64,000 nucleotides of DNA from Limnospira fusiformis SAG 85.79 (lineage in GTDB: Bacteria; Cyanobacteriota; Cyanobacteriia; Cyanobacteriales; Microcoleaceae): contig NZ_CP051185.1 of assembly GCF_012516315.1 (NCBI RefSeq), forward strand, positions 3,911,363 to 3,975,362, in the 5' to 3' direction. The stretch's first letter is position 1. Each line of letters starts with the position of its first letter. The notes below the pieces were generated by a model that saw only the letters and a program-made list of their open reading frames with translations, did not search any database and had not been told where the DNA came from. The position numbers and the translations under genes were made by a program. Below, one piece after another: positions 1 through 64,000 of the stretch.

Positions 1-63
1 GTGACTGTGCTGAAAGAGGAAGCGGGAGTAGCCACAGGTTCCCTCGCCAAACTGGTGAATTGA
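1..63 (+). CDS. possible 3' end of a gene entering from the left
   Basis: The first frame is open from base 1 and ends at TGA 61-63, giving about 20 residues rich in small and charged amino acids. It may be the C-terminus of a gene that starts left of the window, but the stretch is too short to recognise or to distinguish from chance. Bases 64-175 downstream contain one imperfect HIP1-like site and no gene that I can see. Confidence 0.25.
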   Translation: MTVLKEEAGVATGSLAKLVN

Positions 64-175
64 TTTTACTAAACGCCCACCGTTTTGCATGAGTGCGATC
101 GCCTGGTAATTTCTGGAAAATGTTCCGGTCCGATCGCACCTTTTTTGGGGACATAGAATCGATTAATTAATTTGA

Positions 176-889
176 GAAATTACGAAAGATATTAACAGAA
201 AATCCAAAACATCAAAAAATCACCGCCTCAACCGTATCGCTCCGGGTTGTCGCGGTCTAATTTTGCCAGTATTTTCCGATCGCCGCCCAGATTCTCTTTC
301 CCAGCTAGACCTGGCACGCCAAATCAATCAAGCCCTTGAACAAGGTGCCCATGTGATTAACATTAGCGGCGGTCAACTGGCTCAAGCAAATGAGGCATAC
401 CCCGCTTTATTGCTGGAAAAAAATAACGGATTAACTTTAAAAGATATTGCCGTACTCTCCATCGGAACTGGCAACACCACTTGTCCCTACAGCTATGAAG
501 AAATCAAGGGATGGAGTTCTCTGGGTTGGGTTCAGCATCTACCGGACATCTTCTTAAATCCTGCTTCCCAAAATTCCGAAGATATTGGCAATCAAATTCT
601 GGATAGTGTTGGGAGTGATATATTACGTTTGGATTTCGATCTCAACGATCGCTTGCAAGTGGAAAAGCAGCCAGGTCGTTTGCGATCGCTCCTCGAAAAG
701 CCCCACAATCGATATATTTTTAAAAAATATCAAAAGTATCAAAAGATTGGCGAAGAAATTGACAATCCCGAAAATTGCCAAGAGTTGATCGAGGCGGCGA
801 AATGCTTTCTCGATTGTGGCGAAGTCTATGATCAGAAGCCAGGGGTGCCAGTGCGAGATGCAATCCCACAATTTATCAAATTACATTGA
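176..889 (+). pseudogene. chimeric remnant: PatA/PatG-type subtilase fragment joined to patatin-like C-terminal half
   Basis: The frame is open from 176 (after an in-frame TGA at 173-175) to TGA 887-889. The annotated-style start is a weak TTG at 263, but recognisable protein already begins near 233 with the motif R-I-A-P-G-C-R-G. The first roughly 50 residues (IAPGCRGL...SQLDLARQINQALEQGAH then VINISGGQL) match the region around the oxyanion segment of S8 proteases of the cyanobactin PatA/PatG type. From residue about 46 of the TTG ORF the sequence changes to a patatin/RssA-like C-terminal half (NEAYPALLLE, DIAVLSIGTG, then a conserved downstream segment). The subtilase catalytic His and Ser regions and the patatin GXSXG nucleophile region are all absent, so neither enzyme can be active. 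I infer a junction of two gene remnants; an unrelated single family containing both motifs is less likely. Family assignments come from memory of the motifs. Confidence 0.6.
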
Positions 890-995
890 GCATTCGTCGA
901 GGTAAATCTTGGCGATCGCCCACCGTTAATTGGCGATCGCCCACCGTTCATATTGACAATATTACCAACCATTCACCCCAAATCAAACAACACAA

Positions 996-1280
996 ATGAG
1001 TAAAACTTGGTACGCCATCCTCACCACTTACATGATTTTGTTTTTTGCGACTGGTTATATCAACTTTTTTAGCAATAATTATTTTGCGAAAACTCCAGAA
1101 AATGTTGCCCAAATAACTCGCGATTATGACTCCCCAAAAAAAATGAATTGGGTGGCAGAACTTCTGCTAGAGGATGCCCAAACTTATCAAGACGAAAATA
1201 ATATTGCTTCCCAGTCTTTCAATATTGTCTTGGGTTCTATTGTTTCTTTTTTGTCCGCCACTGTCAAACAAAAACAATAA
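996..1280 (+). CDS. small membrane protein, unknown function
   Basis: This 94-residue protein has a hydrophobic N-terminal segment (residues 5-25, WYAILTTYMILFFATGY) and a second, weaker hydrophobic segment near the C-terminus (about 73-88). The middle is polar. I do not recognise the family. A related but broken copy lies immediately downstream (1411-1686), which supports this being a real, duplicated gene. Two short direct repeats carrying HIP1 sites (ggcgatcgcccaccgtt, around 910 and 932) sit just upstream. Confidence 0.55.
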   Translation: MSKTWYAILTTYMILFFATGYINFFSNNYFAKTPENVAQITRDYDSPKKMNWVAELLLEDAQTYQDENNIASQSFNIVLGSIVSFLSATVKQKQ

Positions 1281-1305
1281 ATTTACAATTATTTGAGATG
1301 AAGCC

Positions 1306-1377
1306 ATGAAGAATCTTGATCCAGAAGACAAATTTTTACTTCCTCCTGAATATGATGATTTTAATGCAGATTTTTAA
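1306..1377 (+). CDS. possible 23-residue ORF between the paralogues
   Basis: An ATG at 1306 opens a 23-codon acidic reading frame ending at TAA 1375-1377. It is preceded by a weak purine-rich stretch (gagatgaag). It could be a tiny peptide or the 5' remnant of a longer gene fused to the following paralogue. There is no independent support for translation. Confidence 0.2.
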   Translation: MKNLDPEDKFLLPPEYDDFNADF

Positions 1378-1410
1378 TTGTGGAATTATCAGCAACAATT
1401 AAGGCGCAAA

Positions 1411-1686
1411 GTGAGTAAAACTTGGTATATAATTTTCTGCGTATATGCCCTATTATTGAGTTTAACAGGTGGCGTAACATTTTTCTATAATCATGGATTT
1501 TATGCGAGAGAGGAAAATATCAAAAAAATGGAAATTATGACAACATAGGAGCAATTCAATACCTACCAATTATGACTAAAAAAGGAGAGAGAAAATATGA
1601 GACATATCAACCAAATAGCCAATCAATCTTTTAATGTTGCTCTGGTTGGGTTTTTTATCTGCGATCTTGACAAAATCCCAGGCTGA
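1411..1686 (+). pseudogene. broken paralogue of the 996-1280 membrane protein
   Basis: From GTG 1411 the frame begins V-S-K-T-W-Y and continues with a hydrophobic segment, aligning with the N-terminus (MSKTWY...) of the intact upstream gene, but it stops at TAG 1546-1548 after 45 residues. Similarity resumes from ATG 1597 (IANQSFNVAL versus IASQSFNIVL in the intact copy) and ends at TGA 1684-1686. The two pieces together correspond to a disrupted tandem duplicate. Confidence 0.6.
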
Positions 1687-1815
1687 TCACAATGAATATT
1701 TAGACAATATAAATGTTTTCATCCTATCGATAATAATTGCAAAATGCCCAAATTCAGAATCCTTTGTTTCAATTCGTTATTTCCATGAAATCAAATCTGA
1801 AACCTGCAAATAACC

Positions 1816-3397
1816 ATGAAAACAATTGTCGCCAAAGCCCATACCAAATTCCAAAAACTGCCTATCCAGTCCTCGGAACTGAAACCTGATCAAATGGTCG
1901 CGGTTACGGCGGGAAAAACCTACGAAGTTTAAGCATTTGAACCTGCTGAAAATGGACATATTAAGGTCACTTTAGCCGCCAATAGTGGAACCTTTTATGC
2001 CTTTAGTAAAGATGGGGATGGACTGCCATCGGTAATGCCAGAAGGGGCGGAAGAGCCATTGATTACTCAGCCAGAAGGCAAGGCGATTTTTGGTAATTTT
2101 ATCCGTGAAGATGAACTAGCAGATCTGAATCGTTGTCTGCATTTTTATCAAATCAATACCCCCCCTAGAATCTGTCATTTTATCAGTAAAATTGCCCACG
2201 AATCCGGGGGATTGAAGTGGTTAAAAGAACTCAGTGATGGGTCTTATTTGGAAGGGCGCAGCGATTGGGGAAATACTTGTTCTGGTGACGGCCCAAAATA
2301 CAAAGGTTCGGGGGCGCTTCACCGGACGAAACAATTATAAAGCCTTCTGCGATGCGCTGGGCGATGCCAAAATTATGGAAGGTTGCGATTATATGGCGGA
2401 GCATTATCCGTTTACCAGTGCCGGATTTTGGTGGCACAATAACCGCATGAATGAATTGTGCGATCGCGGCGCAACCGTGGAAGAAATTACCCTAAGAGTC
2501 AACGGGGGTTACAATGGCTTAGAAGATCGTCACCAATATTATAACAAAGCCTGTAAAGTGACAGAGTCGCGCCCAATAGCCTCCTCTCCTGCCAATTCAG
2601 AACCTGCCAATTCAGAAGTGGCTGTGAAGATTAAATTTATCCACACCACAACCCTCCGCACCGTCATCGAAGACCTTTCCGAACTCTCAAGCGATCAACA
2701 AGTCGAAATTAAAGAACAAAGTGTTTATCCGGTTCACTCCTATGCGTACCAAACCGGAGATTACCTGAAAGTTGCATTTTGGGGTCAATCATTTAAGGTA
2801 AAAAATACTTGGTTTGTTCACAGCAGAGATGTAGAGATATACAATCAGAATCTCCAGATTAAACCCGATAAAATTTTACTACCTGTTCCTTGGTTTCCGC
2901 AAACTGACAACTATCGAGATCCAGAAAGAACTTGTAATTCATCGTCTTGTGCCATGTGTTTAGAATATTTCAAGCCGGGAACTTTACTCGGAACCACTGG
3001 AGATGATATCTACTTAGAAGTGGTTTTTAAATATGGAGATACCACCGATCATACAGTGCAAACCCAAGCCTTATCAGATTTTGGTTTGAAAAGCACTTGG
3101 CACACCGATCTGGATTTTGATGATGTTTATCGAGAACTAGAAGCGAAGCGTCCTGTTGTGATTGGTATTTATCATCGGGGGACGACGGAACATCCTTGTG
3201 GCGGTCACATGATTGTTGTCCGGGGGCGCACTGAAAACGGGGATTTTGTTGTTAATGATCCTTATGGTTCTCTTAATGATTGCTACACCGGAGCGGTTGA
3301 AAATGGTAAGGGTGCAATTTACAGCAAATATGAAATGACCTATCGTTGGACGGCAGAAGGACCCGGAACTGGTTGGGGCAGACTTTTTCAAGCCTAG
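1816..3397 (+). pseudogene. GH19 chitinase-like / SH3-like / C39-like peptidase protein, broken by a stop and a frameshift
   Basis: The original gene probably started at ATG 1816. Its first SH3-like domain (ELKPDQMVAVTAGKTYEV) is interrupted by TAA 1930-1932. The frame continues through a GH19-type lysozyme/chitinase core (AHESGG with the presumed catalytic Glu, then [21 protein letters not shown]) and is lost near 2310-2330, where the expected GRNNYKAF continues in the +1 frame, open to TAG 3395-3397. The downstream part holds the GH19 C-terminal half, a second SH3-like domain ([13 protein letters not shown]...) and a C39-type papain-like domain with Cys in NSSSCAMC, His in GGHMIVVRG and Asp in VNDPYG. 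The C-terminal ORF from 2234 or an internal start could still give a truncated peptidase. The architecture suggests peptidoglycan or cell-wall processing. Confidence 0.75.
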
Positions 3398-3421
3398 GAA
3401 TTAATGGATTAAGATGGAATC

Positions 3422-3454
3422 GGCGATTTGATCACCAAGGAGAATCAAATCGCC
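3422..3454. terminator. hairpin between convergent genes
   Basis: GGCGATTTGAT (3422-3432) pairs perfectly with ATCAAATCGCC (3444-3454) across an 11-nt loop. It lies between the GH19/C39 gene reading right and sufS reading left. There is no clear T-tract, so it may act as a weak bidirectional terminator or mRNA 3' stabiliser. Confidence 0.45.
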
Positions 3455-3493
3455 TGAATTCCAAGGCTTCCATTATGAAGCCCTTAGCTAAGA

Positions 3494-4753
3494 TTAAGAC
3501 ATCTGCTTAAAAAAAGCGATCGCCTCTTTCAACGCCACCACAAAGGCATCAATATCCTCATGGGTATTGTAAAAATAACAACTCGCCCGCGCCGTAGAAT
3601 TAACCTTTAGATACTTATGTAAAGGTTGGGTGCAGTGGTGTCCTGAACGCACCGCCACCCCCGAATCATTCAACAGCATTGATAAGTCATTAGGGTGAAT
3701 TTCTCCCGCTGAAAATGATGCTAATGCCGCCCGTCCTTTACCCTCAGCCGTTGGGGGGGGTCCATAAATAGTAATTTCGGGAACATCACTTAATTTCTTG
3801 AATAAATAAGCCGTTAATTCCTGTTCGTAGGCGTGGATTTTATCCAAGCCAATCTTCATTAAATAATCCAGGGCTGCACCTAAAGCGATCGCCTCTCCAA
3901 TCGCCGGAGTTCCCGCCTCAAATTTATGGGGTAATTCCCCACAGGTAAAACCCTCTAACGACACCTCCCCAATCATCTCGCCACCCCCCAAAAATGGCGA
4001 CATCGACTCCAGTATTTCCCGCTTACCATACAGAAAACCAATCCCCGTCGGACCACACATTTTATGACCCGAACCCACTAACCAATCACAATCAATTTCC
4101 TTGACATTTATCGGTAAATGTGGTAAACTTTGGCAGGCATCAATCAACACCTTCGCCCCATATTGATGGGCAATTTCCGTAATTTCCTTCACCGGATTAA
4201 TGCAGCCCAAAACATTAGACATTTGCAGGACAGCCACCAACTTAGTCTGAGGGGAAATGAGGGTTTTAAACTCCTCAAAATCGAACTCCTGGTTAGCCGT
4301 TAATCCCACATACTTAATCACCGCCCCAGTTTTCTTAGCCAGCATTTGCCAAGGGACTAAGTTACTGTGATGTTCCATTACCGACAAAATAATCTCATCC
4401 CCAGCCCGTAGATTTTCCCACCCCCAAGAATAGGCAACCACATTCACGGCTTCGCTGGCGTTACGAGTATAAATAATCTCCTGGTAGGAATCAGCATTAA
4501 TAAACTCAACCACCTTTTGGCGGGCTTTTTCATATTCATCAGTCGCCTTAGCGCTAAGGGTATGAATACCCCGATGAACATTAGAATTATATGTTTGATA
4601 ATAGTTTTGGATAGCATCTAAAACCACCTGGGGTTTTTGAGAAGTAGCCGCATTATCCAAATAAACCAGAGGATGTCCGTTCACCTCCTGATGTAGAATG
4701 GGGAAATCTCCCCGCACCTTTTGTCCTAGTGTTTTTTCTTTAATAAGTGTCAT
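3494..4753 (-). CDS. sufS: cysteine desulfurase SufS
   Basis: This PLP enzyme abstracts sulfur from cysteine as a persulfide for iron-sulfur cluster assembly by SufBCD. At 419 residues it has normal family length. The PLP lysine is K231 in [10 protein letters not shown], and the catalytic Cys is C374 in RSGHHCTQP, with the short group II arrangement (RxGHHC). Further typical motifs are [10 protein letters not shown] (residues 32-41), TRNASEAVN and [10 protein letters not shown]. It is the last gene of the sufB-C-D-S cluster, separated from sufD by 245 bp. No separate SufE is present in the window. Confidence 0.95.
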
Positions 4754-4998
4754 TTTGTCTAATCCCTAAATCTAGCAATTGGCAACCAGTAACCATTAAA
4801 GCATCTCTGGTAATTCCCCCATCATCAAGATAGCAGAGGTGAGGGGAGATAGTTGATTAATCATCAAGAATTAATCCCCCCCTTACAGCCTGTTCATAAA
4901 TCATCTTATCACCTCTCAAAGTCCCTCTCTCTTTCTGGGATCCAGATTTAGGGTGAGGGCAATGTATTAAGCGACTGGTGAACAAGCTGTAACCCCCT
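4754..4998. other. intergenic gap between sufD and sufS
   Basis: This 245-bp stretch interrupts an otherwise tight cluster. I see no coding frame and no convincing terminator. A secondary promoter for sufS may lie here, but no motif supports it. Confidence 0.35.
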
Positions 4999-6375
4999 TT
5001 ACATTTCCCCTTCGTCAGTGCGACAAGCCACACAGCGGGATAAAATTTGCTTGAGAGAAACCAAAGGCAATTTCTCTAAAATTTCCGCCGCAAAAGCATC
5101 AATTAACAGGTTACGGCTGGTTTTTTCATCCAGTCCCCGACTCCGCAGATAGAAAATCTCATCCGCTTCTAATTGGCTAACAGTTGCGCCGTGGGCACAT
5201 TTGACATTATCAGCTACAATTTCTAATTGAGGCTTGGTATTAACCCGCCCTTTAGCCGATAACAACAGATTACGATTCAGTTGAGTCGCATCAGTCATTT
5301 GTGCCGCTTGGGGAACCACAATCCGACCATTAAATATAGCATGAGCGCGGTCATCCACAATAGCTTTATGTAATTGATTGATAACACCATGGGGATGGTT
5401 CAAAAATACGGCGCTATGGGTATCAGCGACCTGTTGACCATTGACCAGAGTTAAACCATTAAGCTGAGTTTCGGTTCCCACAGCGGTTTGGTGAATATCG
5501 AAGTTATGGCGAGACAATTTCGCCCCCAAACTAATGGCGTTACCAGTATAACGGCTAGAACGCCCTTGGGAAACTACAGTGCGACCAATATGGAAAGATG
5601 AAGCCAATTCTCGTTGAAGGCGAGTATGTTGTAATTCGGCATTGTCACCAACCCATAACTCTGTCACTGTGTTAGTGAAATAAGGAGTTTTTTGGGTGCG
5701 GTCTGAACAACCCAAAATATTCGCGGTGGCGTAGTGTTCAATTACTGTGGCTTTGCTTCCGGGTTCAGCGACAATTAAAGTCCGAGGTTGACTGGTTACA
5801 GGTTGGCTGCTACTGAGGGAAATAAATAGCAGATGAATGGGGGTATCAATGACTTGATTTTGGTGAACCCAGACCACCGCAGCATCAGCCAAAGAGGAAG
5901 TATTGAGGGCGGTAAAAACTTCCTGGCTGTCGGGTTGTTGAGTTAGGTAGTTCCCCAACTTATCGGATAATGGTTTATCGAGTTGTCCTAAATTGCCGAC
6001 AAATACTCCATCAGGAAGATTATCTAAACAGGACAGTTGGGGGGAGTAAAAACCATTCACAAAAACCAACCTAGTCCCTTTAACTTCCGGTAAGATTAAA
6101 GGCGAAATCTCGTCTCGGGAAAGTTCTACCGCTGTGGCTGGTTGAAAAGGCAATTCCAACAAAGCGGAAAGGTCGGTAAATCGCCAATCTTCATGGCGAC
6201 GGGTAGGAATAGCTAATTCCTTAACCCAACTGGCGGCATTATCACGAATATTTTGTAATTGTTCGGCAATGTTTCTTTCCAAAGGGAAACTCGCCGGAAT
6301 TGGAAGAGAACCCCTTACCCGATTAAGTAACTGATTCAAATAGGAAAGTTCTGGTTTTTCTTGAATATGAATCAT
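4999..6375 (-). CDS. sufD: Fe-S cluster assembly protein SufD
   Basis: This is a 458-residue SufB/D-family scaffold component that forms the SufB-SufC2-SufD complex in the cytosol. The C-terminal right-handed beta-helix core is recognisable from about residue 190 (HTRLQRELASSFHIGRT, then SAVFLNHPHGV and LNRNLLLSAKGRVNTKPQLEI). The conserved C-terminal His lies in DNVKCAHGATV. The start follows the sufC stop by only 3 bp, indicating co-transcription and likely translational coupling. The N-terminal alpha-helical region (RRHEDWRFTDLSALL) is typical of SufD and separates it from SufB. Confidence 0.95.
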   Translation of the reverse strand: MIHIQEKPELSYLNQLLNRVRGSLPIPASFPLERNIAEQLQNIRDNAASWVKELAIPTRRHEDWRFTDLSALLELPFQPATAVELSRDEISPLILPEVKGTRLVFVNGFYSPQLSCLDNLPDGVFVGNLGQLDKPLSDKLGNYLTQQPDSQEVFTALNTSSLADAAVVWVHQNQVIDTPIHLLFISLSSSQPVTSQPRTLIVAEPGSKATVIEHYATANILGCSDRTQKTPYFTNTVTELWVGDNAELQHTRLQRELASSFHIGRTVVSQGRSSRYTGNAISLGAKLSRHNFDIHQTAVGTETQLNGLTLVNGQQVADTHSAVFLNHPHGVINQLHKAIVDDRAHAIFNGRIVVPQAAQMTDATQLNRNLLLSAKGRVNTKPQLEIVADNVKCAHGATVSQLEADEIFYLRSRGLDEKTSRNLLIDAFAAEILEKLPLVSLKQILSRCVACRTDEGEM

Positions 6376-6378
6376 TAA

Positions 6379-7167
6379 CTACACCCCCACTGTGGCTGCT
6401 TCAATTATATCATCATAGCCCTGTTTTTCCAACTCGATCGCCAATTCCTTAGCACCAGTTTTAATAATTCTGCCATCAGCCATGACATGAACATAATCAG
6501 GGACAATGTAATCCAATAACCGCTGATAGTGAGTAATCACCAGCATGGCATTTTCAGCATTAGCCAATTGATTCACACCATTAGCGACAATTTTCAGCGC
6601 ATCAATATCCAAGCCGGAATCAGTTTCGTCCAAAATGGCTAATTTCGGTTCTAATAAAGCCATCTGCAAGATTTCATTACGCTTCTTTTCACCCCCAGAA
6701 AAGCCTTGATTAACGCTACGTTCCAGAAACTCTGGACGCATTTTCACCACCTCTAATTTTTCGTGGATTAAATCCTCAAAATCAAACACATCTAACTCAT
6801 CTAAGCCCCGATATTTCCGTTGGGAATTGTAAGCCACCCGCAGAAAATCGAGATTACTAACCCCAGGGATTTCGATGGGATATTGGAAAGCCAAAAACAG
6901 ACCGATTAAGGCGCGTTCTTCTGATTCTAATTCCAGGAGATTTTGTCCTAAAAATGTGACTTCACCCCCAGTTACTTCATAGGCTGGATGTCCGGCCAAG
7001 ATTTTAGAAAAGGTACTTTTTCCCGACCCATTTTGACCCATGATGGCGTGAATTTCTCCGGCTTTAATTTCCAGGTTTAAGCCTTTTAAAATCGCCTTAC
7101 CATCAACGGTAGCGGTTAAATTCTTAACGGACAAAATCACGGGACTGTTTTCTTGAATCATTCTCAA
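6379..7167 (-). CDS. sufC: ABC-type ATPase SufC
   Basis: This soluble ATPase drives conformational changes in the SufBCD scaffold. The 262 residues include Walker A G44-QNGSGKST, the ABC signature [10 protein letters not shown] and Walker B followed by [13 protein letters not shown], which is characteristic of SufC. The first Met is followed by a second at residue 3, so the start could be two codons later. It lies between sufB (99-bp gap) and sufD (3-bp gap). Confidence 0.97.
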
Positions 7168-7266
7168 CCTCTAAATGTGTGTGATTGGTGTTAGTGATTA
7201 ACTGACGTAATTAGGTTAGGGGGTTTTCAACAGGAAACCCCACCATCTCCCAGGGAAATAGATAGT

Positions 7267-8703
7267 TTAACCGACAGCGCCTTCTAGTTTCAGACTCAGC
7301 AGTTTATCGGCTTCGGCTGCAAACTCCATGGGTAATTTATTAAACACATCTTTACAGAAGCCGCTGATAATCATAGACACAGCATCTTCCTCAGAAATTC
7401 CCCGTTGAGTAAAGTAAAACAATTGGTCTTCCCCAATTTTAGAAGTCGAGGCTTCATGTTCTACCTTGGCGGTACTATTTTCGACTTGAATATAAGGGAA
7501 AGTATTAGCCTGTCCACAGTCGCCAATTAACATAGAGTCGCACTGGGAATAATTCCGCGCTCCCACAGCTTTCGGACCCATTTTCACTAAGCCACGATAG
7601 CTATTCGCAGACCGACCCGCCGAAATACCTTTAGAAATAATAGTGCTGCGGGTATTTTTGCCAATATGAACCATTTTGGTTCCGGTATCAGCCTGTTGAC
7701 AGTTATTGGTGAGGGCGACGGAGTAAAATTCTCCGACGGAATTATCACCGACCAACACACAACTAGGATATTTCCAAGTAATGGCTGACCCGGTTTCTAC
7801 CTGAGTCCAGGAAATCTTAGAATTTACGCCTTTACAGAGTCCCCGCTTGGTGACAAAGTTATAAATTCCGCCTTTCCCGTTTTCGTCCCCAGCAAACCAA
7901 TTTTGCACGGTAGAATATTCGATGGTGGCATTATCCAAAGCGACCAATTCGACTACAGCGGCGTGTAATTGGTTGGTATCGAACATGGGGGCGGTACAGC
8001 CTTCTAAATAGGTGACAGAACTGCCAGATTCTGCTACAATTAAGGTGCGCTCGAACTGCCCAGATTCACCGTTATTAATGCGGAAATAAGTAGACAGATC
8101 CATGGGACATTTAACCCCTTTGGGAATGTACACGAAGGAACCATCACTAAACACGGCTGAGTTGAGGGCGGCGAAGTAGTTATCACCGACGGGAACTACA
8201 CTCCCCAAATATTTCTCAATCAGTTCTGGGTGGCTTTCTACGGCTTCGGAAATTGAGCAGAAAATTACCCCTTCTTCGGCGAGTTTTTCTTTAAAAGTGG
8301 TGGCAATGGACACACTATCAAAGACGGCATCCACTGCTACATTAGCCAGCCGTTTCTGTTCGGATAGGGGAATCCCTAATTTCTCAAAGGTTTCTATTAG
8401 GGTCGGGTCTACTTCTTCTAAACTGCCTTTTTTCTTCTCTACTTTGGGGGCGGAATAGTAGATAATGTCTTGATAGTCAATGGGGGGATAGTGAACATGG
8501 GGCCAGGTGGGTTCAGCCATTTTCTGCCACTGCTGATAAGCCCTGAGACGGAAATTTAACATAAATTCCGGCTCATTTTTTTTCGCTGATATCAGCCGCA
8601 CCACATCTTCACTCAACCCCTTGGGGATGGTGTCGGACTCAATATCAGTAACAAAGCCGTATTTATAGGGCTGGTTAACTAGGGTTTTGACTGAAGCACT
8701 CAT
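7267..8703 (-). CDS. sufB: Fe-S cluster assembly protein SufB
   Basis: SufB is the scaffold on which nascent [4Fe-4S] clusters form. The 478-residue length is normal. Diagnostic segments are [21 protein letters not shown], split across residues near 195-215, and the C-terminal block with [27 protein letters not shown], here given only as landmarks. It is the first gene of the operon and diverges from sufR across 192 bp holding candidate SufR operators. Confidence 0.97.
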
Positions 8704-8815
8704 ATATCTTGTGTTCTCTTGTGTTGGTTTGGTTTACGGTCTGGTGTCCCGGCTCATCACCTGGACAAACTCCCACGGGATGGCAGATCCCAAGTCCCAC
8801 TGTCTGGGACTTAAA

Positions 8816-8829
8816 CAACCTATTTGTTA
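8816..8829. promoter_or_regulatory. candidate SufR operator 1
   Basis: CAAC-N6-GTTA lies in the sufB-sufR divergent region. It differs by one base from the CAAC-N6-GTTG consensus that I recall for cyanobacterial SufR. Its position would allow repression of the sufB promoter when clusters are plentiful. Confidence 0.5.
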
Positions 8830-8858
8830 TTTAAGTCTATTTTAGGTTACATTAGCAA

Positions 8859-8872
8859 CAACTGTATTGTCA
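8859..8872. promoter_or_regulatory. candidate SufR operator 2 (weaker)
   Basis: CAAC-N6-GTCA lies 43 bp from operator 1, about four helical turns, and 24 bp upstream of the earliest sufR start. It has two mismatches to the recalled consensus. Paired strong and weak sites are known in the suf promoter of a model cyanobacterium, which this arrangement resembles. Confidence 0.4.
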
Positions 8873-8895
8873 AAGCCAAAATTTTTTGAATTTTT

Positions 8896-9561
8896 GTGAA
8901 CATGATGACCACGACCCAACAGCATTCGACTAAGCAGGACATCCTCCAATATCTTCTGAAACGTCATCAGGCTACGGCTCAGGAACTCGCGGAGGCTCTC
9001 GATATCAGTCCCCAAGCCACCCGTCGGCATCTCAAGGATCTCCAGGGGTCGGGGTTGATCAATTATGAGTCTGTACAGATAGGGATGGGACGGCCCCAAC
9101 ATATCTATCGCCTAACCAGTCAGGGACGCGATCGCTTTCCGAATAGTTATGATCAATTTGCAATTTCTTTCCTGGATACTTTGGCTGAAACCGTGGGACC
9201 CGAACAGGTTAGCCAGATTTTACACAAACAGTGGCAAAGAAAAGCCATGGAGTATCGCCAACGGGTGGGGACTGGTCCAGTAGGCGATCGCGTAGCTAAA
9301 TTGGCGGAAATTCGCCAAGGGGAAGGTTATATGGCTGAGTGGTATGCCGTAGAGACTCAAGAGGAAGTCGCCACGGGTGAGCAACGCTATATTTTCACAG
9401 AACATAACTGCGCGATTTCTAGTGTGGCTGAGTCTTTTCCGAGTGTCTGCGGCCATGAGTTAGAGATGTTTGCGGCTGTACTATATGATTGTACCGTAGA
9501 ACGGACTCATTGGCTAGTTAATGGTGAGCATCGTTGTGGTTATCTGATTATTAGTCATTAA
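8896..9561 (+). CDS. sufR: iron-sulfur transcriptional repressor SufR
   Basis: SufR binds an Fe-S cluster and represses the divergent sufBCDS operon. Residues about 12-65 form a winged HTH (QATAQELAEALDISPQATRR). The C-terminal four cysteines have spacing C-X12-C-X13-C-X14-C (HNC, SVC, YDC, HRC), the signature expected of SufR. The longest frame starts at GTG 8896; ATG 8902 or 8905 are equally plausible starts and would give a protein shorter by two or three residues. Divergence from sufB fits autoregulation. Confidence 0.95.
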   Translation: MNMMTTTQQHSTKQDILQYLLKRHQATAQELAEALDISPQATRRHLKDLQGSGLINYESVQIGMGRPQHIYRLTSQGRDRFPNSYDQFAISFLDTLAETVGPEQVSQILHKQWQRKAMEYRQRVGTGPVGDRVAKLAEIRQGEGYMAEWYAVETQEEVATGEQRYIFTEHNCAISSVAESFPSVCGHELEMFAAVLYDCTVERTHWLVNGEHRCGYLIISH

Positions 9562-9606
9562 CTGGCGGCCTCCCCAATCTTGTGGAAATAGTGTAATTAT
9601 CTAATT

Positions 9607-9987
9607 ATGATGCAGACAGATAGAGAATTTTTAACGCCAGAAGAAGCGGTTAAGGTAGATGCAGCTTTGTTGTCATCTAAGGAGAAGTTTGCCACCCGTC
9701 TGGCTATTTATGCGCTGCGCTGTTTACGGGAAATTTCCCAGCAACAAGAATGTGCGATCGCCTCAGTAACTCTAGACCAAATTACCCAGTGGATTGAGCA
9801 GGATACCCGCCTCCATGATAAACTAGAAATAGATAGCAGTTTTACCAGCTTTTTTAGTCGGTTGGTTATGTCCTCAATGAAACCACTAGATCGCATTTCG
9901 CAGGAGTTGCAAATCCCGATGGCTAACTTAACAGTTGATCAGGTGGTTGCGGGGTTCGAGAAGGAGAGTCAGGTTAAGCGAGAGTAG
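9607..9987 (+). CDS. hypothetical protein downstream of sufR
   Basis: This is a 126-residue, soluble, mostly helical protein with no signal peptide or membrane segment. It begins MMQTDREFLTPEEAVKVDAAL, so ATG 9607 or 9610 could be used. It lies 45 bp after sufR in the same direction and may be co-transcribed. I do not recognise a domain. Clean codon use with a HIP1 site inside supports a real gene. Confidence 0.65.
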   Translation: MMQTDREFLTPEEAVKVDAALLSSKEKFATRLAIYALRCLREISQQQECAIASVTLDQITQWIEQDTRLHDKLEIDSSFTSFFSRLVMSSMKPLDRISQELQIPMANLTVDQVVAGFEKESQVKRE

Positions 9988-10014
9988 CGGTAATATAGAG
10001 ATTGTGGGGGTTAT

Positions 10015-11124
10015 TTAACCAAACAAAGAAAGCTGTTTTTGTGGTGGTTCATAACCCAAATGTTGCCAAGCCTTAGCGGTGGCGATTCTACCGCGATGAG
10101 TCCGCTGTATAAAGCCAATTTGCATAAGATAGGGTTCCTGGACTTCCTCCAAGGTTTGGGCATCTTCGCCGCTGGCTGCTGCTAGGGTTTCCAAGCCGAC
10201 GGGTCCCCCATTGAAATTTTCGATAATGATGCGGAGTAAATGCTGATCCGTCCAATCCAAACCGAGGGGATCTACATTAAATAATTCTAAGGCGATCGCG
10301 GCAATTTCTCCGGTAATATCCCCGGATGCTTTGACTTCCAAATAATCCCGTACCCGTCTTAATAAACGATTAGCAATTCGGGGAGTTCCTCGGGAACGTC
10401 GGGCAATTTCTAAGGCACCTTCGGGAGTAATGGGAGTTTTTAATAGTTTAGCGGTACGGTTGACAATTTGGGCGAGTTCATCAACTTCATAAAAACGCAA
10501 ACGTTGAATTAACCCAAAGCGATCGCGCAGGGGAGAAGTCAAAGCACCGATTCTGGTAGTTGCGCCGACAATAGTAAACTTATTTAAGGGAATGCTGCGC
10601 GTCCTCGCACTACGTCCCTGACCAATAGTGATATCTAAACGAGAGTCTTCCATAGCAGGATAAAGGATTTCTTCGGCCATTTTAGAGAGGCGGTGAATCT
10701 CATCAATAAACAAAATCTCTCCGGGTTTTTGATTAACCAAAAGTCCGGCAATATCCCTCGGTTTTTCCAGGGAAGGCGCAGTAGTAATTTGGCATTTGAC
10801 GCCCATTTCTGTTGCCAAAATTAGCGCCATGGTAGTTTTACCGAGTCCGGGAGGTCCATAAAGTAACAAATGGTCGAGGGGTTCCCGGCGAGACTTAGCA
10901 GCGGCGATCGCAATTTCCAATACCTGTTTGAGATCCCGTTGACCAATATAGTCGGCTAGTTGTTGGGGTCTAATTTTTTCTTCGGGTTTGGGATTGTTTT
11001 TTTCCTCAGAGGTGGGTGATGGTATCAGTAGGGACTCCTCCGCTGGTGGCTTCACCTGATAGGTAGATGAAGGTTCGCGGGCTGGCTTATGTGGGCGGGA
11101 ATTGTGAGAAGATATAATTGCCAT
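10015..11124 (-). CDS. ruvB: Holliday junction branch migration ATPase RuvB
   Basis: RuvB is the hexameric AAA+ motor of the RuvABC resolvasome. The 369-residue protein has a roughly 45-residue Pro/Ser-rich N-terminal extension, common in cyanobacterial RuvB. Walker A is G90-PPGLGKTT, Walker B is LFIDEIHRL, and sensor regions include [18 protein letters not shown]. The C-terminal winged helix contains [11 protein letters not shown]. It is convergent with the preceding small gene (27-bp gap) and divergent from the 11165 gene (40 bp). Confidence 0.97.
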
Positions 11125-11164
11125 AACTTATGCAATACCCCAAAACATTTCAATTAGTTCGATC

Positions 11165-11698
11165 ATGATCTATTCTGTCTCAATCCCGGAAAATATTACC
11201 TTTGAAGATGCGATCGCCATTACCCAATCTCTGATTGATCAATCCCAAGCGGGAAGTATCTCGGACTCAGACTTGGCGGCGGCTATATCCAAACTGGTTC
11301 ATTCGGAAAATGGGGCGAGGGGATTTTTTGTGACCTACCTCACGGATACTCGCCCTATTCCTGAACAAATGACACCAGAGATCCAAAAAGCGTTAGAATC
11401 TTCTCCTGAGATAGTCTCGGAGTTATTGGTGAAAAATTTGGCGATGTCCGCCGCCATGGTAGTCTATCATCATCGCCACCAAAATGAGGATATGGCTGCC
11501 AGTTCGGACTTAGTGCGATCGCGCTGTATTGAGTTAATTCAAGGCCTCAATTTACCACCAGTCAAATCTTTACTACAGCAGCTTCTGGAAACTTCCCAAA
11601 CGGGAGAGGGACCCTATCAAGACTTTTTGGAGAGATGGGGATATGATACCCAACAACGAGAAGCGATCGCCACTTCTGTACATTTAGCGATCGCATAA
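11165..11698 (+). CDS. conserved hypothetical protein
   Basis: This is a 177-residue soluble protein, largely helical, with no recognised catalytic motif. It is divergent from ruvB, with starts 40 bp apart, so the two may share a regulatory region. A stretch of VVYHHRHQNEDM could coordinate metal, but this is speculative. HIP1 sites in frame near the C-terminus (AIATSVHLAIA) are typical of native genes here. Confidence 0.6.
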   Translation: MIYSVSIPENITFEDAIAITQSLIDQSQAGSISDSDLAAAISKLVHSENGARGFFVTYLTDTRPIPEQMTPEIQKALESSPEIVSELLVKNLAMSAAMVVYHHRHQNEDMAASSDLVRSRCIELIQGLNLPPVKSLLQQLLETSQTGEGPYQDFLERWGYDTQQREAIATSVHLAIA

Positions 11699-11700
11699 TT

Positions 11701-11793
11701 TGTAGGTGGGGTGAAATCACGACTAGAAACCCGGTTTCTTTGAGAAACCGGGTTTCTTCACCCCCCCCAATACCTGAATTTGTTGGGTGTCTA
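11701..11793. repeat. solo copy of the palindromic repeat at the 3' end of the ROK gene
   Basis: AGAAACCCGGTTTCT and its exact inverse (11725-11757, 3-nt spacer) form a perfect 15-bp inverted repeat. It is followed by the C-run and by the tgttgggtgt module, which breaks off exactly where the ROK-gene stop (11791-11793) begins. This is the same element that is tandemly amplified at 18700-21984. Confidence 0.85.
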
Positions 11794-12795
11794 CGAGTTC
11801 GCGGTTACACTCGCATATTGAGCCGCACCGTAAGCAGCACTATCTGGGAGCGTATCAATAGACCATTCCACCCTGGTCTGGGTGAGATGGGGGAAACTAT
11901 GGTCAATTTCCTGACGAACCCAGGCGATCGCATTTTGTTTGAATCGTTGATATGCTCCCTCCGATGCCGTTTTTTCCTTTTCTTGCGCTCCCCCAGAAAT
12001 CACAATCAGGTCACAGCCTATGGTATTGACCACATTACGAGCCGCTATACCGAGGCTGGTAAAATACTCTTGCCAAATAGCCACAACATCCGACAGAGGC
12101 TCATCCATTTGACCCAAGCGACGCAGGTTTTTCGCCACCTCCATGGGATCTCCTTGTAACGCTTCCGGTACATTCCCCTTAGCCTGTCGGTGTTTAACCA
12201 TATTTCTCAGACCCAATAAAGAGGCTCTGGTTTCTGCACATCCCCTCGCACCACATCCGCACAGGTCCGCATTTTCCGAGCTATCAATACAAATATGACC
12301 GAATTCTGCCGAAACTGCCGGAGCCGACCAGATTTTCCCGTTGACAATCAAAGCGCCGCCTAATCCTGTTCCGGTAATAAACTGAGCCATGACAGAAGAA
12401 GCCTGATTTTGAGCCTCGCGGATGCTGTATTCCCGGTAAGCGCCCGCGTCTCCATCATTGAGGAGGAGAGCGGGTAACTGGAGAGTCTCGGAGAGTTTTT
12501 GGGCAATATTCACCCCTTGCCAAGAGCGATCAATATTGGTAGGATAAACACACATTCCCGAGGCATCAATGGGAGCCGGACAACAAGCACCGATCGCCTT
12601 TAAATCCTGGAATTGTAGATCATTGGCTGCGAGTAGCTCATGGGTGGCGGTTTGAATCACATTTACGGTAGCGTCGGGACCCTCAGAGGCGCTGCTGGGA
12701 CGATCTAACCTTTCTCCGATGACCCCTTTTTCTGGCTCAAATAATCCCAGTTTAACGGTACTAGCACCAATGTCAATCCCCAAGTAAATGCTCAT
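11791..12795 (-). CDS. ROK-family sugar kinase (glucokinase-like)
   Basis: This 334-residue ROK kinase should phosphorylate a hexose, most likely glucose, using ATP. It has the N-terminal phosphate motif GIDIGASTVKLG, a central LNDGDAGAYRE region, TGTGLGGALIVNG and the zinc motif CGCGARGCAE. Substrate choice between glucose and another sugar or N-acetyl amino sugar cannot be settled from sequence. It stands alone, and its stop abuts a repeat element. Confidence 0.88.
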   Translation of the reverse strand: MSIYLGIDIGASTVKLGLFEPEKGVIGERLDRPSSASEGPDATVNVIQTATHELLAANDLQFQDLKAIGACCPAPIDASGMCVYPTNIDRSWQGVNIAQKLSETLQLPALLLNDGDAGAYREYSIREAQNQASSVMAQFITGTGLGGALIVNGKIWSAPAVSAEFGHICIDSSENADLCGCGARGCAETRASLLGLRNMVKHRQAKGNVPEALQGDPMEVAKNLRRLGQMDEPLSDVVAIWQEYFTSLGIAARNVVNTIGCDLIVISGGAQEKEKTASEGAYQRFKQNAIAWVRQEIDHSFPHLTQTRVEWSIDTLPDSAAYGAAQYASVTANS

Positions 12796-12835
12796 AATTC
12801 TTTCCTAACATCCAACTCCTTCGGATTATAAACTT

Positions 12836-12920
12836 TGTGGGTTGGCTGGTGCTTCCCTTTACCCAACCTACGACTAGAAACCCGGTTTCTCAAAGAAACC
12901 GGGTTTCTTCACCCCCCCAC
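12836..12920. repeat. solo copy of the palindromic repeat between the ROK gene and the CHAT locus
   Basis: This contains a degenerate tgggttggctggtg...acccaacctacgac module and a perfect inverted repeat (12876-12908) with spacer CAA instead of TTG. It lies immediately after the 3' end of the 12934-14283 gene. Confidence 0.8.
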
Positions 12921-12933
12921 GGAGAAACCCCGT

Positions 12934-14283
12934 TCACTTATCCTTTGGTCGTCCCTTTTTAATCCATCTCTCTGCCACCGACCACATACCCCATGAAAAC
13001 AATATGCTCCCAAAAAATGCTATAATAAACGGATGCGGCCAAAGCCAAAAGCGATCGCGACTAGGCAACCGCCAAGGTTGGGTGATTAACCCGGAAGTTG
13101 AAGCGACGATCGCACCCGCCGCAATTCCCACACCCACGGCTTGGATATGGTCTTGTAAGTCCTGGTTAGCGTCTTGTTGTTGTTTGTAGTAGGCTGCTTC
13201 CGCTTGTTGACGTTGGCGATCGCTTTTCGCTTGTTCCAGTTCAGTCGTCGCGCGAATGCTGTTAATCAAATCGCTAAATAGCACTTGACCCGGTTCGAGA
13301 TAGTCGATATAGGTTTTGATTTGCTGGAGACGCAGGGGAGCCTTTGTTGTGGCAAAATCTGACCAGTAGGAAAGGCGATCGTCTGATTTTTCAGCCAGGA
13401 TATGGGACAGAGACCTCTGGAAGTTTTGCAAATTCGCCTCAGTTGTGGTATAATGTGCTTTGAGGTCGCGCAATTTACAGTTATAGTCCAGTAGCTTTTG
13501 GGGAATGCTTTGTAACAGTGCATCCAGCCTTTCTAGGCGTTCCTCCGGTGTCTCCAACCGGAAAACCTGGTTAAACTCCTTTACCTTGCCTTCCAGCTCA
13601 CTGTAGAGGTGTCTAGCGCCTTGATAACCCTCTTTCGCCAGTCCCGCCACCACCACAATTTTCTGATAATTCCAGAATAAATTCCGCAGATTACGGTAAT
13701 TATCTTGGGCGCGTTTTAAGTCTACCGCACCCGGTTTAGCCAGGGAAATTAAAATCGTCACCGACTCAGCCGCGAAGATAAACAACGGGCAATTAAACAG
13801 CCTATCTTCCGTCATATATGCAGCCTGTGGACACAAGTTTTTTGCCCACTCTTTGGCGCTGCTCAATTCCAGTTGATTTAAATCCTCACTTTCACCACTC
13901 AACCATAGCACCTTGCCCAGATTTGCCCTCACATCGATTAACGCTTGGGGTTGAAATATCGCGACATTTTCTGGGGAAAAATCAGCCTTTTCATCCGCGA
14001 AATACAGGGTTAAATCCGCCGAATAGGTGTCGTTCATCTTAAACGTGCTGATGCTTCCCCCTAGGGAGATATCCGCGATTTGAATCCCTGCAAAATCGAT
14101 GTTATGTTCTGGGTTTGCGTCCGTCGGTTCCGTGAACTTTTTGAGTTCCGGAAAGTCGAGTTTTGCCGCAAATCCTCGCAAATCATCCCACAAAAAACCC
14201 GCATCGGGGCTGTGGGTATCCGGTGCATCATCTAAGGATTGGCACAGGTGGAAAGCAAAGAGACTAAGACTGAGGTTTTTCAC
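12934..14283 (-). CDS. coiled-coil protein with C-terminal membrane hairpin, partner of the CHAT protease
   Basis: This 449-residue protein overlaps the end of the upstream TPR-CHAT gene by 20 bp, so the two are very probably translationally coupled. Residues 1-150 look globular (FHLCQSLDDAPDTHSPDAG). A long helical, Gln/Glu-rich stretch runs from about 215 to 375 (coiled-coil-like: EQAKSDRQRQQAEAAYYKQQ). Two hydrophobic segments follow, near residues 380-397 (GVGIAAGAIVASTSGLI) and 415-436 (IIAFFGSILFSWGMW). I do not recognise a named family. By context it may be a membrane-anchored partner, substrate or effector of the CHAT protein; that is inference only. Confidence 0.75.
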   Translation of the reverse strand: MKNLSLSLFAFHLCQSLDDAPDTHSPDAGFLWDDLRGFAAKLDFPELKKFTEPTDANPEHNIDFAGIQIADISLGGSISTFKMNDTYSADLTLYFADEKADFSPENVAIFQPQALIDVRANLGKVLWLSGESEDLNQLELSSAKEWAKNLCPQAAYMTEDRLFNCPLFIFAAESVTILISLAKPGAVDLKRAQDNYRNLRNLFWNYQKIVVVAGLAKEGYQGARHLYSELEGKVKEFNQVFRLETPEERLERLDALLQSIPQKLLDYNCKLRDLKAHYTTTEANLQNFQRSLSHILAEKSDDRLSYWSDFATTKAPLRLQQIKTYIDYLEPGQVLFSDLINSIRATTELEQAKSDRQRQQAEAAYYKQQQDANQDLQDHIQAVGVGIAAGAIVASTSGLITQPWRLPSRDRFWLWPHPFIIAFFGSILFSWGMWSVAERWIKKGRPKDK

Positions 14284-17200
14284 GGTTTGGGTCTGGAGAA
14301 GGTTCGGAATTGCCTAGGTTAGTGGGGTTTTTAACCGCTTGTTCAATTTGGTCAGCTAAAGAGTTATCCTTTCCAGTGGGTTTAGTTTTAAAAACGCCCT
14401 TTTCACCACTGAGGCTTAAACTGCGTTTACGGGGGGCGAGTTTAGCCGTGTATTGTTCGTATAAGTTCTGATGCTGTTGCAGCCACCCTTCAATAGCGGC
14501 GGCATTTTTTTCCTCATCATCACCCAGTTGCTGCCGTAATTCCAGTAAACTTTCCCCGTGTTTAGCAATCCAATTATCGGGATTTTCTTCCAGGAGGGCG
14601 GTAAACACGGCGATTTTTTTGGCATCACTAGCCATAACTTGTTCTCCTTCTCCAACGATACAGAATGCAGCCCAGTGGTAGGGGGATTGATAGGGGCGAT
14701 GATTGACCCCCTCCTCTTTATTCTGCCCCATCTGTGCAAAAATGGGTTGTAAGATTTTGCGCCACTCGTCAGAAAATAGGGGGCATTCTTGCCGCCATTG
14801 TTCAAAGCCGCTGACGGTGGTTTCTCGCAGCCACTTTTGAGCCTTTTGCAGGGATTGGGCGAGTTGACCCGGTTGTTGTTGCAGCAATTCGTAGGTTCTA
14901 ATCAGCAGCAGGGCGGTAGAAACCTGATTGACCGACCAGAGGCTAACCAGGACGCTAGGGCTACCCGCCAGGATAAAGCCACTGGAGAGGCTGATATATT
15001 CGTCGGTTCGGTCAACGGCGACCTGTCCCGTTTCGCAGGCGGAGAGGGTGACCAGGCTGCAATTGCTCAGGTTCAGCTTGGCGATGATGTTTTCTAAGGT
15101 GAGGACTCCATCCGCCAGGAGTAAGCCGGAGTCCAGGGGGGAGTTAGGGTTAAAGGCAGCGTGACAGGAGAAGTACAGGTGATGGGTTTGGCGGAGGAGT
15201 TCCTGGCGTTGGTTGTCCAGGAGTTTGGCGGTAGTGGCTTTTTCTGTCTCCAGGATGTCCGGGTTGGGGAAGAGGGTGCGGATGGTTTCGACTTCTACAT
15301 CAGCCCAACCCAGGTCTTCGGTGGGGTTTTGGATAGCAAAGAGGCGCTTAAAGTTAAAGCGGGGGCGGTTTTGGGCTTGTTGCAGCAGTTGGCAGTTGGG
15401 GGCATAGGTGACACCTTTGGGGAAGAGGTCTTGGAGGAATTTGCCCTCACTGCCCTCACCCCCAGCCCCTCTCCCAACTTGGTAGAGGGGAGAAGAGGGG
15501 AAATTAGCACCCTTCTCCCCATCTAGGAGAAGAGGGTTGGGGAATGAGGGAAGATGAACGGGTAAGGCATGGAGGGGGAACAGGTGCAGGAAGCGGTGGG
15601 GGATAAGGATTAGTTTTTGGCAGTTGGGGAAGTTTTGTCGCAGGTTTTGCAGGATTTCATCCAGATGCAGGATTTGGGCGAGTTCTTCCAGGCGTTGGGC
15701 TATGGTTTCGCGCCATTGGTCTTTGTTGGTGTAGTAATCTCGACGATAGGCATTTGTCCAGTCGATGAGTTGCTGTAGGTCTTCCTCGGAAGATGTCCAG
15801 AGGTTGAGACTTTGGGCGGTGAGGGTGAAGGTGAGGAATTTATCGGGCAAAATGTACCATTCCAAAATGGCCGTTTCTTCATCCAGTAACTCTTGCATCG
15901 CCTCAAAATGCAGGGGTTTGTAGGGTTCGAGTTGCTGCTTTTGTTGCCGCAGTTGGTTGAGGTGGGTCGTGTCCGGGTTGTCCTCCTCTTGCAGGCGGCG
16001 TTCTTCTTGGTAAATGGCGAGTTTGAGGGATTGCAACTGTTGGCGGATGTTTTCGGGAATCACGCCCCCCGGATAAGCGTCACGGGTAGCGATGAGTTCC
16101 ACCAAGTTCCGGGCTTTACTGCGGTCTGCGTATTCAATGGCATCCTGGTATCTGCCCAATTCTAGGCACACTTCCACCATGCCGCGATAAACTTTGTTCC
16201 ATTGTTCATTAAAGTTGCGTTTATAGCCCTCACTATCGGCTCCAATTTCACCCCGGAGATATTCCACCTGGTCTAGGGCTTCCTGGAAGCTACGGTAGGC
16301 ATTTTCTAGGGCTTGTTGTGTCTGGGTGGGATTGTTCCCAGCTAGGCGAGATTTCGCTTGGTAGGCAAAACCAAAGTTATTCAGGGTTGTTGCTAAGTCG
16401 CGGGCTAACCCCAACCGGCGCATAATCCCGGCGGCTTCATCGTAGGCAGTCATTGCCCTTTCCAGATTGGCGGTGGGGTCGATGCCCATATTAGCTTGGG
16501 TGAGGCGGGCAGAACCGAGGTTATTCAGGGTAGAGGAGAGGTCTTTGTCTAACCCCAACCGGCGCATAATCCCTGCCGCTTCATCTATGGCAGTAATTGC
16601 CCTTTCCAGATTCGCCGTGGGGTCGATGCCCATATTAGCTTGGGTGCTGCGGGCAGCTCCGAGGTTAGTCAGGGTAGAGGAGAGGTCTTTGTCTAACCCC
16701 AACCGGCGCCGAATCCCGGCGGCTTCATCGTAGGCAGTCATTGCCCTTTCCAGATTCGCCGTGGGGTCGATGCCCATCTCCGCTTGGGTGCGGCGGGCAA
16801 CTCCGAGGTTATTCAGGGTAGAGGAGAGGTCTTTGTCTAACCCCAACCGGCGCATAATCCCGGCCGCTTCATCGTAGGCAGTAATTGCCCTTTCCAGATT
16901 CGCCGTGGGGTCGATGCCCATCTCCGCTTGGGTGCGGCGGGCAACTCCGAGGTTAGTCAGGGTAGAGGAGAGGTCTTTGTCTAACCCCAACCGGCGCCGA
17001 ATCCCTGCCGCTTCATCTATGGCAGTAATTGCCCTTTCCAGATTCGCCGTGGGGTCGATGCCCATATTAGCTTGGGTGCGGCGGGCAATTCCGAGGTTAG
17101 TCAGGGTTCCGGAGAGGTCTTTGTCTAACCCCAACCGGCGCATAATCCCTGCCGCTTCATCGTAGGCAGTAATTGCCCTTTCCAGATTCGCCGTGGGGTC

Positions 17201-18244
17201 GATGCCCATCTCAGCTTGGGTGAGGCGGGCAACTCCGAGGTTATTCAGGGTATCGGAGAGGTCTTTGTCTAACCCCAACCGGCGCAGAATCCCGGCGGCT
17301 TCATCTATGGCAGTAATTGCCCTTTCCAGATTGGCGGTGGGGTCGATGCCCATATTAGCTTGGGTGCGGCGGGCATTTCCGAGGTTATTCAGGGTTGCGG
17401 AGAGGTCTTTGTCTAACCCCAACCGGCGCCGAATCCCTGCCGCTTCATCGTAGGCAGTCATTGCCCTTTCCAGATTCGCCGTGGGGTCGATGCCCATCTC
17501 AGCTTGGGTGCGGCGGGCATTTCCGAGGTTAGTCAGGGTAGAGGAAAGGTCTTTGTCTAACCCCAACTCCTGCCGAATCCCGGAGGCTTCATCGTAGGCA
17601 GTAATTGCCCTTTCCAGATTGGCGGTGGGGTCGATGCCCATCTCGGCTTGGGTGCTGCGGGCAACTCCGAGGTTAGTCAGGATTCCCGCCCGTCCTTCGG
17701 GGGTATAGACTCCCAGTTCCAGCACCACCCCATAGCCGCGAATGGCAATCTCTTGCACTTCTGCATATCTGCCATGGGGAAAATCGCTGATACTGATGCA
17801 GGTATTTTCGACTAAGCCTGCTACTCCTTCGGCTTGGTCGGGGTACTGCGCGAGAAGTCCCGGCATTGACTGGGCAATAACATCCCCCAAGGCGGGAACA
17901 ATCAACTCCATATTTTGCCGCATCACCTGATGTACGGCGACTGTATCGCCCTGTATTTCTGCTTGCAGCAGTTGTCCCCAAAATTGCTGTAACGCCGCTT
18001 GCTGATTTCCACCAGTCCCCCGCTGCGCCAAAAACGCCCCCACCTGTTGCGCCACATTCCGCAGAAACCCCGCCTCGTCCTCTTGTCCCGCTTCCTGCAA
18101 CTGTGCCGCCACCTGCTCACACACCTGCACAAACCCCTCATCCACCAACTCCAGATGACGGTTGAGGATATCATTTGCCTCACTGGGACAGGTGAGGAGT
18201 TCTTGAATTAGGGAGAGATAGGCTTGCACTCGTTGTTCATCCAT
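14264..18244 (-). CDS. TPR-repeat protein with C-terminal CHAT (caspase-like) peptidase domain
   Basis: This 1326-residue protein has a roughly 190-residue helical N-terminal region, then nine nearly identical 48-residue TPR-like units (about residues 192-623; consensus LGxARRTQAEMGIDPTANLE then RAITAYDEAAGI...) and a degenerate tenth. A bridging region leads to a CHAT domain with the catalytic dyad His in YFSCHAAF (about H1028) and Cys in TLSACETGQ (about C1070). A further C-terminal domain of roughly 120 residues follows YHWAAFCIVGEGEQ. Between the bridging region and the CHAT core, at 15452-15545, lies a Gly/Pro-rich segment that matches dispersed intergenic repeats and looks like an in-frame insertion. 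TPR arrays usually sense a partner that triggers CHAT cleavage. The downstream membrane gene overlaps by 20 bp. Confidence 0.93.
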   Translation of the reverse strand: MDEQRVQAYLSLIQELLTCPSEANDILNRHLELVDEGFVQVCEQVAAQLQEAGQEDEAGFLRNVAQQVGAFLAQRGTGGNQQAALQQFWGQLLQAEIQGDTVAVHQVMRQNMELIVPALGDVIAQSMPGLLAQYPDQAEGVAGLVENTCISISDFPHGRYAEVQEIAIRGYGVVLELGVYTPEGRAGILTNLGVARSTQAEMGIDPTANLERAITAYDEASGIRQELGLDKDLSSTLTNLGNARRTQAEMGIDPTANLERAMTAYDEAAGIRRRLGLDKDLSATLNNLGNARRTQANMGIDPTANLERAITAIDEAAGILRRLGLDKDLSDTLNNLGVARLTQAEMGIDPTANLERAITAYDEAAGIMRRLGLDKDLSGTLTNLGIARRTQANMGIDPTANLERAITAIDEAAGIRRRLGLDKDLSSTLTNLGVARRTQAEMGIDPTANLERAITAYDEAAGIMRRLGLDKDLSSTLNNLGVARRTQAEMGIDPTANLERAMTAYDEAAGIRRRLGLDKDLSSTLTNLGAARSTQANMGIDPTANLERAITAIDEAAGIMRRLGLDKDLSSTLNNLGSARLTQANMGIDPTANLERAMTAYDEAAGIMRRLGLARDLATTLNNFGFAYQAKSRLAGNNPTQTQQALENAYRSFQEALDQVEYLRGEIGADSEGYKRNFNEQWNKVYRGMVEVCLELGRYQDAIEYADRSKARNLVELIATRDAYPGGVIPENIRQQLQSLKLAIYQEERRLQEEDNPDTTHLNQLRQQKQQLEPYKPLHFEAMQELLDEETAILEWYILPDKFLTFTLTAQSLNLWTSSEEDLQQLIDWTNAYRRDYYTNKDQWRETIAQRLEELAQILHLDEILQNLRQNFPNCQKLILIPHRFLHLFPLHALPVHLPSFPNPLLLDGEKGANFPSSPLYQVGRGAGGEGSEGKFLQDLFPKGVTYAPNCQLLQQAQNRPRFNFKRLFAIQNPTEDLGWADVEVETIRTLFPNPDILETEKATTAKLLDNQRQELLRQTHHLYFSCHAAFNPNSPLDSGLLLADGVLTLENIIAKLNLSNCSLVTLSACETGQVAVDRTDEYISLSSGFILAGSPSVLVSLWSVNQVSTALLLIRTYELLQQQPGQLAQSLQKAQKWLRETTVSGFEQWRQECPLFSDEWRKILQPIFAQMGQNKEEGVNHRPYQSPYHWAAFCIVGEGEQVMASDAKKIAVFTALLEENPDNWIAKHGESLLELRQQLGDDEEKNAAAIEGWLQQHQNLYEQYTAKLAPRKRSLSLSGEKGVFKTKPTGKDNSLADQIEQAVKNPTNLGNSEPSPDPNREKPQS
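15452..15545. repeat. repeat-derived in-frame insertion inside the CHAT protein gene
   Basis: The plus strand carries two imperfect inverted motifs (cccctctcccaacttggtagagggg and cttctccccatctaggagaag). They encode a GRGAGGEG-rich linker absent from the usual CHAT core. A similar ccctctcc...ggagagg hairpin appears at 63136-63156 between genes. The length keeps the reading frame open, so the protein probably tolerates it as a surface loop. Confidence 0.6.
16376..17671 (-). repeat. nine 144-bp tandem repeats encoding TPR units
   Basis: The 13-mer ggtcgatgcccat recurs every 144 bp. Adjacent units differ at only a few positions, including synonymous ones, which points to recent duplication or gene conversion. 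The number of units is likely to vary between strains. Confidence 0.9.
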
Positions 18245-18360
18245 AGCCGCGCACCGGGAGAAGTCACCCCCATTTTACCCCCTGACCAACCCTGAGAAAC
18301 CGGGTTGATTTCTTAAATCTTTGTGAAGGAATCGCTATCCTGCCAGAAACTGGGTTTTTT

Positions 18361-18713
18361 TTGCCCCGACCTGCTGCGATTTTAGGGATTTTACCTGCAC
18401 AATTGGGCTACATTTCGGTTAAAATAGATGGCATCCCACCCATGGAATTACCCCCTGATGGCACTGACGGGAATCACCCCAGAGGGAAGGGCAACTATTC
18501 CCCCATAAATTATGGAATGGCTGCCATGAAAACCAGGCGATCGCATTATTAATATCGCCATTTCCCCCCTCTGGCAAAGTCTATTTATAACCCGCCCCCA
18601 AAGCGGCTAAAATTGATGTCGTCACCGGCTCGGGCTGCCTCTCTTACCCAGACAGAAAACCGGTTTATTTAGCATCAATGAAAGAAGCGATCGCTCAAGG
18701 TGCGATCGTCTAA
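18361..18713 (+). pseudogene. possible degraded coding remnant before the repeat array
   Basis: The 456 bp from 18245 hold no intact gene. A protein-like frame (GIPPMELPPDGTDGNHPRGK, then NYGMAAMK) ends at 18552. After a shift near 18530 another frame reads AIALLISPFPPSGKVYL, a stop, then KIDVVTGSGCLSYPDRKPVY and MKEAIAQGAIV, ending in a TAA that belongs to the first repeat unit. I cannot name the family. The frameshift, stop and abrupt join to the array suggest a decayed gene. Confidence 0.3.
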
Positions 18714-19713
18714 TTTGTATACCCGGATTTGTTGGGTGTCGCTTCGCTTTACCCAACCTACGACTAGGTTTCTTTACCCCCCCAGGGAGAAACCGAACTT
18801 GAGAAACGGGGAGCGATCGCCTAATTTGTATACCCGGATTTGTTGGGTGTCGCTTCGCTTTACCCAACCTACGACTAGAAACCCGGTTTCTTTGAGAAAC
18901 CGGGTTTCTTTACCCCCCAGGGAGAAACCGACCTTGACAAACGGGGAGCGATCGCCTAATTTGTATACCCGGATTTGTTGGGTGTCGCTTCGCTTTACCC
19001 AACCTACGACTAGGTTTCTTTACCCCCCCAGGGAGAAACCGACCTTGACAAACGGGGAGCGATCGCCTAATTTGTATACCCGGATTTGTTGGGTGTCGCT
19101 TCGCTTTACCCAACCTACGACTAGGTTTCTTTACCCCCCTAGGGAGAAACCGACCTTGAGAAACGGGGAGCGATCGCCTAATTTGTATACCCGGATTTGT
19201 TGGGTGTCGCTTCGCTTTACCCAACCTACGACTAGGTTTCTTTACCCCCCCAGGGAGAAACCGACCTTGAGAAACGGGGAGCGATCGCCTAATTTGTATA
19301 CCCGGATTTGTTGGGTGTCGCTTCGCTTTACCCAACCTACGACCTTGAGAAATGGGGAGCGATCGCCTAATTTGTATACCCGAATTTGTTGGGTGTCGCT
19401 TCGCTTTACCCAACCTACGACTAGAAACCCGGTTTCTTTGAGAAACCGGGTTTCTTTACCCCCCAGGGAGAAACCGACCTTGACAAACGGGGAGCGATCG
19501 CCTAATTTGTATACCCGGATTTGTTGGGTGTCGCTTCGCTTTACCCAACCTACGACTAGGTTTCTTTACCCCCCCAGGGAGAAACCGACCTTGACAAACG
19601 GGGAGCGATCGCCTAATTTGTATACCCGGATTTGTTGGGTGTCGCTTCGCTTTACCCAACCTACGACTAGAAACCCGGTTTCTCAAAGAAACCGGGTTTC
19701 TTTACCCCCCAAT
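18700..19713. repeat. composite palindromic repeat array 1 (9 units)
   Basis: Units start (GAGCGATCGC or variant) at 18700, 18811, 18946, 19057, 19168, 19279, 19357, 19492 and 19603. Each contains a HIP1 core, an ATTTGTATACCC spacer, an inverted module (TTGGGTGTCGCTTCGC with CTTTACCCAA), then a gaaacc module that is either short (111-bp period) or carries the full 33-bp inverted repeat (135-bp period), or is missing (78 bp). All spacings in this array are multiples of three, which keeps long frames open on both strands. Bases between units are nearly identical. Confidence 0.95.
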
Positions 19714-19774
19714 ATTCCCCTGTATTGAGTTATCCTAAAATAGAGACTGAACCTTAAAAAGCCAGAAGTCGGCA

Positions 19775-20053
19775 ATGGGTACTATGGATAATTCCCCAAT
19801 CCAGGATACAGAATCAGCGGAGCCAATGTCTGTAACGGATTTACAGAGTCAACTTAATGATTTACTCAAGCAACTGTCCCCGGAGCGTTTACGGGTGCTG
19901 ACTGATTTTGCGGCTTATTTGGCTAATGCTGAAAGCGAGAGTGCAACCCAAGAACTCTTAGAAATTCCTGGATTGCTAGAGCGAGTTAAGCAAAATCAAG
20001 CAACCCCTAAGAACCAGTACAAGGATTGGAGAAACCTTCGTTCTGATGTATGA
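19775..20053 (+). CDS. antitoxin-like protein next to a truncated toxin
   Basis: This is a 92-residue acidic, helical protein (LSPERLRVLTDFAAYLANAE...). The pattern of an antitoxin followed by an overlapping RelE/ParE-type ORF suggests the antitoxin half of a toxin-antitoxin pair. ATG 19775 is the longest start; ATG 19784 is an alternative. Its TGA overlaps the toxin start by 8 bp. It sits in the 417-bp gap between repeat arrays 1 and 2, with an A/T-rich promoter-like region just upstream. Confidence 0.65.
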   Translation: MGTMDNSPIQDTESAEPMSVTDLQSQLNDLLKQLSPERLRVLTDFAAYLANAESESATQELLEIPGLLERVKQNQATPKNQYKDWRNLRSDV

Positions 20054-20171
20054 AGTTCTGCTCCATCCTGATGCCCAAAAAGTTTACATTAATGCCGACA
20101 AAGCTAAAATCCCCTCTGATTTCGCTTTTGTAGGTTGGGTGAAATGCAATGTAACCCAACATCTTACCTGA
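20046..20171 (+). pseudogene. RelE/ParE-type toxin truncated by the repeat
   Basis: From ATG 20046 the first about 20 residues (MYEVLLHPDAQKVYINADKA) match the N-terminus of RelE/ParE-family mRNA interferase or gyrase toxins, which are usually 80-95 residues. From about 20105 the frame continues into repeat-module sequence (gtaggttgggtgaaatgcaa) and stops at 20169-20171 after 41 residues. The catalytic C-terminal strands are missing, so the toxin should be inactive. Confidence 0.65.
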
Positions 20172-20694
20172 ATTTGTTGGGTGTCGCTTCGCTTTACCCA
20201 ACCTACGACCTTGAGAAATGGGGAGCGATCGCCTAATTTGTATACCCGAATTTGTTGGGTGTCGCTTCGCTTTACCCAACCTACGACTAGAAACCCGGTT
20301 TCTTTGAGAAACCGGGTTTCTTTACCCCCCCAGGGAGAAACCGACCCTGAGAAATGGGGAGCGATCGCCTAATTTGTATACCCGAATTTGTTGGGTGTCG
20401 CTTCGCTTTACCCAACCTACGACTAGAAACCCGGTTTCTTTGAGAAACCGGGTTTCTTTACCCCCCCCAGGGAGAAACCGACCCTGAGAAATGGGGAGCG
20501 ATCGCCTAATTTGTATACCCGAATTTGTTGGGTGTCGCTTCGCTTTACCCAACCTACGACTAGAAACCCGGTTTCTTTGAGAAACCGGGTTTCTTTACCC
20601 CCCCCAGGGAGAAACCGACCCTGAGAAATGGGGAGCGATCGCCTAATTTGTATACCCGGATTTGTTGGGTGTCGCTTCGCTTTACCCAACCTAC
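20131..20694. repeat. composite palindromic repeat array 2 (4 full units plus borders)
   Basis: Units start at 20223, 20359, 20496 and 20633, with a period of 136-137 bp, each with the full 33-bp inverted repeat. The left border has a distinct inverted module (taggttgggtgaaatgcaat with gtaacccaac) that also begins array 3. The right border ends inside the ctacga motif that supplies the stop codon of the next gene. Confidence 0.93.
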
Positions 20695-20915
20695 GATTCA
20701 TCTGCTTCTCTGCGGGTGCGTGAAACCCAATCTTGAGCATCTTCTCCCATCATTGGATAAGGAGCCATCCCTTTTAAATCAGCCCATCGAGGCTTTGCTG
20801 TGACGACCTCCTCGGACTTTTTAAGCCCCTGTGCAATCTGCCTAATCAACTCTAACCGCTCTTCCGGGCTTAGTTGATCGACTTGCTGCAATAGTTGTTG
20901 TAGTAAAGGACTCAT
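20691..20915 (-). CDS. antitoxin-like small protein ending in repeat sequence
   Basis: From ATG 20915 this encodes 74 residues (MSPLLQQLLQQVDQLSPEER...), helical at the N-terminus with a W-A-D-L-K-G motif in the middle; a TTG at 20933 would add six residues. The shape fits a VapB-type or similar antitoxin. The stop TAG (20691-20693) is formed by the CTA of the repeat module, and no toxin gene follows, so the C-terminus and any partner may have been lost to the repeat. Function is inferred from size and neighbours only. Confidence 0.5.
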   Translation of the reverse strand: MSPLLQQLLQQVDQLSPEERLELIRQIAQGLKKSEEVVTAKPRWADLKGMAPYPMMGEDAQDWVSRTRREADES

Positions 20916-20990
20916 AAACCCAACCCCCGCCAATTTTCCTGCATCGCTGGCTCTAGTCTACCACTTTCGACTCCTCACTCCTTAGCTATA

Positions 20991-21984
20991 AGTTGGTTGG
21001 ACCGAATGCAATGTAACCCAACATTTGACTGAATTTGTTGGGTGTCGCTTCGCTTTACCCAACCTACGACCTTGAGAAACGGGGAGCGATCGCCTAATTT
21101 GTATACCCGGATTTGTTGGGTGTCGCTTCGCTTTACCCAACCTACGACTAGAAACCCGGTTTCTTTGAGAAACCGGGTTTCTTTACCCCCCCCAGGGAGA
21201 AACCGACCCTGAGAAATGGGGAGCGATCGCCTAATTTGTATACCCGGATTTGTTGGGTGTCGCTTCGCTTTACCCAACCTACGACTAGAAACCCGGTTTC
21301 TTTGAGAAACCGGGTTTCTTTACCCCCCCAGGGAGAAACCGACCCTGAGAAATGGGGAGCGATCGCCTAATTTGTATACCCGGATTTGTTGGGTGTCGCT
21401 TCGCTTTACCCAACCTACGACCTTGAGAAATGGGGAGCGATCGCCTAATTTGTATACCCGAATTTGTTGGGTGTCGCTTCGCTTTACCCAACCTACGACT
21501 AGAAACCCGGTTTCTTTGAGAAACCGGGTTTCTTTACCCCCCCAGGGAGAAACCGACCCTGAGAAATGGGGAGCGATCGCCTAATTTGTATACCCGGATT
21601 TGTTGGGTGTCGCTTCGCTTTACCCAACCTACGACTAGGTTTCTTTACCCCCCCAGGGAGAAACCGAACTTGAGAAACGGGGAGCGATCGCCTAATTTGT
21701 ATACCCGGATTTGTTGGGTGTCGCTTCGCTTTACCCAACCTACGACTAGAAACCGGGTTTCTTTACCCCCCCAGGGAGAAACCGACCCTGAGAAATGGGG
21801 AGCGATCGCCTAATTTGTATACCCGGATTTGTTGGGTGTCGCTTCGCTTTACCCAACCTACGACTAGAAACCGGGTTTCTTTACCTCCCACAATACCTGA
21901 ATTTGTTGGGTGTCGCTTCGCTTTACCCAACCTACGACTAGGTTTCTTGACCCCCCCAGGGAGAAACTGGGTTTCTTTACCCCC
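20991..21984. repeat. composite palindromic repeat array 3 (7 full units plus borders)
   Basis: Units start at 21084, 21221, 21357, 21435, 21571, 21682 and 21800, with periods of 137, 136, 78, 136, 111 and 118 bp. The left border module (gaatgcaatgtaacccaaca) matches that of array 2. The right end degenerates through a partial module ending in gggtttctttaccccc near 21984. Bases 21985-22193 before the next gene have no ORF that I can support. Confidence 0.93.
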
Positions 21985-22193
21985 AGGTATTTCCCATTAG
22001 GTAGCCAATATGTGAAAGGTTGTTGATGTGGATTATTATAGTTTAAAATGGTGGCGATCGCCCTCACTAGATCGGACTGCGGCGTAGCCGGCGCGTGGCT
22101 TTGGGACTGCCATCTAAAGAACCCGGCGGAAAGGCTCCGGTGTTATTTTGTGTCAAAATGGTTGATAGAAGTGTTGATGGATAGGTTGAAATC

Positions 22194-23504
22194 GTGGCTT
22201 TCAAAATTGGTTTATTGGGATTGGGAACCGTTGGTCAGGGAACTGCTGCAATTTTATTAGATCGTGAGGGTCGCCATCCCCTGCTCAAAGAAATCGAACT
22301 GGTGAGGGTAGGGGTGCGATCGCTTTCCAAGTCCCGGACGATCGCATTACCAGAAAACCTATTAACCACAGATTTAGAAGCGATCGTCACCGATCCAGAA
22401 ATAGATATTGTGGTAGAGTTGATTGGGGGAGTTGAACCAGCGCGATCGCTAATCCTCAAGGCGATCGACCATGGGAAACATATTGTCACCGCCAATAAAG
22501 CCCTCATCTCCCGTCATGGGGCGGAAATCTTCTCAGCCGCCACCCAAAAAGGCGTTTATGTTCTCCTAGAAGCGGCTGTAGGTGGGGGGATACCAGTTAT
22601 TCAACCCATGAAGGAATGCCTGGGGGCTAACCGGATTAATACAGTTATGGGTATTGTTAACGGTACAACTAACTATATCCTAACTCGGATGCAGGCAGAG
22701 GCGGCGAACTTTGATGAAGTTCTGCAACAGGCGCAAGAATTGGGTTATGCGGAAGCAGACCCCACGGCTGATGTGGATGGTTTGGATGCAGCAGATAAAA
22801 TCGCGATTTTGGCATCCCTAGCTTTTGGGGAAAGGATTAAACTTGAGCAAGTCTATTGTGAGGGAATTCGGGGAATTAGTGCCACGGATATTGACTATGC
22901 CGATCGCCTAGGTTTTACCATTAAACTATTAGCGATCGCCTCCCGTAGCCTTGAATCTGATACCGATAATATATCCGTGCGGGTGCATCCTACCCTAGTG
23001 CCGAAACTCCACCCCCTAGCCAGTATTAACGGCGTTAATAATGCCATTTTCATCGAAGGGGAACCTATCGGACAAGTGATGTTTTTCGGTCCGGGAGCGG
23101 GAGCGGGACCTACCGCCAGCGCCGTAGTTTCGGACATTCTCAATATTGCCGGAATTATCACCACCACTAACACCCCCCATGGTGTAGCCGAGTCCGCCCA
23201 TCCCCTGAAGACTTGTATCCACCAACATTATTGTGAACTCGCCCCCATAGAAGAATTAATCACCCGATTCTACGCCCGATTTATTACCCGCGACCTACCA
23301 GGAGTGATTGGTAAATTGGGAACCTGTTTTGGCAACCATGAAGTCAGCATAGAATCAATTGTGCAAATTGACACCCACGGGAAACAAGCTGAGATTGTCG
23401 TGGTCACCCATGATGTGCGAGAGGGGAATTTCCGTGCCGCCCTAGAGGAGTTAAAACACATGGATATCGTCGATCGCTTTCCTAGTTTGTTGAGGGTTTT
23501 ATAA
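22194..23504 (+). CDS. hom: homoserine dehydrogenase
   Basis: This NAD(P)H-dependent enzyme reduces aspartate semialdehyde to homoserine on the route to threonine and methionine. The 436 residues begin at GTG 22194. The Rossmann motif GLLGLGTVGQGTA is at the N-terminus. The catalytic region contains ADPTADVDGLDAADKIAILA and VNGTTNYILT. A C-terminal ACT domain (about 355-436, LPGVIGKLG...VSIESIVQ) suggests allosteric control by an amino acid such as threonine. Threonine synthase is also in this window (48682-49992), but not adjacent. Confidence 0.96.
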   Translation: MAFKIGLLGLGTVGQGTAAILLDREGRHPLLKEIELVRVGVRSLSKSRTIALPENLLTTDLEAIVTDPEIDIVVELIGGVEPARSLILKAIDHGKHIVTANKALISRHGAEIFSAATQKGVYVLLEAAVGGGIPVIQPMKECLGANRINTVMGIVNGTTNYILTRMQAEAANFDEVLQQAQELGYAEADPTADVDGLDAADKIAILASLAFGERIKLEQVYCEGIRGISATDIDYADRLGFTIKLLAIASRSLESDTDNISVRVHPTLVPKLHPLASINGVNNAIFIEGEPIGQVMFFGPGAGAGPTASAVVSDILNIAGIITTTNTPHGVAESAHPLKTCIHQHYCELAPIEELITRFYARFITRDLPGVIGKLGTCFGNHEVSIESIVQIDTHGKQAEIVVVTHDVREGNFRAALEELKHMDIVDRFPSLLRVL

Positions 23505-23529
23505 CAACAAGTCCCCCCAAGGTGGGGGA

Positions 23530-25272
23530 TTAGGGACGCTTCCAGACTTTCACTTCTCCATCCCAGTCCCCACTGAGAATCATGGTTTGATCAGAGCTGA
23601 TAGCAATAGCGGTCACATAACCGGTATGACCTCCTAGGTTGGCTTCTATGGTGCCACTGGTGAGATTCCAGACTTTCACGGTTTTATCCCAACTCCCACT
23701 CACCAGAGTTTGGTTATTAGAAGCGATCGCCACTGACCAAACCCCGTCTCTATGTCCGCTGAGACGGCGGATCGGTTGTCCGTTGTCTAGTTTCCAGATG
23801 GTAATAGTCCCATCAGCACTACCAGAGGCGAGGATTTCTCCATTGGGACTGATCGCTAAAGATAAAACTGAGAGTTCGTGACCTTCTAGGGTCCGCTTTA
23901 GCGCTCCTGTTTCTAAGTTCCACAGCCGGATAGTACGATCGCGGCTACCTGTCGCTAAGGTTTTACCATCGGGACTAATGGCGATCGCTCCCACCAGTTG
24001 GGAATGTCCCTCTAGGGTCTGTTGTAGGGAACCAGTTGCCAGATCCCATAATTTAACGCTACCGTCCCAGCCTCCACTGGCTAGGGTTTTGCCGTCGGAA
24101 CTAATGGCGATCGCTAATATGGCGCTATTATGTCCGGTTATGGTTTGTACAGGAGAAAAGCTACCTGTTTGTAAACCCGCCGCCAGATCCCAAATTCTAA
24201 TTATCCCATCTTCTCCGGCGGTGATTAGTTGCTGACCATTAGGAGTGACTAACACCCTGGTAGCTTCCCTATTATGGGCGGAAAAGGACTGTCTTAATCC
24301 CCCGGTGGCTAAATTCCAGATGTCAACTGTGCCATTGCTATTGCCACTAATTCCCAGGGAGTCTGTAGTGGCGATCGCCATTATTTGTCCTGATGTTTGT
24401 TTAAACCGGGATGCCATGGCAAATCCTCCCTCAGCGGCTCCTGGTGCGCCATTCGCACCCCCTGTAACCGGCAAAGTGGGGGGACTAACTACTGTGGGTA
24501 TATCCTCTCTAGCGACCGGCTGAGGCGGTGTGGGGATAGATGGCAATGTTGCTGTTTTCCGCCACTGCCAAAATCGATTAATTTCAATAGCTGCGGCTGC
24601 AATGGTATCCGGGTTTAGCCCAAATTGAACAATACCATTAATGCCAATCAGATTACCGCGAGAGTCTAAAACCGGACCGCCACTCATACCACTGCGGACT
24701 AGATTGGTATATACTAGGCTGTAACCCTGTTGGCGATTTTGGCGGTGGGTAACTTGTCCTTGGCTACTGAAAAAAAGCCTTTGTCCTAAACTACTACCGG
24801 ATCTCGGCCATCCTGCTACATGGACGGTATCTCCTACATTGACGCTCTCAGGGTTCGCCATGGTTGCTATCTGATAGCGTTGGGAACTACTGAAGGGGAC
24901 GATCGCTAAGTCTAGTCCGGGTATCCGTTGAATTAGGCTATAGTAGACTGAGTGGCGACGACCGTCTGCGGTGATGATTTCATAGTCCCCAATTCGGTTG
25001 ACGACGTGCCAGTTGGTTAGCACATAGTAGGTGTGATCCTGTTTTTCGACAATTACCCCAGAACCACCTTTGGGACCTTCAATGCGGACGGTGATTTCGG
25101 CGGCGATCGCATTAACTTCTGTGGCTGTTAGTTCATCAGTATTAGCACTAATTAGGGTAATTCCCTCTGTGGCGATCGCTACCCCTAACCAGGGAACAAC
25201 TACCCCAATCATACCTAAACTTGAGGCAGTCAGACCAATTAATAATAATTGCCAATTTCTAGTCTTAGTCAT
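23530..25272 (-). CDS. secreted or membrane-anchored trypsin-like protease fused to a seven-blade WD40 propeller
   Basis: This 580-residue protein has an N-terminal hydrophobic segment (LLLIGLTASSLGMIGVVVPW) that is a signal or anchor. An S1-type protease domain follows, with the triad His in LTNWHVV, Asp in GLDLAIVPF and Ser in GMSGGPVLD. A Pro-rich linker leads to seven WD40 blades ending DIWNL, RIWDL, KLWDL, RLWNL, TIWKL, KVWNL and KVWKR, enough for a complete propeller. The propeller probably recruits substrates or partners. Such fusions are frequent in multicellular cyanobacteria. It is convergent with hom, with a gap of 25 bp. Confidence 0.9.
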   Translation of the reverse strand: MTKTRNWQLLLIGLTASSLGMIGVVVPWLGVAIATEGITLISANTDELTATEVNAIAAEITVRIEGPKGGSGVIVEKQDHTYYVLTNWHVVNRIGDYEIITADGRRHSVYYSLIQRIPGLDLAIVPFSSSQRYQIATMANPESVNVGDTVHVAGWPRSGSSLGQRLFFSSQGQVTHRQNRQQGYSLVYTNLVRSGMSGGPVLDSRGNLIGINGIVQFGLNPDTIAAAAIEINRFWQWRKTATLPSIPTPPQPVAREDIPTVVSPPTLPVTGGANGAPGAAEGGFAMASRFKQTSGQIMAIATTDSLGISGNSNGTVDIWNLATGGLRQSFSAHNREATRVLVTPNGQQLITAGEDGIIRIWDLAAGLQTGSFSPVQTITGHNSAILAIAISSDGKTLASGGWDGSVKLWDLATGSLQQTLEGHSQLVGAIAISPDGKTLATGSRDRTIRLWNLETGALKRTLEGHELSVLSLAISPNGEILASGSADGTITIWKLDNGQPIRRLSGHRDGVWSVAIASNNQTLVSGSWDKTVKVWNLTSGTIEANLGGHTGYVTAIAISSDQTMILSGDWDGEVKVWKRP

Positions 25273-25333
25273 CTGACAAACCTATATATAGCAGACCAGG
25301 CGCGTTTGACCTACTGACGCACCTAGTCGCAAT

Positions 25334-25645
25334 TTACATATCTTTTTTGAACTCTTCCAACAGCTTCATTAAATCGGTAATTACCCGGCTGGGAATTAGA
25401 TCCGCTAGGGAAAGGGTTGTTTTACCACCCCCCAACTTCACGGGGGTATCTTTCAGAATGTTAATGACTGTTTCTTCCTCTAAGTCGGCGGCTTCTTCTA
25501 ATATGGGATAGAGTTTTTCCGCAACTGGGGTGTGTAAATTGGCATCACCTAGGTATAAATTCCATTTGGTAATATCCATATAAACGTTTTCGCCAATTTC
25601 GGCGGCGAGTTTTTCGATCGCTTGGGTATTGCCAGAATTAGACAT
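25334..25645 (-). CDS. DUF3181-like cyanobacterial protein
   Basis: This 103-residue soluble acidic protein contains AAEIGENVYMDITKWNLYLG and DLIPSRVITDLMKLLEEF. It resembles the small cyanobacterial DUF3181 family as I remember it. Function is unknown. No signal peptide or membrane span is seen. Confidence 0.65.
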   Translation of the reverse strand: MSNSGNTQAIEKLAAEIGENVYMDITKWNLYLGDANLHTPVAEKLYPILEEAADLEEETVINILKDTPVKLGGGKTTLSLADLIPSRVITDLMKLLEEFKKDM

Positions 25646-25689
25646 TTAGAAAACTCCGGTGATTTGCAAAAAAAGCTGATTTGCCTAGT

Positions 25690-25858
25690 GTTGGGTTTCA
25701 CCCAACCTACTCTGTTGGGTTTCACCCAACCTACTCTGTTGGGTTTCACCCAACCTACTCTGTTGGGTTTCACCCAACCTACTCCTACACCCAACCTACT
25801 CTGTTGGGTTTCACCCAACCTACTCCTACACCCAACCTACTCCTACACCCAACCTACA
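25690..25858. repeat. short palindromic tandem repeat, 24-bp period
   Basis: GTTGGGTTTCACCCAAC is a 17-bp palindrome with arms GTTGGGT/ACCCAAC. It recurs about five times with spacer ctactct, intermixed with half units (ctacacccaac). It can form hairpins on either strand, downstream of the 84-aa membrane protein gene and upstream of the DUF3181-like start. It shares the (G)TTGGGT/ACCCAA(C) arms with the big repeat arrays. Confidence 0.9.
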
Positions 25859-25897
25859 ATTAATTATTAATTATTAATTATTAATTATTAATTGTTA
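25857..25897. repeat. ATTA microsatellite
   Basis: About six copies of an attaatt-type 7-bp motif (attaattattaattattaa) run into the last codons of the next minus-strand gene, whose stop (TTA read as TAA) is provided by the repeat. Confidence 0.8.
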
Positions 25898-26142
25898 ATG
25901 CGGGCGGAAGTATAGTCGGCAATGGCAAAAATATAGACCATGTGCGCTAATAATATTAATGCCCAAATGCCTGTTACCCAAACCGCCCAAGACCATGAGG
26001 CTTGAGATAGGTTGTGAAAAAACCACAGTCCTGAGTTGCAGGCGGCGAAAATGGCTACATGGACGGCGAAATTCATGCGATCGTCTAAACGACGGTAGTC
26101 GGGATCTTGGCGATCGGGTTCACGGGGCCAACGGGGAGGCAT
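25888..26142 (-). CDS. small two-TM membrane protein
   Basis: This 84-residue protein has a basic, Pro/Arg/Asp-rich N-terminus and then two hydrophobic spans (about 26-45 and 52-72: AVHVAIFAACNSGLWFF and WAVWVTGIWALILLAHMVYIF). It fits the 2TM-domain pattern. Topology suggests both ends are cytoplasmic. Function is unknown. Confidence 0.7.
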   Translation of the reverse strand: MPPRWPREPDRQDPDYRRLDDRMNFAVHVAIFAACNSGLWFFHNLSQASWSWAVWVTGIWALILLAHMVYIFAIADYTSARINN

Positions 26143-26290
26143 GGAGTTTACATCCTTAGCATTTGCATTTACCTATTGTAGAGGAAAATGGCTGTTTTGA
26201 CATTTAATTATGGTACATTCCCCCCCTCTGACTCTGGGAGAGTGCTGGGGAAAGGGGAAAACACGGCGGTTTGATGGCTTTTGGGGACTG

Positions 26291-27178
26291 CTAGGGACGG
26301 TAATTTTTAGTCATAACGGCGTTGGAACTAGGGCGAATTTGGGAACCATATCGCCTTGACCATATTTTAGTGAGTTCTGCCCCTAATAGAAAGATTTGAC
26401 AAGAATAGAAGATCCACAGCAGAAGGACGACGAAGGAACTGGCGGCACCGTAAGCAGAAGCTACAGTAGCACGTCCTAAATAGAAACTAATTAAGGTGCG
26501 ACCGATAATAAATAAAATCGCGGTAATACCTGAACCAACGGCTACGTCTGACCAGGCAATTTTGACATCTGGTAAAATTCGATATATTTGACCAAATAAG
26601 ATGGTGATTAAAATAAAAGAAACGCCATTATCTATGAGCGATCGCAATAGGCTGGGAATGGATACTACCTTATCTAACCAGTCACTCATTCCCGCCAAAA
26701 ATGAGCTAATTCCTAGGGACATTAGCAGCAATAACCCGACAATTAACACCATGATGACTGAGAGGATTCGGCTGCGGATAAATTCCCAGATTCCTTGCCC
26801 GGGTCTGACTTCAACGTGCCAAATTATATTGAGGGATTCTTTTAATTGAGCAAATATTGTGGTAGCCGCAAATAGGAGAGTCACTACACCAATGATGGTG
26901 GTGATTATGCTAGAACTAGGCTGAAATTGAGATTGGATAGCATTGGCAATGACTGAGGCTCCTTGTTCACCCATCAAAGTTTCTAGTTGCTCAATAACTT
27001 CTTTTTGGGCTACGGCTTCCCCGACAATGGAACCAGCTACAGCAATGACAATCATTAACAAAGGGGCTAGGGAAAATACCATATAATAGGCTAAGGCGGC
27101 GGCGAGAATGGGAACTTTGTCTTTTTGCCATTCGGTGATGGTTTCTTTTAACAAACTTTTGACAGTAGCTAGATTCAC
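26291..27178 (-). CDS. YihY/BrkB family inner-membrane protein
   Basis: This 295-residue protein has about six membrane spans and the family landmarks ALAYYMVFSLAPLLMI, YGAASSFVVLLLWIFYSCQIFL and GAELTKIWSRRYG. The family was once called ribonuclease BN, but it is a membrane protein of uncertain transport role. The N-terminus (ETITEWQKDKVPILAAALAYY) is typical. Confidence 0.92.
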   Translation of the reverse strand: MNLATVKSLLKETITEWQKDKVPILAAALAYYMVFSLAPLLMIVIAVAGSIVGEAVAQKEVIEQLETLMGEQGASVIANAIQSQFQPSSSIITTIIGVVTLLFAATTIFAQLKESLNIIWHVEVRPGQGIWEFIRSRILSVIMVLIVGLLLLMSLGISSFLAGMSDWLDKVVSIPSLLRSLIDNGVSFILITILFGQIYRILPDVKIAWSDVAVGSGITAILFIIGRTLISFYLGRATVASAYGAASSFVVLLLWIFYSCQIFLLGAELTKIWSRRYGSQIRPSSNAVMTKNYRP

Positions 27179-27286
27179 GGCTAATACCCTATTTGATGAA
27201 TCAACAAAAACTCCACTAACCTGGAATCAGATGGTATTCATTATCTGTTAATGGTAGCATAGGTGTTTGGTTGGCTTTGGTGAAAG

Positions 27287-28435
27287 TTGTTGAGATACTG
27301 TCAAACTTTGGAAAAGCATTGGCTTTCCCGCTTACAGAATGATTATCCTCAAGCTAGTCCTGATACTTGGTCTAGTGTGGTGGTTTGGCTGTTGGGAGAA
27401 AATCCCGATCGCTGGGATAGTTTAGAACCCGATCGCCGTCCTGCCTTGGAAGCTGGGTTAAATTTTCGTTATCGGATTCTGAAAGAACGTTATTGGGGGG
27501 TTTCCTCAGATCAAGCCTATCGGAATTTGATGCAACGTTTGGGGGGTTTGGTGATCCTGCGTCAGAAAATTCAAACTTGGGTCGCTACCAGTCGCGATCG
27601 CCAACGTCAGGTGGTGGATGTCCTACAAGAGATCATCCAAAATATGTTGGATCGCGATCGCTATCTTAAACAGCAAATTCAGTGGATCGCTGAATGTACA
27701 GACGATCCGCGACTGCGTAATAGTTTGTTATTGACCACAGTTGAGGAATATTGTCTGCGTCCCATTCGCAATCAACCCCTACTGGTTTATCGGTTTGTTA
27801 ACTATCTTTATCGGTCTCACCGGGGGGGACTGACTCAGGTTCCGACAGGAGAGTGGGTTAAACAAGTCTCTGAGGAAATTGTGTTGGGAGATCACGATGA
27901 ACCGATCAGCCTATTGGATGATTCGGCGATCGCTCAATATCAGGAGTCTCAGTATTTGGAGGAACAAAAAGCCCAGCGGGTATTCATCCAAAAAGAGTTT
28001 CAAACCTATCTCCGGGAAAATGTCGATCCGATCGCCGCTCAATGGCTAGAATTATACCTGCGGGGCTACACTCAAGAGGCGATCGCCGAAAAGTTGCAGC
28101 TACCCATCAAACAGGTATATCGAATGCGGGAAAAGGTCGGTTATCATGCGATCCGCAACTTTGCTGTCAAAATCGCCCCAGAATTGGTTATGGACTGGCT
28201 GGGAATTTCCCTGGCTAACCATCGCCTCGGTCTGACTCCCTCTCAGTGGGAAAAGTTTTATCAGGATTTGACCCCTACTCAACGTCGCCTTATTGATCTC
28301 CTCAAAGCTAATAATTCTATTGATGCGATCGCCAAAACCCTCAAAACCAAAGTTTCCCGGATATACAGTGAATGGTCAAAAATTTACCTCGCCGCCCAGG
28401 TTATTCGCAATAGCGACAACCCCCCCACAGCCTAA
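27287..28435 (+). CDS. cyanobacterial protein with sigma-70 region 4-like HTH
   Basis: This 382-residue protein has no membrane spans. A helix-turn-helix resembling sigma region 4 lies near residues 255-285 (YLRGYTQEAIAEKLQLPIKQ then VYRMREKVGYHAI), and a second HTH-like element lies near 345-372 (LLKANNSIDAIAKTLKTKVS). The N-terminal half is helical and Arg-rich. It may be a transcription factor of a family also seen near heterocyst regulators, but I cannot name it. TTG 27287 is used in this frame; ATG 27539 is too far inside. Confidence 0.7.
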   Translation: MLRYCQTLEKHWLSRLQNDYPQASPDTWSSVVVWLLGENPDRWDSLEPDRRPALEAGLNFRYRILKERYWGVSSDQAYRNLMQRLGGLVILRQKIQTWVATSRDRQRQVVDVLQEIIQNMLDRDRYLKQQIQWIAECTDDPRLRNSLLLTTVEEYCLRPIRNQPLLVYRFVNYLYRSHRGGLTQVPTGEWVKQVSEEIVLGDHDEPISLLDDSAIAQYQESQYLEEQKAQRVFIQKEFQTYLRENVDPIAAQWLELYLRGYTQEAIAEKLQLPIKQVYRMREKVGYHAIRNFAVKIAPELVMDWLGISLANHRLGLTPSQWEKFYQDLTPTQRRLIDLLKANNSIDAIAKTLKTKVSRIYSEWSKIYLAAQVIRNSDNPPTA

Positions 28436-28437
28436 AT

Positions 28438-29463
28438 TTATCTTAACCCCCTTTGGGTTAATAAATAAACCGCAAAACTCCCCAACCAATGACTTCCGGC
28501 GTAATCACACAGAGAAACCGGTTTTAACCCTACTCGACGATGTACCGCCGCCACCGCTTGTAAACTGTTAATGCGTCGATCATCGGGGGGAAGTCCCGCG
28601 ATAATTCCCTCTAACATCCAAGCGCGACTTAGGTTGAGACCATCAAAATGGGATTGTTGATAGTCGGTGGGGTTGCTGGGAATTACTGGAGATAACCAGT
28701 CTATTTCCGGGGTTTCTGGGATGTTTGGGAGAAATTCCCCCAGCCAATTGGCGAAGTTTTCAGCATCTAAAAAACGCCTCATTAAATCGGCTTCCGCTAG
28801 GGTCGGAGACAGGAAATCACAGCCGAGAGGTTCAATGTCTAAGGGATAGTTGCGATCGCCATGATAAAACATCTTAGCTCGTTCTTTCAGTAAACCAGCC
28901 AGATCCTGATTATCCGTAATTTTAGCCCAATCCCAGATTAAACCCATAGCAAAGGCGGTTTGAATATGGGTCCCACTGCGGTTAGGAAAGGCTAAATCTA
29001 ACAGCCATTGTCGCAGGTTATTAACTGCTACTTCTTCTAAGGGTTGCAGTATTTCCCCCCACTGTTTTCCCTGGCTATCATTCCATCCTCGCAATTCGGC
29101 GGTTAATTGTAATAACCACGCCAAACCATAGGGACACTCAAACTCTGGTCTATCTTTCAGATAGTCGGCTTCTTGAGCGATCGCTTCTGGGGTCAAGTTT
29201 TCGCTGACTTTTTCCCTGGCTTCTTCCCTAAATTCCACTCTCGGAAAACAACGCATCACCCGCACCAACAGCCAATGATTATGAACTGCAGAATGCCAGT
29301 CCAAACAACCATAAAAGGCTGGGTTGAGTTGACGATGAGGAACTAAATCAGTCTCCTCTGATAAACCATAGAAATGCACATGGGGATATTCCCTATTGAT
29401 ACACCCTAAAGCACATCTCACAAAAGGAGCGATCGCTGTGGGATTAACCTGGTCAGTTTTCAC
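28438..29463 (-). CDS. DUF2891 family protein
   Basis: This 341-residue protein contains YGCLDWHSAVHNHWLLVRVM near residues 50-70, ECPYGLAWLLQL, SGTHIQTAFAMGL and the C-terminal LSDYAGSHWLGSF-like end, as expected for DUF2891, an alpha/alpha-barrel-like family sometimes linked to glycan metabolism. It is convergent with the HTH gene with a 2-bp gap. Confidence 0.85.
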   Translation of the reverse strand: MKTDQVNPTAIAPFVRCALGCINREYPHVHFYGLSEETDLVPHRQLNPAFYGCLDWHSAVHNHWLLVRVMRCFPRVEFREEAREKVSENLTPEAIAQEADYLKDRPEFECPYGLAWLLQLTAELRGWNDSQGKQWGEILQPLEEVAVNNLRQWLLDLAFPNRSGTHIQTAFAMGLIWDWAKITDNQDLAGLLKERAKMFYHGDRNYPLDIEPLGCDFLSPTLAEADLMRRFLDAENFANWLGEFLPNIPETPEIDWLSPVIPSNPTDYQQSHFDGLNLSRAWMLEGIIAGLPPDDRRINSLQAVAAVHRRVGLKPVSLCDYAGSHWLGSFAVYLLTQRGLR

Positions 29464-29502
29464 GAATATTTATCAAGTCTTAGCAGTGAACATTCCGGGG
29501 AT

Positions 29503-30096
29503 TTAACCAGTCGGTATATATTCCCGACACTTGATAGGTAAATTGGGATGACCTCTGGCTAAAGCCAATAAGCGATCGCTCCTAAATATACATCTTCTAA
29601 AATTCCCCAAGTTGGTCATATTTTGGGCATTGAATAACTGCCAAATTCTCCCTTTTATCCTCATCCCTAAACTCGCCAAAATAGCCGTTTTGGGGGATTG
29701 GCGACTTGGTTTTAGCGGTCTATCGCCGGGTCGCAGCCTTGAAGGGTTAATAATAATTGTTTCCGTCGCTGCCAGGTCGCGTTCCTGTTGTAGAGTTAAT
29801 TGATAGGTAGTATTTCCATCGGCGGCGGCTATTTCTAGCACATAAACACCAGCCGGTAAATTAAAGGCGATCGCCGACCCTTCATTCGGCTGCACTAATT
29901 GGCGACTTACCAGGCGACCCCTAGCCGTTTTTAGTCGCAATTCCACCCCAGCACTAAAGCCCTCCACAGAACAATTTAACCGTCCCTTCACCGGATGATT
30001 AAAGGTATAGATGTCTATGGCATCTTTCCCCATAAACCCCACATAAACGGCATGATCAGCTAAATTTCCCAGTGCAAAAGTGATGGCAGCAGCCAT
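29503..30096 (-). CDS. hypothetical protein with pre-peptidase-like beta domain
   Basis: This 197-residue protein has an N-terminal beta-rich part (VYVGFMGKDAIDIYTFNHPV then SAGVELRLKT and LPAGVYVLEIAAADGNTTYQ) resembling bacterial pre-peptidase C-terminal (PPC) domains. The basic C-terminal tail (from about 125) looks unstructured. There is no clear signal peptide. Export is therefore uncertain. Confidence 0.6.
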   Translation of the reverse strand: MAAAITFALGNLADHAVYVGFMGKDAIDIYTFNHPVKGRLNCSVEGFSAGVELRLKTARGRLVSRQLVQPNEGSAIAFNLPAGVYVLEIAAADGNTTYQLTLQQERDLAATETIIINPSRLRPGDRPLKPSRQSPKTAILASLGMRIKGRIWQLFNAQNMTNLGNFRRCIFRSDRLLALARGHPNLPIKCREYIPTG

Positions 30097-30285
30097 AATT
30101 ATAGCCCCAAGTTTTCGGTTAAACTTCTTATGGCATTATACCACAGTTTACACATTATATAGCATTCCACACCAAATTAATTATTTCTGTTGATCTACCG
30201 CAGCTTAATCGTCCCCCAGACCCCAGCCTGAGATTTTTAATCATTTTTTAAGTCTTGTCGCCGTCACTTGGTGCTAAAATTGTCT

Positions 30286-30304
30286 ACAATGATAATCATT
30301 CTCA
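30286..30304. promoter_or_regulatory. candidate Zur box upstream of znuABC
   Basis: The near-palindrome AATGATAATCATT (30288-30300), followed by ctca, resembles cyanobacterial Zur operators (TGAnAATnATTnTCA type). It lies 457 bp upstream of znuA, an unusually long distance explained by the structured element at 30352-30698. It would allow zinc-dependent repression. Confidence 0.65.
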
Positions 30305-30351
30305 CCCAGGGCAGCCAACTCACCCATATCAGAAGCGATTATTCCCGTGGA

Positions 30352-30698
30352 GTCAGCACCCCCGACTGAAGCACGGGGGCTTCGTGCCCCCCTTTCAGGT
30401 AGCTGACCAGCTTAAGCCTTAACTGGCTCCGTTCAGAGCAAGAGTTAAAGTTCCTACCCTGGAATGCGTGCTAGTTCCAGGCCCTAGAACCGAATCGTTA
30501 AACATCTCTAAGGGGTTAAGGACGTGCGATTTGGATAGTACCGACTCTGAACATTGGCGAAGCAAACATTACCCCGCAAGGGAGTCGGAGCCAACCATAG
30601 CTCCATGGAGGGGCAACCATACCCCTCCACCCCGCAAGGGGGTGCTGGCGGCGGTCAGCCGCTTGAGTAGGTTTTCCTCTCCGTGATCAATCACGGAG
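30352..30698 (+). ncRNA. structured hairpin-rich RNA, HEARO/IscB omega-RNA-like, no nuclease gene
   Basis: At least six stems follow one another: GTCAGC/GCTGAC (30352-30357 with 30402-30407) enclosing GC-rich alternatives such as GGGGGC-TTCGT-GCCCCC; CCTGGAA/TTCCAGG (30458-30464, 30475-30481); CCGACTC/GAGTCGG (30541-30547, 30582-30588); GGAGGGG/CCCCTCC (30607-30613, 30622-30628); CCCC-GCAA-GGGG; and CTCCGTGAT/ATCACGGAG (30679-30687, 30690-30698). There is no credible ORF. Length, hairpin order, the GCAAG loops and the GTGA just downstream recall HEARO elements (IscB omega RNAs), many of which in Arthrospira-type genomes lack the ORF as I recall. An IS200/IS605 end or a cis-regulatory leader of znuA are alternatives. 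Confidence 0.5.
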
Positions 30699-30756
30699 CT
30701 TCCAACCCTCCCAGGAGTTTTACGTGAAAAGCATGATCACCAGTTAGCAGGAGGTT

Positions 30757-31923
30757 TTGATGATTTCCAGATCTCGATTATTCGGACGTTTAACAGTATT
30801 GGTGGCTTCAACAGTCGCCCTAGGTTTAGGAGGTTGTGGTCCGACAGATACCACTGGCGAGACAGAAACACCAGAGACTCAAGCTACAACTGTAGCCACA
30901 GAAGCACAGTTGCAGGTGGTGACCACATTCTTACCCATGACACAGTTTACCAGAGCTGTGGTAGGCGATCGCGCCACAGTAGTGCAATTAATGCCGACCA
31001 ATGTGGGACCCCATGATTTTCAGTCTAGACCAGGAGATATACAGGCGATCGTCAACGCTGATGTCTTGGTGAAAAACGGCTTGGAAATGGAGTTTTTCCT
31101 AGATAGTTTGATTGAGAATGCCCGCAATGATAACCTAGTAATTATTGACTCTAGTCAAGGCATCCCTACCGTTGCTAATGAAGATCATGATCATGATCAC
31201 GGTCATGGTCACGGTCACGGACATGATCACGGTCACGGTCACGGTCACGGTCACGGTCACGGTCATGATCACGGTCACGGTCACGGTCATGATCACGGTC
31301 ACGGACATCATCACCACCATCATGGAGAATTTAACCCCCATATTTGGCTAGATCCTAAACGCGCAATTCAGCAAGTCGAAAATATTCGAGATGGGTTAAT
31401 AGCCACTGATCCAGAAGGGGCCGAAAAATACACAGCCAATGCGGCTGCATTCATCGAAAAACTGCGAGAACTTGATGCTGAGATTACCCAAAAACTAGCG
31501 CCTTTTGCTGGACAAACTTTTGTAGTCTTCCATGATTTTGCCCCCTACTTTGCCGAAAGGTATAACCTCATATCTCAATCTTTTGTGGGTATCCCGGAAC
31601 AAAATCCATCCCCCCAAGATGTACAAAGAGTTATGAATACAGTTGCCGAATCAGGACTACAAACTATCCTGACTGAACCCCAAGTAGATCAGGATATGTT
31701 TTCTACGATCGCCCGAGATATGGGAATTCGTGTCGGTGTCTTTAACCCTATCGAAACTGGCGAACCTGAAGCGATCGAACCTGAATATTATCTGCGTGTC
31801 ATGCGGGAAAATGTTCAAAATTTATTAGAGGCTTTTGGCGGCGGACAAACACAGTCATGGCTACCTTTATCAACCCCTAAATCTGTGGCGGTTATTCCCC
31901 AACCAGTTGGCTTACGCTTCTAG
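30757..31923 (+). CDS. znuA: zinc ABC transporter substrate-binding lipoprotein ZnuA
   Basis: This high-affinity zinc-binding protein delivers zinc to ZnuB. A lipoprotein signal (basic start, hydrophobic run, lipobox LGGC with C27) indicates membrane anchoring. Cluster A-I fold motifs are GPHDFQSRPGD, HIWLDPKRA, VVFHDFAPYF and the C-terminal VFNPIETG. Between about residues 145 and 190 lies an unusually long His/Asp/Gly run (HDHGHGHGHG type, ending HHHHHHG), a zinc-loading loop. RBS caggagg precedes ATG 30757. Length of 388 is longer than usual because of the His loop. Confidence 0.95.
   Translation: MMISRSRLFGRLTVLVASTVALGLGGCGPTDTTGETETPETQATTVATEAQLQVVTTFLPMTQFTRAVVGDRATVVQLMPTNVGPHDFQSRPGDIQAIVNADVLVKNGLEMEFFLDSLIENARNDNLVIIDSSQGIPTVANEDHDHDHGHGHGHGHDHGHGHGHGHGHGHDHGHGHGHDHGHGHHHHHHGEFNPHIWLDPKRAIQQVENIRDGLIATDPEGAEKYTANAAAFIEKLRELDAEITQKLAPFAGQTFVVFHDFAPYFAERYNLISQSFVGIPEQNPSPQDVQRVMNTVAESGLQTILTEPQVDQDMFSTIARDMGIRVGVFNPIETGEPEAIEPEYYLRVMRENVQNLLEAFGGGQTQSWLPLSTPKSVAVIPQPVGLRF
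31183..31325 (+). repeat. GGTCAC hexanucleotide repeat encoding the His-Gly loop of ZnuA
   Basis: The 6-bp unit ggtcac (Gly-His), with gatcac and gatcat variants (Asp-His), is repeated about 20 times. Slippage by whole units preserves frame, so loop length should vary between strains. Confidence 0.9.
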
Positions 31924-31936
31924 GTTAAACCTTCGG

Positions 31937-31964
31937 AATTGCCGGGTTATTTAGCCCGGTAATT
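31937..31964 (+). terminator. intercistronic hairpin between znuA and znuC
   Basis: AATTGCCGGG and CCCGGTAATT-type arms (31937-31964) form a hairpin with a short A/T loop and no T-tract. A similar element (cgggttaattattacccg, about 32778-32795) lies between znuC and znuB. They may set expression ratios by partial termination or mRNA processing. Confidence 0.5.
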
Positions 31965-31994
31965 CATCTGCTGCTAACTTCAAGGAGATGAAAA

Positions 31995-32786
31995 TTGAAA
32001 AATCCCGTGTTAATAGTAGATAAACTAACTGTTTATCATGAGACATATTTGGCTGTTGACCAGGTTTCTTTTAGCTTAGAAGAAGGAACCGACATGGCAA
32101 TTATTGGACCCAATGGGGCTGGGAAAAGTACATTAATTCAGTCGATTTTAGGCATTTTACCCCGCCAAAATGGTGATGTATTTATCCTAGGACAGCCTTT
32201 GAGTCGCTCAGGATATTTGCCTAATTATGTCCGCCGGGAAATTGCCTATTTACCTCAAAATTTTATGTTCGATCGCCGCATTCCTATCACTGTTCAGGAA
32301 TTAGTCGGTTTGGGATGGGATAAATTAGGTTTACAACTGCCTTGGGTGGGTTCCAGAAGCCGTTATCATGCTATTAGACAAGCATTAATCAAGGTGGAGG
32401 CTTGGAACCTACGTCATCACTTGATTGGTGGTCTTTCCGGTGGTGAAATGAAGCGAGTTTTATTAGCTTATTGTGTGGTGCGTCCCCGTCGCTTATTGAT
32501 ACTTGATGAGGCTTTGGCTGGCTTAGATGTTCAGGGAGAGTTGGATTTTTACCAATTATTATATCAACTCAAAAAAGAAGAAGGTTGGGCAATTTTGCAG
32601 ATTTCCCACGACCTAGATCAGGTGAAAAAACACTGCGATCGCGTACTGTGTTTAAATCGCATGGTATTGTCAGAAGGACCCCCGGAAACTATCCTTTCTC
32701 CCGAAAATATAGCGATCGCTTATGGTTCTCAATTACGATTAATCCATACCAATAATCATCATATAAACAATCAAATCACGGGTTAA
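31995..32786 (+). CDS. znuC: zinc ABC transporter ATPase ZnuC
   Basis: This 263-residue ATPase has Walker A GPNGAGKST, signature LSGGEMKRV, Walker B LLILDEALAGLD and the H-loop His in ISHDLDQV. The start is TTG 31995, chosen because aaggag (31982-31987) is correctly spaced; the ATG at 31988 is out of frame. The C-terminus carries a short His/Asn-rich tail (HTNNHHINNQ), fitting a metal transporter. Confidence 0.94.
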   Translation: MKNPVLIVDKLTVYHETYLAVDQVSFSLEEGTDMAIIGPNGAGKSTLIQSILGILPRQNGDVFILGQPLSRSGYLPNYVRREIAYLPQNFMFDRRIPITVQELVGLGWDKLGLQLPWVGSRSRYHAIRQALIKVEAWNLRHHLIGGLSGGEMKRVLLAYCVVRPRRLLILDEALAGLDVQGELDFYQLLYQLKKEEGWAILQISHDLDQVKKHCDRVLCLNRMVLSEGPPETILSPENIAIAYGSQLRLIHTNNHHINNQITG

Positions 32787-32836
32787 TTATTACCCGGTAA
32801 CATGGAAATCTGATCTAATTATAAGGAGATTAACCC

Positions 32837-33676
32837 TTGAATATTCCAGCCGACTTAATGCGTATGATTGAGCTTTTTCAACTGCCTTTTATGCAGCGAG
32901 CCATCATGGGTGGGATTCTGACTGGGTTGATGGGGGGAATGTTAGGCAGTTTCACCATTTTAAGGCAACTGTCTTTTTTTAGTGATGCCCTCGGACATTC
33001 CGCATTATTAGGCATTAGTATTAGCCTGTTATTAAGGATTGATCCGTCTTGGGTGATTCTACCTTTTGCCGTATTATTTGCCCTCGGTGTTACCTATTTT
33101 ATGGAACGTACCCAACTCTGGACTGATGCTTTATTAAATATAATTTACTCTTCATCTCTGGCTATTGGTATTATTATCCTGAGTTTTAGAGACGATTACC
33201 GAGGGGGAATTAGTAATATTTTATTTGGCGATATTTTGGGGATTCGCGAATCGGATTTAATCTTGTCTGGTTTGTTACTATTAATCTGCATTGCATTTAT
33301 TGCCCTCACTTTGCGATCGCAGATGTTACTAACCTTAAATGAACCCTTAGCCATTGCACGCGGCGTGGCTGTCACACCCCATCGCACTGTCTTTATAGTC
33401 TTATTATCCCTACTGGTGGGAATATCTATCAGGGCGATCGGTGTATTGCTAATTAGTGCTTTTGTGGTAATTCCCGCCTGTGCGGCTAGGTTACTAACCC
33501 GCAATTTTATCGGTTACATTATCGTATCATCGGCTTTAGGTGGATTTAGTGCGGTTTTAGGTATGATATTATCAGCCTTATTAAACTTGCCCTCCGGTCC
33601 CAGTATTGTCACCATGCAGTTAGCCATTTTTCTGCTGGCTATTCTCATTCCCAATCTGAAACTGTTAGTATCCTAA
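32837..33676 (+). CDS. znuB: zinc ABC transporter permease ZnuB
   Basis: This 279-residue ABC-3 family membrane permease has about eight hydrophobic spans. Landmarks are MGGILTGLMGGMLGSFTILR, FFSDALGHSALLGI, and RGVAVTPHRT before the second half. The start is TTG 32837 with RBS aaggag at 32823-32828. It closes the znuABC operon; no zur gene is in the window. Confidence 0.94.
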   Translation: MNIPADLMRMIELFQLPFMQRAIMGGILTGLMGGMLGSFTILRQLSFFSDALGHSALLGISISLLLRIDPSWVILPFAVLFALGVTYFMERTQLWTDALLNIIYSSSLAIGIIILSFRDDYRGGISNILFGDILGIRESDLILSGLLLLICIAFIALTLRSQMLLTLNEPLAIARGVAVTPHRTVFIVLLSLLVGISIRAIGVLLISAFVVIPACAARLLTRNFIGYIIVSSALGGFSAVLGMILSALLNLPSGPSIVTMQLAIFLLAILIPNLKLLVS

Positions 33677-33705
33677 TATCTGCCAGAAATCCCAGAGAAG
33701 GTCTG

Positions 33706-35130
33706 TTAATGTAGCGATCGCCGCCAGTCAAAAAACCTGTTTAATAAACTTTGCTGCCATTTACTTTCAGCAAATTTCCGCTTTTTCAATAATAAAGCAG
33801 CCTTGCTATTTACCTCCGAAAGAGTCGGGTAAACGTGAATACCTGTTAACGCCGAAACCTTCAAATTATTAGCCATTGCCAAAACTACCTCATGGATTAA
33901 TTCCCCCGCCACTGGTCCAACAATATGAGCCCCAAGAATATCCCCATTTCCGCGCACAATAATTTTCCCAAAACCCCCCGTTTCTCCCTCAGCTTGGGCG
34001 CGATCCACATCAGAAAACTGTTGTTTAAGAATATAAACATCATCCCCATAAGCAGCCTTCGCCTGTGCTTCTGTCAACCCCACCCGCGCCAATTCTGGGT
34101 CAGTAAATGTCGCCCAAGGAATTACGCGATAATTTACCTTACTTACTGGGAAAAACAGGGCATTAGTCAACACCACAACGGCTTCATAACCCGCCACATG
34201 GGTAAACTGATAACCCCCAATTACATCCCCACAGGCATAAATTCGGGAATTGGTAGTTTGTAGCTTTTCATTGACCTTAATTCCCCCAGGTTCTACGGCT
34301 ACTCCCGCCGCCTCTAAATTGAGGGATTCCACATTAGGCGATCGCCCTGAAGCCAGCAAAATTTCATCAACAATAACCGTATTATTCCCGGCTTTAATCA
34401 GTTTTTTACCCTGGGCAATTTCCACAGTTTCCGCCCGTGATTTCGGCAAAATGCGGATTCCTTCAGCCTGAAATTGCTGTTCAACTACCCTAGCCGCTTC
34501 CGGTTCTTCTTTCGGTAAAATATGATCGCGACTGGAAATAATTGTCACCTCCGAACCCAACCGAGAAACAGCCTGTCCTAACTCACAACCAATAGGACCC
34601 GCCCCAATGATAGCGAGAGATTTCGGGCATTTTTCCAAGGAAAATACCTGTTCATTAGTGAGAAAACCAGCCTCTGTTAAACCTGGTATATTGGGAATAG
34701 CGGCACGGGAACCGGTAGCAATAACAAACGCTCTAGCTGTTAATTTTTTCCCATTGACTGCAAAAGTTTTGGCATCAATAAATTGACCATCCCCAAAAAT
34801 TACCTCAACCCCTAATCCTTGAAAACGTTGTGGGGAGTCATGGGGTTCTATATTTTTAATTACTTGTTGAACATGAGCGATCGCTTCGGCAAAATTAATG
34901 GTTGGCGAGGTTGTATGTATGCCAAATTTAGCGGCATTTTTGACTTGATAAGCCCGGCGAGAAGCATGAATCAAAGACTTGCTAGGAACACAACCAAACC
35001 AGAGACAATCACCCCCTAAGCGATCGCGTTCCACTAGGGCGACCTTAGCCTTTAATTGTGCGGCAGCACTAGCCACAACCAAACCCCCGGAACCCCCACC
35101 AATGACGATAATATCATAATCCACAGCCAT
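33706..35130 (-). CDS. FAD-dependent pyridine nucleotide-disulfide oxidoreductase (mercuric reductase/dihydrolipoamide dehydrogenase-like)
   Basis: This is a 474-residue flavoprotein with the FAD motif GGGSGGLVVASAAA, redox pair GGDCLWFGCVPSKS (Cys-X4-Cys), NAD(P) motif IIGAGPIGCELGQA and a second FAD motif YACGDV. A C-terminal dimerisation domain is present. Mercury-specific C-terminal vicinal cysteines are absent (it ends RFFDWRRSLH), so a true mercuric reductase role is doubtful. It is convergent with znuB. Confidence 0.9.
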   Translation of the reverse strand: MAVDYDIIVIGGGSGGLVVASAAAQLKAKVALVERDRLGGDCLWFGCVPSKSLIHASRRAYQVKNAAKFGIHTTSPTINFAEAIAHVQQVIKNIEPHDSPQRFQGLGVEVIFGDGQFIDAKTFAVNGKKLTARAFVIATGSRAAIPNIPGLTEAGFLTNEQVFSLEKCPKSLAIIGAGPIGCELGQAVSRLGSEVTIISSRDHILPKEEPEAARVVEQQFQAEGIRILPKSRAETVEIAQGKKLIKAGNNTVIVDEILLASGRSPNVESLNLEAAGVAVEPGGIKVNEKLQTTNSRIYACGDVIGGYQFTHVAGYEAVVVLTNALFFPVSKVNYRVIPWATFTDPELARVGLTEAQAKAAYGDDVYILKQQFSDVDRAQAEGETGGFGKIIVRGNGDILGAHIVGPVAGELIHEVVLAMANNLKVSALTGIHVYPTLSEVNSKAALLLKKRKFAESKWQQSLLNRFFDWRRSLH

Positions 35131-35248
35131 AATTTTTCCCCTAATTAAATCACATGAATTTGCTACCTCCAGAATATGATAAACTCATTAATCTGAAGGT
35201 AGCCGGAAACTTAACTGAGTAATAACTGAAAATTACCCCAACTTCTGA

Positions 35249-35719
35249 TTAACTCACAGATGGATCGGTGGTAGTTTCTGACCCGCCACCCGCGAAAAAT
35301 TGGCGAGTTACAGCAGCAGTAATAATGTGGGAAAGTAAACCCATTGGACCCGCAAATAAACATAAAATCAGAGAATGAATTGTCCAAACTCCGGTTTTTT
35401 GTCCTTCCCAATATATCCAACGTCCCACAAACAGATCTAAGATTAAAAAGTGAACCCACCCGGCGGCTGCGATCGTTTCATCTCCGAAAAACTTAGCGAT
35501 ATCTGCTAATTGGGGGTTGGATAAAGCCGCCGCACTTTCCGGGTTTATGCTACCCGCAAACAGATACAAATATGTTAACGCCAACAGGATAAAGGGAATA
35601 TATGATTCCATCACTTTTCTGGTAACTCCCCAATTGGGAACAAACACCATTAGACCCCAAAAAGGCAGTACAAATATGTTGGCGACATTAAAAATTTGGT
35701 CAACTGGTAAATTTAACAT
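35249..35719 (-). CDS. ABA4-like / DUF4281 membrane protein
   Basis: This 156-residue protein has four hydrophobic spans and the sequence WVHFLILDLFVGRWIYWEGQ plus LCLFAGPMGLLSHI, diagnostic of DUF4281. The plant homologue ABA4 is required for neoxanthin formation, and cyanobacterial members are of uncertain role in carotenoid metabolism. The Gly/Ser/Thr-rich tail is probably disordered. Confidence 0.85.
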   Translation of the reverse strand: MLNLPVDQIFNVANIFVLPFWGLMVFVPNWGVTRKVMESYIPFILLALTYLYLFAGSINPESAAALSNPQLADIAKFFGDETIAAAGWVHFLILDLFVGRWIYWEGQKTGVWTIHSLILCLFAGPMGLLSHIITAAVTRQFFAGGGSETTTDPSVS

Positions 35720-35821
35720 GGCTGACTTGTGAACAGTATTAATTAACTATAACAAATTTTGGGCAGTTTGTTAATCATGGGGCTAAACTTCGATGATTTG
35801 TCTAAGCTGAATTGGTCGAGT

Positions 35822-37114
35822 TTAACTAAATAAGCTGTGATTATAAATGGTTAAAATGGTCACAGGATTTACAGAAACAAATCTGGTTAAACTCCCCAGA
35901 GAAAATGAACGGGAAAGCTGTACTTGTAACAGATGATAATTCCAGTGTTTTTCCCTGGTAATTTTGTCTTTAACCCACTGTAATGCTAAATTGATATGTT
36001 CTAAAGTTCTCAAAACTACTACTATCCTACCTCCCGGAGAAAGTCGAATGCTACAGATTCCTAAAATCTCCGGTAAATTGTTGTCGGGAATGCCCATAAA
36101 AATGCGATCGGGCGTTCTCAAATGATGTAATATAGCGGGAAATTCCCCATTAATTGATATCACATTGTTTATCTGAAATCTGCGGCAATTTTGTTCAATT
36201 AAACAGGTTCCCGATGCCGTTTTTTCGATGGCGTAAATGGTGGACTGGGGAAATAATCTCGCTATTTCTACTGAGAGACAACCCGGACTGGCTTGCATAT
36301 CCCAAACTACTTGATTTGGCTGTAACCCTAGTTCCCCTAATGCTAAGATACGCAGTTCCCGTGGCGTGATTAATTCGGGTTGATTGCTATTGCCGAAAAA
36401 TAAGTGATCTGGTATTCCTAAACTGGGAAGATTGGCTAAATCAACCTGGTCGATAATCGCTGGTAAATCGGGTAATAATATCACCAAGTTTAAGGGTGAA
36501 AATTGATAGTTATTTATCCGGTCTACCGGGTAGGGTTGTACTCGCTCATTTTCGCCCCCCAAATTTTCGGCAACCCAGAATTGATAAACTTTCGCTAAAT
36601 CTAGGGATAAGATTAATTGAGCGATCGCTTGAGGGGGATAATCTACACTTGTCAAAATGCCTATCTTTTTAACCCCCTCTTTTAAAGCCTGAGTTAAGCT
36701 ATCCATTGACCGACTATCAACCCTAATGATTCTCGCATCTTCCCAAGGAATTTGCAGACGGTTAAAAGCTAACTGCATTGAACTAATATGGGGATAAAAA
36801 ATTAACTGTTCTGGTGGAAAGTTGGCGGCTAATAATCCCCCCACATCAAAAAATAACGGATCGCCAGATACTAAAAATATCACCTCCGGGTTAGTCTGAT
36901 AATTCCTCTCCCAATTGGTTAGCCATTGTTTCAGTTCGGACAGTGTTTCGACCATATCGGTTAACAGCAATTTTGGAATAGTCTCATAGCTGCTTAAAAA
37001 ACCCAAATTGCGAGAGTTCCCCACTAACAGATTACCCCGTTTAACCACCCGGCGAACGGAGTCGGAAAGTCCCGCCAATCCATCTAAATTAATGCCAATA
37101 ATATGTATCGTCAA
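35822..37114 (-). CDS. cobL: precorrin-6Y C5,15-methyltransferase (decarboxylating), CbiE-CbiT fusion
   Basis: CobL methylates precorrin-6Y at C-5 and C-15 and decarboxylates it in cobalamin synthesis. The 430 residues comprise a CbiE tetrapyrrole methylase domain (about 1-215; GINLDGLAGLSDSV, VSGDPLFFDVGGLL) and a CbiT class I methyltransferase (about 230-430; TPRELRILALGELGLQPNQV). The SAM loop reads DMQASPG, a variant of the usual GxGxG-like motif. No other cobalamin gene and no cobalamin riboswitch is visible nearby. Confidence 0.92.
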   Translation of the reverse strand: MTIHIIGINLDGLAGLSDSVRRVVKRGNLLVGNSRNLGFLSSYETIPKLLLTDMVETLSELKQWLTNWERNYQTNPEVIFLVSGDPLFFDVGGLLAANFPPEQLIFYPHISSMQLAFNRLQIPWEDARIIRVDSRSMDSLTQALKEGVKKIGILTSVDYPPQAIAQLILSLDLAKVYQFWVAENLGGENERVQPYPVDRINNYQFSPLNLVILLPDLPAIIDQVDLANLPSLGIPDHLFFGNSNQPELITPRELRILALGELGLQPNQVVWDMQASPGCLSVEIARLFPQSTIYAIEKTASGTCLIEQNCRRFQINNVISINGEFPAILHHLRTPDRIFMGIPDNNLPEILGICSIRLSPGGRIVVVLRTLEHINLALQWVKDKITREKHWNYHLLQVQLSRSFSLGSLTRFVSVNPVTILTIYNHSLFS

Positions 37115-37323
37115 CTATCTACTTTAGGTAAATTGTCAATATTCACAATTAATCAATTAACAGCCATTTTTGGTCAATAATTAGCCAGATTTTACTACTT
37201 TAAACAATATCCTGATATTGTCGCGTTCAATTATGATTGGATATGTTCAGTGCGTCAGCAGCACAATTAACTCTAATTGAGAGCATCTTAAAAAACTGCA
37301 TCTGACGCACCCAAAAAAAAGCC

Positions 37324-38106
37324 TTAAAAAACAAATCGCGGCCAGTGAGCTTCTCGGCGATAAGCCATCATGTCTTCAAATTTCCTAAAATCGGCTTTTT
37401 TTATCAGTATTTCTTGGGGATTATCGAGCCATTGATGGTTTAACTCAAAAATTTGTTGGCTCAAAGTTTCTCGGTCTAAATCATTAGGGATAGAGCCAAA
37501 ATATCCCAAAGTAACATGAGCCACCAAATGATATTGCTGCTCAATTCCCAAAGCCATTAAACTACGATTCTGATAAATAGACCTTCGGAATTGAATCAAC
37601 AAATTATAAGCCTCCTCATCCCTAGGAACCAAACAAACAACGATCGCCCTAGTCATTACCATCAAACCCAAAACCTGCCATTGAAAAGGCTGGGAGATTT
37701 TCTGAGATTCAAAAATAGTAAAAGATTCGGCGATCGCCTCTTGAACTTTACTTTCAAAATCGGGTATTTGCTGAGAAGCATCTCGATACAAATCATCCCA
37801 AATCAAATCAGCCAAAGTAAAATGGAGGCTATCTGGGGGAATCTTCACAAAAAAATCAGGGTCTAAAATTCGTGCCAGTTGCTGTTGACAATCGGTCAAA
37901 TTTTGATAAAAATCGGCATTATCAACATCTTCCCCAGCCGGAGGCGTAATCACACTGTAACCAGGAAAAGGAACCGGCTTCCTCTGACCTTGAGCATCAA
38001 GGGTAAATTTAGGGGATTCCTGGATATGTTCCAGTTGTGATAGGTAAGCCGGCCCTAAAGTCATCCTGGCGACCCGATTGACATAGGTTTGATAGTTATC
38101 GTCCAA
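37324..38106 (-). CDS. DUF1868 / 2H phosphoesterase-like protein
   Basis: This 260-residue protein has two H-x-T motifs, H95-F-T and H197-V-T, about 100 residues apart, as in the 2H phosphoesterase fold (2'-5' RNA ligase-like). The N-terminal GYSVITPPAGEDVDNADFYQ segment fits DUF1868. It probably acts on a nucleotide or RNA 2',3'-cyclic phosphate, but the substrate is unknown. It diverges from holA across 34 bp. Confidence 0.8.
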   Translation of the reverse strand: MDDNYQTYVNRVARMTLGPAYLSQLEHIQESPKFTLDAQGQRKPVPFPGYSVITPPAGEDVDNADFYQNLTDCQQQLARILDPDFFVKIPPDSLHFTLADLIWDDLYRDASQQIPDFESKVQEAIAESFTIFESQKISQPFQWQVLGLMVMTRAIVVCLVPRDEEAYNLLIQFRRSIYQNRSLMALGIEQQYHLVAHVTLGYFGSIPNDLDRETLSQQIFELNHQWLDNPQEILIKKADFRKFEDMMAYRREAHWPRFVF

Positions 38107-38140
38107 GTCTGTTTTCCTCGTTATTCAAAGACAATTTGTT

Positions 38141-39124
38141 ATGCCAATTTACCTGTACTGGGGGGACGACGACTTCTCCCTGAGCAAAGCAGTGGACACC
38201 TTGCGGGAATCTGTCGTTGATCCCAATTGGTCTAGTTTCAATTTTGACAAAATTCTGCCCGATACACCAGATTCAGTCATTTCTGGACTAAATCAAGCTA
38301 TGACTCCACCATTCGGGTTGGGACATCGTTTAGTATGGCTAGTTAACACACCCCTGACTCAGCATTGTTCTCCAGAAATTCTACAGGAGTTAGAGCGAAC
38401 CTTACCGGCTATTCCCGAAACCACCACCCTATTATTTAGCAGTCCCAATAAACCTGATGGCCGCCTCAAATCCACGAAACTCCTACAAAAATATGCCAAA
38501 GTTCAGGAATTTTCGGCAATACCCCCCTGGAAAACTGACCAATTGGAACAGCGAGTCCGAGAAGTAGCCCAACAACTGGGGGTTAAACTCAAAGCAGAAT
38601 CAGTGGCTTTTGTAGCCGAAGCGGTGGGAAATGATACCCGCCAACTTTATGGCGAAATGGAAAAACTTAAACTATATGCTGAGACGACAGACGGTTCCCT
38701 AGACATCAAAACTATTACTCCCCTAATTCACAGCAATACCCAGAATAGTCTAAAACTGGCGATCGCCATTAGAGAAGGCAAAACTAGCCAAGCCCTAGGG
38801 TTAGTTGCCGATTTAATCGCCCACAACGAACCCGCCCTCAAAATCCTAGCTACCCTAGTAGGACAATTCCGCACCTGGCTATGGGTCAAATTGATGATCG
38901 AAACCGGAACCAGAGATGATAAAGAAATCGCCCGCCTCGCGGAAGTGGGGAACCCCAAGCGGATATACTTTCTGAAAAAAGAAGTGCAGCCCCTTTCGTT
39001 ACAGCAACTTCAACAAACCTTACCGAAACTGCTGCAATTGGAAATTAGCCTTAAACGTGGCGCAGATGAACAGTCAACGCTACAAACACAGATCATCGAA
39101 CTTTGTCGCTTATTTCACCGCTGA
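38141..39124 (+). CDS. holA: DNA polymerase III delta subunit HolA
   Basis: HolA opens the sliding clamp as part of the clamp loader. The 327 residues begin YLYWGDDDFSLSKAVDTLR and include a degenerate P-loop region, as normal for delta, and the C-terminal helical part (LKRGADEQSTLQTQIIELCR). Length and order match the family. Confidence 0.92.
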   Translation: MPIYLYWGDDDFSLSKAVDTLRESVVDPNWSSFNFDKILPDTPDSVISGLNQAMTPPFGLGHRLVWLVNTPLTQHCSPEILQELERTLPAIPETTTLLFSSPNKPDGRLKSTKLLQKYAKVQEFSAIPPWKTDQLEQRVREVAQQLGVKLKAESVAFVAEAVGNDTRQLYGEMEKLKLYAETTDGSLDIKTITPLIHSNTQNSLKLAIAIREGKTSQALGLVADLIAHNEPALKILATLVGQFRTWLWVKLMIETGTRDDKEIARLAEVGNPKRIYFLKKEVQPLSLQQLQQTLPKLLQLEISLKRGADEQSTLQTQIIELCRLFHR

Positions 39125-39311
39125 TGTATGATAGATTATCATTTGAGTGGCACAGTTCGCCGTTTCAGTCTGGGTCTGGTATCTTTACGCCCCTGTAATA
39201 TCGGGTGTAAGGGCAGCTTAAAAGCCCTGGAGCCTGGCTCCCCCGTTTCTGAATCTGTGTCACGTCCGAGGTATCACTGAAAATTCCCCAAGGTTCTCGT
39301 GAGGGTTAGCC
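39125..39311. other. intergenic region between holA and the acidic protein gene
   Basis: This 187-bp stretch has no ORF or tRNA. A GC-rich run (aagggcagcttaaaagccct, around 39210) can form a weak hairpin and may terminate holA. RBS for the following gene is weak (gtgagggttagcc). Confidence 0.35.
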
Positions 39312-40364
39312 ATGCCAAACCAAAGCCAACTGGAACTAGCCAAGCAGGGCGATCCCCAGGCGATTGCCAATGTGATTAACAATTCCCTAAAAGCTAAAAA
39401 CATTAATGCCGATGTCTGTCGGGAAGATAACTCCCTACACATCATGCTAGAAGGGGATGCGGTTCCTAACAATCAACAATCATTGGTGACATTTGTTCGC
39501 AATGGGATGACTAAGTTAGATGTCCCCTCTATCTATACTGTGAAAATCTATGGACGACAATTGGGGGATGATCCCGCTTGGGAAGAAGAGATCGTTTTGA
39601 AGGAGCCACCACCGAAGGCGATCGACCCGGAAGATGATATGATTCCCCCTGATGTAGGTGATATTGAGGACGATTTCAGCGAACAAGATACCCTCCTCGA
39701 TCAGGATGATCATATTGATGATTATGTTGTCGATGATGATGACATTGACCCCGACTACATAGATGATGACCAAGATATTGATGATGATGACCAGGGTGGC
39801 TACATTCCAGAAGAAGATGATGATCCTGATGATGATGATGATGATGATGATGAGGACAAAACCCAAGAAGTACAACCTTCTCATCCGAAAAGTAATAAAG
39901 TCCTGTTACTGATTCCGATCGTATTATTGGTGGCGATCGCTGCTTTAGCTGGATTGCATTTTGCTGGTATCTTCTCTCTACCTTTCCTCCCTGGTGGTAG
40001 TTCAGAAATGACCACCGACCCGGACCCCGCCGACACTGCGGAACCGACGGACCCAGAAACTCCCCAAACGGCGGAACCGACAGACCCAGAAACTCCCCAA
40101 ACGGCAGAACCCGCCGCCCCCCCCACGGTCCCGACGGACCCTTGGCGTGACGGCATTAATGCGGCAATGAATGCGGCGACCCTAGCCCAGACCGCCCAAT
40201 CTCAAGCTGAATGGAATGCGGTAGCCAGTGAGTGGCAAAAAGCCAGTGAACTCATGAGCCAGGTTCCACAGGACAGCGAAAACTATCAGGCTGCTCAAGA
40301 GAGGGTTGGCCAGTATGCTGAGAATCAGCGTATAGCGCAACAACGTGCGACCACTGCGCCCTAG
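39312..40364 (+). CDS. acidic single-pass membrane protein, unknown function
   Basis: This 350-residue protein has a globular N-terminal domain (residues 1-95, LELAKQGDPQAIANVINNSL and VREDNSLHIMLEG-like segments). A highly acidic Asp-rich region follows (about 108-190, low-complexity gat/gac repeat at 39715-39860), then one membrane span (VLLLIPIVLLVAIAALAGLH), a Pro/Thr/Glu repeat (TAEPTDPETPQ, twice) and a helical C-terminal domain. The N-terminal pattern recurs in multicellular cyanobacteria. Function is unknown. Confidence 0.7.
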   Translation: MPNQSQLELAKQGDPQAIANVINNSLKAKNINADVCREDNSLHIMLEGDAVPNNQQSLVTFVRNGMTKLDVPSIYTVKIYGRQLGDDPAWEEEIVLKEPPPKAIDPEDDMIPPDVGDIEDDFSEQDTLLDQDDHIDDYVVDDDDIDPDYIDDDQDIDDDDQGGYIPEEDDDPDDDDDDDDEDKTQEVQPSHPKSNKVLLLIPIVLLVAIAALAGLHFAGIFSLPFLPGGSSEMTTDPDPADTAEPTDPETPQTAEPTDPETPQTAEPAAPPTVPTDPWRDGINAAMNAATLAQTAQSQAEWNAVASEWQKASELMSQVPQDSENYQAAQERVGQYAENQRIAQQRATTAP

Positions 40365-40389
40365 GGAAGATATGATATGAGGTATAGCC

Positions 40390-40866
40390 GTGACTAATAA
40401 ACAAGCCAGATCACAGAAACCATGGCCGGGCAGTATCAAACCCACCTATTATACGCTGTTGGGCTTGCATCCCTCGGCATCATCCATGGAAATTCGGCGG
40501 GCTTACCGAGAGCTGAGTAAACGTTATCATCCAGATACAACAGATTTATCAGAAGATTGTGCTAAGGCTAAATTCCAAGAGTTGAATGAGGCGTATAGCA
40601 TTCTGAGTAATCCCGATCGCCGTCAAATCTATGATCAAACTATTAGTACAACGCGGGTGATCACTCCCCCCACTGAGATTAATTATCGGCACCATTCGAG
40701 ACCATCAAAATCGAGGCATTCCAGCGCGACGGAAGCGATCGCCGCCGAAAATCGGCCTTTATCTCCCGGAGAACTATTTGCTCTGTTAATGATGGCAGTC
40801 AGTTTGATAAGCTGTTTAGGATTAGCAATAGCGATCGCCATGTTTCGTTCAGATATAACCCTTTAA
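40390..40866 (+). CDS. J-domain protein with C-terminal membrane anchor
   Basis: This 158-residue DnaJ-like co-chaperone starts at GTG 40390. The J domain spans residues about 18-80 (YTLLGLHPSASSMEIRRAYR then ELSKRYHPDT with the HPD motif intact). A C-terminal hydrophobic segment (LLMMAVSLISCLGLAIAIAM) would anchor it to a membrane, so it likely recruits Hsp70 there. Confidence 0.9.
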   Translation: MTNKQARSQKPWPGSIKPTYYTLLGLHPSASSMEIRRAYRELSKRYHPDTTDLSEDCAKAKFQELNEAYSILSNPDRRQIYDQTISTTRVITPPTEINYRHHSRPSKSRHSSATEAIAAENRPLSPGELFALLMMAVSLISCLGLAIAIAMFRSDITL

Positions 40867-40895
40867 GCGAGAAAAATTTTCAACAGCAATCAATT

Positions 40896-41168
40896 ATGAC
40901 CTTACCCAGTCCCAATACCCCCCTATATAATCATCCCCTACCAGAAATCGAAGACTGGTTACGTTCCCTTGGTGGGGAACAGGACTCCCAGGAACTCCAT
41001 TCTTGGCAAGTAGAAAAGCCCACCTGGAAAGCGGAGCTATGGTTAGATATTGACCAAATAACAGTCCGTTACATTGGCGCAGGTACAGACGGCCAAGACA
41101 TTCAACGGTCTTTTAAATACTCCCTGAGTCGTCAAGATATCGAACAAGCGGTTTTTTCCGGTCCCTAA
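40896..41168 (+). CDS. DUF3143 protein
   Basis: This 90-residue cyanobacterial protein has LYNHPLPEIEDWLRSLGGEQ and a C-terminal RSFKYSLSRQDIEQAVFSGP, matching DUF3143. Function is unknown. It lies 29 bp after the J-domain gene and probably forms an operon with it. It ends 1 bp before the convergent uppS stop. Confidence 0.88.
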   Translation: MTLPSPNTPLYNHPLPEIEDWLRSLGGEQDSQELHSWQVEKPTWKAELWLDIDQITVRYIGAGTDGQDIQRSFKYSLSRQDIEQAVFSGP

Positions 41169-41169
41169 T

Positions 41170-41931
41170 TCATTCACGAGTACCCACCTTACCAAATCGA
41201 CGCTCTCGCTGCTGATAAGAACACAGGGCCAGGTGAAACTCATGGCTGTTAAAATCCGGCCAGAGAGTGTCAGTCACATAAATCTCAGCATAAGCGATTT
41301 GCCACAGCAAAAAATTACTAATCCGTAATTCCCCACTGGTGCGAATCAATAAATCCGGGTCAGAAGTTCCGGCTGTATACAAATACTTTTCAAATAAAGC
41401 CCCATCAATGGCTTCCGGTTCGAGAGTACCCTGTTTAACCTGGTTGGCGATCGCCTGACAAGCCCTAACAATCTCCTCCCGTCCCCCGTAATTAGTAGCC
41501 ACAGTCAACAAAATCCCCTCATTATTGCGGGTAGTCTCCATTGACTTCTCAATGCACTCTCTCAGAGAACCGGGAAGCCGATGCAAATTACCCACAAACC
41601 TAATCCTAACCTCCTCCTCCATCATCTCCTCAAGTTCCCGCATGAGAACCCGCTCAAACAAAGCCATCAAAAAATCTACTTCTTCTAGGGGTCGCCCCCA
41701 ATTTTCCGTGGAAAAGGCATAAACCGTTAAAGCATTAATTCCCCAATCACGACAGTAACGGAGTAAATTCTTGAGAGCATCAATCCCTCGCCGATGTCCC
41801 ATAGTGCGTGGTAGTCCCCGACGTTTCGCCCAGCGACCATTACCATCCATGATCACCGCGACATGGTTTGGGAGGCGATTTCGGTCAAGGTCAGCAGGTA
41901 ACTCATGTATAACCCTTGGCTTTCGACTCAT
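41170..41931 (-). CDS. uppS: isoprenyl transferase (undecaprenyl diphosphate synthase)
   Basis: UppS makes the C55 lipid carrier for peptidoglycan. From ATG 41931 the protein has 253 residues, with [19 protein letters not shown] (catalytic Asp D29), [10 protein letters not shown]-like [10 protein letters not shown] and [16 protein letters not shown] start 57 bp upstream is open but lacks conserved residues. The chosen ATG overlaps the dacA stop as ATGA (41928-41931), implying translational coupling. Confidence 0.96.
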
Positions 41932-42893
41932 TTTTTCTCCCGAGAAGCTGACGAACGAAAACGGAACACCTGGGAAATGAACGACCACCTCTTTAATCCT
42001 ATTCGCCGTTTAAGGGTATCTATGGAAATAGGAGGCTTAGTTCTATCATCCCCCGCCACAAAAGACCGAGCTTCTAATAACTCCTTGAGTTTACTACTGG
42101 TTAGGGGTCGATTCAGTACACCTTTATCAGCCAGAGAAATTGACCCGGTTTCTTCAGAAACCACAATACATACACACTTAGCAACCTTTTCTGTAATGCC
42201 CATAGCTGCTCGATGGCGGGTTCCCAACTGTCGCGAGGCTATCCTTTCAGACAGGGGCAAAATCACCCCGGCAGCAGCCACCCTAGAGGCTCTAATCAGC
42301 ACCGCACCATCATGGAGTAGAGTTTTAGGCTGAAAAATCGTCTGTAGCAGTTCCCTGGAAACTTCGGCATTTAAACGCACACCCGGAACGGAAAAATCAC
42401 GCTCATCAATGGGACTGCCTATTTCAATTATAATCAAAGCCCCAGTACGGTTTTGAGAAAGTTCTTTGACCGCCTCGACAATTTGATCAATGACTCCATC
42501 GGTTTCAGGGATACCTTTTCGGCTGGCAGCAAACAGTTGCAGCACCTCCCCTCGCCCTAATTTTTCCAGAAATTGTCTAAACTCTGACTGCAAAATCACA
42601 GCCATAGCCACTGCGGAACCAGTTACCAAACTATTTAGGGCAATATAAAGCAGTCTCAGATTAGCCCAATTACTGATCGCCGTTGCCAACATTAACACAA
42701 TGAAACCTCGAACCATCCACAAGGTTCGACGCTCTCCAATAATCACAAGGACGATATAGGCGACGGCAAAAACCAGTCCAATATCGATGCTGTTAACCAA
42801 CCAGGACTCAAGCCAGGCAGGGTCTTGACTTTGACCCGAACTCATTGAACGCGATATGAGGTTAAAACTATTGACATCTTCCCGAACTCCCAA
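41928..42893 (-). CDS. dacA: diadenylate cyclase (CdaA/DacA type)
   Basis: This enzyme makes c-di-AMP from two ATP. The 321-residue protein has three hydrophobic N-terminal spans (about 35-100) and the DAC domain with DGA ([14 protein letters not shown]) and RHR-like TRHRAAMG motifs intact. It sits between lysA and uppS, linking c-di-AMP to cell-wall synthesis genes. Regulators such as CdaR/YbbR and GlmM are not adjacent here. Confidence 0.95.
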
Positions 42894-43011
42894 CTTATCG
42901 ATAATGAATTAATTATCTATATTGCTGGGGACTCGATTCCTCATCCTTAAATGGGGACAGGCATGATGCGGGGCGATGTCTAACCCCGCGTTAGTTACTT
43001 AAATTAAGGCA

Positions 43012-44460
43012 TCAAGGGCGATCGCCAAGCCTCTCGGGTAAACGATCCTGACGAATCAGATCCGAATAGGTCTCCCGTTGAATAATTATCGAACTTAGGG
43101 AATCATTCACCAGAACGGCTGCCGGACGAGGCAGACGATTATAGTTAGAAGCCATACTATAATTGTAGGCTCCTGTTGCCATTACCACCAAGATATCACC
43201 AGTTTGACAATCTCCGGGGAGATGGGCTTGTTGAATGAGGATGTCCCCAGATTCACAATGTTTGCCAGCTACTGTTATGGTTTCGGTTAATGGTGCGGAC
43301 ATCCGATTAGCAATTACCACTCTATACACAGATTGATAAGTAATCGGACGGGGATTATCTGACATTCCCCCATCAACGGCTATATAAGTCCGCAGATCTG
43401 GAATCTCTTTGCGAGAACCAATCGTGTAAGCAGTGATCGCAGCCGGACCAATAATCGATCGCCCTGGTTCACACAACAGCTTAGGTAAAGGGATTTGGCG
43501 CTGTTCACAGGCGGCGACGACGGATGAGGCGATCGCACTTACCCAACTTTCAATACTGGGGGGGTCATCATCTTCTGTATACCGAATCCCTAGACCTCCC
43601 CCCACATTAACTTCGGTAATATTTAAACCATACTGACTGCCTTTAGTGACCGCATCCATTAGCACCCCAGCTAAGTCTTGATGGGGTTGCAGTTCAAAAA
43701 TCTGAGAGCCAATATGAGCGTGAATTCCCTCGCAGCATAGAGATGGGTTACTGCTGACAAATTTAAACACCTCATCAAGTTGATTAGGATCAAATCCGAA
43801 TTTACTATCAAGATGTCCGGTGCGAATATACTCATGGGTGTGACACTCGATTCCTGGGGTAAATCTGATCATCACCCGCACGGGGGATTGTACAGACATT
43901 TCATCTGCCAATTCCACCAGGTTGGTCAGGTCTAGCCAGTTGTCAGCCACTACAGTACAGCCAGTGCTAATGGCTAACTCCAGTTCCGATCGCGATTTAT
44001 TATTACCATGTAGGTAAATCTTATCGGGACTCACCCCCGCCGTTTTCGCGGTGTATAGTTCCCCACCAGAAACCACATCAGTTCCCAAACCTTCCGAGGC
44101 AACTATTGCACAAATCGCTAAACAATTCCATGCCTTAGAAGCATAGAGAATCAGCGATTCTCCCGGATAGTATTTCGCCCAAGCCTCCCGGTATTGACGG
44201 CAAGCAGTACGCAGGGTCACTTCATCTAATATATATAGAGGGGAACCAAACTGACTGACCATTTCCGCGACATCACAACCCCCAATTTCTAGGTGGTCTT
44301 GGTGGTTGACCTTAGCGGTGAGGGGTAACAGTTGTTGGTTAGGCGATCGCTCGGTTGTGCTTTCTTCCGAGTTGAGTAGGTACTGAAGTCCTGAATTTTC
44401 CACGGTTTTAGTATCAATAGTTAGTTTTTTTATCGGCGCGTGTATCTGCGATCGTACCAA
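43012..44460 (-). CDS. lysA: diaminopimelate decarboxylase LysA
   Basis: LysA converts meso-diaminopimelate to lysine with PLP. The 482-residue protein has a roughly 60-residue N-terminal extension. The PLP lysine is K109 in LYASKAWN. Other motifs are HAHIGSQI, NVGGGLGI and CESGD. It leads the lysA-dacA-uppS group (118-bp gap to dacA) and diverges from rimI by 55 bp. Confidence 0.96.
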   Translation of the reverse strand: MVRSQIHAPIKKLTIDTKTVENSGLQYLLNSEESTTERSPNQQLLPLTAKVNHQDHLEIGGCDVAEMVSQFGSPLYILDEVTLRTACRQYREAWAKYYPGESLILYASKAWNCLAICAIVASEGLGTDVVSGGELYTAKTAGVSPDKIYLHGNNKSRSELELAISTGCTVVADNWLDLTNLVELADEMSVQSPVRVMIRFTPGIECHTHEYIRTGHLDSKFGFDPNQLDEVFKFVSSNPSLCCEGIHAHIGSQIFELQPHQDLAGVLMDAVTKGSQYGLNITEVNVGGGLGIRYTEDDDPPSIESWVSAIASSVVAACEQRQIPLPKLLCEPGRSIIGPAAITAYTIGSRKEIPDLRTYIAVDGGMSDNPRPITYQSVYRVVIANRMSAPLTETITVAGKHCESGDILIQQAHLPGDCQTGDILVVMATGAYNYSMASNYNRLPRPAAVLVNDSLSSIIIQRETYSDLIRQDRLPERLGDRP

Positions 44461-44515
44461 ATTTCTGTCACCATGGTTAATCTTAATCTATCTATTAGCT
44501 TTCAGCCCAGCCTCT

Positions 44516-45037
44516 GTGACCATCCTACAACTCAAACTTCTCACCCCCGACTTATTACCCGCAGTAGTAGAACTCGATCGCCTTTGCTTAGGTGGACTAT
44601 GGAATGAATCGGGATATCAACGGGAATTAGATAGCCCCAATAGCGATCTGGTCATCTGGACACACCCAACCCAGGGACAACCCTTATCAGGTTTACAGCC
44701 AATTTCCGTACAAGTCGCCCAAACGCCACCCCTACCAGTCATAGGCATCGGTTGTCTCTGGGCTATTGTAGACGAAGCCCATATCACTTTACTAGCCATT
44801 CATCCCGATTATCGCGGCTTAGGTCTAGGGGCCGATTTACTGCGGGCTTTACTGCAACTCGCCCAACAGCGAGGATTATCCCACGCTACCCTAGAAGTTA
44901 AGCCCTCCAATCATATCGCCCTATCTCTATATCAAAAATTCGGCTTCCAAATTGCCGGAAGGCGCAAAAAATACTATGCCGACACCGGAGAAGATGCCCT
45001 AATACTTTGGCTTTCTGGTCTGCCAAGTCTTATTTGA
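44516..45037 (+). CDS. rimI: ribosomal-protein-alanine N-acetyltransferase RimI-like
   Basis: This 173-residue GNAT acetyltransferase begins at GTG 44516. The acetyl-CoA loop is HPDYRGLGLGADLLRALL, followed by the typical EVKPSNHIALSLYQKFGFQI and RRKKYYADTGEDALIL. A roughly 20-residue insertion (QPLSGLQPISVQVAQTPPLP) sits before beta-4. The RimI substrate S18 is inferred from family. Confidence 0.9.
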   Translation: MTILQLKLLTPDLLPAVVELDRLCLGGLWNESGYQRELDSPNSDLVIWTHPTQGQPLSGLQPISVQVAQTPPLPVIGIGCLWAIVDEAHITLLAIHPDYRGLGLGADLLRALLQLAQQRGLSHATLEVKPSNHIALSLYQKFGFQIAGRRKKYYADTGEDALILWLSGLPSLI

Positions 45038-45326
45038 GATTGTGCTAAAATCCGGGTCAGAGACAGACAACCACGATACAGAATCACTGATTCCATTTCG
45101 GGTACTTTGTCCCTATTCGGCAGATCCCGTAGTCATTGGGGATTACTCAATGGCCAAAGACGAGCCGATCGCCAACCTAAATACCTCATCCCGTAGATAC
45201 AATTAAAAATGAGTCAATCCCATAAGTAAAACTTGTTGAGCAACTTTCGGCATAGTTTTACCCGATCATTGAAAATATCACGCTAAAATTAGCATACGAG
45301 CCAGCAGCAGGTGATAAAAATTAGCC
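45038..45326. other. clpC upstream region
   Basis: This 289-bp stretch has no ORF. It must hold the clpC promoter; a candidate -10 is tagcat or taaaat near 45285-45295. No CIRCE or CtsR-like direct repeat was recognised. Confidence 0.4.
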
Positions 45327-47798
45327 ATGTTTGAACGCTTCACAGAAAAAGCCATTAAGGTGATCATGTTAGCCCAGGAGGAAGCACGCCGCCTGGGACA
45401 TAACTTCGTAGGAACAGAACAGATCCTCCTGGGTCTGATTGGCGAAGGGACTGGCGTAGCAGCCAAAGTCCTGAAGTCCATGGGGGTCAACCTCAAAGAT
45501 GCTCGGATCGAGGTCGAAAAAATCATCGGCCGTGGCTCCGGGTTTGTAGCCGTTGAAATTCCGTTCACTCCGCGCGCCAAGAGGGTTTTAGAACTTTCCT
45601 TGGAAGAGGCTCGTCAACTCGGGCATAATTATATCGGCACAGAACATTTGCTTCTGGGTCTGATCCGAGAAGGAGAAGGAGTAGCCGCTCGCGTCCTGGA
45701 AAATTTGGGCGTTGACCTGTCGAAGGTTCGCACCCAGGTAATTAGGATGTTGGGTGAAACGGCGGAAGTCACCGCCGGGGGAAGTAGCGGTCGCACTAAG
45801 ACCCCAACCCTCGATGAGTTTGGCTCTAATTTGACCCAAATGGCCGCTGAGGGCAAACTTGACCCGGTAGTGGGACGACAAAAGGAAATTGAGCGGGTGA
45901 TCCAGATTTTGGGTCGGCGTACCAAAAATAATCCGGTCCTAATTGGAGAACCGGGTGTCGGTAAAACAGCGATCGCCGAAGGTCTCGCCCAGCGCATTGC
46001 TCAAAATGATATTCCCGACATTCTGGAAGATAAACGAGTTGTTACCCTCGATATCGGTCTATTGGTGGCGGGTACTAAGTATCGGGGTGAGTTTGAGGAA
46101 CGACTCAAAAAGATTATGGATGAAATCCGCTCTTGCGGTAATGTCATCCTGGTAATTGATGAGGTTCACACCCTCATTGGTGCAGGTGCTGCGGAAGGAG
46201 CTATCGATGCGGCTAATATCCTCAAGCCAGCTTTGGCGCGGGGTGAGTTGCAGTGTATCGGTGCTACTACCCTCGATGAGTACCGCAAGCATATTGAACG
46301 GGATGCGGCCCTAGAACGTCGGTTCCAACCCGTGATGGTCGGTGAGCCTTCGGTACCGGAAACCATTGAGATTCTCTATGGACTGCGGGAACGCTATGAG
46401 CAGCACCACAAACTTAAAATTATCGATGAGGCTCTCGAAGCAGCAGCGAAATTGTCCGATCGCTATATTAGCGATCGCTATCTCCCCGATAAGGCGATCG
46501 ATTTGATTGATGAAGCCGGATCGCGGGTGCGCCTGATTAACTCCCAACTTCCCCCAGCCGCTAAGGAACTCGACAAGGAATTGCGACAAGTCCTCAAGGA
46601 AAAAGACGACGCGGTGCGCTCCCAAGACTTTGACCGAGCCGGAGAATTGCGCGATCGCGAAATGGAAATTAAATCCCAAATTCGGGCGATCGCTCAAAAC
46701 AAAAAATCCGAAACTCGCACCGACGACGATGATTCCCCCATGGTAACAGAAGAGGATATCGCCCAAATCGTGGCCAGTTGGACCGGGATTCCCGTTAACA
46801 AACTCACCGAGTCCGAGTCCGAGAAACTCCTGCACATGGAAGACACCCTCCACCAGCGTCTTATCGGTCAGGAAGAAGCTGTCAAAGCCGTTTCTCGCGC
46901 CATCCGTCGTGCGCGTGTCGGACTCAAGAACCCCAACCGACCCATCGCTAGTTTCATCTTCTCTGGACCCACAGGCGTAGGTAAAACCGAGTTGACTAAA
47001 TCCCTCGCCGCCTACTTCTTCGGCTCAGAAGAAGCTATGATCCGCCTGGATATGTCCGAATTTATGGAGCGGCACACCGTTTCTAAACTCATCGGTTCTC
47101 CTCCCGGCTATGTGGGTTACAACGAAGGTGGACAACTCACCGAAGCCGTGCGCCGTCGTCCTTATACCGTGGTGCTGTTCGACGAAATCGAAAAAGCTCA
47201 CCCCGATGTCTTCAATATGTTATTGCAGATTTTGGAAGATGGGCGCTTGACCGATGCTAAAGGTCGCACCGTAGACTTTAAAAACACCCTGATCATCATG
47301 ACGAGCAACATTGGCTCTAAGGTGATCGAAAAAGGTGGCGGCGGTCTTGGGTTCGAGTTTGAAGAAAATCAAGCTGATGCTCAATATAACCGCATCCGCA
47401 ACCTGGTTAATGAAGAACTTAAACAATACTTCCGTCCTGAGTTCCTTAACCGTCTTGATGAAATTATCGTCTTCCGTCAACTCAATAAAGATGAGGTCAA
47501 GGAAATTGCGGTAATTATGCTTAACGAGGTGTTCGGTCGCCTCACTGAAAAAGGCATTCGCCTGGAAATTACCGATCGCTTTAAAGAAAGACTGGTAGAA
47601 GAAGGTTATAATCCCAGCTACGGTGCGCGTCCCCTGCGTCGCGCCATTATGCGTTTGCTGGAAGATAGCCTCGCCGAGGAAATCCTCTCTGGTCGCGTCA
47701 AAGAAGGCGATACGGCGATCGTTGATGTTAATGAGGACGGTCAAGTTCAAGTCTTACAAGGCGAAAAACGGGAACTGCTCCCCCAAGCCGCTGACTAA
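45327..47798 (+). CDS. clpC: ATP-dependent Clp protease ATP-binding subunit ClpC
   Basis: ClpC unfolds substrates for ClpP. The 823 residues carry two Clp_N repeats ([20 protein letters not shown], then a second [17 protein letters not shown]), two AAA+ modules with Walker [10 protein letters not shown] and GPTGVGKTE, and a UVR motif ([17 protein letters not shown]). The C-terminus contains [13 protein letters not shown]. Conservation is very high and there is no truncation. Confidence 0.98.
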
Positions 47799-47847
47799 TT
47801 GCTAGGCGTAGGTTTTTAAGCCTATTGTTATTGCATCGATAATATAT

Positions 47848-47883
47848 GTAGGGATAATTCGTGAATTGTCCCTACTTTTTTTT
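47848..47883 (+). terminator. rho-independent terminator of clpC
   Basis: GTAGGGA-t-AATTC and GAATT-g-TCCCTAC form a long stem (47848-47875) followed by nine T residues. It lies 50 bp after the clpC stop. Confidence 0.9.
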
Positions 47884-47914
47884 AGAATGATGTAGTAGCG
47901 TTTTCACAAAAATC

Positions 47915-48208
47915 ATGAATAATAAAAACTCGGGGCGCTTGGTTTGGAATCACTCTACCCACCTTCAGGGCTTGATCCCTGTCTTAGATAGATTAACCAA
48001 GTATCAGGGAATTCATACGATTACCCCGGGAGTAATTACTAGGGCTAAGGCTCATTGTCCGCACATGAAGTTAAGAGTATCTGTTCCTATTCGCGGCGGC
48101 TTTAAGGTCTTGGCTAGGGCGGGAAAAACCGTTCAGGAAGTCTTTTTTGTGACTAGCCTCTCCCAAAGCGAATTAGAAGGAGCGATCGCTAATGCTCTGA
48201 GAAAATGA
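47915..48208 (+). CDS. DUF2103 family protein, probable metal-binding
   Basis: This 97-residue protein has HSTHLQGLIPVLDRL, ITRAKAHCPHMKLRV and RGGFKVLARAGKTVQEV. The family is known as a predicted metal-binding protein of cyanobacteria and archaea; the Cys/His cluster AHCPHM could provide ligands. Confidence 0.8.
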   Translation: MNNKNSGRLVWNHSTHLQGLIPVLDRLTKYQGIHTITPGVITRAKAHCPHMKLRVSVPIRGGFKVLARAGKTVQEVFFVTSLSQSELEGAIANALRK

Positions 48209-48235
48209 CTTAATATCCTAGACTTTCCGGGTAAC

Positions 48236-48269
48236 CGGGTTCCTATCCGAAAAGGAGTCACGGAACCCG
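48236..48269. terminator. bidirectional hairpin terminator
   Basis: CGGGTTCC (48236-48243) pairs with GGAACCCG (48262-48269), with further outer pairing through ACCGGG/CCCGGT-like flanks. It lies between the convergent DUF2103 and MoaD-like genes. No long T-run. Confidence 0.5.
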
Positions 48270-48315
48270 TTACACCCGGTCAAAGTATCAGAAACCAGGT
48301 TTCTCAGTCCTCTCT

Positions 48316-48591
48316 CTAGCCTCCAGCCACAGCCGGAACAATACTCACTTCATCACCATCAGCTAAGGCGGTATTCGTACCATCTAAGAAGCGAATATCC
48401 TCACTGTTGACGTAGAAATTCAAAAAGCGCCTCGGTTTTCCTTCATCATCACAGAGACTTTTCTTGATACCCGGACAACTAGCTTCCAGGGAATCAATTA
48501 GTTCCATAATGTTCGTCCCCTCGCACTCAAGGGTAGCTTGGTTGTTAGTGAACTTTTGCAGGGGAGTGGGAATTAAAACTTTAACAGCCAT
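48316..48591 (-). CDS. MoaD/ThiS-family sulfur carrier-like protein
   Basis: This 91-residue beta-grasp protein ends in the diagnostic Gly-Gly (VPAVAGG), needed for adenylation and thiocarboxylation. It follows thrC with 90 bp between. Linkage to threonine synthase rather than to molybdopterin genes is seen in several cyanobacteria as I recall; the partner sulfur pathway (cysteine or another sulfur amino acid) is not known from this sequence. Confidence 0.88.
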
Positions 48592-48681
48592 TGTTGATTA
48601 ATTGGATAGAAAATTGCCGTCAAAAGGAGAAGGCTTGCACCTTCCCCCAAGATTTCACATCTTACCCGATTTTGGCTAATC

Positions 48682-49992
48682 TTAAACCAAAACCTGTTGC
48701 CATTCTAAGCGATCGAGAGTCCGTGCGCGTTCGATCGCCACTTCAAAGCTATCTAGTTTCGGGTCAATGGTCAGAGGTTCGCCAATGTAGCCGTGAACCG
48801 CCTCCTGAGTTTTTAAGCCATTTCCAGTAATGTAAACAACAGTAGTTTCATCGGGGTCAATTTTACCCGCTTCCACCAGTTTTTTCAACACGGCAATGGT
48901 AGTTCCGCCAGCCGTCTCTGTAAAGATACCTTCAGTTTCCGCCAGTAATTTGATACCCTCGATAATTTCAGCATCATTAACTGACTCCACACTACCGCCA
49001 GACTTTTTGGCTAATTCTACTGCATACACACCATCAGCCGGATTACCAATAGCGATAGATTTAGCGATCGTATTAGGTTTAACTGGCGTAATAAAGTCGC
49101 GATTTTCCTTGAAAGCATGGGCTACAGGAGAGCAACCTTCCGCTTGTGCGCCACTAAAACGCACGGGTTTATCTTCCACTAAACCCACCTTAACAAACTC
49201 TTGGAAACCTTTATGAATCTTGGTATATAACGAACCAGAAGCGATCGGCGCTACTACATGATCTGGCAGTCGCCAACCTAACTGCTCTGCTACTTCAAAA
49301 CCCAGAGTTTTAGAACCTTCCGAATAATAGGGGCGCAGGTTGATATTAACAAAACCCCAACCGTAGGTATTAGCTACTTCTGAACAGAGGCGATTAACTT
49401 GGTCATAATTGCCCCTAACTGCCATCAGAATCGGATTATAAATTAATGTTCCTAACACCTTCCCAGCTTCTAAATCGGAGGGAATAAATACACAACAATC
49501 TAATCCCGCTTTAGCTGCGATCGCCGCCGTAGAATTCGCTAAATTTCCCGTACTCGCACAGGAAACCGTCGAAAAACCTAACTCTCTAGCGCGGCTGAGA
49601 GCCACAGATACCACCCTATCCTTAAAGCTAAGGGTAGGCATATTAACAGCATCATTTTTAATATAAAGATTTTTGAGACCGAGGCGGCGGGCTAACCGTT
49701 CTGACTTCACCAACGGAGTCATCCCAGTTCCCACATCAATAACATTATCTGTAGCTACCGGTAAAAAGTGACGATAACGCCAGATCGAATTTGGGCCAGC
49801 TTCAATAGTTTCGCGAGTTACCAGTTGGCGAAGGTTGTCATAGTTATAGTGAACTTCCAGGGGACCAAAACACACCTCGCAAACGTGCTTGGCTTCCAGA
49901 GCATATTCCGCGCCGCACTCTTTACATTTGAGTTTATCAAAAGTAGCTCCGGCGGTGGGGGTGGTGGTGTGGTTATGGGTTGCCTGGGTCAT
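48682..49992 (-). CDS. thrC: threonine synthase ThrC
   Basis: This PLP enzyme converts O-phosphohomoserine to threonine. The 436-residue protein has an N-terminal zinc-ribbon-like element (CKECGAEY...CEVCFGPLE) found in many threonine synthases. The PLP lysine lies in TLSFKDRVVSVAL, and the phosphate loop is ASTGNLANST. The C-terminus contains VVYITGNGLKTQEAV. Homoserine dehydrogenase is elsewhere in the window (22194). Confidence 0.96.
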   Translation of the reverse strand: MTQATHNHTTTPTAGATFDKLKCKECGAEYALEAKHVCEVCFGPLEVHYNYDNLRQLVTRETIEAGPNSIWRYRHFLPVATDNVIDVGTGMTPLVKSERLARRLGLKNLYIKNDAVNMPTLSFKDRVVSVALSRARELGFSTVSCASTGNLANSTAAIAAKAGLDCCVFIPSDLEAGKVLGTLIYNPILMAVRGNYDQVNRLCSEVANTYGWGFVNINLRPYYSEGSKTLGFEVAEQLGWRLPDHVVAPIASGSLYTKIHKGFQEFVKVGLVEDKPVRFSGAQAEGCSPVAHAFKENRDFITPVKPNTIAKSIAIGNPADGVYAVELAKKSGGSVESVNDAEIIEGIKLLAETEGIFTETAGGTTIAVLKKLVEAGKIDPDETTVVYITGNGLKTQEAVHGYIGEPLTIDPKLDSFEVAIERARTLDRLEWQQVLV

Positions 49993-50238
49993 GACACTTA
50001 CCTCTGCTTTTTCTGCTGTTCTAACTGTTGGATGAAGACTATCACAGTTGTCAAATTCCCGTCAACCATACCCGACTTTTTTTGTCGGGATTAACAAAAA
50101 TTCCCTTAAATGGGGAGTTTTAGCGGGTACAGTCCGGGGAGCAGGGTAATCCAAATTTGGGGTAAATAATTTCCGCCCTCACGATAGGATTAAGAAAGAT
50201 GACCCAAGTCGTACTTTAAAAGGCATTGAGATTAAGAC
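49993..50238. other. thrC-pepA divergent region
   Basis: This 246-bp region separates the two divergent genes and must contain both promoters. A taggattaagaaag stretch near 50186 resembles a -10/leader area. No operator motif was recognised. Confidence 0.35.
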
Positions 50239-51711
50239 ATGGAATTTAGAGCCACAGATACTAACCGCCTAGACTGGAGTGGAGATGTATTAGCGATAGG
50301 TCTGTTTGAAGGACAAGTCCAACTGAGTGGGGATTTAGCAGAACTCAATCAAAAACTCGGTGGGACCCTACAAGAACTTATCGAAGAATCAGACTTTCAG
50401 GGAAAAGCTGATAGTAGTGCTTCTGGTCGTGTGGGTGGCAATAGTCCCATTCGTAAGGTGGTTTTAGTGGGGTTGGGGTCTGCTGAGGACTACACCCTAG
50501 AAGCTATCCGACGTGGTGCGGCTGCGTCAGGACAGGCGGCGAAAGCACTCAAAGGTAAAACCCTGGGTATCAGTTTCCCGGTGGGTAATGCGTCGGAGAC
50601 GGTGGGGGCTATTGTAGAAGGATTAGAGTTAGTTCTGTATCAGGATAATCGCTTTAAGTCGGAAACTAAGGACAAAGAAATTAAAGTCGAGTCTGTAGAT
50701 CTGCTAGGGTTTCCGGGTACAGAAGCAGCCATTACCCTGGCTCAACAGGTCTGTTCTGGGGTGTTCTTGGCGCGGGAGTTGGTGGCGGCTCCGGCTAATG
50801 AGGTTAACCCCATAACTATGGCAGAATTGGCTAAATCTCTGGCTGCTGAGTATGGGTTGGAACTGGAAATTTTGGAACGGGAAGATTGCGAAAAATTGGG
50901 AATGGGAGCATTTTTAGGGGTGGCTCAAGCCTCGGATTTGCCTCCTAAGTTTATCCATCTCACCTATAAACCCCAGGGAACACCGACCCGGAAACTAGCT
51001 ATTGTGGGTAAGGGTTTGACTTTTGATTCGGGTGGTTTGAACCTGAAACCCACGGGTAGCGGCATCGAAATGATGAAAATGGATATGGCTGGGGCGGCGG
51101 CGACTTTTGGCGCGGCTAAGGCGATCGCCACCTTAAAGCCCACAGTTGAGGTGCATTTTATCAGTGCCGTAACTGAAAACATGATTAGCGGCCGTGCTAT
51201 GCGCCCTGGAGACTTCCTACGCGCTTCTAATGGCAAAACTATTGAAGTCAATAATACGGACGCTGAAGGGCGTTTAACTTTGGCTGATGCTTTGGTGTTT
51301 GCTGACCGCCTAGGGGTTGATGCTATAGTGGATTTAGCAACTCTCACCGGAGCCTGTATCATTGCCTTGGGAGATGATATCGCTGGGTTATGGAGTCCTG
51401 ATGATCAACTGGCGCAACAGTTACAATCTGCTTCCCAAAAAGCTGGGGAAAAATTCTGGCGGATGCCAATTGAGGAAAGATATTTTGAAGGACTCAAGGC
51501 TATTCATGCTGACATGAAAAACACGGGACCTCGGGCGGCGGGTTCGATTACGGCTACTCTGTTCCTGAAACAGTTTGTTAAGGATACCCCTTGGGCTCAT
51601 TTGGATATTGCTGGCCCAGTTTGGACAGATAAGGATAAGGGCTATAATAAAACTGGTGCGACCGGATTCCCTGTCCGAACCCTGGTGAATTGGGTTCTGG
51701 CTAATTCCTAA
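50239..51711 (+). CDS. pepA: cytosol (leucyl) aminopeptidase PepA
   Basis: This M17 metallo-aminopeptidase has 490 residues. The family signature [14 protein letters not shown] is intact, as is [14 protein letters not shown] with metal ligands, and [14 protein letters not shown]. It releases N-terminal residues from peptides in the cytosol as a hexamer. Confidence 0.97.
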
Positions 51712-52070
51712 CCAGGATGGCAATTCCCCTATGCAGTTCGGAGGCGATCGCCTGGGGGATTGCTCCCATTTTGCACCTTTTCTGGTTATGGCAATCAATG
51801 CTCCATTTCCCCGCCAACCGCCAACCCCTTGGTTGGTGACTAAATGCCTCCCATTCCGGTATCTTCTGGAATCCGGTTGTATTAACTTTCACCTATTATC
51901 ACCATTACTATAGACATCTCAATATTTGGCAACTAATTTGCTAGGTTAATTATGCTTTTCAATGGGGATAACCACCGAATTATGGGTGCTTATAGATAGG
52001 TTTTCCCCTAGTGGACAAATATCTGCTCTCTCTGTTGACGGGAAGCGAACCCCAAAAAATAATTTAACAA
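51712..52070. other. non-coding stretch between pepA and the histidine kinase
   Basis: This 359-bp stretch holds short frames that lack conservation-like features. The only structure noticed is a CCAACC/GGTTGG hairpin (about 51822-51838, ccaaccccttggttgg), possibly terminating pepA. The downstream 100 bp is A/T-rich and presumably promoter. Confidence 0.4.
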
Positions 52071-54773
52071 ATGCTAGAATTGTTGGTATATGTTTTTACC
52101 CAATTATTAACCTTTGAGCCTCATATAATGCTCAGGGGGTATAGCTTTTCGCCAGAATCACTATCAAACTGGCTACATTTGTGGTTAACTGCTGCGATCG
52201 CATTGGTTAGTTACTTGTCAGCAGGTATGCTCAACAATAGCTTATCAATCTATGGCGATCGCTGTAAATTCTCAACCCCAAATCAACCCTTTTGGCGCGG
52301 CGGTGGTAATTTCATCGGTAACTCGGGGTTACTCAGCTTGGGGTTAGTCATGGCGGGGAATTTTCAAATACTTGACACAGAAATTGTCTGGTATCCCGTC
52401 GGGGGAATATTTGTGATAACTATCTTAGCCATTTTAGGATTACTCGCTACCAACTTAATATTCTTTTGGCTGTGGTGGTTTCAGATACCTATGTTGGGGT
52501 TTATCCGCCGCCAGAATTTGACATCTAGCCTAGATAATTCAGCCGCCAATAACTCCCCCAACTCAGGAAATCCCAATCCATTAACTATCAAAGTAAACGC
52601 CAAGATCAATAACTGGTCTGCGGAAGATACCATATCCCTGACACAATTTTCTATTGATAAAGCCGCCGATGCGATTTTTTGGATTGGAATAGAAGGAGAA
52701 ATTATTTATGTGAATGAGTCAGCTTCTCGCCTGTTGGGTTACTCCCCTAGCGAATTATTGTTATTGACGATTCATGATATTAACCCGGATTTTCCGCGAG
52801 ATTCTTGGCATTTACATTGGCAAATCCTGCGCCGCTGTGGGTCTTTAAAAATTGAGGCTCGCTATCGGACTAAACATAATCGCCTCATTCCCGTGGAAAT
52901 GATGATTAATCATCTGAACTTTAAAGGTCAGGAATATCAATGTGTGTTTATCCGAGATATTAGCGATCGCAAACAAGTTGAGAGAATGCTGCGGGAACGT
53001 CAGGGAGAATTTCGCACCCTGGTTTCTAATATTCCCGGTGCAGTTTATCGCTCTAATTTAGACATTGATCGCACCATGACCTTTATGAGTCCGGGGGTGG
53101 AATCTATTACTGGTTATAGCCCTAATGATTTGATTTTAAACCGAACTATCAGCTTTGCAAGTCTGATTCATCCTGATGACCAACAAACAGTTATAGACGC
53201 GATTCAAATATCCGTAGAAAAACGCCATCCCTATATTTTAGAGTATCGGTTACGGCGAGCCAATGGTTCCGAACGATGGGTTTATGATAAGGGTCAAGGT
53301 ATCTTTGATGATGACCAACAAGTTTTATGTTTGGCGGGGGCAATTTTTGATATTACTAAACAAAAACAAGCCTCGGAAGCTCTGCGGATTAATGAGGAGA
53401 GGTTACAATTAGCATTAACTGGAACTAATCAGGGTTTATGGGATTGGAATTTAGGCACTGATGAGGTCTATTTTAGCCCTCAATGCCGACAAATGCTGGG
53501 TTATGATATGAAGCACATCAACAACCATCCTCGGTCTTGGTTGAAGCTGGTGCATCCTGAAGACCGCCATCAGGTGATTTATTGCTTAAAACAACACTGG
53601 CAAAATCACACGCATTTTTGTGAGGTTGAACACCGGATGTTTACCAATAATGGGGGTTGGAAATGGGTGCTTAATCATGGTCAAGTGGTGAGTCGAGATG
53701 AGCAAGGTAAACCCCTACGCATGACCGGGACAGTTAGGGATATTAGCGATCGCAAACAGGCTGAAGATGCTTTGCGACAGTCGGAAGCTAGGGAACGCGC
53801 CAGAGCATTACAGTTGGAACTAACCCTTAAACAACTCCGACAGGCTCAAGCACAATTAATTCAAAATGAAAAACTTTCCAGTCTGGGTCAAATGGTCGCA
53901 GGAATTGCCCATGAAATTAATAACCCAGTTACTTTTATTTATGGTAATATTAGCTATGCGGGTCAATATGTACAAGACTTGTTGGCACTGATTGAATTAT
54001 ATCAGCGATATTATCCACAGCCAGTGGCGGAAATTCGCGATCGCATTGAGGAAGTCGAACTAGGTTTTATTGTATACGATTTACCCCGCATTTTAGATTC
54101 AATGGAAGTCGGCGCAAATCGGATTCGACAGATTGTTTTGTCTCTGCGGAATTTTGCGAGACTTGATGAGTCGGAAATGAAACCCGTCAATATTCATGAT
54201 GGGATTGAGAGTACATTATTAATCCTGCAACATCGACTCAAAGGACGACTTCCCACCTTAGAAAAACATGAGTTTCCCGAAATTAAAGTCATTCGTAATT
54301 ATGGATACTTACCCAAAGTAGAATGTTATGCGGGTCAACTGAATCAGGTATTTTTGAGTATTTTAAGTAATGCAATTGATGCGATTTTGGAAGTAGAAAA
54401 ACTCGAAAATGGCTTGGTTGACTTCGAGCCAACTATTCAGATTACCACTGAATTAATTAACTCGGATTGGGTGTCAATTAAAATTTCTGATAATGGTTTG
54501 GGTATGGAAGAAGATGTGCGAAAACGATTATTTGAGCCATTTTTTACCACTAAACCTGTGGGTCATGGTACCGGCTTAGGATTAGCCATGAGTTATCAAA
54601 TTGTGGCTAAACATGGGGGAAATTTAACCTGTAAGTCGGTACTAACTAAGGGGTCAGAATTTGCGATCGAAATTCCCCGGCGACCTTCTGTATTAAGCAA
54701 AACCGGACGATATTATCTCCCAAGTGAACAGTATTCTAAGATGGAAAATGAACGAGATTCTCTTCAGAGTTGA
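52071..54773 (+). CDS. membrane-anchored multi-PAS sensor histidine kinase
   Basis: This 900-residue kinase has three or four hydrophobic spans in residues 1-140 and then three PAS domains (about 190-310 with VNESASRLLGYSPSELL; 325-440 with SNIPGAVYRSNLD; 445-565 with GLWDWNLGTDEVYFSP). HisKA contains the phospho-acceptor His in AGIAHEINNPVTFIYGN (about H614). The HATPase carries SDNGLGMEED and FTTKPVGHGTGLGLAMS. No receiver domain or adjacent response regulator is seen, so its partner is elsewhere. The last 38 bp overlap the convergent 54736 gene. Confidence 0.93.
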   Translation: MLELLVYVFTQLLTFEPHIMLRGYSFSPESLSNWLHLWLTAAIALVSYLSAGMLNNSLSIYGDRCKFSTPNQPFWRGGGNFIGNSGLLSLGLVMAGNFQILDTEIVWYPVGGIFVITILAILGLLATNLIFFWLWWFQIPMLGFIRRQNLTSSLDNSAANNSPNSGNPNPLTIKVNAKINNWSAEDTISLTQFSIDKAADAIFWIGIEGEIIYVNESASRLLGYSPSELLLLTIHDINPDFPRDSWHLHWQILRRCGSLKIEARYRTKHNRLIPVEMMINHLNFKGQEYQCVFIRDISDRKQVERMLRERQGEFRTLVSNIPGAVYRSNLDIDRTMTFMSPGVESITGYSPNDLILNRTISFASLIHPDDQQTVIDAIQISVEKRHPYILEYRLRRANGSERWVYDKGQGIFDDDQQVLCLAGAIFDITKQKQASEALRINEERLQLALTGTNQGLWDWNLGTDEVYFSPQCRQMLGYDMKHINNHPRSWLKLVHPEDRHQVIYCLKQHWQNHTHFCEVEHRMFTNNGGWKWVLNHGQVVSRDEQGKPLRMTGTVRDISDRKQAEDALRQSEARERARALQLELTLKQLRQAQAQLIQNEKLSSLGQMVAGIAHEINNPVTFIYGNISYAGQYVQDLLALIELYQRYYPQPVAEIRDRIEEVELGFIVYDLPRILDSMEVGANRIRQIVLSLRNFARLDESEMKPVNIHDGIESTLLILQHRLKGRLPTLEKHEFPEIKVIRNYGYLPKVECYAGQLNQVFLSILSNAIDAILEVEKLENGLVDFEPTIQITTELINSDWVSIKISDNGLGMEEDVRKRLFEPFFTTKPVGHGTGLGLAMSYQIVAKHGGNLTCKSVLTKGSEFAIEIPRRPSVLSKTGRYYLPSEQYSKMENERDSLQS

Positions 54774-55707
54774 GGAGAGCCAAATTAACTATAGCATCCC
54801 CTTGATTAACTAAGGGATTTTGCTGATTTCCGATAACTAACCCATCAGCAGGAGCCCTGACTTTGACGCTGGTATCACCAAAAGCATCAGATATAACACC
54901 TAGGAGTTGGCGCTTATATACCCGTTCCCCCAACTCAATAGATAGTTGTAATATCCCACTACGAGAAGCACGCACCCATTGAGTATTTTGCACTTCTATA
55001 GGTTCCAGGGGAAAGTTATCAAATTGGAAGTCATACATATCTAAGGTTTCCATCACCCGTAGGATACCTTGAACGCCAATATAAATAGCATGGGAATTAA
55101 ATCGTAGCGCCTCCCCTCCTTCATATAGAAGAACCGGAATCCCTTTTTGAGTGGCGGCTTGGCGGAGGGAACCATCCCTAAGTTGGGAGTGAATAATCAC
55201 AGAAGTTCCAAAAGCGCGCGCACATTGGTAGGTAACAGGATCATCTAAGTTGGCTCTAATTTGTGGTAAATTTTTACGGTGACCTGATGCTGTATGTAGG
55301 TCAATTCCATGGGTGGAGTGATTGACAATTTCTTGGACGAATAAATGAGCTATACGGGAGGCGAGGCTTCCTCTTTTGGAACCCGGAAATGAGCGGTTTA
55401 AGTCTCGGCGATCTGGTAAATATCGAGATTGTTCGATAAATCCAAAGACATTGACAATGGGAACAGCAATTACGGTCCCCCGCAAACGCTTGGGGGAAAT
55501 TTTTTGCAAGACTTGATGAATGATTTCAACGCCATTAATTTCGTCGCCGTGAATAGCGGCACTCACCCAGAGTATGGGTCCCTCTGTATAGCCATTGATG
55601 ACGATAACGGGTAGGGATAGCATAGTTTGAGTGGGAAGGCGAGCCACGGGGATTTCGATGCGCTTAGTGCGTGCGGGGGGAATTGGGGTGCGGCAAATTT
55701 CAAGCAT
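54736..55707 (-). CDS. succinylglutamate desuccinylase/aspartoacylase family zinc hydrolase
   Basis: This 323-residue M14-like deacylase contains SAAIHGDEINGVEII with the zinc-binding HxxE pattern, RRDLNRSFPGSKRGS and HGIDLHTASGHRKN. The C-terminal beta domain includes VKVRAPADGLVIGNQQNPLV. The substrate is probably an N-acyl amino acid, not identifiable here. Its 3' end overlaps the histidine kinase gene. Confidence 0.88.
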   Translation of the reverse strand: MLEICRTPIPPARTKRIEIPVARLPTQTMLSLPVIVINGYTEGPILWVSAAIHGDEINGVEIIHQVLQKISPKRLRGTVIAVPIVNVFGFIEQSRYLPDRRDLNRSFPGSKRGSLASRIAHLFVQEIVNHSTHGIDLHTASGHRKNLPQIRANLDDPVTYQCARAFGTSVIIHSQLRDGSLRQAATQKGIPVLLYEGGEALRFNSHAIYIGVQGILRVMETLDMYDFQFDNFPLEPIEVQNTQWVRASRSGILQLSIELGERVYKRQLLGVISDAFGDTSVKVRAPADGLVIGNQQNPLVNQGDAIVNLALLNSEENLVHFPS

Positions 55708-55786
55708 TAATGGACGATCGCTGCTCAGAAAGCGGAAGTATAAGAATAGAGTTATGACATGATTATAGCAGATAATAGCTCATCGA

Positions 55787-56341
55787 TTACTGAGTTTTTT
55801 TACTCTGGAGATATTCCCAGGCTAAAAAGATAGCAGCAATGGTTCCGGCTACTTGAATCTTTTGGGTGGCGATCGCATCTATAACTTCAGCCAATGGTAT
55901 CAGAACCACTTGGATATCTTCGGTGGGGTCCAGTTGGGTCTGGTGCTGCAGTTGCACATTTTCCGCCAAAAATAGGTGAATAGAATTAGTGTCCTTGACG
56001 GGATTATCGTATAGGGTAGCTAGGGGAATTAAAGAGCAGGCGACATAACCTGTTTCTTCCCTAAGTTCCCGTAAGGCGGCGACGGTGGGGGTTTCGGTAG
56101 CCGGGTCAAAACCGCCAGCGGGGAGTTCTAATAAAATCTGCTCGACTCCATGTCGGTATTGGCGAACAAAAATCACCTGCTGGTCTTCGGTGACAGCAAA
56201 AACTAAGGCGACATCAGGCCGAATATTGATAAAAAAATCATCTATAATATTCCCATCGGGAAGGGCGATCGCATCTTGGCGCACCCGACACCAAGGATGA
56301 TCTATGATCATTTGCGATCGCAATCTTTGCCACTTTTGCAT
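55787..56341 (-). CDS. NUDIX hydrolase (ADP-ribose pyrophosphatase-like)
   Basis: This 184-residue protein has the complete Nudix box G-X5-E-X7-R-E-L-X-E-E-X-G (GGFDPATE...RELREETGY). Its length and the preceding VFVRQYRHGVEQILLELPAG resemble ADP-ribose pyrophosphatases (NudF-like). Confidence 0.9.
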   Translation of the reverse strand: MQKWQRLRSQMIIDHPWCRVRQDAIALPDGNIIDDFFINIRPDVALVFAVTEDQQVIFVRQYRHGVEQILLELPAGGFDPATETPTVAALRELREETGYVACSLIPLATLYDNPVKDTNSIHLFLAENVQLQHQTQLDPTEDIQVVLIPLAEVIDAIATQKIQVAGTIAAIFLAWEYLQSKKTQ

Positions 56342-56445
56342 GAGTTTCCAAATCTAGGAGTTTAGGGTTGCATTCTAACTAAAAACATGATACGAACTCC
56401 AGAGATGAGCTATAGTAGCAATCATCTCAGAAAACTTTTTTTGAT

Positions 56446-57831
56446 GTGGCGATCATGCAAAACAAGTATAGACCGTTTCCAGTGTCACTTGGTTTTTCCA
56501 GTGCCGCGCCAACCCAACCACTCCCAACCGGGAAATTGACACGGCGGCGGTTCCCTAGTCTTTTCAAATTAGGTCTAACTACAGCGATCGCCACTTTGAT
56601 AGTAGGTACAGAGGCGATCGTCAACACAGTTTTAGCCGTTACCGTTCCCCAGTGGACCCTCAACCCCAATAACGGAACCGTTCAAGTCCAACTACCAGAA
56701 GGAGTTAGACCCCGACTAGCCGTAGTCCAACAACCCAGCCGCATTATTATCGACCTACCAGATACAGATTTAGGTGTTAATGTCACCGAACTCTACGAGT
56801 CCGGCTTAGTGCGTCGGGTCAGCGTTAGCCAACTTGAACCCACCCTAGCGCGAATGACAGTTGATTTCGCTCCTGGCTTCATTCTTGATGACAAAGAAAT
56901 TCAACTCAGACGAGTTGGCGTAGAAAATCAGTGGGTATTGCGTCCCGTTTTGTTAGCCCGTCGTCAACCCCCCGCAGAAAATAACTTAACCACAACCCCC
57001 ATAACTCAGTCTCCCACATCCGCCAATATTTCCCCCCAATTAACCCCCCAACCACGCCCCATCAGCGCCTTACCCAATCCTCAACCCCAACCTTTCCCAG
57101 ATGTTGAATTTCTGCGAGTCCCCCTAAATCGCCCCACCCAAACCAGCTTGGTGAGACCAGAGCCACTTGCTCAACAAGTCGGAACTCAAATTCTCCCCAT
57201 GTCTAACACAACTGCAGCTATCCCCTTTGGTCAACCTCTACCCACAGAATTACCACCACCTAGCCAAGGTTTTCGACCCGTACCAGAACCCCAACGCCCC
57301 GACCGTCGTATTTTATTACCCGTCGGTACAACTGTGACTCTCCAATATCCTGGAATTGACGATGTGCGCCTAAAATCCCAATTCAACCGCCAAGATGTTT
57401 TACTTTTGCAAGGGGGAATTGTAGACGCAGCAGGTAATTTTGTCGTACCTCCAGATACCCCTGTCGTCGGAAGGTTTGAAACCACTAATCAGGGAACCCG
57501 TTTTGTCGCCCAAGCCATTAACCTGGAAGGTCGTAGCATTCCCTTTGTGGCTGAATCAACTTGGATTCCAGGTGCGAGACCAATTAAGCCGGAAAATGTG
57601 GCTATTGGGTCAGGAGTTGGCGGTTTGGGAGGATTACTCGTTAGTGGTTTTGATGGATTGGGATTCCTAGCTGGGGCTGTGGGAGGGGCTGTTGTTGGCG
57701 CTATTAGTTCCCCTCAACAGCATATTCTTGAACCGGGTCAGGTTGTCCAAGTCCGATTGGTTCAGGAATTAGCCCAAAATGACTTTTTGCTAGGAATCAC
57801 CCCAGCTTTACCAACTAGCCCACGATTTTAA
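56446..57831 (+). CDS. AMIN-domain cell-envelope protein
   Basis: This 461-residue protein has an N-terminal basic region and hydrophobic signal/anchor (LGLTTAIATLIVGTEAIVNT). An AMIN domain follows (about 65-165; PRLAVVQQPSRIIIDLPDTD), which targets septal peptidoglycan in other proteins. A Pro/Gln-rich linker leads to a C-terminal beta domain and a Gly-rich hydrophobic stretch (VGGLGGLLVSGFDGLGFLAG). No amidase domain is present. GTG 56446 or ATG 56455 could start it. Confidence 0.85.
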   Translation: MAIMQNKYRPFPVSLGFSSAAPTQPLPTGKLTRRRFPSLFKLGLTTAIATLIVGTEAIVNTVLAVTVPQWTLNPNNGTVQVQLPEGVRPRLAVVQQPSRIIIDLPDTDLGVNVTELYESGLVRRVSVSQLEPTLARMTVDFAPGFILDDKEIQLRRVGVENQWVLRPVLLARRQPPAENNLTTTPITQSPTSANISPQLTPQPRPISALPNPQPQPFPDVEFLRVPLNRPTQTSLVRPEPLAQQVGTQILPMSNTTAAIPFGQPLPTELPPPSQGFRPVPEPQRPDRRILLPVGTTVTLQYPGIDDVRLKSQFNRQDVLLLQGGIVDAAGNFVVPPDTPVVGRFETTNQGTRFVAQAINLEGRSIPFVAESTWIPGARPIKPENVAIGSGVGGLGGLLVSGFDGLGFLAGAVGGAVVGAISSPQQHILEPGQVVQVRLVQELAQNDFLLGITPALPTSPRF

Positions 57832-57837
57832 AGGGTT

Positions 57838-58356
57838 TTAAAAGCGATCGGACTCCGGTCTAGGACGGTTCGGGATGAGACCTGATTGATTCAGAAAATC
57901 GTTCTGGGCGCTATTGTTTTGGTAAATACAGCTTACCTCTGCATCATCGTTCAGGTCTCCCGTATAGCCAAAGGTGTTCATCCGGTGTTTACAGTCTCTT
58001 TCCTCTTCCACGGTGATCAGGTTCCGCTGTCTCAGTAGAGCCCAGTTACTGGTCCGCAAAACGCATCCCGGTTGCATCCGAGGTTGAGCGACGAAAACAC
58101 TAAACGGGTTCAGGGTCACAAATACCCGTAAATCTGTCACCATGGCACTGGCTCCGAATTTAACACAGATTTCTGGGTTGGGAGCGCTGCGATCAATGAA
58201 TTCGCTGGATGCTACATTCTGGGGGGTTAGGGTGGCGGTGGAACTTATCGCCATACCTATACCAATTCCCAACACCAGAACGCCTGCTATCACTGCCATC
58301 GCGGTATAGTTAAAGGCGGAAGCTATGGGAGATGTGGGCTTAGTTCTACGTTTCAT
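57838..58356 (-). CDS. DUF3172 cyanobacterial protein
   Basis: From ATG 58356 this encodes 172 residues: one membrane span (MAVIAGVLVLGIGIGMAISS), then SSEFIDRSAPNPEICVKFGA, FVTLNPFSVFVAQPRMQPGC and CKHRMNTFGYTGDL, matching DUF3172. A TTG eight codons upstream is possible but is in the flank of the IS element. Function is unknown. It is convergent with the AMIN-domain gene. Confidence 0.85.
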   Translation of the reverse strand: MKRRTKPTSPIASAFNYTAMAVIAGVLVLGIGIGMAISSTATLTPQNVASSEFIDRSAPNPEICVKFGASAMVTDLRVFVTLNPFSVFVAQPRMQPGCVLRTSNWALLRQRNLITVEEERDCKHRMNTFGYTGDLNDDAEVSCIYQNNSAQNDFLNQSGLIPNRPRPESDRF

Positions 58357-58379
58357 GAGCTTTTGGAATACCGTGATCA

Positions 58380-58452
58380 ATTTTTATTCTCTACCGAGAG
58401 CTGCATTTTAAGGCTCTGCACCCTATTGTAGACATGACGATCACTGATACAT
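58380..58452 (-). ncRNA. candidate TnpB omega RNA 3' end / right end of the IS607-type element
   Basis: The region 3' of tnpB contains TGTCCGGCAATAGCCGGATA hairpin sequence at the gene end and CAGAGCC/GGCTCTG-like and GAGCTGCA motifs further out. In TnpB elements the guide RNA overlaps the tnpB 3' end and the right end. The boundary and guide cannot be fixed without related copies. Confidence 0.35.
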
Positions 58453-59649
58453 TTACGCGACATTTATCCGGCTATTGCCGGACAATGCGACGATAGCACT
58501 ATTACCCGTTAAGGTAACAGAGGCGGTATCCCGCAAAGCTTTTAGAAAGATTCCAAAAGCACCGTTCCAGTCCCTGGGTAGAGTGAACCCGCACTCCGGA
58601 CATCGGAACACTTTTGAGCCACCTAGCTGGGAATGCACATGACCACAGTGAGTACAGGTTTTGCTGGTGTATTCTTCCGTCACATCTACAACTGTGGTTC
58701 CAGTTATTTCCCCTTGATGTCTCAGGGTTAGTTTGAATCGATAATGCGCCCATGTCAGCATGGCGCGGGCAGTCTTAGACCTGATTTTCCGCTTTGCTTT
58801 GGCAACCATATCGGAAGTCTCGAAGGTGGGCAAAAAAATTAGGCTGTAGTTGTGAGTCAAGTAGTGAGCAATTTGTTTGTGGGCTTCATCAACTAGATTG
58901 CGGATTTTGGTTCTCATTCGTTGAGCCGCTTGCCTCATCCGTCGCCTTCTTGAACGACAGGGTTCCTTGGCGATTCGGCTCATCAAATCATCCAAATGTT
59001 GACATAGCCTAGTAATGCGTCCAATATCCCCGGAGCCCAATTCCAGAAATCGAGAGCCATCAAACCCAGTTATGAAAGTTCGGACACCCGGGTCTAATGC
59101 AATTACGCCATTCGCTTCAGTTGGGGTAACGGCAACTGGTTCAGGGAAAATCGCAAACCATCGACCTTTGGTAAACACCAACTGAGTCCCTTGCCCGCAA
59201 GTTTTAGGGATGGGTTCGGAAACCATGAAAGTTAATCCTTTCGTTAGTCTTGGATACCAACTCCCTGAAGAGAAATTAGTATTATTGAACTTAATCCCTT
59301 GAGAGCTGTCACGACAACTTCTAAACCTTGCATCAGGACTGGCTGAAAAGGCGAGATAGGCATCAAAGATAGCATTCTGCCGAATATGGCAGGGTGTTTC
59401 TTTGACCCATGCAGGCAAGTCGCTCTGCATCACTTTATTGCGTAACTTTAACTTGCTTAGTCGTTTACCACTCCGGGATAATGCAATTGCTTGGTTGTAG
59501 CAATACCGACAAGCAGCCAGCCATTTACGCCAGACTTGATTTAGCTCGGGGCTGGGGTAAATCCGGATCTTCTTTGACCTGAGTTTTGTATTTACTCCGT
59601 CCGTATAATCTGGAGCTAAAGCAGTGGAGGATGGCGAGGATGTCCTCAA
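58453..59649 (-). CDS. tnpB: TnpB RNA-guided nuclease of an IS607-type element, apparently intact
   Basis: From TTG 59649 (start uncertain) the protein has 398 residues. Conserved parts are KLRSKKIRIYPSPELNQVWR and ETPCHIRQNAIFDAYLAF. The RuvC residues are Asp in IALDPGVRTF, Glu in FLPTFETSDM and Asp in TLPRDWNGAF, with a zinc ribbon CTHCGHVH...CPECG before the last. All are present. The frame stays open to 60144, but that 5' part overlaps tnpA in another frame and is not conserved. TnpB cuts targets next to a TAM using an omega RNA. The partner transposase is dead. Confidence 0.85.
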   Translation of the reverse strand: MRTSSPSSTALAPDYTDGVNTKLRSKKIRIYPSPELNQVWRKWLAACRYCYNQAIALSRSGKRLSKLKLRNKVMQSDLPAWVKETPCHIRQNAIFDAYLAFSASPDARFRSCRDSSQGIKFNNTNFSSGSWYPRLTKGLTFMVSEPIPKTCGQGTQLVFTKGRWFAIFPEPVAVTPTEANGVIALDPGVRTFITGFDGSRFLELGSGDIGRITRLCQHLDDLMSRIAKEPCRSRRRRMRQAAQRMRTKIRNLVDEAHKQIAHYLTHNYSLIFLPTFETSDMVAKAKRKIRSKTARAMLTWAHYRFKLTLRHQGEITGTTVVDVTEEYTSKTCTHCGHVHSQLGGSKVFRCPECGFTLPRDWNGAFGIFLKALRDTASVTLTGNSAIVALSGNSRINVA

Positions 59650-60130
59650 CCATTTGTCGTTCTGGACTGAGACTTGTCTGGTTGAGAACCATGAGTTGGC
59701 ACCTGTTTTGCTCACAGAGCCATCAAAACCAGTCAAATCCAAATCTGGCCAATCGGTCTTTGTGGGCAACGACAACCATGCGGACATCTCCTGACAAGAC
59801 TTGTCCCAGTAAGGCCAGCATTTTCTTTCCCTTGAAGTTGAGCCCGCCTCCGATTTCTGAGACGACTTCTGCTTCGGGGTAGAGGTTGGACAGTGCGGCC
59901 ACCTGTCGGTTGAGGTCTGACTGCTGGGCGCGGCTACTAACTCTGGCATAGATAACGACTTTGCGTTTGTCACTGCCTGATTTGGCAGTATATCACTCAA
60001 CGTTGTATCGTCGTTGCCCAGCGGGGGTTCTGATGGTCTCGATTGAGCCATTGTCGTCCCATCTGCGGAGTGTTCTTTCATGGACTCCAGGGATTTGGGC
60101 GGCTTCCTTGGGTTTGACATATCTGGCAAT
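59525..60130 (-). pseudogene. tnpA: IS607-type serine recombinase TnpA, inactivated
   Basis: The frame from 60130 reads RYVKPKEAAQIPGVHERTLR (MerR-like HTH), then after a stop VVIYARVSSRAQQSDLNRQV (serine recombinase with catalytic Ser in ARVSS), then VVVAHKDRLARFGFDWF. It has three lesions: the expected start reads ATT at 60128-60130, TGA at 59993-59995 follows the HTH, and TGA at 59723-59725 follows FDWF. The remaining frame runs to TAA 59525-59527, a 201-codon gene, normal for IS607 TnpA. Confidence 0.85.
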
Positions 60131-60224
60131 AGGTTTATCCTCAACCCTTCTCGCTTATTATACTGTATTGCCGTAAAATGTTAACCTAATTTGAGATTAA
60201 ATCATGCTCTTTTGGGTTCAGCAG

Positions 60225-61445
60225 TTAGGATTTTTCACCGCTAAACTTTTCTACACACCGCACAAACATTTCTACCCCCATACTTAGGGCGGTTTCGTCA
60301 AAGTCAAACCGAGGATGATGGTGCGGATAAGCTAAATTGCGATCGCTATTAGCAGACCCCATGAAAAAATAACACCCCGGTACTTCTTGCAGGAAAAATG
60401 ACATATCCTCACCTCCCATAGTCTGACATTTTGGCACTATCCCCGCTGGCGTTTCTACCACACATTCCGCCACGCTTCTCACCAAATTGGCTAGGGATGG
60501 ATCGTTAATTACTGGCGGATAATTGTGTTGATAATTTAACTCATATCTCGCCCCATGACTTTGACAAATTCCCGCCACAATTGACTCGATTCGGTTGCTA
60601 AAATATTCATTAAATTGAGGATTGAAATAGCGGACTGTCCCCTTGATTGTCGCTTGGTCTGCAATCACATTATGAGCATCTCCAGCATGGAAAGAACCCA
60701 CAGTAACCACGGCAGACTCTAAGGGGTCAACATTCCTTGCTACAATGGTTTGCAGGTTATTAACAATTTGGGAACCTAACAAGATTGCATCTATGGTTTG
60801 ATGCGGCATCCCTCCATGTCCCCCTTTCCCAAATATGCGACATTCAAAGATATCTACCGCCGCCATTAACGCACCAGCACGCACCCCCACCGTTCCCAAT
60901 GGCAAATTATTCCACAAATGCAACCCCAAAATTGCCTCAACATCAGGATTTTTTAATACCCCAGCTTCAATCATGGGCAATGCGCCGCCTGGCCCCTCTT
61001 CAGCAGGTTGAAAGATTACTTTTATTGTACCACACAAATCCTGTCTGTGTTGCGATAAATAATAGGCAGTTCCTAGGGCGATCGCTGTATGTCCGTCATG
61101 ACCGCAAGCGTGCATAATGCCATCATGACAAGATTTATAACTCACCTCATTTTGTTCTTGAATAGGTAAGGCATCAAAATCCGCCCGAATTGCTAAAACT
61201 GGCCCCGGTTGATGACCTTCAATAATGGCTACAATTCCGGTTTCGGCAATTTGTGTTTGATGATTAATTCCCCATTCCTCTAGTTTTTCGGCAATAAACT
61301 TAGCGGTTAGTTTTTCTTGAAATGCTAACTCTGGGTATTGGTGAATATGCCGCCGCCACTTAACTAACTGTGGCTGTAGTGCTTGAATTGCCGGGCGAAT
61401 TTTCTCGGTGCTGACCCGGTGGGGAGTGGAGACAGTTGCAGTCAT
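60225..61445 (-). CDS. M20D-family amidohydrolase (IAA-amino-acid hydrolase/hippurate hydrolase-like)
   Basis: This 406-residue zinc hydrolase contains HACGHDGHTAIALGTAYYLS with metal ligands, PAEEGPGGALPMIEAG and the C-terminal MGGEDMSFFLQEVPG. It cleaves N-acyl amino acids or similar amides. The exact substrate is unknown. Confidence 0.93.
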   Translation of the reverse strand: MTATVSTPHRVSTEKIRPAIQALQPQLVKWRRHIHQYPELAFQEKLTAKFIAEKLEEWGINHQTQIAETGIVAIIEGHQPGPVLAIRADFDALPIQEQNEVSYKSCHDGIMHACGHDGHTAIALGTAYYLSQHRQDLCGTIKVIFQPAEEGPGGALPMIEAGVLKNPDVEAILGLHLWNNLPLGTVGVRAGALMAAVDIFECRIFGKGGHGGMPHQTIDAILLGSQIVNNLQTIVARNVDPLESAVVTVGSFHAGDAHNVIADQATIKGTVRYFNPQFNEYFSNRIESIVAGICQSHGARYELNYQHNYPPVINDPSLANLVRSVAECVVETPAGIVPKCQTMGGEDMSFFLQEVPGCYFFMGSANSDRNLAYPHHHPRFDFDETALSMGVEMFVRCVEKFSGEKS

Positions 61446-61640
61446 AGATGATTTATAATGGCTGTGGGTGTACTAATTTTATCATGATTTTAGCAGATAA
61501 TCAGCCCTAGGGGAATTCTGCCTTTTTCTTCCTCTAGGTGATGAAAATTGACAGCGATCGCGATAAAATTGGAGTGGTGCAGTCCTTAGCAATTCCTGCC
61601 TAGGCTAACCACCATCATCAGTATATATCAGATTTGACCT

Positions 61641-62153
61641 ATGTTAAGTTATTCGCGGATTTTCTTAATTTCAGCATTAGGACTGGGAACCTTACTCCCT
61701 AACCCGGCTATATCAGTTCCCCATATAGTGGTTTCATCTCCATTGTTATTAGCCCAAAATCAACCCTTCCAAATTAGTGAAATGCAAATGGTGACTAATG
61801 AAACCCTCACCGCCGGACGTTATACGGTAGAAGGTAAACTGACTAATCAGAGTTCAGAGGTAGTGCGATCGCTACAAGTAGTTTATCGTTTATACCGTCA
61901 GGAAGGTAATATTTTAGTGGAAGTAGAAAGCCACCAAGCCACCGTTAGCCCAGGGGAGTTACAACCTGGAGAAACTGGTAAATTTGGCTGGGCTTTTGCG
62001 GAGGTTCCCCAGGTGTTTTTCATAGAAGCGATCGCCTCAGAAGACGGAACCACAGAAATTAATCAGTGCTATGCTGATGGTTTAGCTAGGCGAGAAATGT
62101 GTCGCCTACAGCTTAATCCTCAAGCCGTTTATCCCCTCATTATCAACAACTAA
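61641..62153 (+). CDS. secreted protein with FxLYD-like beta domain
   Basis: This 170-residue protein has an N-terminal signal peptide (FLISALGLGTLLPNPAISV) and a beta-rich domain (AGRYTVEGKLTNQSSEVVRS then VVYRLYRQEGNILVEVES) with the pattern of FxLYD or similar carbohydrate or lipid envelope domains. Two C-terminal cysteines (QCYAD, EMCRL) could form a disulfide. Function is unknown. Confidence 0.7.
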   Translation: MLSYSRIFLISALGLGTLLPNPAISVPHIVVSSPLLLAQNQPFQISEMQMVTNETLTAGRYTVEGKLTNQSSEVVRSLQVVYRLYRQEGNILVEVESHQATVSPGELQPGETGKFGWAFAEVPQVFFIEAIASEDGTTEINQCYADGLARREMCRLQLNPQAVYPLIINN

Positions 62154-62178
62154 TTACCAACCATAGAATAACTCAAAC

Positions 62179-63126
62179 ATGAGCCAACTTTACCCTCCCA
62201 TAGAACCCTACGCCGAAGGCAAACTACAAGTTAGTTCCTTACATACCATTTATTTTGAACAGTCCGGGAACCCAGAAGGTAAACCAGTGGTGATACTTCA
62301 TGGGGGACCCGGCGGCGGATGCTTACCAGAATATCGTCGATATTTTGACCCCGAAAAGTGGCGAATTATCATGTTTGACCAACGGGGATGCGGTCAAAGT
62401 ATCCCCCATGCAGAATTAGAAGAAAATACGACTTGGCATTTAGTAGAAGATATCGATCGCCTGCGAAATCACCTAAATATTAACAGTTGGGTGGTGTTTG
62501 GTGGTAGTTGGGGAAGTACCCTATCCCTAGCCTATAGTCAGACTTACCCCCAGCATTGTCAAGGGTTGATTTTGCGGGGTATTTTTATGTTAAGAAAAGC
62601 CGAACTACAATGGTTTTATCAGGAGGGAGCCAGCTACATTTTCCCTGATGCTTGGCAGGAATATATCAAACCTATTCCCCCAGAAGAACGTGACGATTTA
62701 ATCTCAGCCTATTATCGTCGTTTAACCAGTGATGACCCCCAAATACAATTGGCGGCGGCTAAGGCTTGGTCAATTTGGGAAGCCAGCACCAGTAAATTAT
62801 TGCCAGATCAGCATTTAATCCAAAGATTTGGTGATGGCAATTTTGCCACGGCTTTCGCTAGAATTGAATGCCACTATTTTGTCAATCAAGGTTTTTTTGA
62901 ATCCGAAGACCAACTATTAGTTAATGTTCAGCGTATCCGTCATATTCCAGCGGCGATCGTTCAGGGTCGTTATGATGTAGTTTGTCCCATGAAAACCGCC
63001 TGGGAATTGCATCAGGCTTGGCCGGAAGCCGAGTTAATTATTATTCCTGATGCTGGACATTCCATGAGTGAACCAGGCATTCAAAAAGCGCTAATTGACA
63101 TATCAGATAAATTTGCCACCTTATAG
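62179..63126 (+). CDS. pip: proline iminopeptidase
   Basis: This S33 alpha/beta hydrolase removes N-terminal proline. The 315 residues include HGGPGGGCLPEYRRYFDP (oxyanion hole), FDQRGCGQS, nucleophile VVFGGSWGSTLSLAYSQ, WEASTSKLLPD, Asp in GRYDVVCP and His in DAGHSMSEP. It follows the secreted-protein gene by 25 bp. Confidence 0.95.
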   Translation: MSQLYPPIEPYAEGKLQVSSLHTIYFEQSGNPEGKPVVILHGGPGGGCLPEYRRYFDPEKWRIIMFDQRGCGQSIPHAELEENTTWHLVEDIDRLRNHLNINSWVVFGGSWGSTLSLAYSQTYPQHCQGLILRGIFMLRKAELQWFYQEGASYIFPDAWQEYIKPIPPEERDDLISAYYRRLTSDDPQIQLAAAKAWSIWEASTSKLLPDQHLIQRFGDGNFATAFARIECHYFVNQGFFESEDQLLVNVQRIRHIPAAIVQGRYDVVCPMKTAWELHQAWPEAELIIIPDAGHSMSEPGIQKALIDISDKFATL

Positions 63127-63135
63127 GTTAGATAC

Positions 63136-63156
63136 CCTCTCCCAGTGTAGGAGAGG
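63136..63156. terminator. hairpin between convergent pip and permease genes
   Basis: CCTCTCC (63136-63142) and GGAGAGG (63150-63156) pair around a 7-nt loop. This resembles the repeat inserted in the CHAT gene and may be a member of the same small dispersed family. Confidence 0.55.
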
Positions 63157-63205
63157 AGAGGGGTGAGGATGAATATAACCGGGGTATGACGCACCGGAGG
63201 GGGGA

Positions 63206-64000
63206 TTAATTCAGGTTTTCGAGTTTGATGCGAGGGTCTACTGATTTTAAAAGTAAATCCGCCAAAAGATTACCCAGAATCAGCATAACAGCACCCATCA
63301 TTAAACTAGCCATAACTAGATAAAGGTCCTGTTGTCTAACTGCTTCTAAAGTTAACCTTCCTAGTCCCGGCCAGTTAAAAAAGGTTTCGGCAATAAAAGC
63401 GCCGCCTAATAAACTAGCGAATTCAAATCCTAATAAGGTAATTAAAGGATTGATGGCATTTCGGAGAGCGTGAACATAAATCACTCGGTTTTCTGGGAGA
63501 CCTTTAGCGCGCGCCGTTTGGATATAGTCTTGACGTAAGACATCGAGTAATTGACCGCGCATGAGTCGCTGTAAACCCGCGAAACTGGTTATACTTAAAG
63601 CCAGGGTTGGTAAAATCATGTGCCAAGCAATATCACCGATTTTCCCCAAGAGAGACAAATCAGGATAGTCTATGCTGGTCATACCTCCAACGGGAAAAAG
63701 AGGGGAAGTTTTTTGGGCTAAAAATAGTAACAGTAAGGCGGTGATGAAACTGGGGAACCCTTGACCAGTGTAGCTGATTACTTGTAGGGTGCGATCGACT
63801 CGGCGGTTTTGATTAACGGCGGCCAAAATTCCTAGGGGAAGTGCGATCGCCCAAGTTAGAATGAGGGAAGAAATAGCTAACAGTAGGGTAGCGGGGACTC
63901 TTTCCCAGAGTAAATCCGTGACCGATCGCTGATTTTCAAAACTATAGCCAAAGTTCCCCCTAGTGACAATTTGGGTTAGCCAATTCCAATATTGGATAAT
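63206..64000 (-). CDS. Dpp/Opp-type ABC transporter permease, 5' end beyond window
   Basis: The frame is open to base 64000: the ORF continues upstream of the ATG at 63826 with GNFGYSFENQRSVTDLLWER, LLLAISSLILTWAIALPLGI, so 265 codons are visible and the gene begins right of the window. Six or so spans and the EAA loop (ALRNAINPLITLLGFEFASL) identify a DppB/OppB-class permease for peptides or similar solutes. Upstream partners are off-window. Confidence 0.93.
   Translation of the reverse strand: MIQYWNWLTQIVTRGNFGYSFENQRSVTDLLWERVPATLLLAISSLILTWAIALPLGILAAVNQNRRVDRTLQVISYTGQGFPSFITALLLLFLAQKTSPLFPVGGMTSIDYPDLSLLGKIGDIAWHMILPTLALSITSFAGLQRLMRGQLLDVLRQDYIQTARAKGLPENRVIYVHALRNAINPLITLLGFEFASLLGGAFIAETFFNWPGLGRLTLEAVRQQDLYLVMASLMMGAVMLILGNLLADLLLKSVDPRIKLENLN

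Follow-up and report, generated by a model that had tools for sequence, protein, structure and literature searches.

The leader of the zinc-uptake gene znuA in this genome is interrupted by a 372-bp element (30352-30723, + strand; coordinates are those of the window, that is, the whole 64-kb stretch of DNA analysed). As judged from its sequence, this is a nonautonomous IscB/omega-RNA element of a known kind, whose predicted guide matches its own empty site; it is new to that kind and well delimited. The best explanation of the whole, which we consider moderately probable, is that a nonautonomous IS200/IS605-type HEARO/IscB element takes its guide from a zinc-driven host transcript, works with IscB supplied in trans, and is retained in this way.

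Structure and exact boundaries of the insert

When all Rfam models were searched against the 64-kb window, the sole match was HEARO (RF02033) at 30352-30572 on the + strand, with model positions 1-211 complete and a score of 155.5 bits (E 7e-33) against a curated cut-off of 83 bits. The 475-base stretch around the insert folds better than 100/100 of its dinucleotide shuffles on either strand (z -3.6 on +, -4.35 on -), and the single ORF within the insert, 72 aa long, is a mechanical call. An earlier note on this DNA had proposed a structured, non-coding insert of HEARO type between a Zur-like box and znuA, and both the covariance match and the shuffle folding agree with the proposal; its structured insert stands, but not the size of 347 nt that it gave. 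Downstream of the full-length omega-RNA scaffold lies a 3' tail (30573-30723, +) with the last bases TTTTAC, which is kept in 31/31 complete solo copies of the genome, and the tail holds a subterminal hairpin, CTCCGTGATCAATCACGGAG (30679-30698, +), recognized from its sequence.

The related Arthrospira sp. PCC 9108 carries the empty site, ...ATTCCCGTGGA|GTGAAAAGC..., or in a longer reading ...ATTCCCGTGGA|GTGAAAAGCATGATC..., and the leader in the window reads ...ATTCCCGTGGA|GTCAGC...TTTTAC|GTGAAAAGCATGATC...; from this comparison the insert comprises exactly 30352-30723, without target duplication. The element begins with HEARO position 1, and the host sequence on its 3' side opens with GTGA (30724-30727, +), an NTGA-type motif and the TAM of the site when unoccupied. 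The 20 nt of host flank abutting HEARO position 1 (GAAGCGATTATTCCCGTGGA, 30332-30351, +) are the would-be 5' guide, and the empty site of PCC 9108 carries the last 14 nt of this flank unchanged, next to GTGA. Because the element begins at 30352, a guide of 16-20 nt ends at 30351, in line with the earlier placement of the guide near 30335-30351. For ten other solo copies, the two flanks were joined and likewise searched in PCC 9108, and 7/10 align across the junction, which makes them empty sites. Precise insertion without target-site duplication, as in IS200/IS605-type elements, was thus found at the znuA site and at seven more sites. The element shares with nonautonomous IS200/IS605-type elements this precise insertion without target duplication, the subterminal hairpin and a fixed flanking tetranucleotide; it differs from them in carrying a guide RNA and in that no same-end transposase was found in the genome, matching ends being present near none of the eight Y1_Tnp (TnpA-type) genes.

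The position between operator and start codon is typical for a leader, and the stretch could be read as a structured znuA leader or riboswitch of ordinary, ancestral origin that is not mobile; an ancestral locus with the same sequence was what the earlier note had named as speaking against its own reading. The PCC 9108 locus is without the sequence and offers a precise empty site, HEARO is the only Rfam match, and 30 other complete copies with the same ends stand in unrelated places. An ordinary leader is refuted by these observations, and we regard it as extremely improbable.

The zinc-uptake locus and its putative operator

The znuA gene (30760-31923, +; Pfam ZnuA PF01297, 264.6 bits) encodes the substrate-binding protein of a zinc ABC transporter, starts with an ATG at 30760 behind an RBS, AGGAGG, at 30749-30754, and is followed by genes for the zinc ABC transporter ATPase and an ABC-3 permease (31995-33676, +; PF00005 and PF00950). 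The near-palindrome TGATAATCATTCTCA (30290-30304, +) is a putative Zur-like operator. With 0, 1 or 2 changes, the motif precedes znuA in PCC 9108 and in six other cyanobacterial loci, and since it is kept before znuA across loci, the label of a putative Zur box is reasonable. In PCC 9108, without the insert, the gene match starts 94 bp downstream of the Zur box; in this genome about 457 bp separate the end of the operator from the znuA ATG, which bears out the distance of 457 bp given in the earlier note. TACAAT (30285-30290, +) is a candidate -10 of the znuA promoter, picked by eye only, and a promoter scan of the + strand returned no full sigma-70 site.

Two smaller observations belong to this part of the window. 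A long His/Asp/Gly-rich run in ZnuA (window 31180-31330) differs in length from that in PCC 9108, as expected for repeats, which typically expand and contract, and at 25689-25827 palindromic repeats of the TGTTGGGTTTCACCCAACCTACTC type stand head-to-tail, with further occurrences elsewhere in the genome.

Sister elements and IscB in the same genome

Copy counts, which rest on genome searches and fetched loci, gave 50 HEARO matches in the element's own genome, 47 of them above the cut-off. The 31 complete solo elements are 371-401 bp long, start with GTCAGC and end with AGTTTTAC. The four bases on their 3' side are GTGA in 29/31, ATGA in 1/31 and GTGG in 1/31, and the 5' flank, hence the guide, differs at each of the 31. 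Nine elements of 1.60-1.63 kb bear IscB, and all of them (9/9) end in GAGGTTTAC|GTGA after a subterminal hairpin similar to that of the solo element. A genome-wide count of the end pattern followed by RTGA gave 38, versus 0 for the reversed control. IscB ORFs free of stops are present in 8/9 of these elements, and the one ORF tested matched the NCBIfam IscB equivalog NF040563 with 477 bits and has RRXRR and HNH domains. The omega-RNA part of the element before znuA is 92-95% identical to that of the IscB elements, and the eight intact ORFs provide a cognate IscB encoded outside the element. The earlier note had looked to further copies in the genome whose 5' flanks differ and to an IscB gene elsewhere as checks on its reading, and the genome holds both.

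Like HEARO/IscB omega RNAs (RF02033; OMEGA systems), the element combines a full covariance match with a flank-derived 5' guide, an NTGA-type motif and intact IscB in the genome's sister elements; unlike a typical HEARO/IscB element, it is without the nuclease gene and is placed in the leader of a host operon. Researchers have reported an NTGA TAM for IsrB (PMC9581776), and standalone omega RNAs have been reported to be functional with IscB (cited in PMC9581776). Our element resembles the latter in being a solo scaffold that has a guide of its own, with IscB encoded elsewhere in the genome. It differs in that one copy, of putative activity, has its ends, empty site and motif all pinned down here, and in that the host promoter is likely zinc-controlled.

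Transcription and possible zinc control

The element is co-directional with znuA and lies downstream of the conserved putative Zur box. Since the guide is host DNA, a transcript begun in the host flank has to run through the 30351/30352 junction, and we infer that the omega RNA would arise from the zinc-regulated znuA transcript starting near the Zur box. With this transcript as the source of the guide, guide production would follow zinc starvation. An RNA-seq study of Limnospira indica PCC 8005 listed HEARO RNAs among the differentially expressed RNA genes and set them aside as mobility remnants (PMC8400943). Transcripts of at least some such copies therefore seem to exist, and the study is silent on the copy in the znuA leader. 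The layout is compatible with an insert that would couple zinc regulation to the RNA, which is an attractive and testable hypothesis. A more far-reaching and quite tentative idea is that a 5' guide in host DNA needs a host promoter, so that copies would be selected for sense placement in leaders, with the guide under host-gene control; here, zinc starvation would switch on IscB targeting of the empty znuA allele.

Orientation of HEARO insertions

A real sense bias, 46:3 across 100 HEARO insertions, is the new observation of this work. Six other genomes contributed 60 HEARO loci to the sample and the element's own genome 41, with genes called by codon usage; one copy with a lost 3' end was left out, giving 100 copies from seven cyanobacterial genomes. 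Where the neighbouring genes were co-directional, the omega RNA was sense in 46 cases and antisense in 3 (p ~3e-10, with the null set at 0.52 by the GTGA motif). In this count the downstream neighbours of the relatives' copies, whose 3' element ends are not fixed, are known with less certainty than those in the own genome. The remaining copies lie between divergent genes (33), between convergent genes (12), inside called ORFs in sense (5), or beside one neighbour only (1). Stricter gene calls changed the sense:antisense counts to 43:5 and 43:8, and in the own genome alone the bias is weaker (15:2, or 14:5 with the strictest calls). No pair among the compared HEARO loci of the seven genomes shares both flanks, and the insertions therefore look independent.

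The GTGA motif itself was rejected as the cause of the bias, since in tandem gaps it points either way about equally often (118:109). The controls were two TnpB families from the element's own genome: a 378-aa family gave 5:5, and a 1.75-kb family gave 16:3. Because the latter is also biased, the sense bias is not restricted to 5'-guide elements, let alone unique to HEARO, and it does not prove that the guide functions; its cause may be a preference at insertion, or selection that removes antisense or polar insertions. The 1.75-kb family (L261-L296, e.g. L262:2981-4675) deserves a remark of its own: it has at least 36 copies with an ORF of 564-578 aa, in which TnpB homology begins only from about residue 190 and the N-terminal stretch is open and unexplained. 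A search of the element for Rfam introns gave no match, and the family may represent an IStron-like element or some other unusual form of TnpB element.

Guide, target and proposed mechanism

The element carries only an omega-RNA gene and the element ends. Its insertion directly before GTGA in the znuA leader turned the host DNA on its left into the predicted guide and left the GTGA on its right as the TAM of the unoccupied site. In the mechanism that we favor, transcription from the zinc-regulated promoter near the Zur box would run across the junction, so that a long znuA leader holds guide and scaffold, and zinc starvation would be the main condition for guide production. IscB from a sister element, acting in trans, would bind the omega RNA and could cut the empty znuA allele, whether this arises by excision, stands on another chromosome copy or enters with incoming DNA; repair of the cut allele from the filled copy would retain the element. 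By anatomy, GTGA stands beside the guide match only in the empty site. The 12 guide bases on the scaffold side occur six times in the genome, and RTGA follows 0/5 of the other matches; thus, no second motif-bearing target was found on the filled chromosome. For TnpB, the sister nuclease, drive and retention of IS200/605 elements have been shown (PMC11870625). The likeness lies in a guide that comes from the insertion site and a target that is the empty allele; the differences are that the guide here is 5' rather than 3', that the nuclease would act in trans, and that drive, shown for TnpB, is deduced here. The effect of the insert on znuABC would be at most that of a 372-nt structured leader.

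Solo copies are 93-99% identical to one another, which suggests that their transposition burst is recent. Among the copies, diversity is 0.038 in the omega-RNA part and 0.024 in the tail, paired and unpaired positions are equally variable, and the compensatory change at two neighbouring pairs apparently reflects one event. Purifying selection on the RNA within the burst was not seen, and since conservation of the omega-RNA part does not exceed that of the tail, the copies give no sign of functional maintenance of solo RNAs at this level. These data would suit an inert passenger, a MITE-like HEARO copy of the recent burst whose omega RNA is scarce or unloaded and which does little harm in the leader, as would the lack of any site common to two species. 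Nevertheless, the RNA is full length and high-scoring, intact IscB is encoded in the genome, and the sense bias is strong, though harm avoidance could produce such a bias too. We therefore regard an inert passenger as possible and clearly less probable than the retention mechanism.

A host-adopted regulator tied to zinc status was also considered: either the insert would act in cis as the leader of znuA, or the RNA and IscB together would regulate in trans by means of the guide. It gains some weight from the location between the Zur box and the start codon, and from the solo copies that often precede co-directional genes. However, an occupied site conserved across related species, which would be a sign of adoption, was not seen: the nearest relative, PCC 9108, is empty, no orthologous site is filled in two of the seven genomes whose HEARO loci were compared, and the genome has no other motif-bearing guide match. 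On present evidence an adopted regulator is unlikely, and we give it very little credence.

Exact boundaries, a relative with a sequenced empty site, intact IscB encoded in trans and a promoter that is probably switchable by zinc make this locus a clean natural test case for the behaviour of solo omega RNAs. The 46:3 count further makes the transcription source of 5'-guide omega RNAs a question answerable from existing RNA-seq, and if guide production tracks host promoters, retention of the elements would depend on host physiology.

Some additional observations concern IscB elements at large. In some IscB elements of this genome the open frame has 457 rather than 438 codons, because an extra stretch sits just upstream in frame. 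A second, divergent IscB-type set in the same genome (L108, L109, L111) has open frames of 346-380 aa, its own HEARO RNAs near the cut-off, and different ends. The IscB elements of a cyanobacterium of another family (L184-L186, G026) are about 95% identical at the DNA level to those of PCC 9108 (L179-L180, G001), which suggests recent horizontal transfer.
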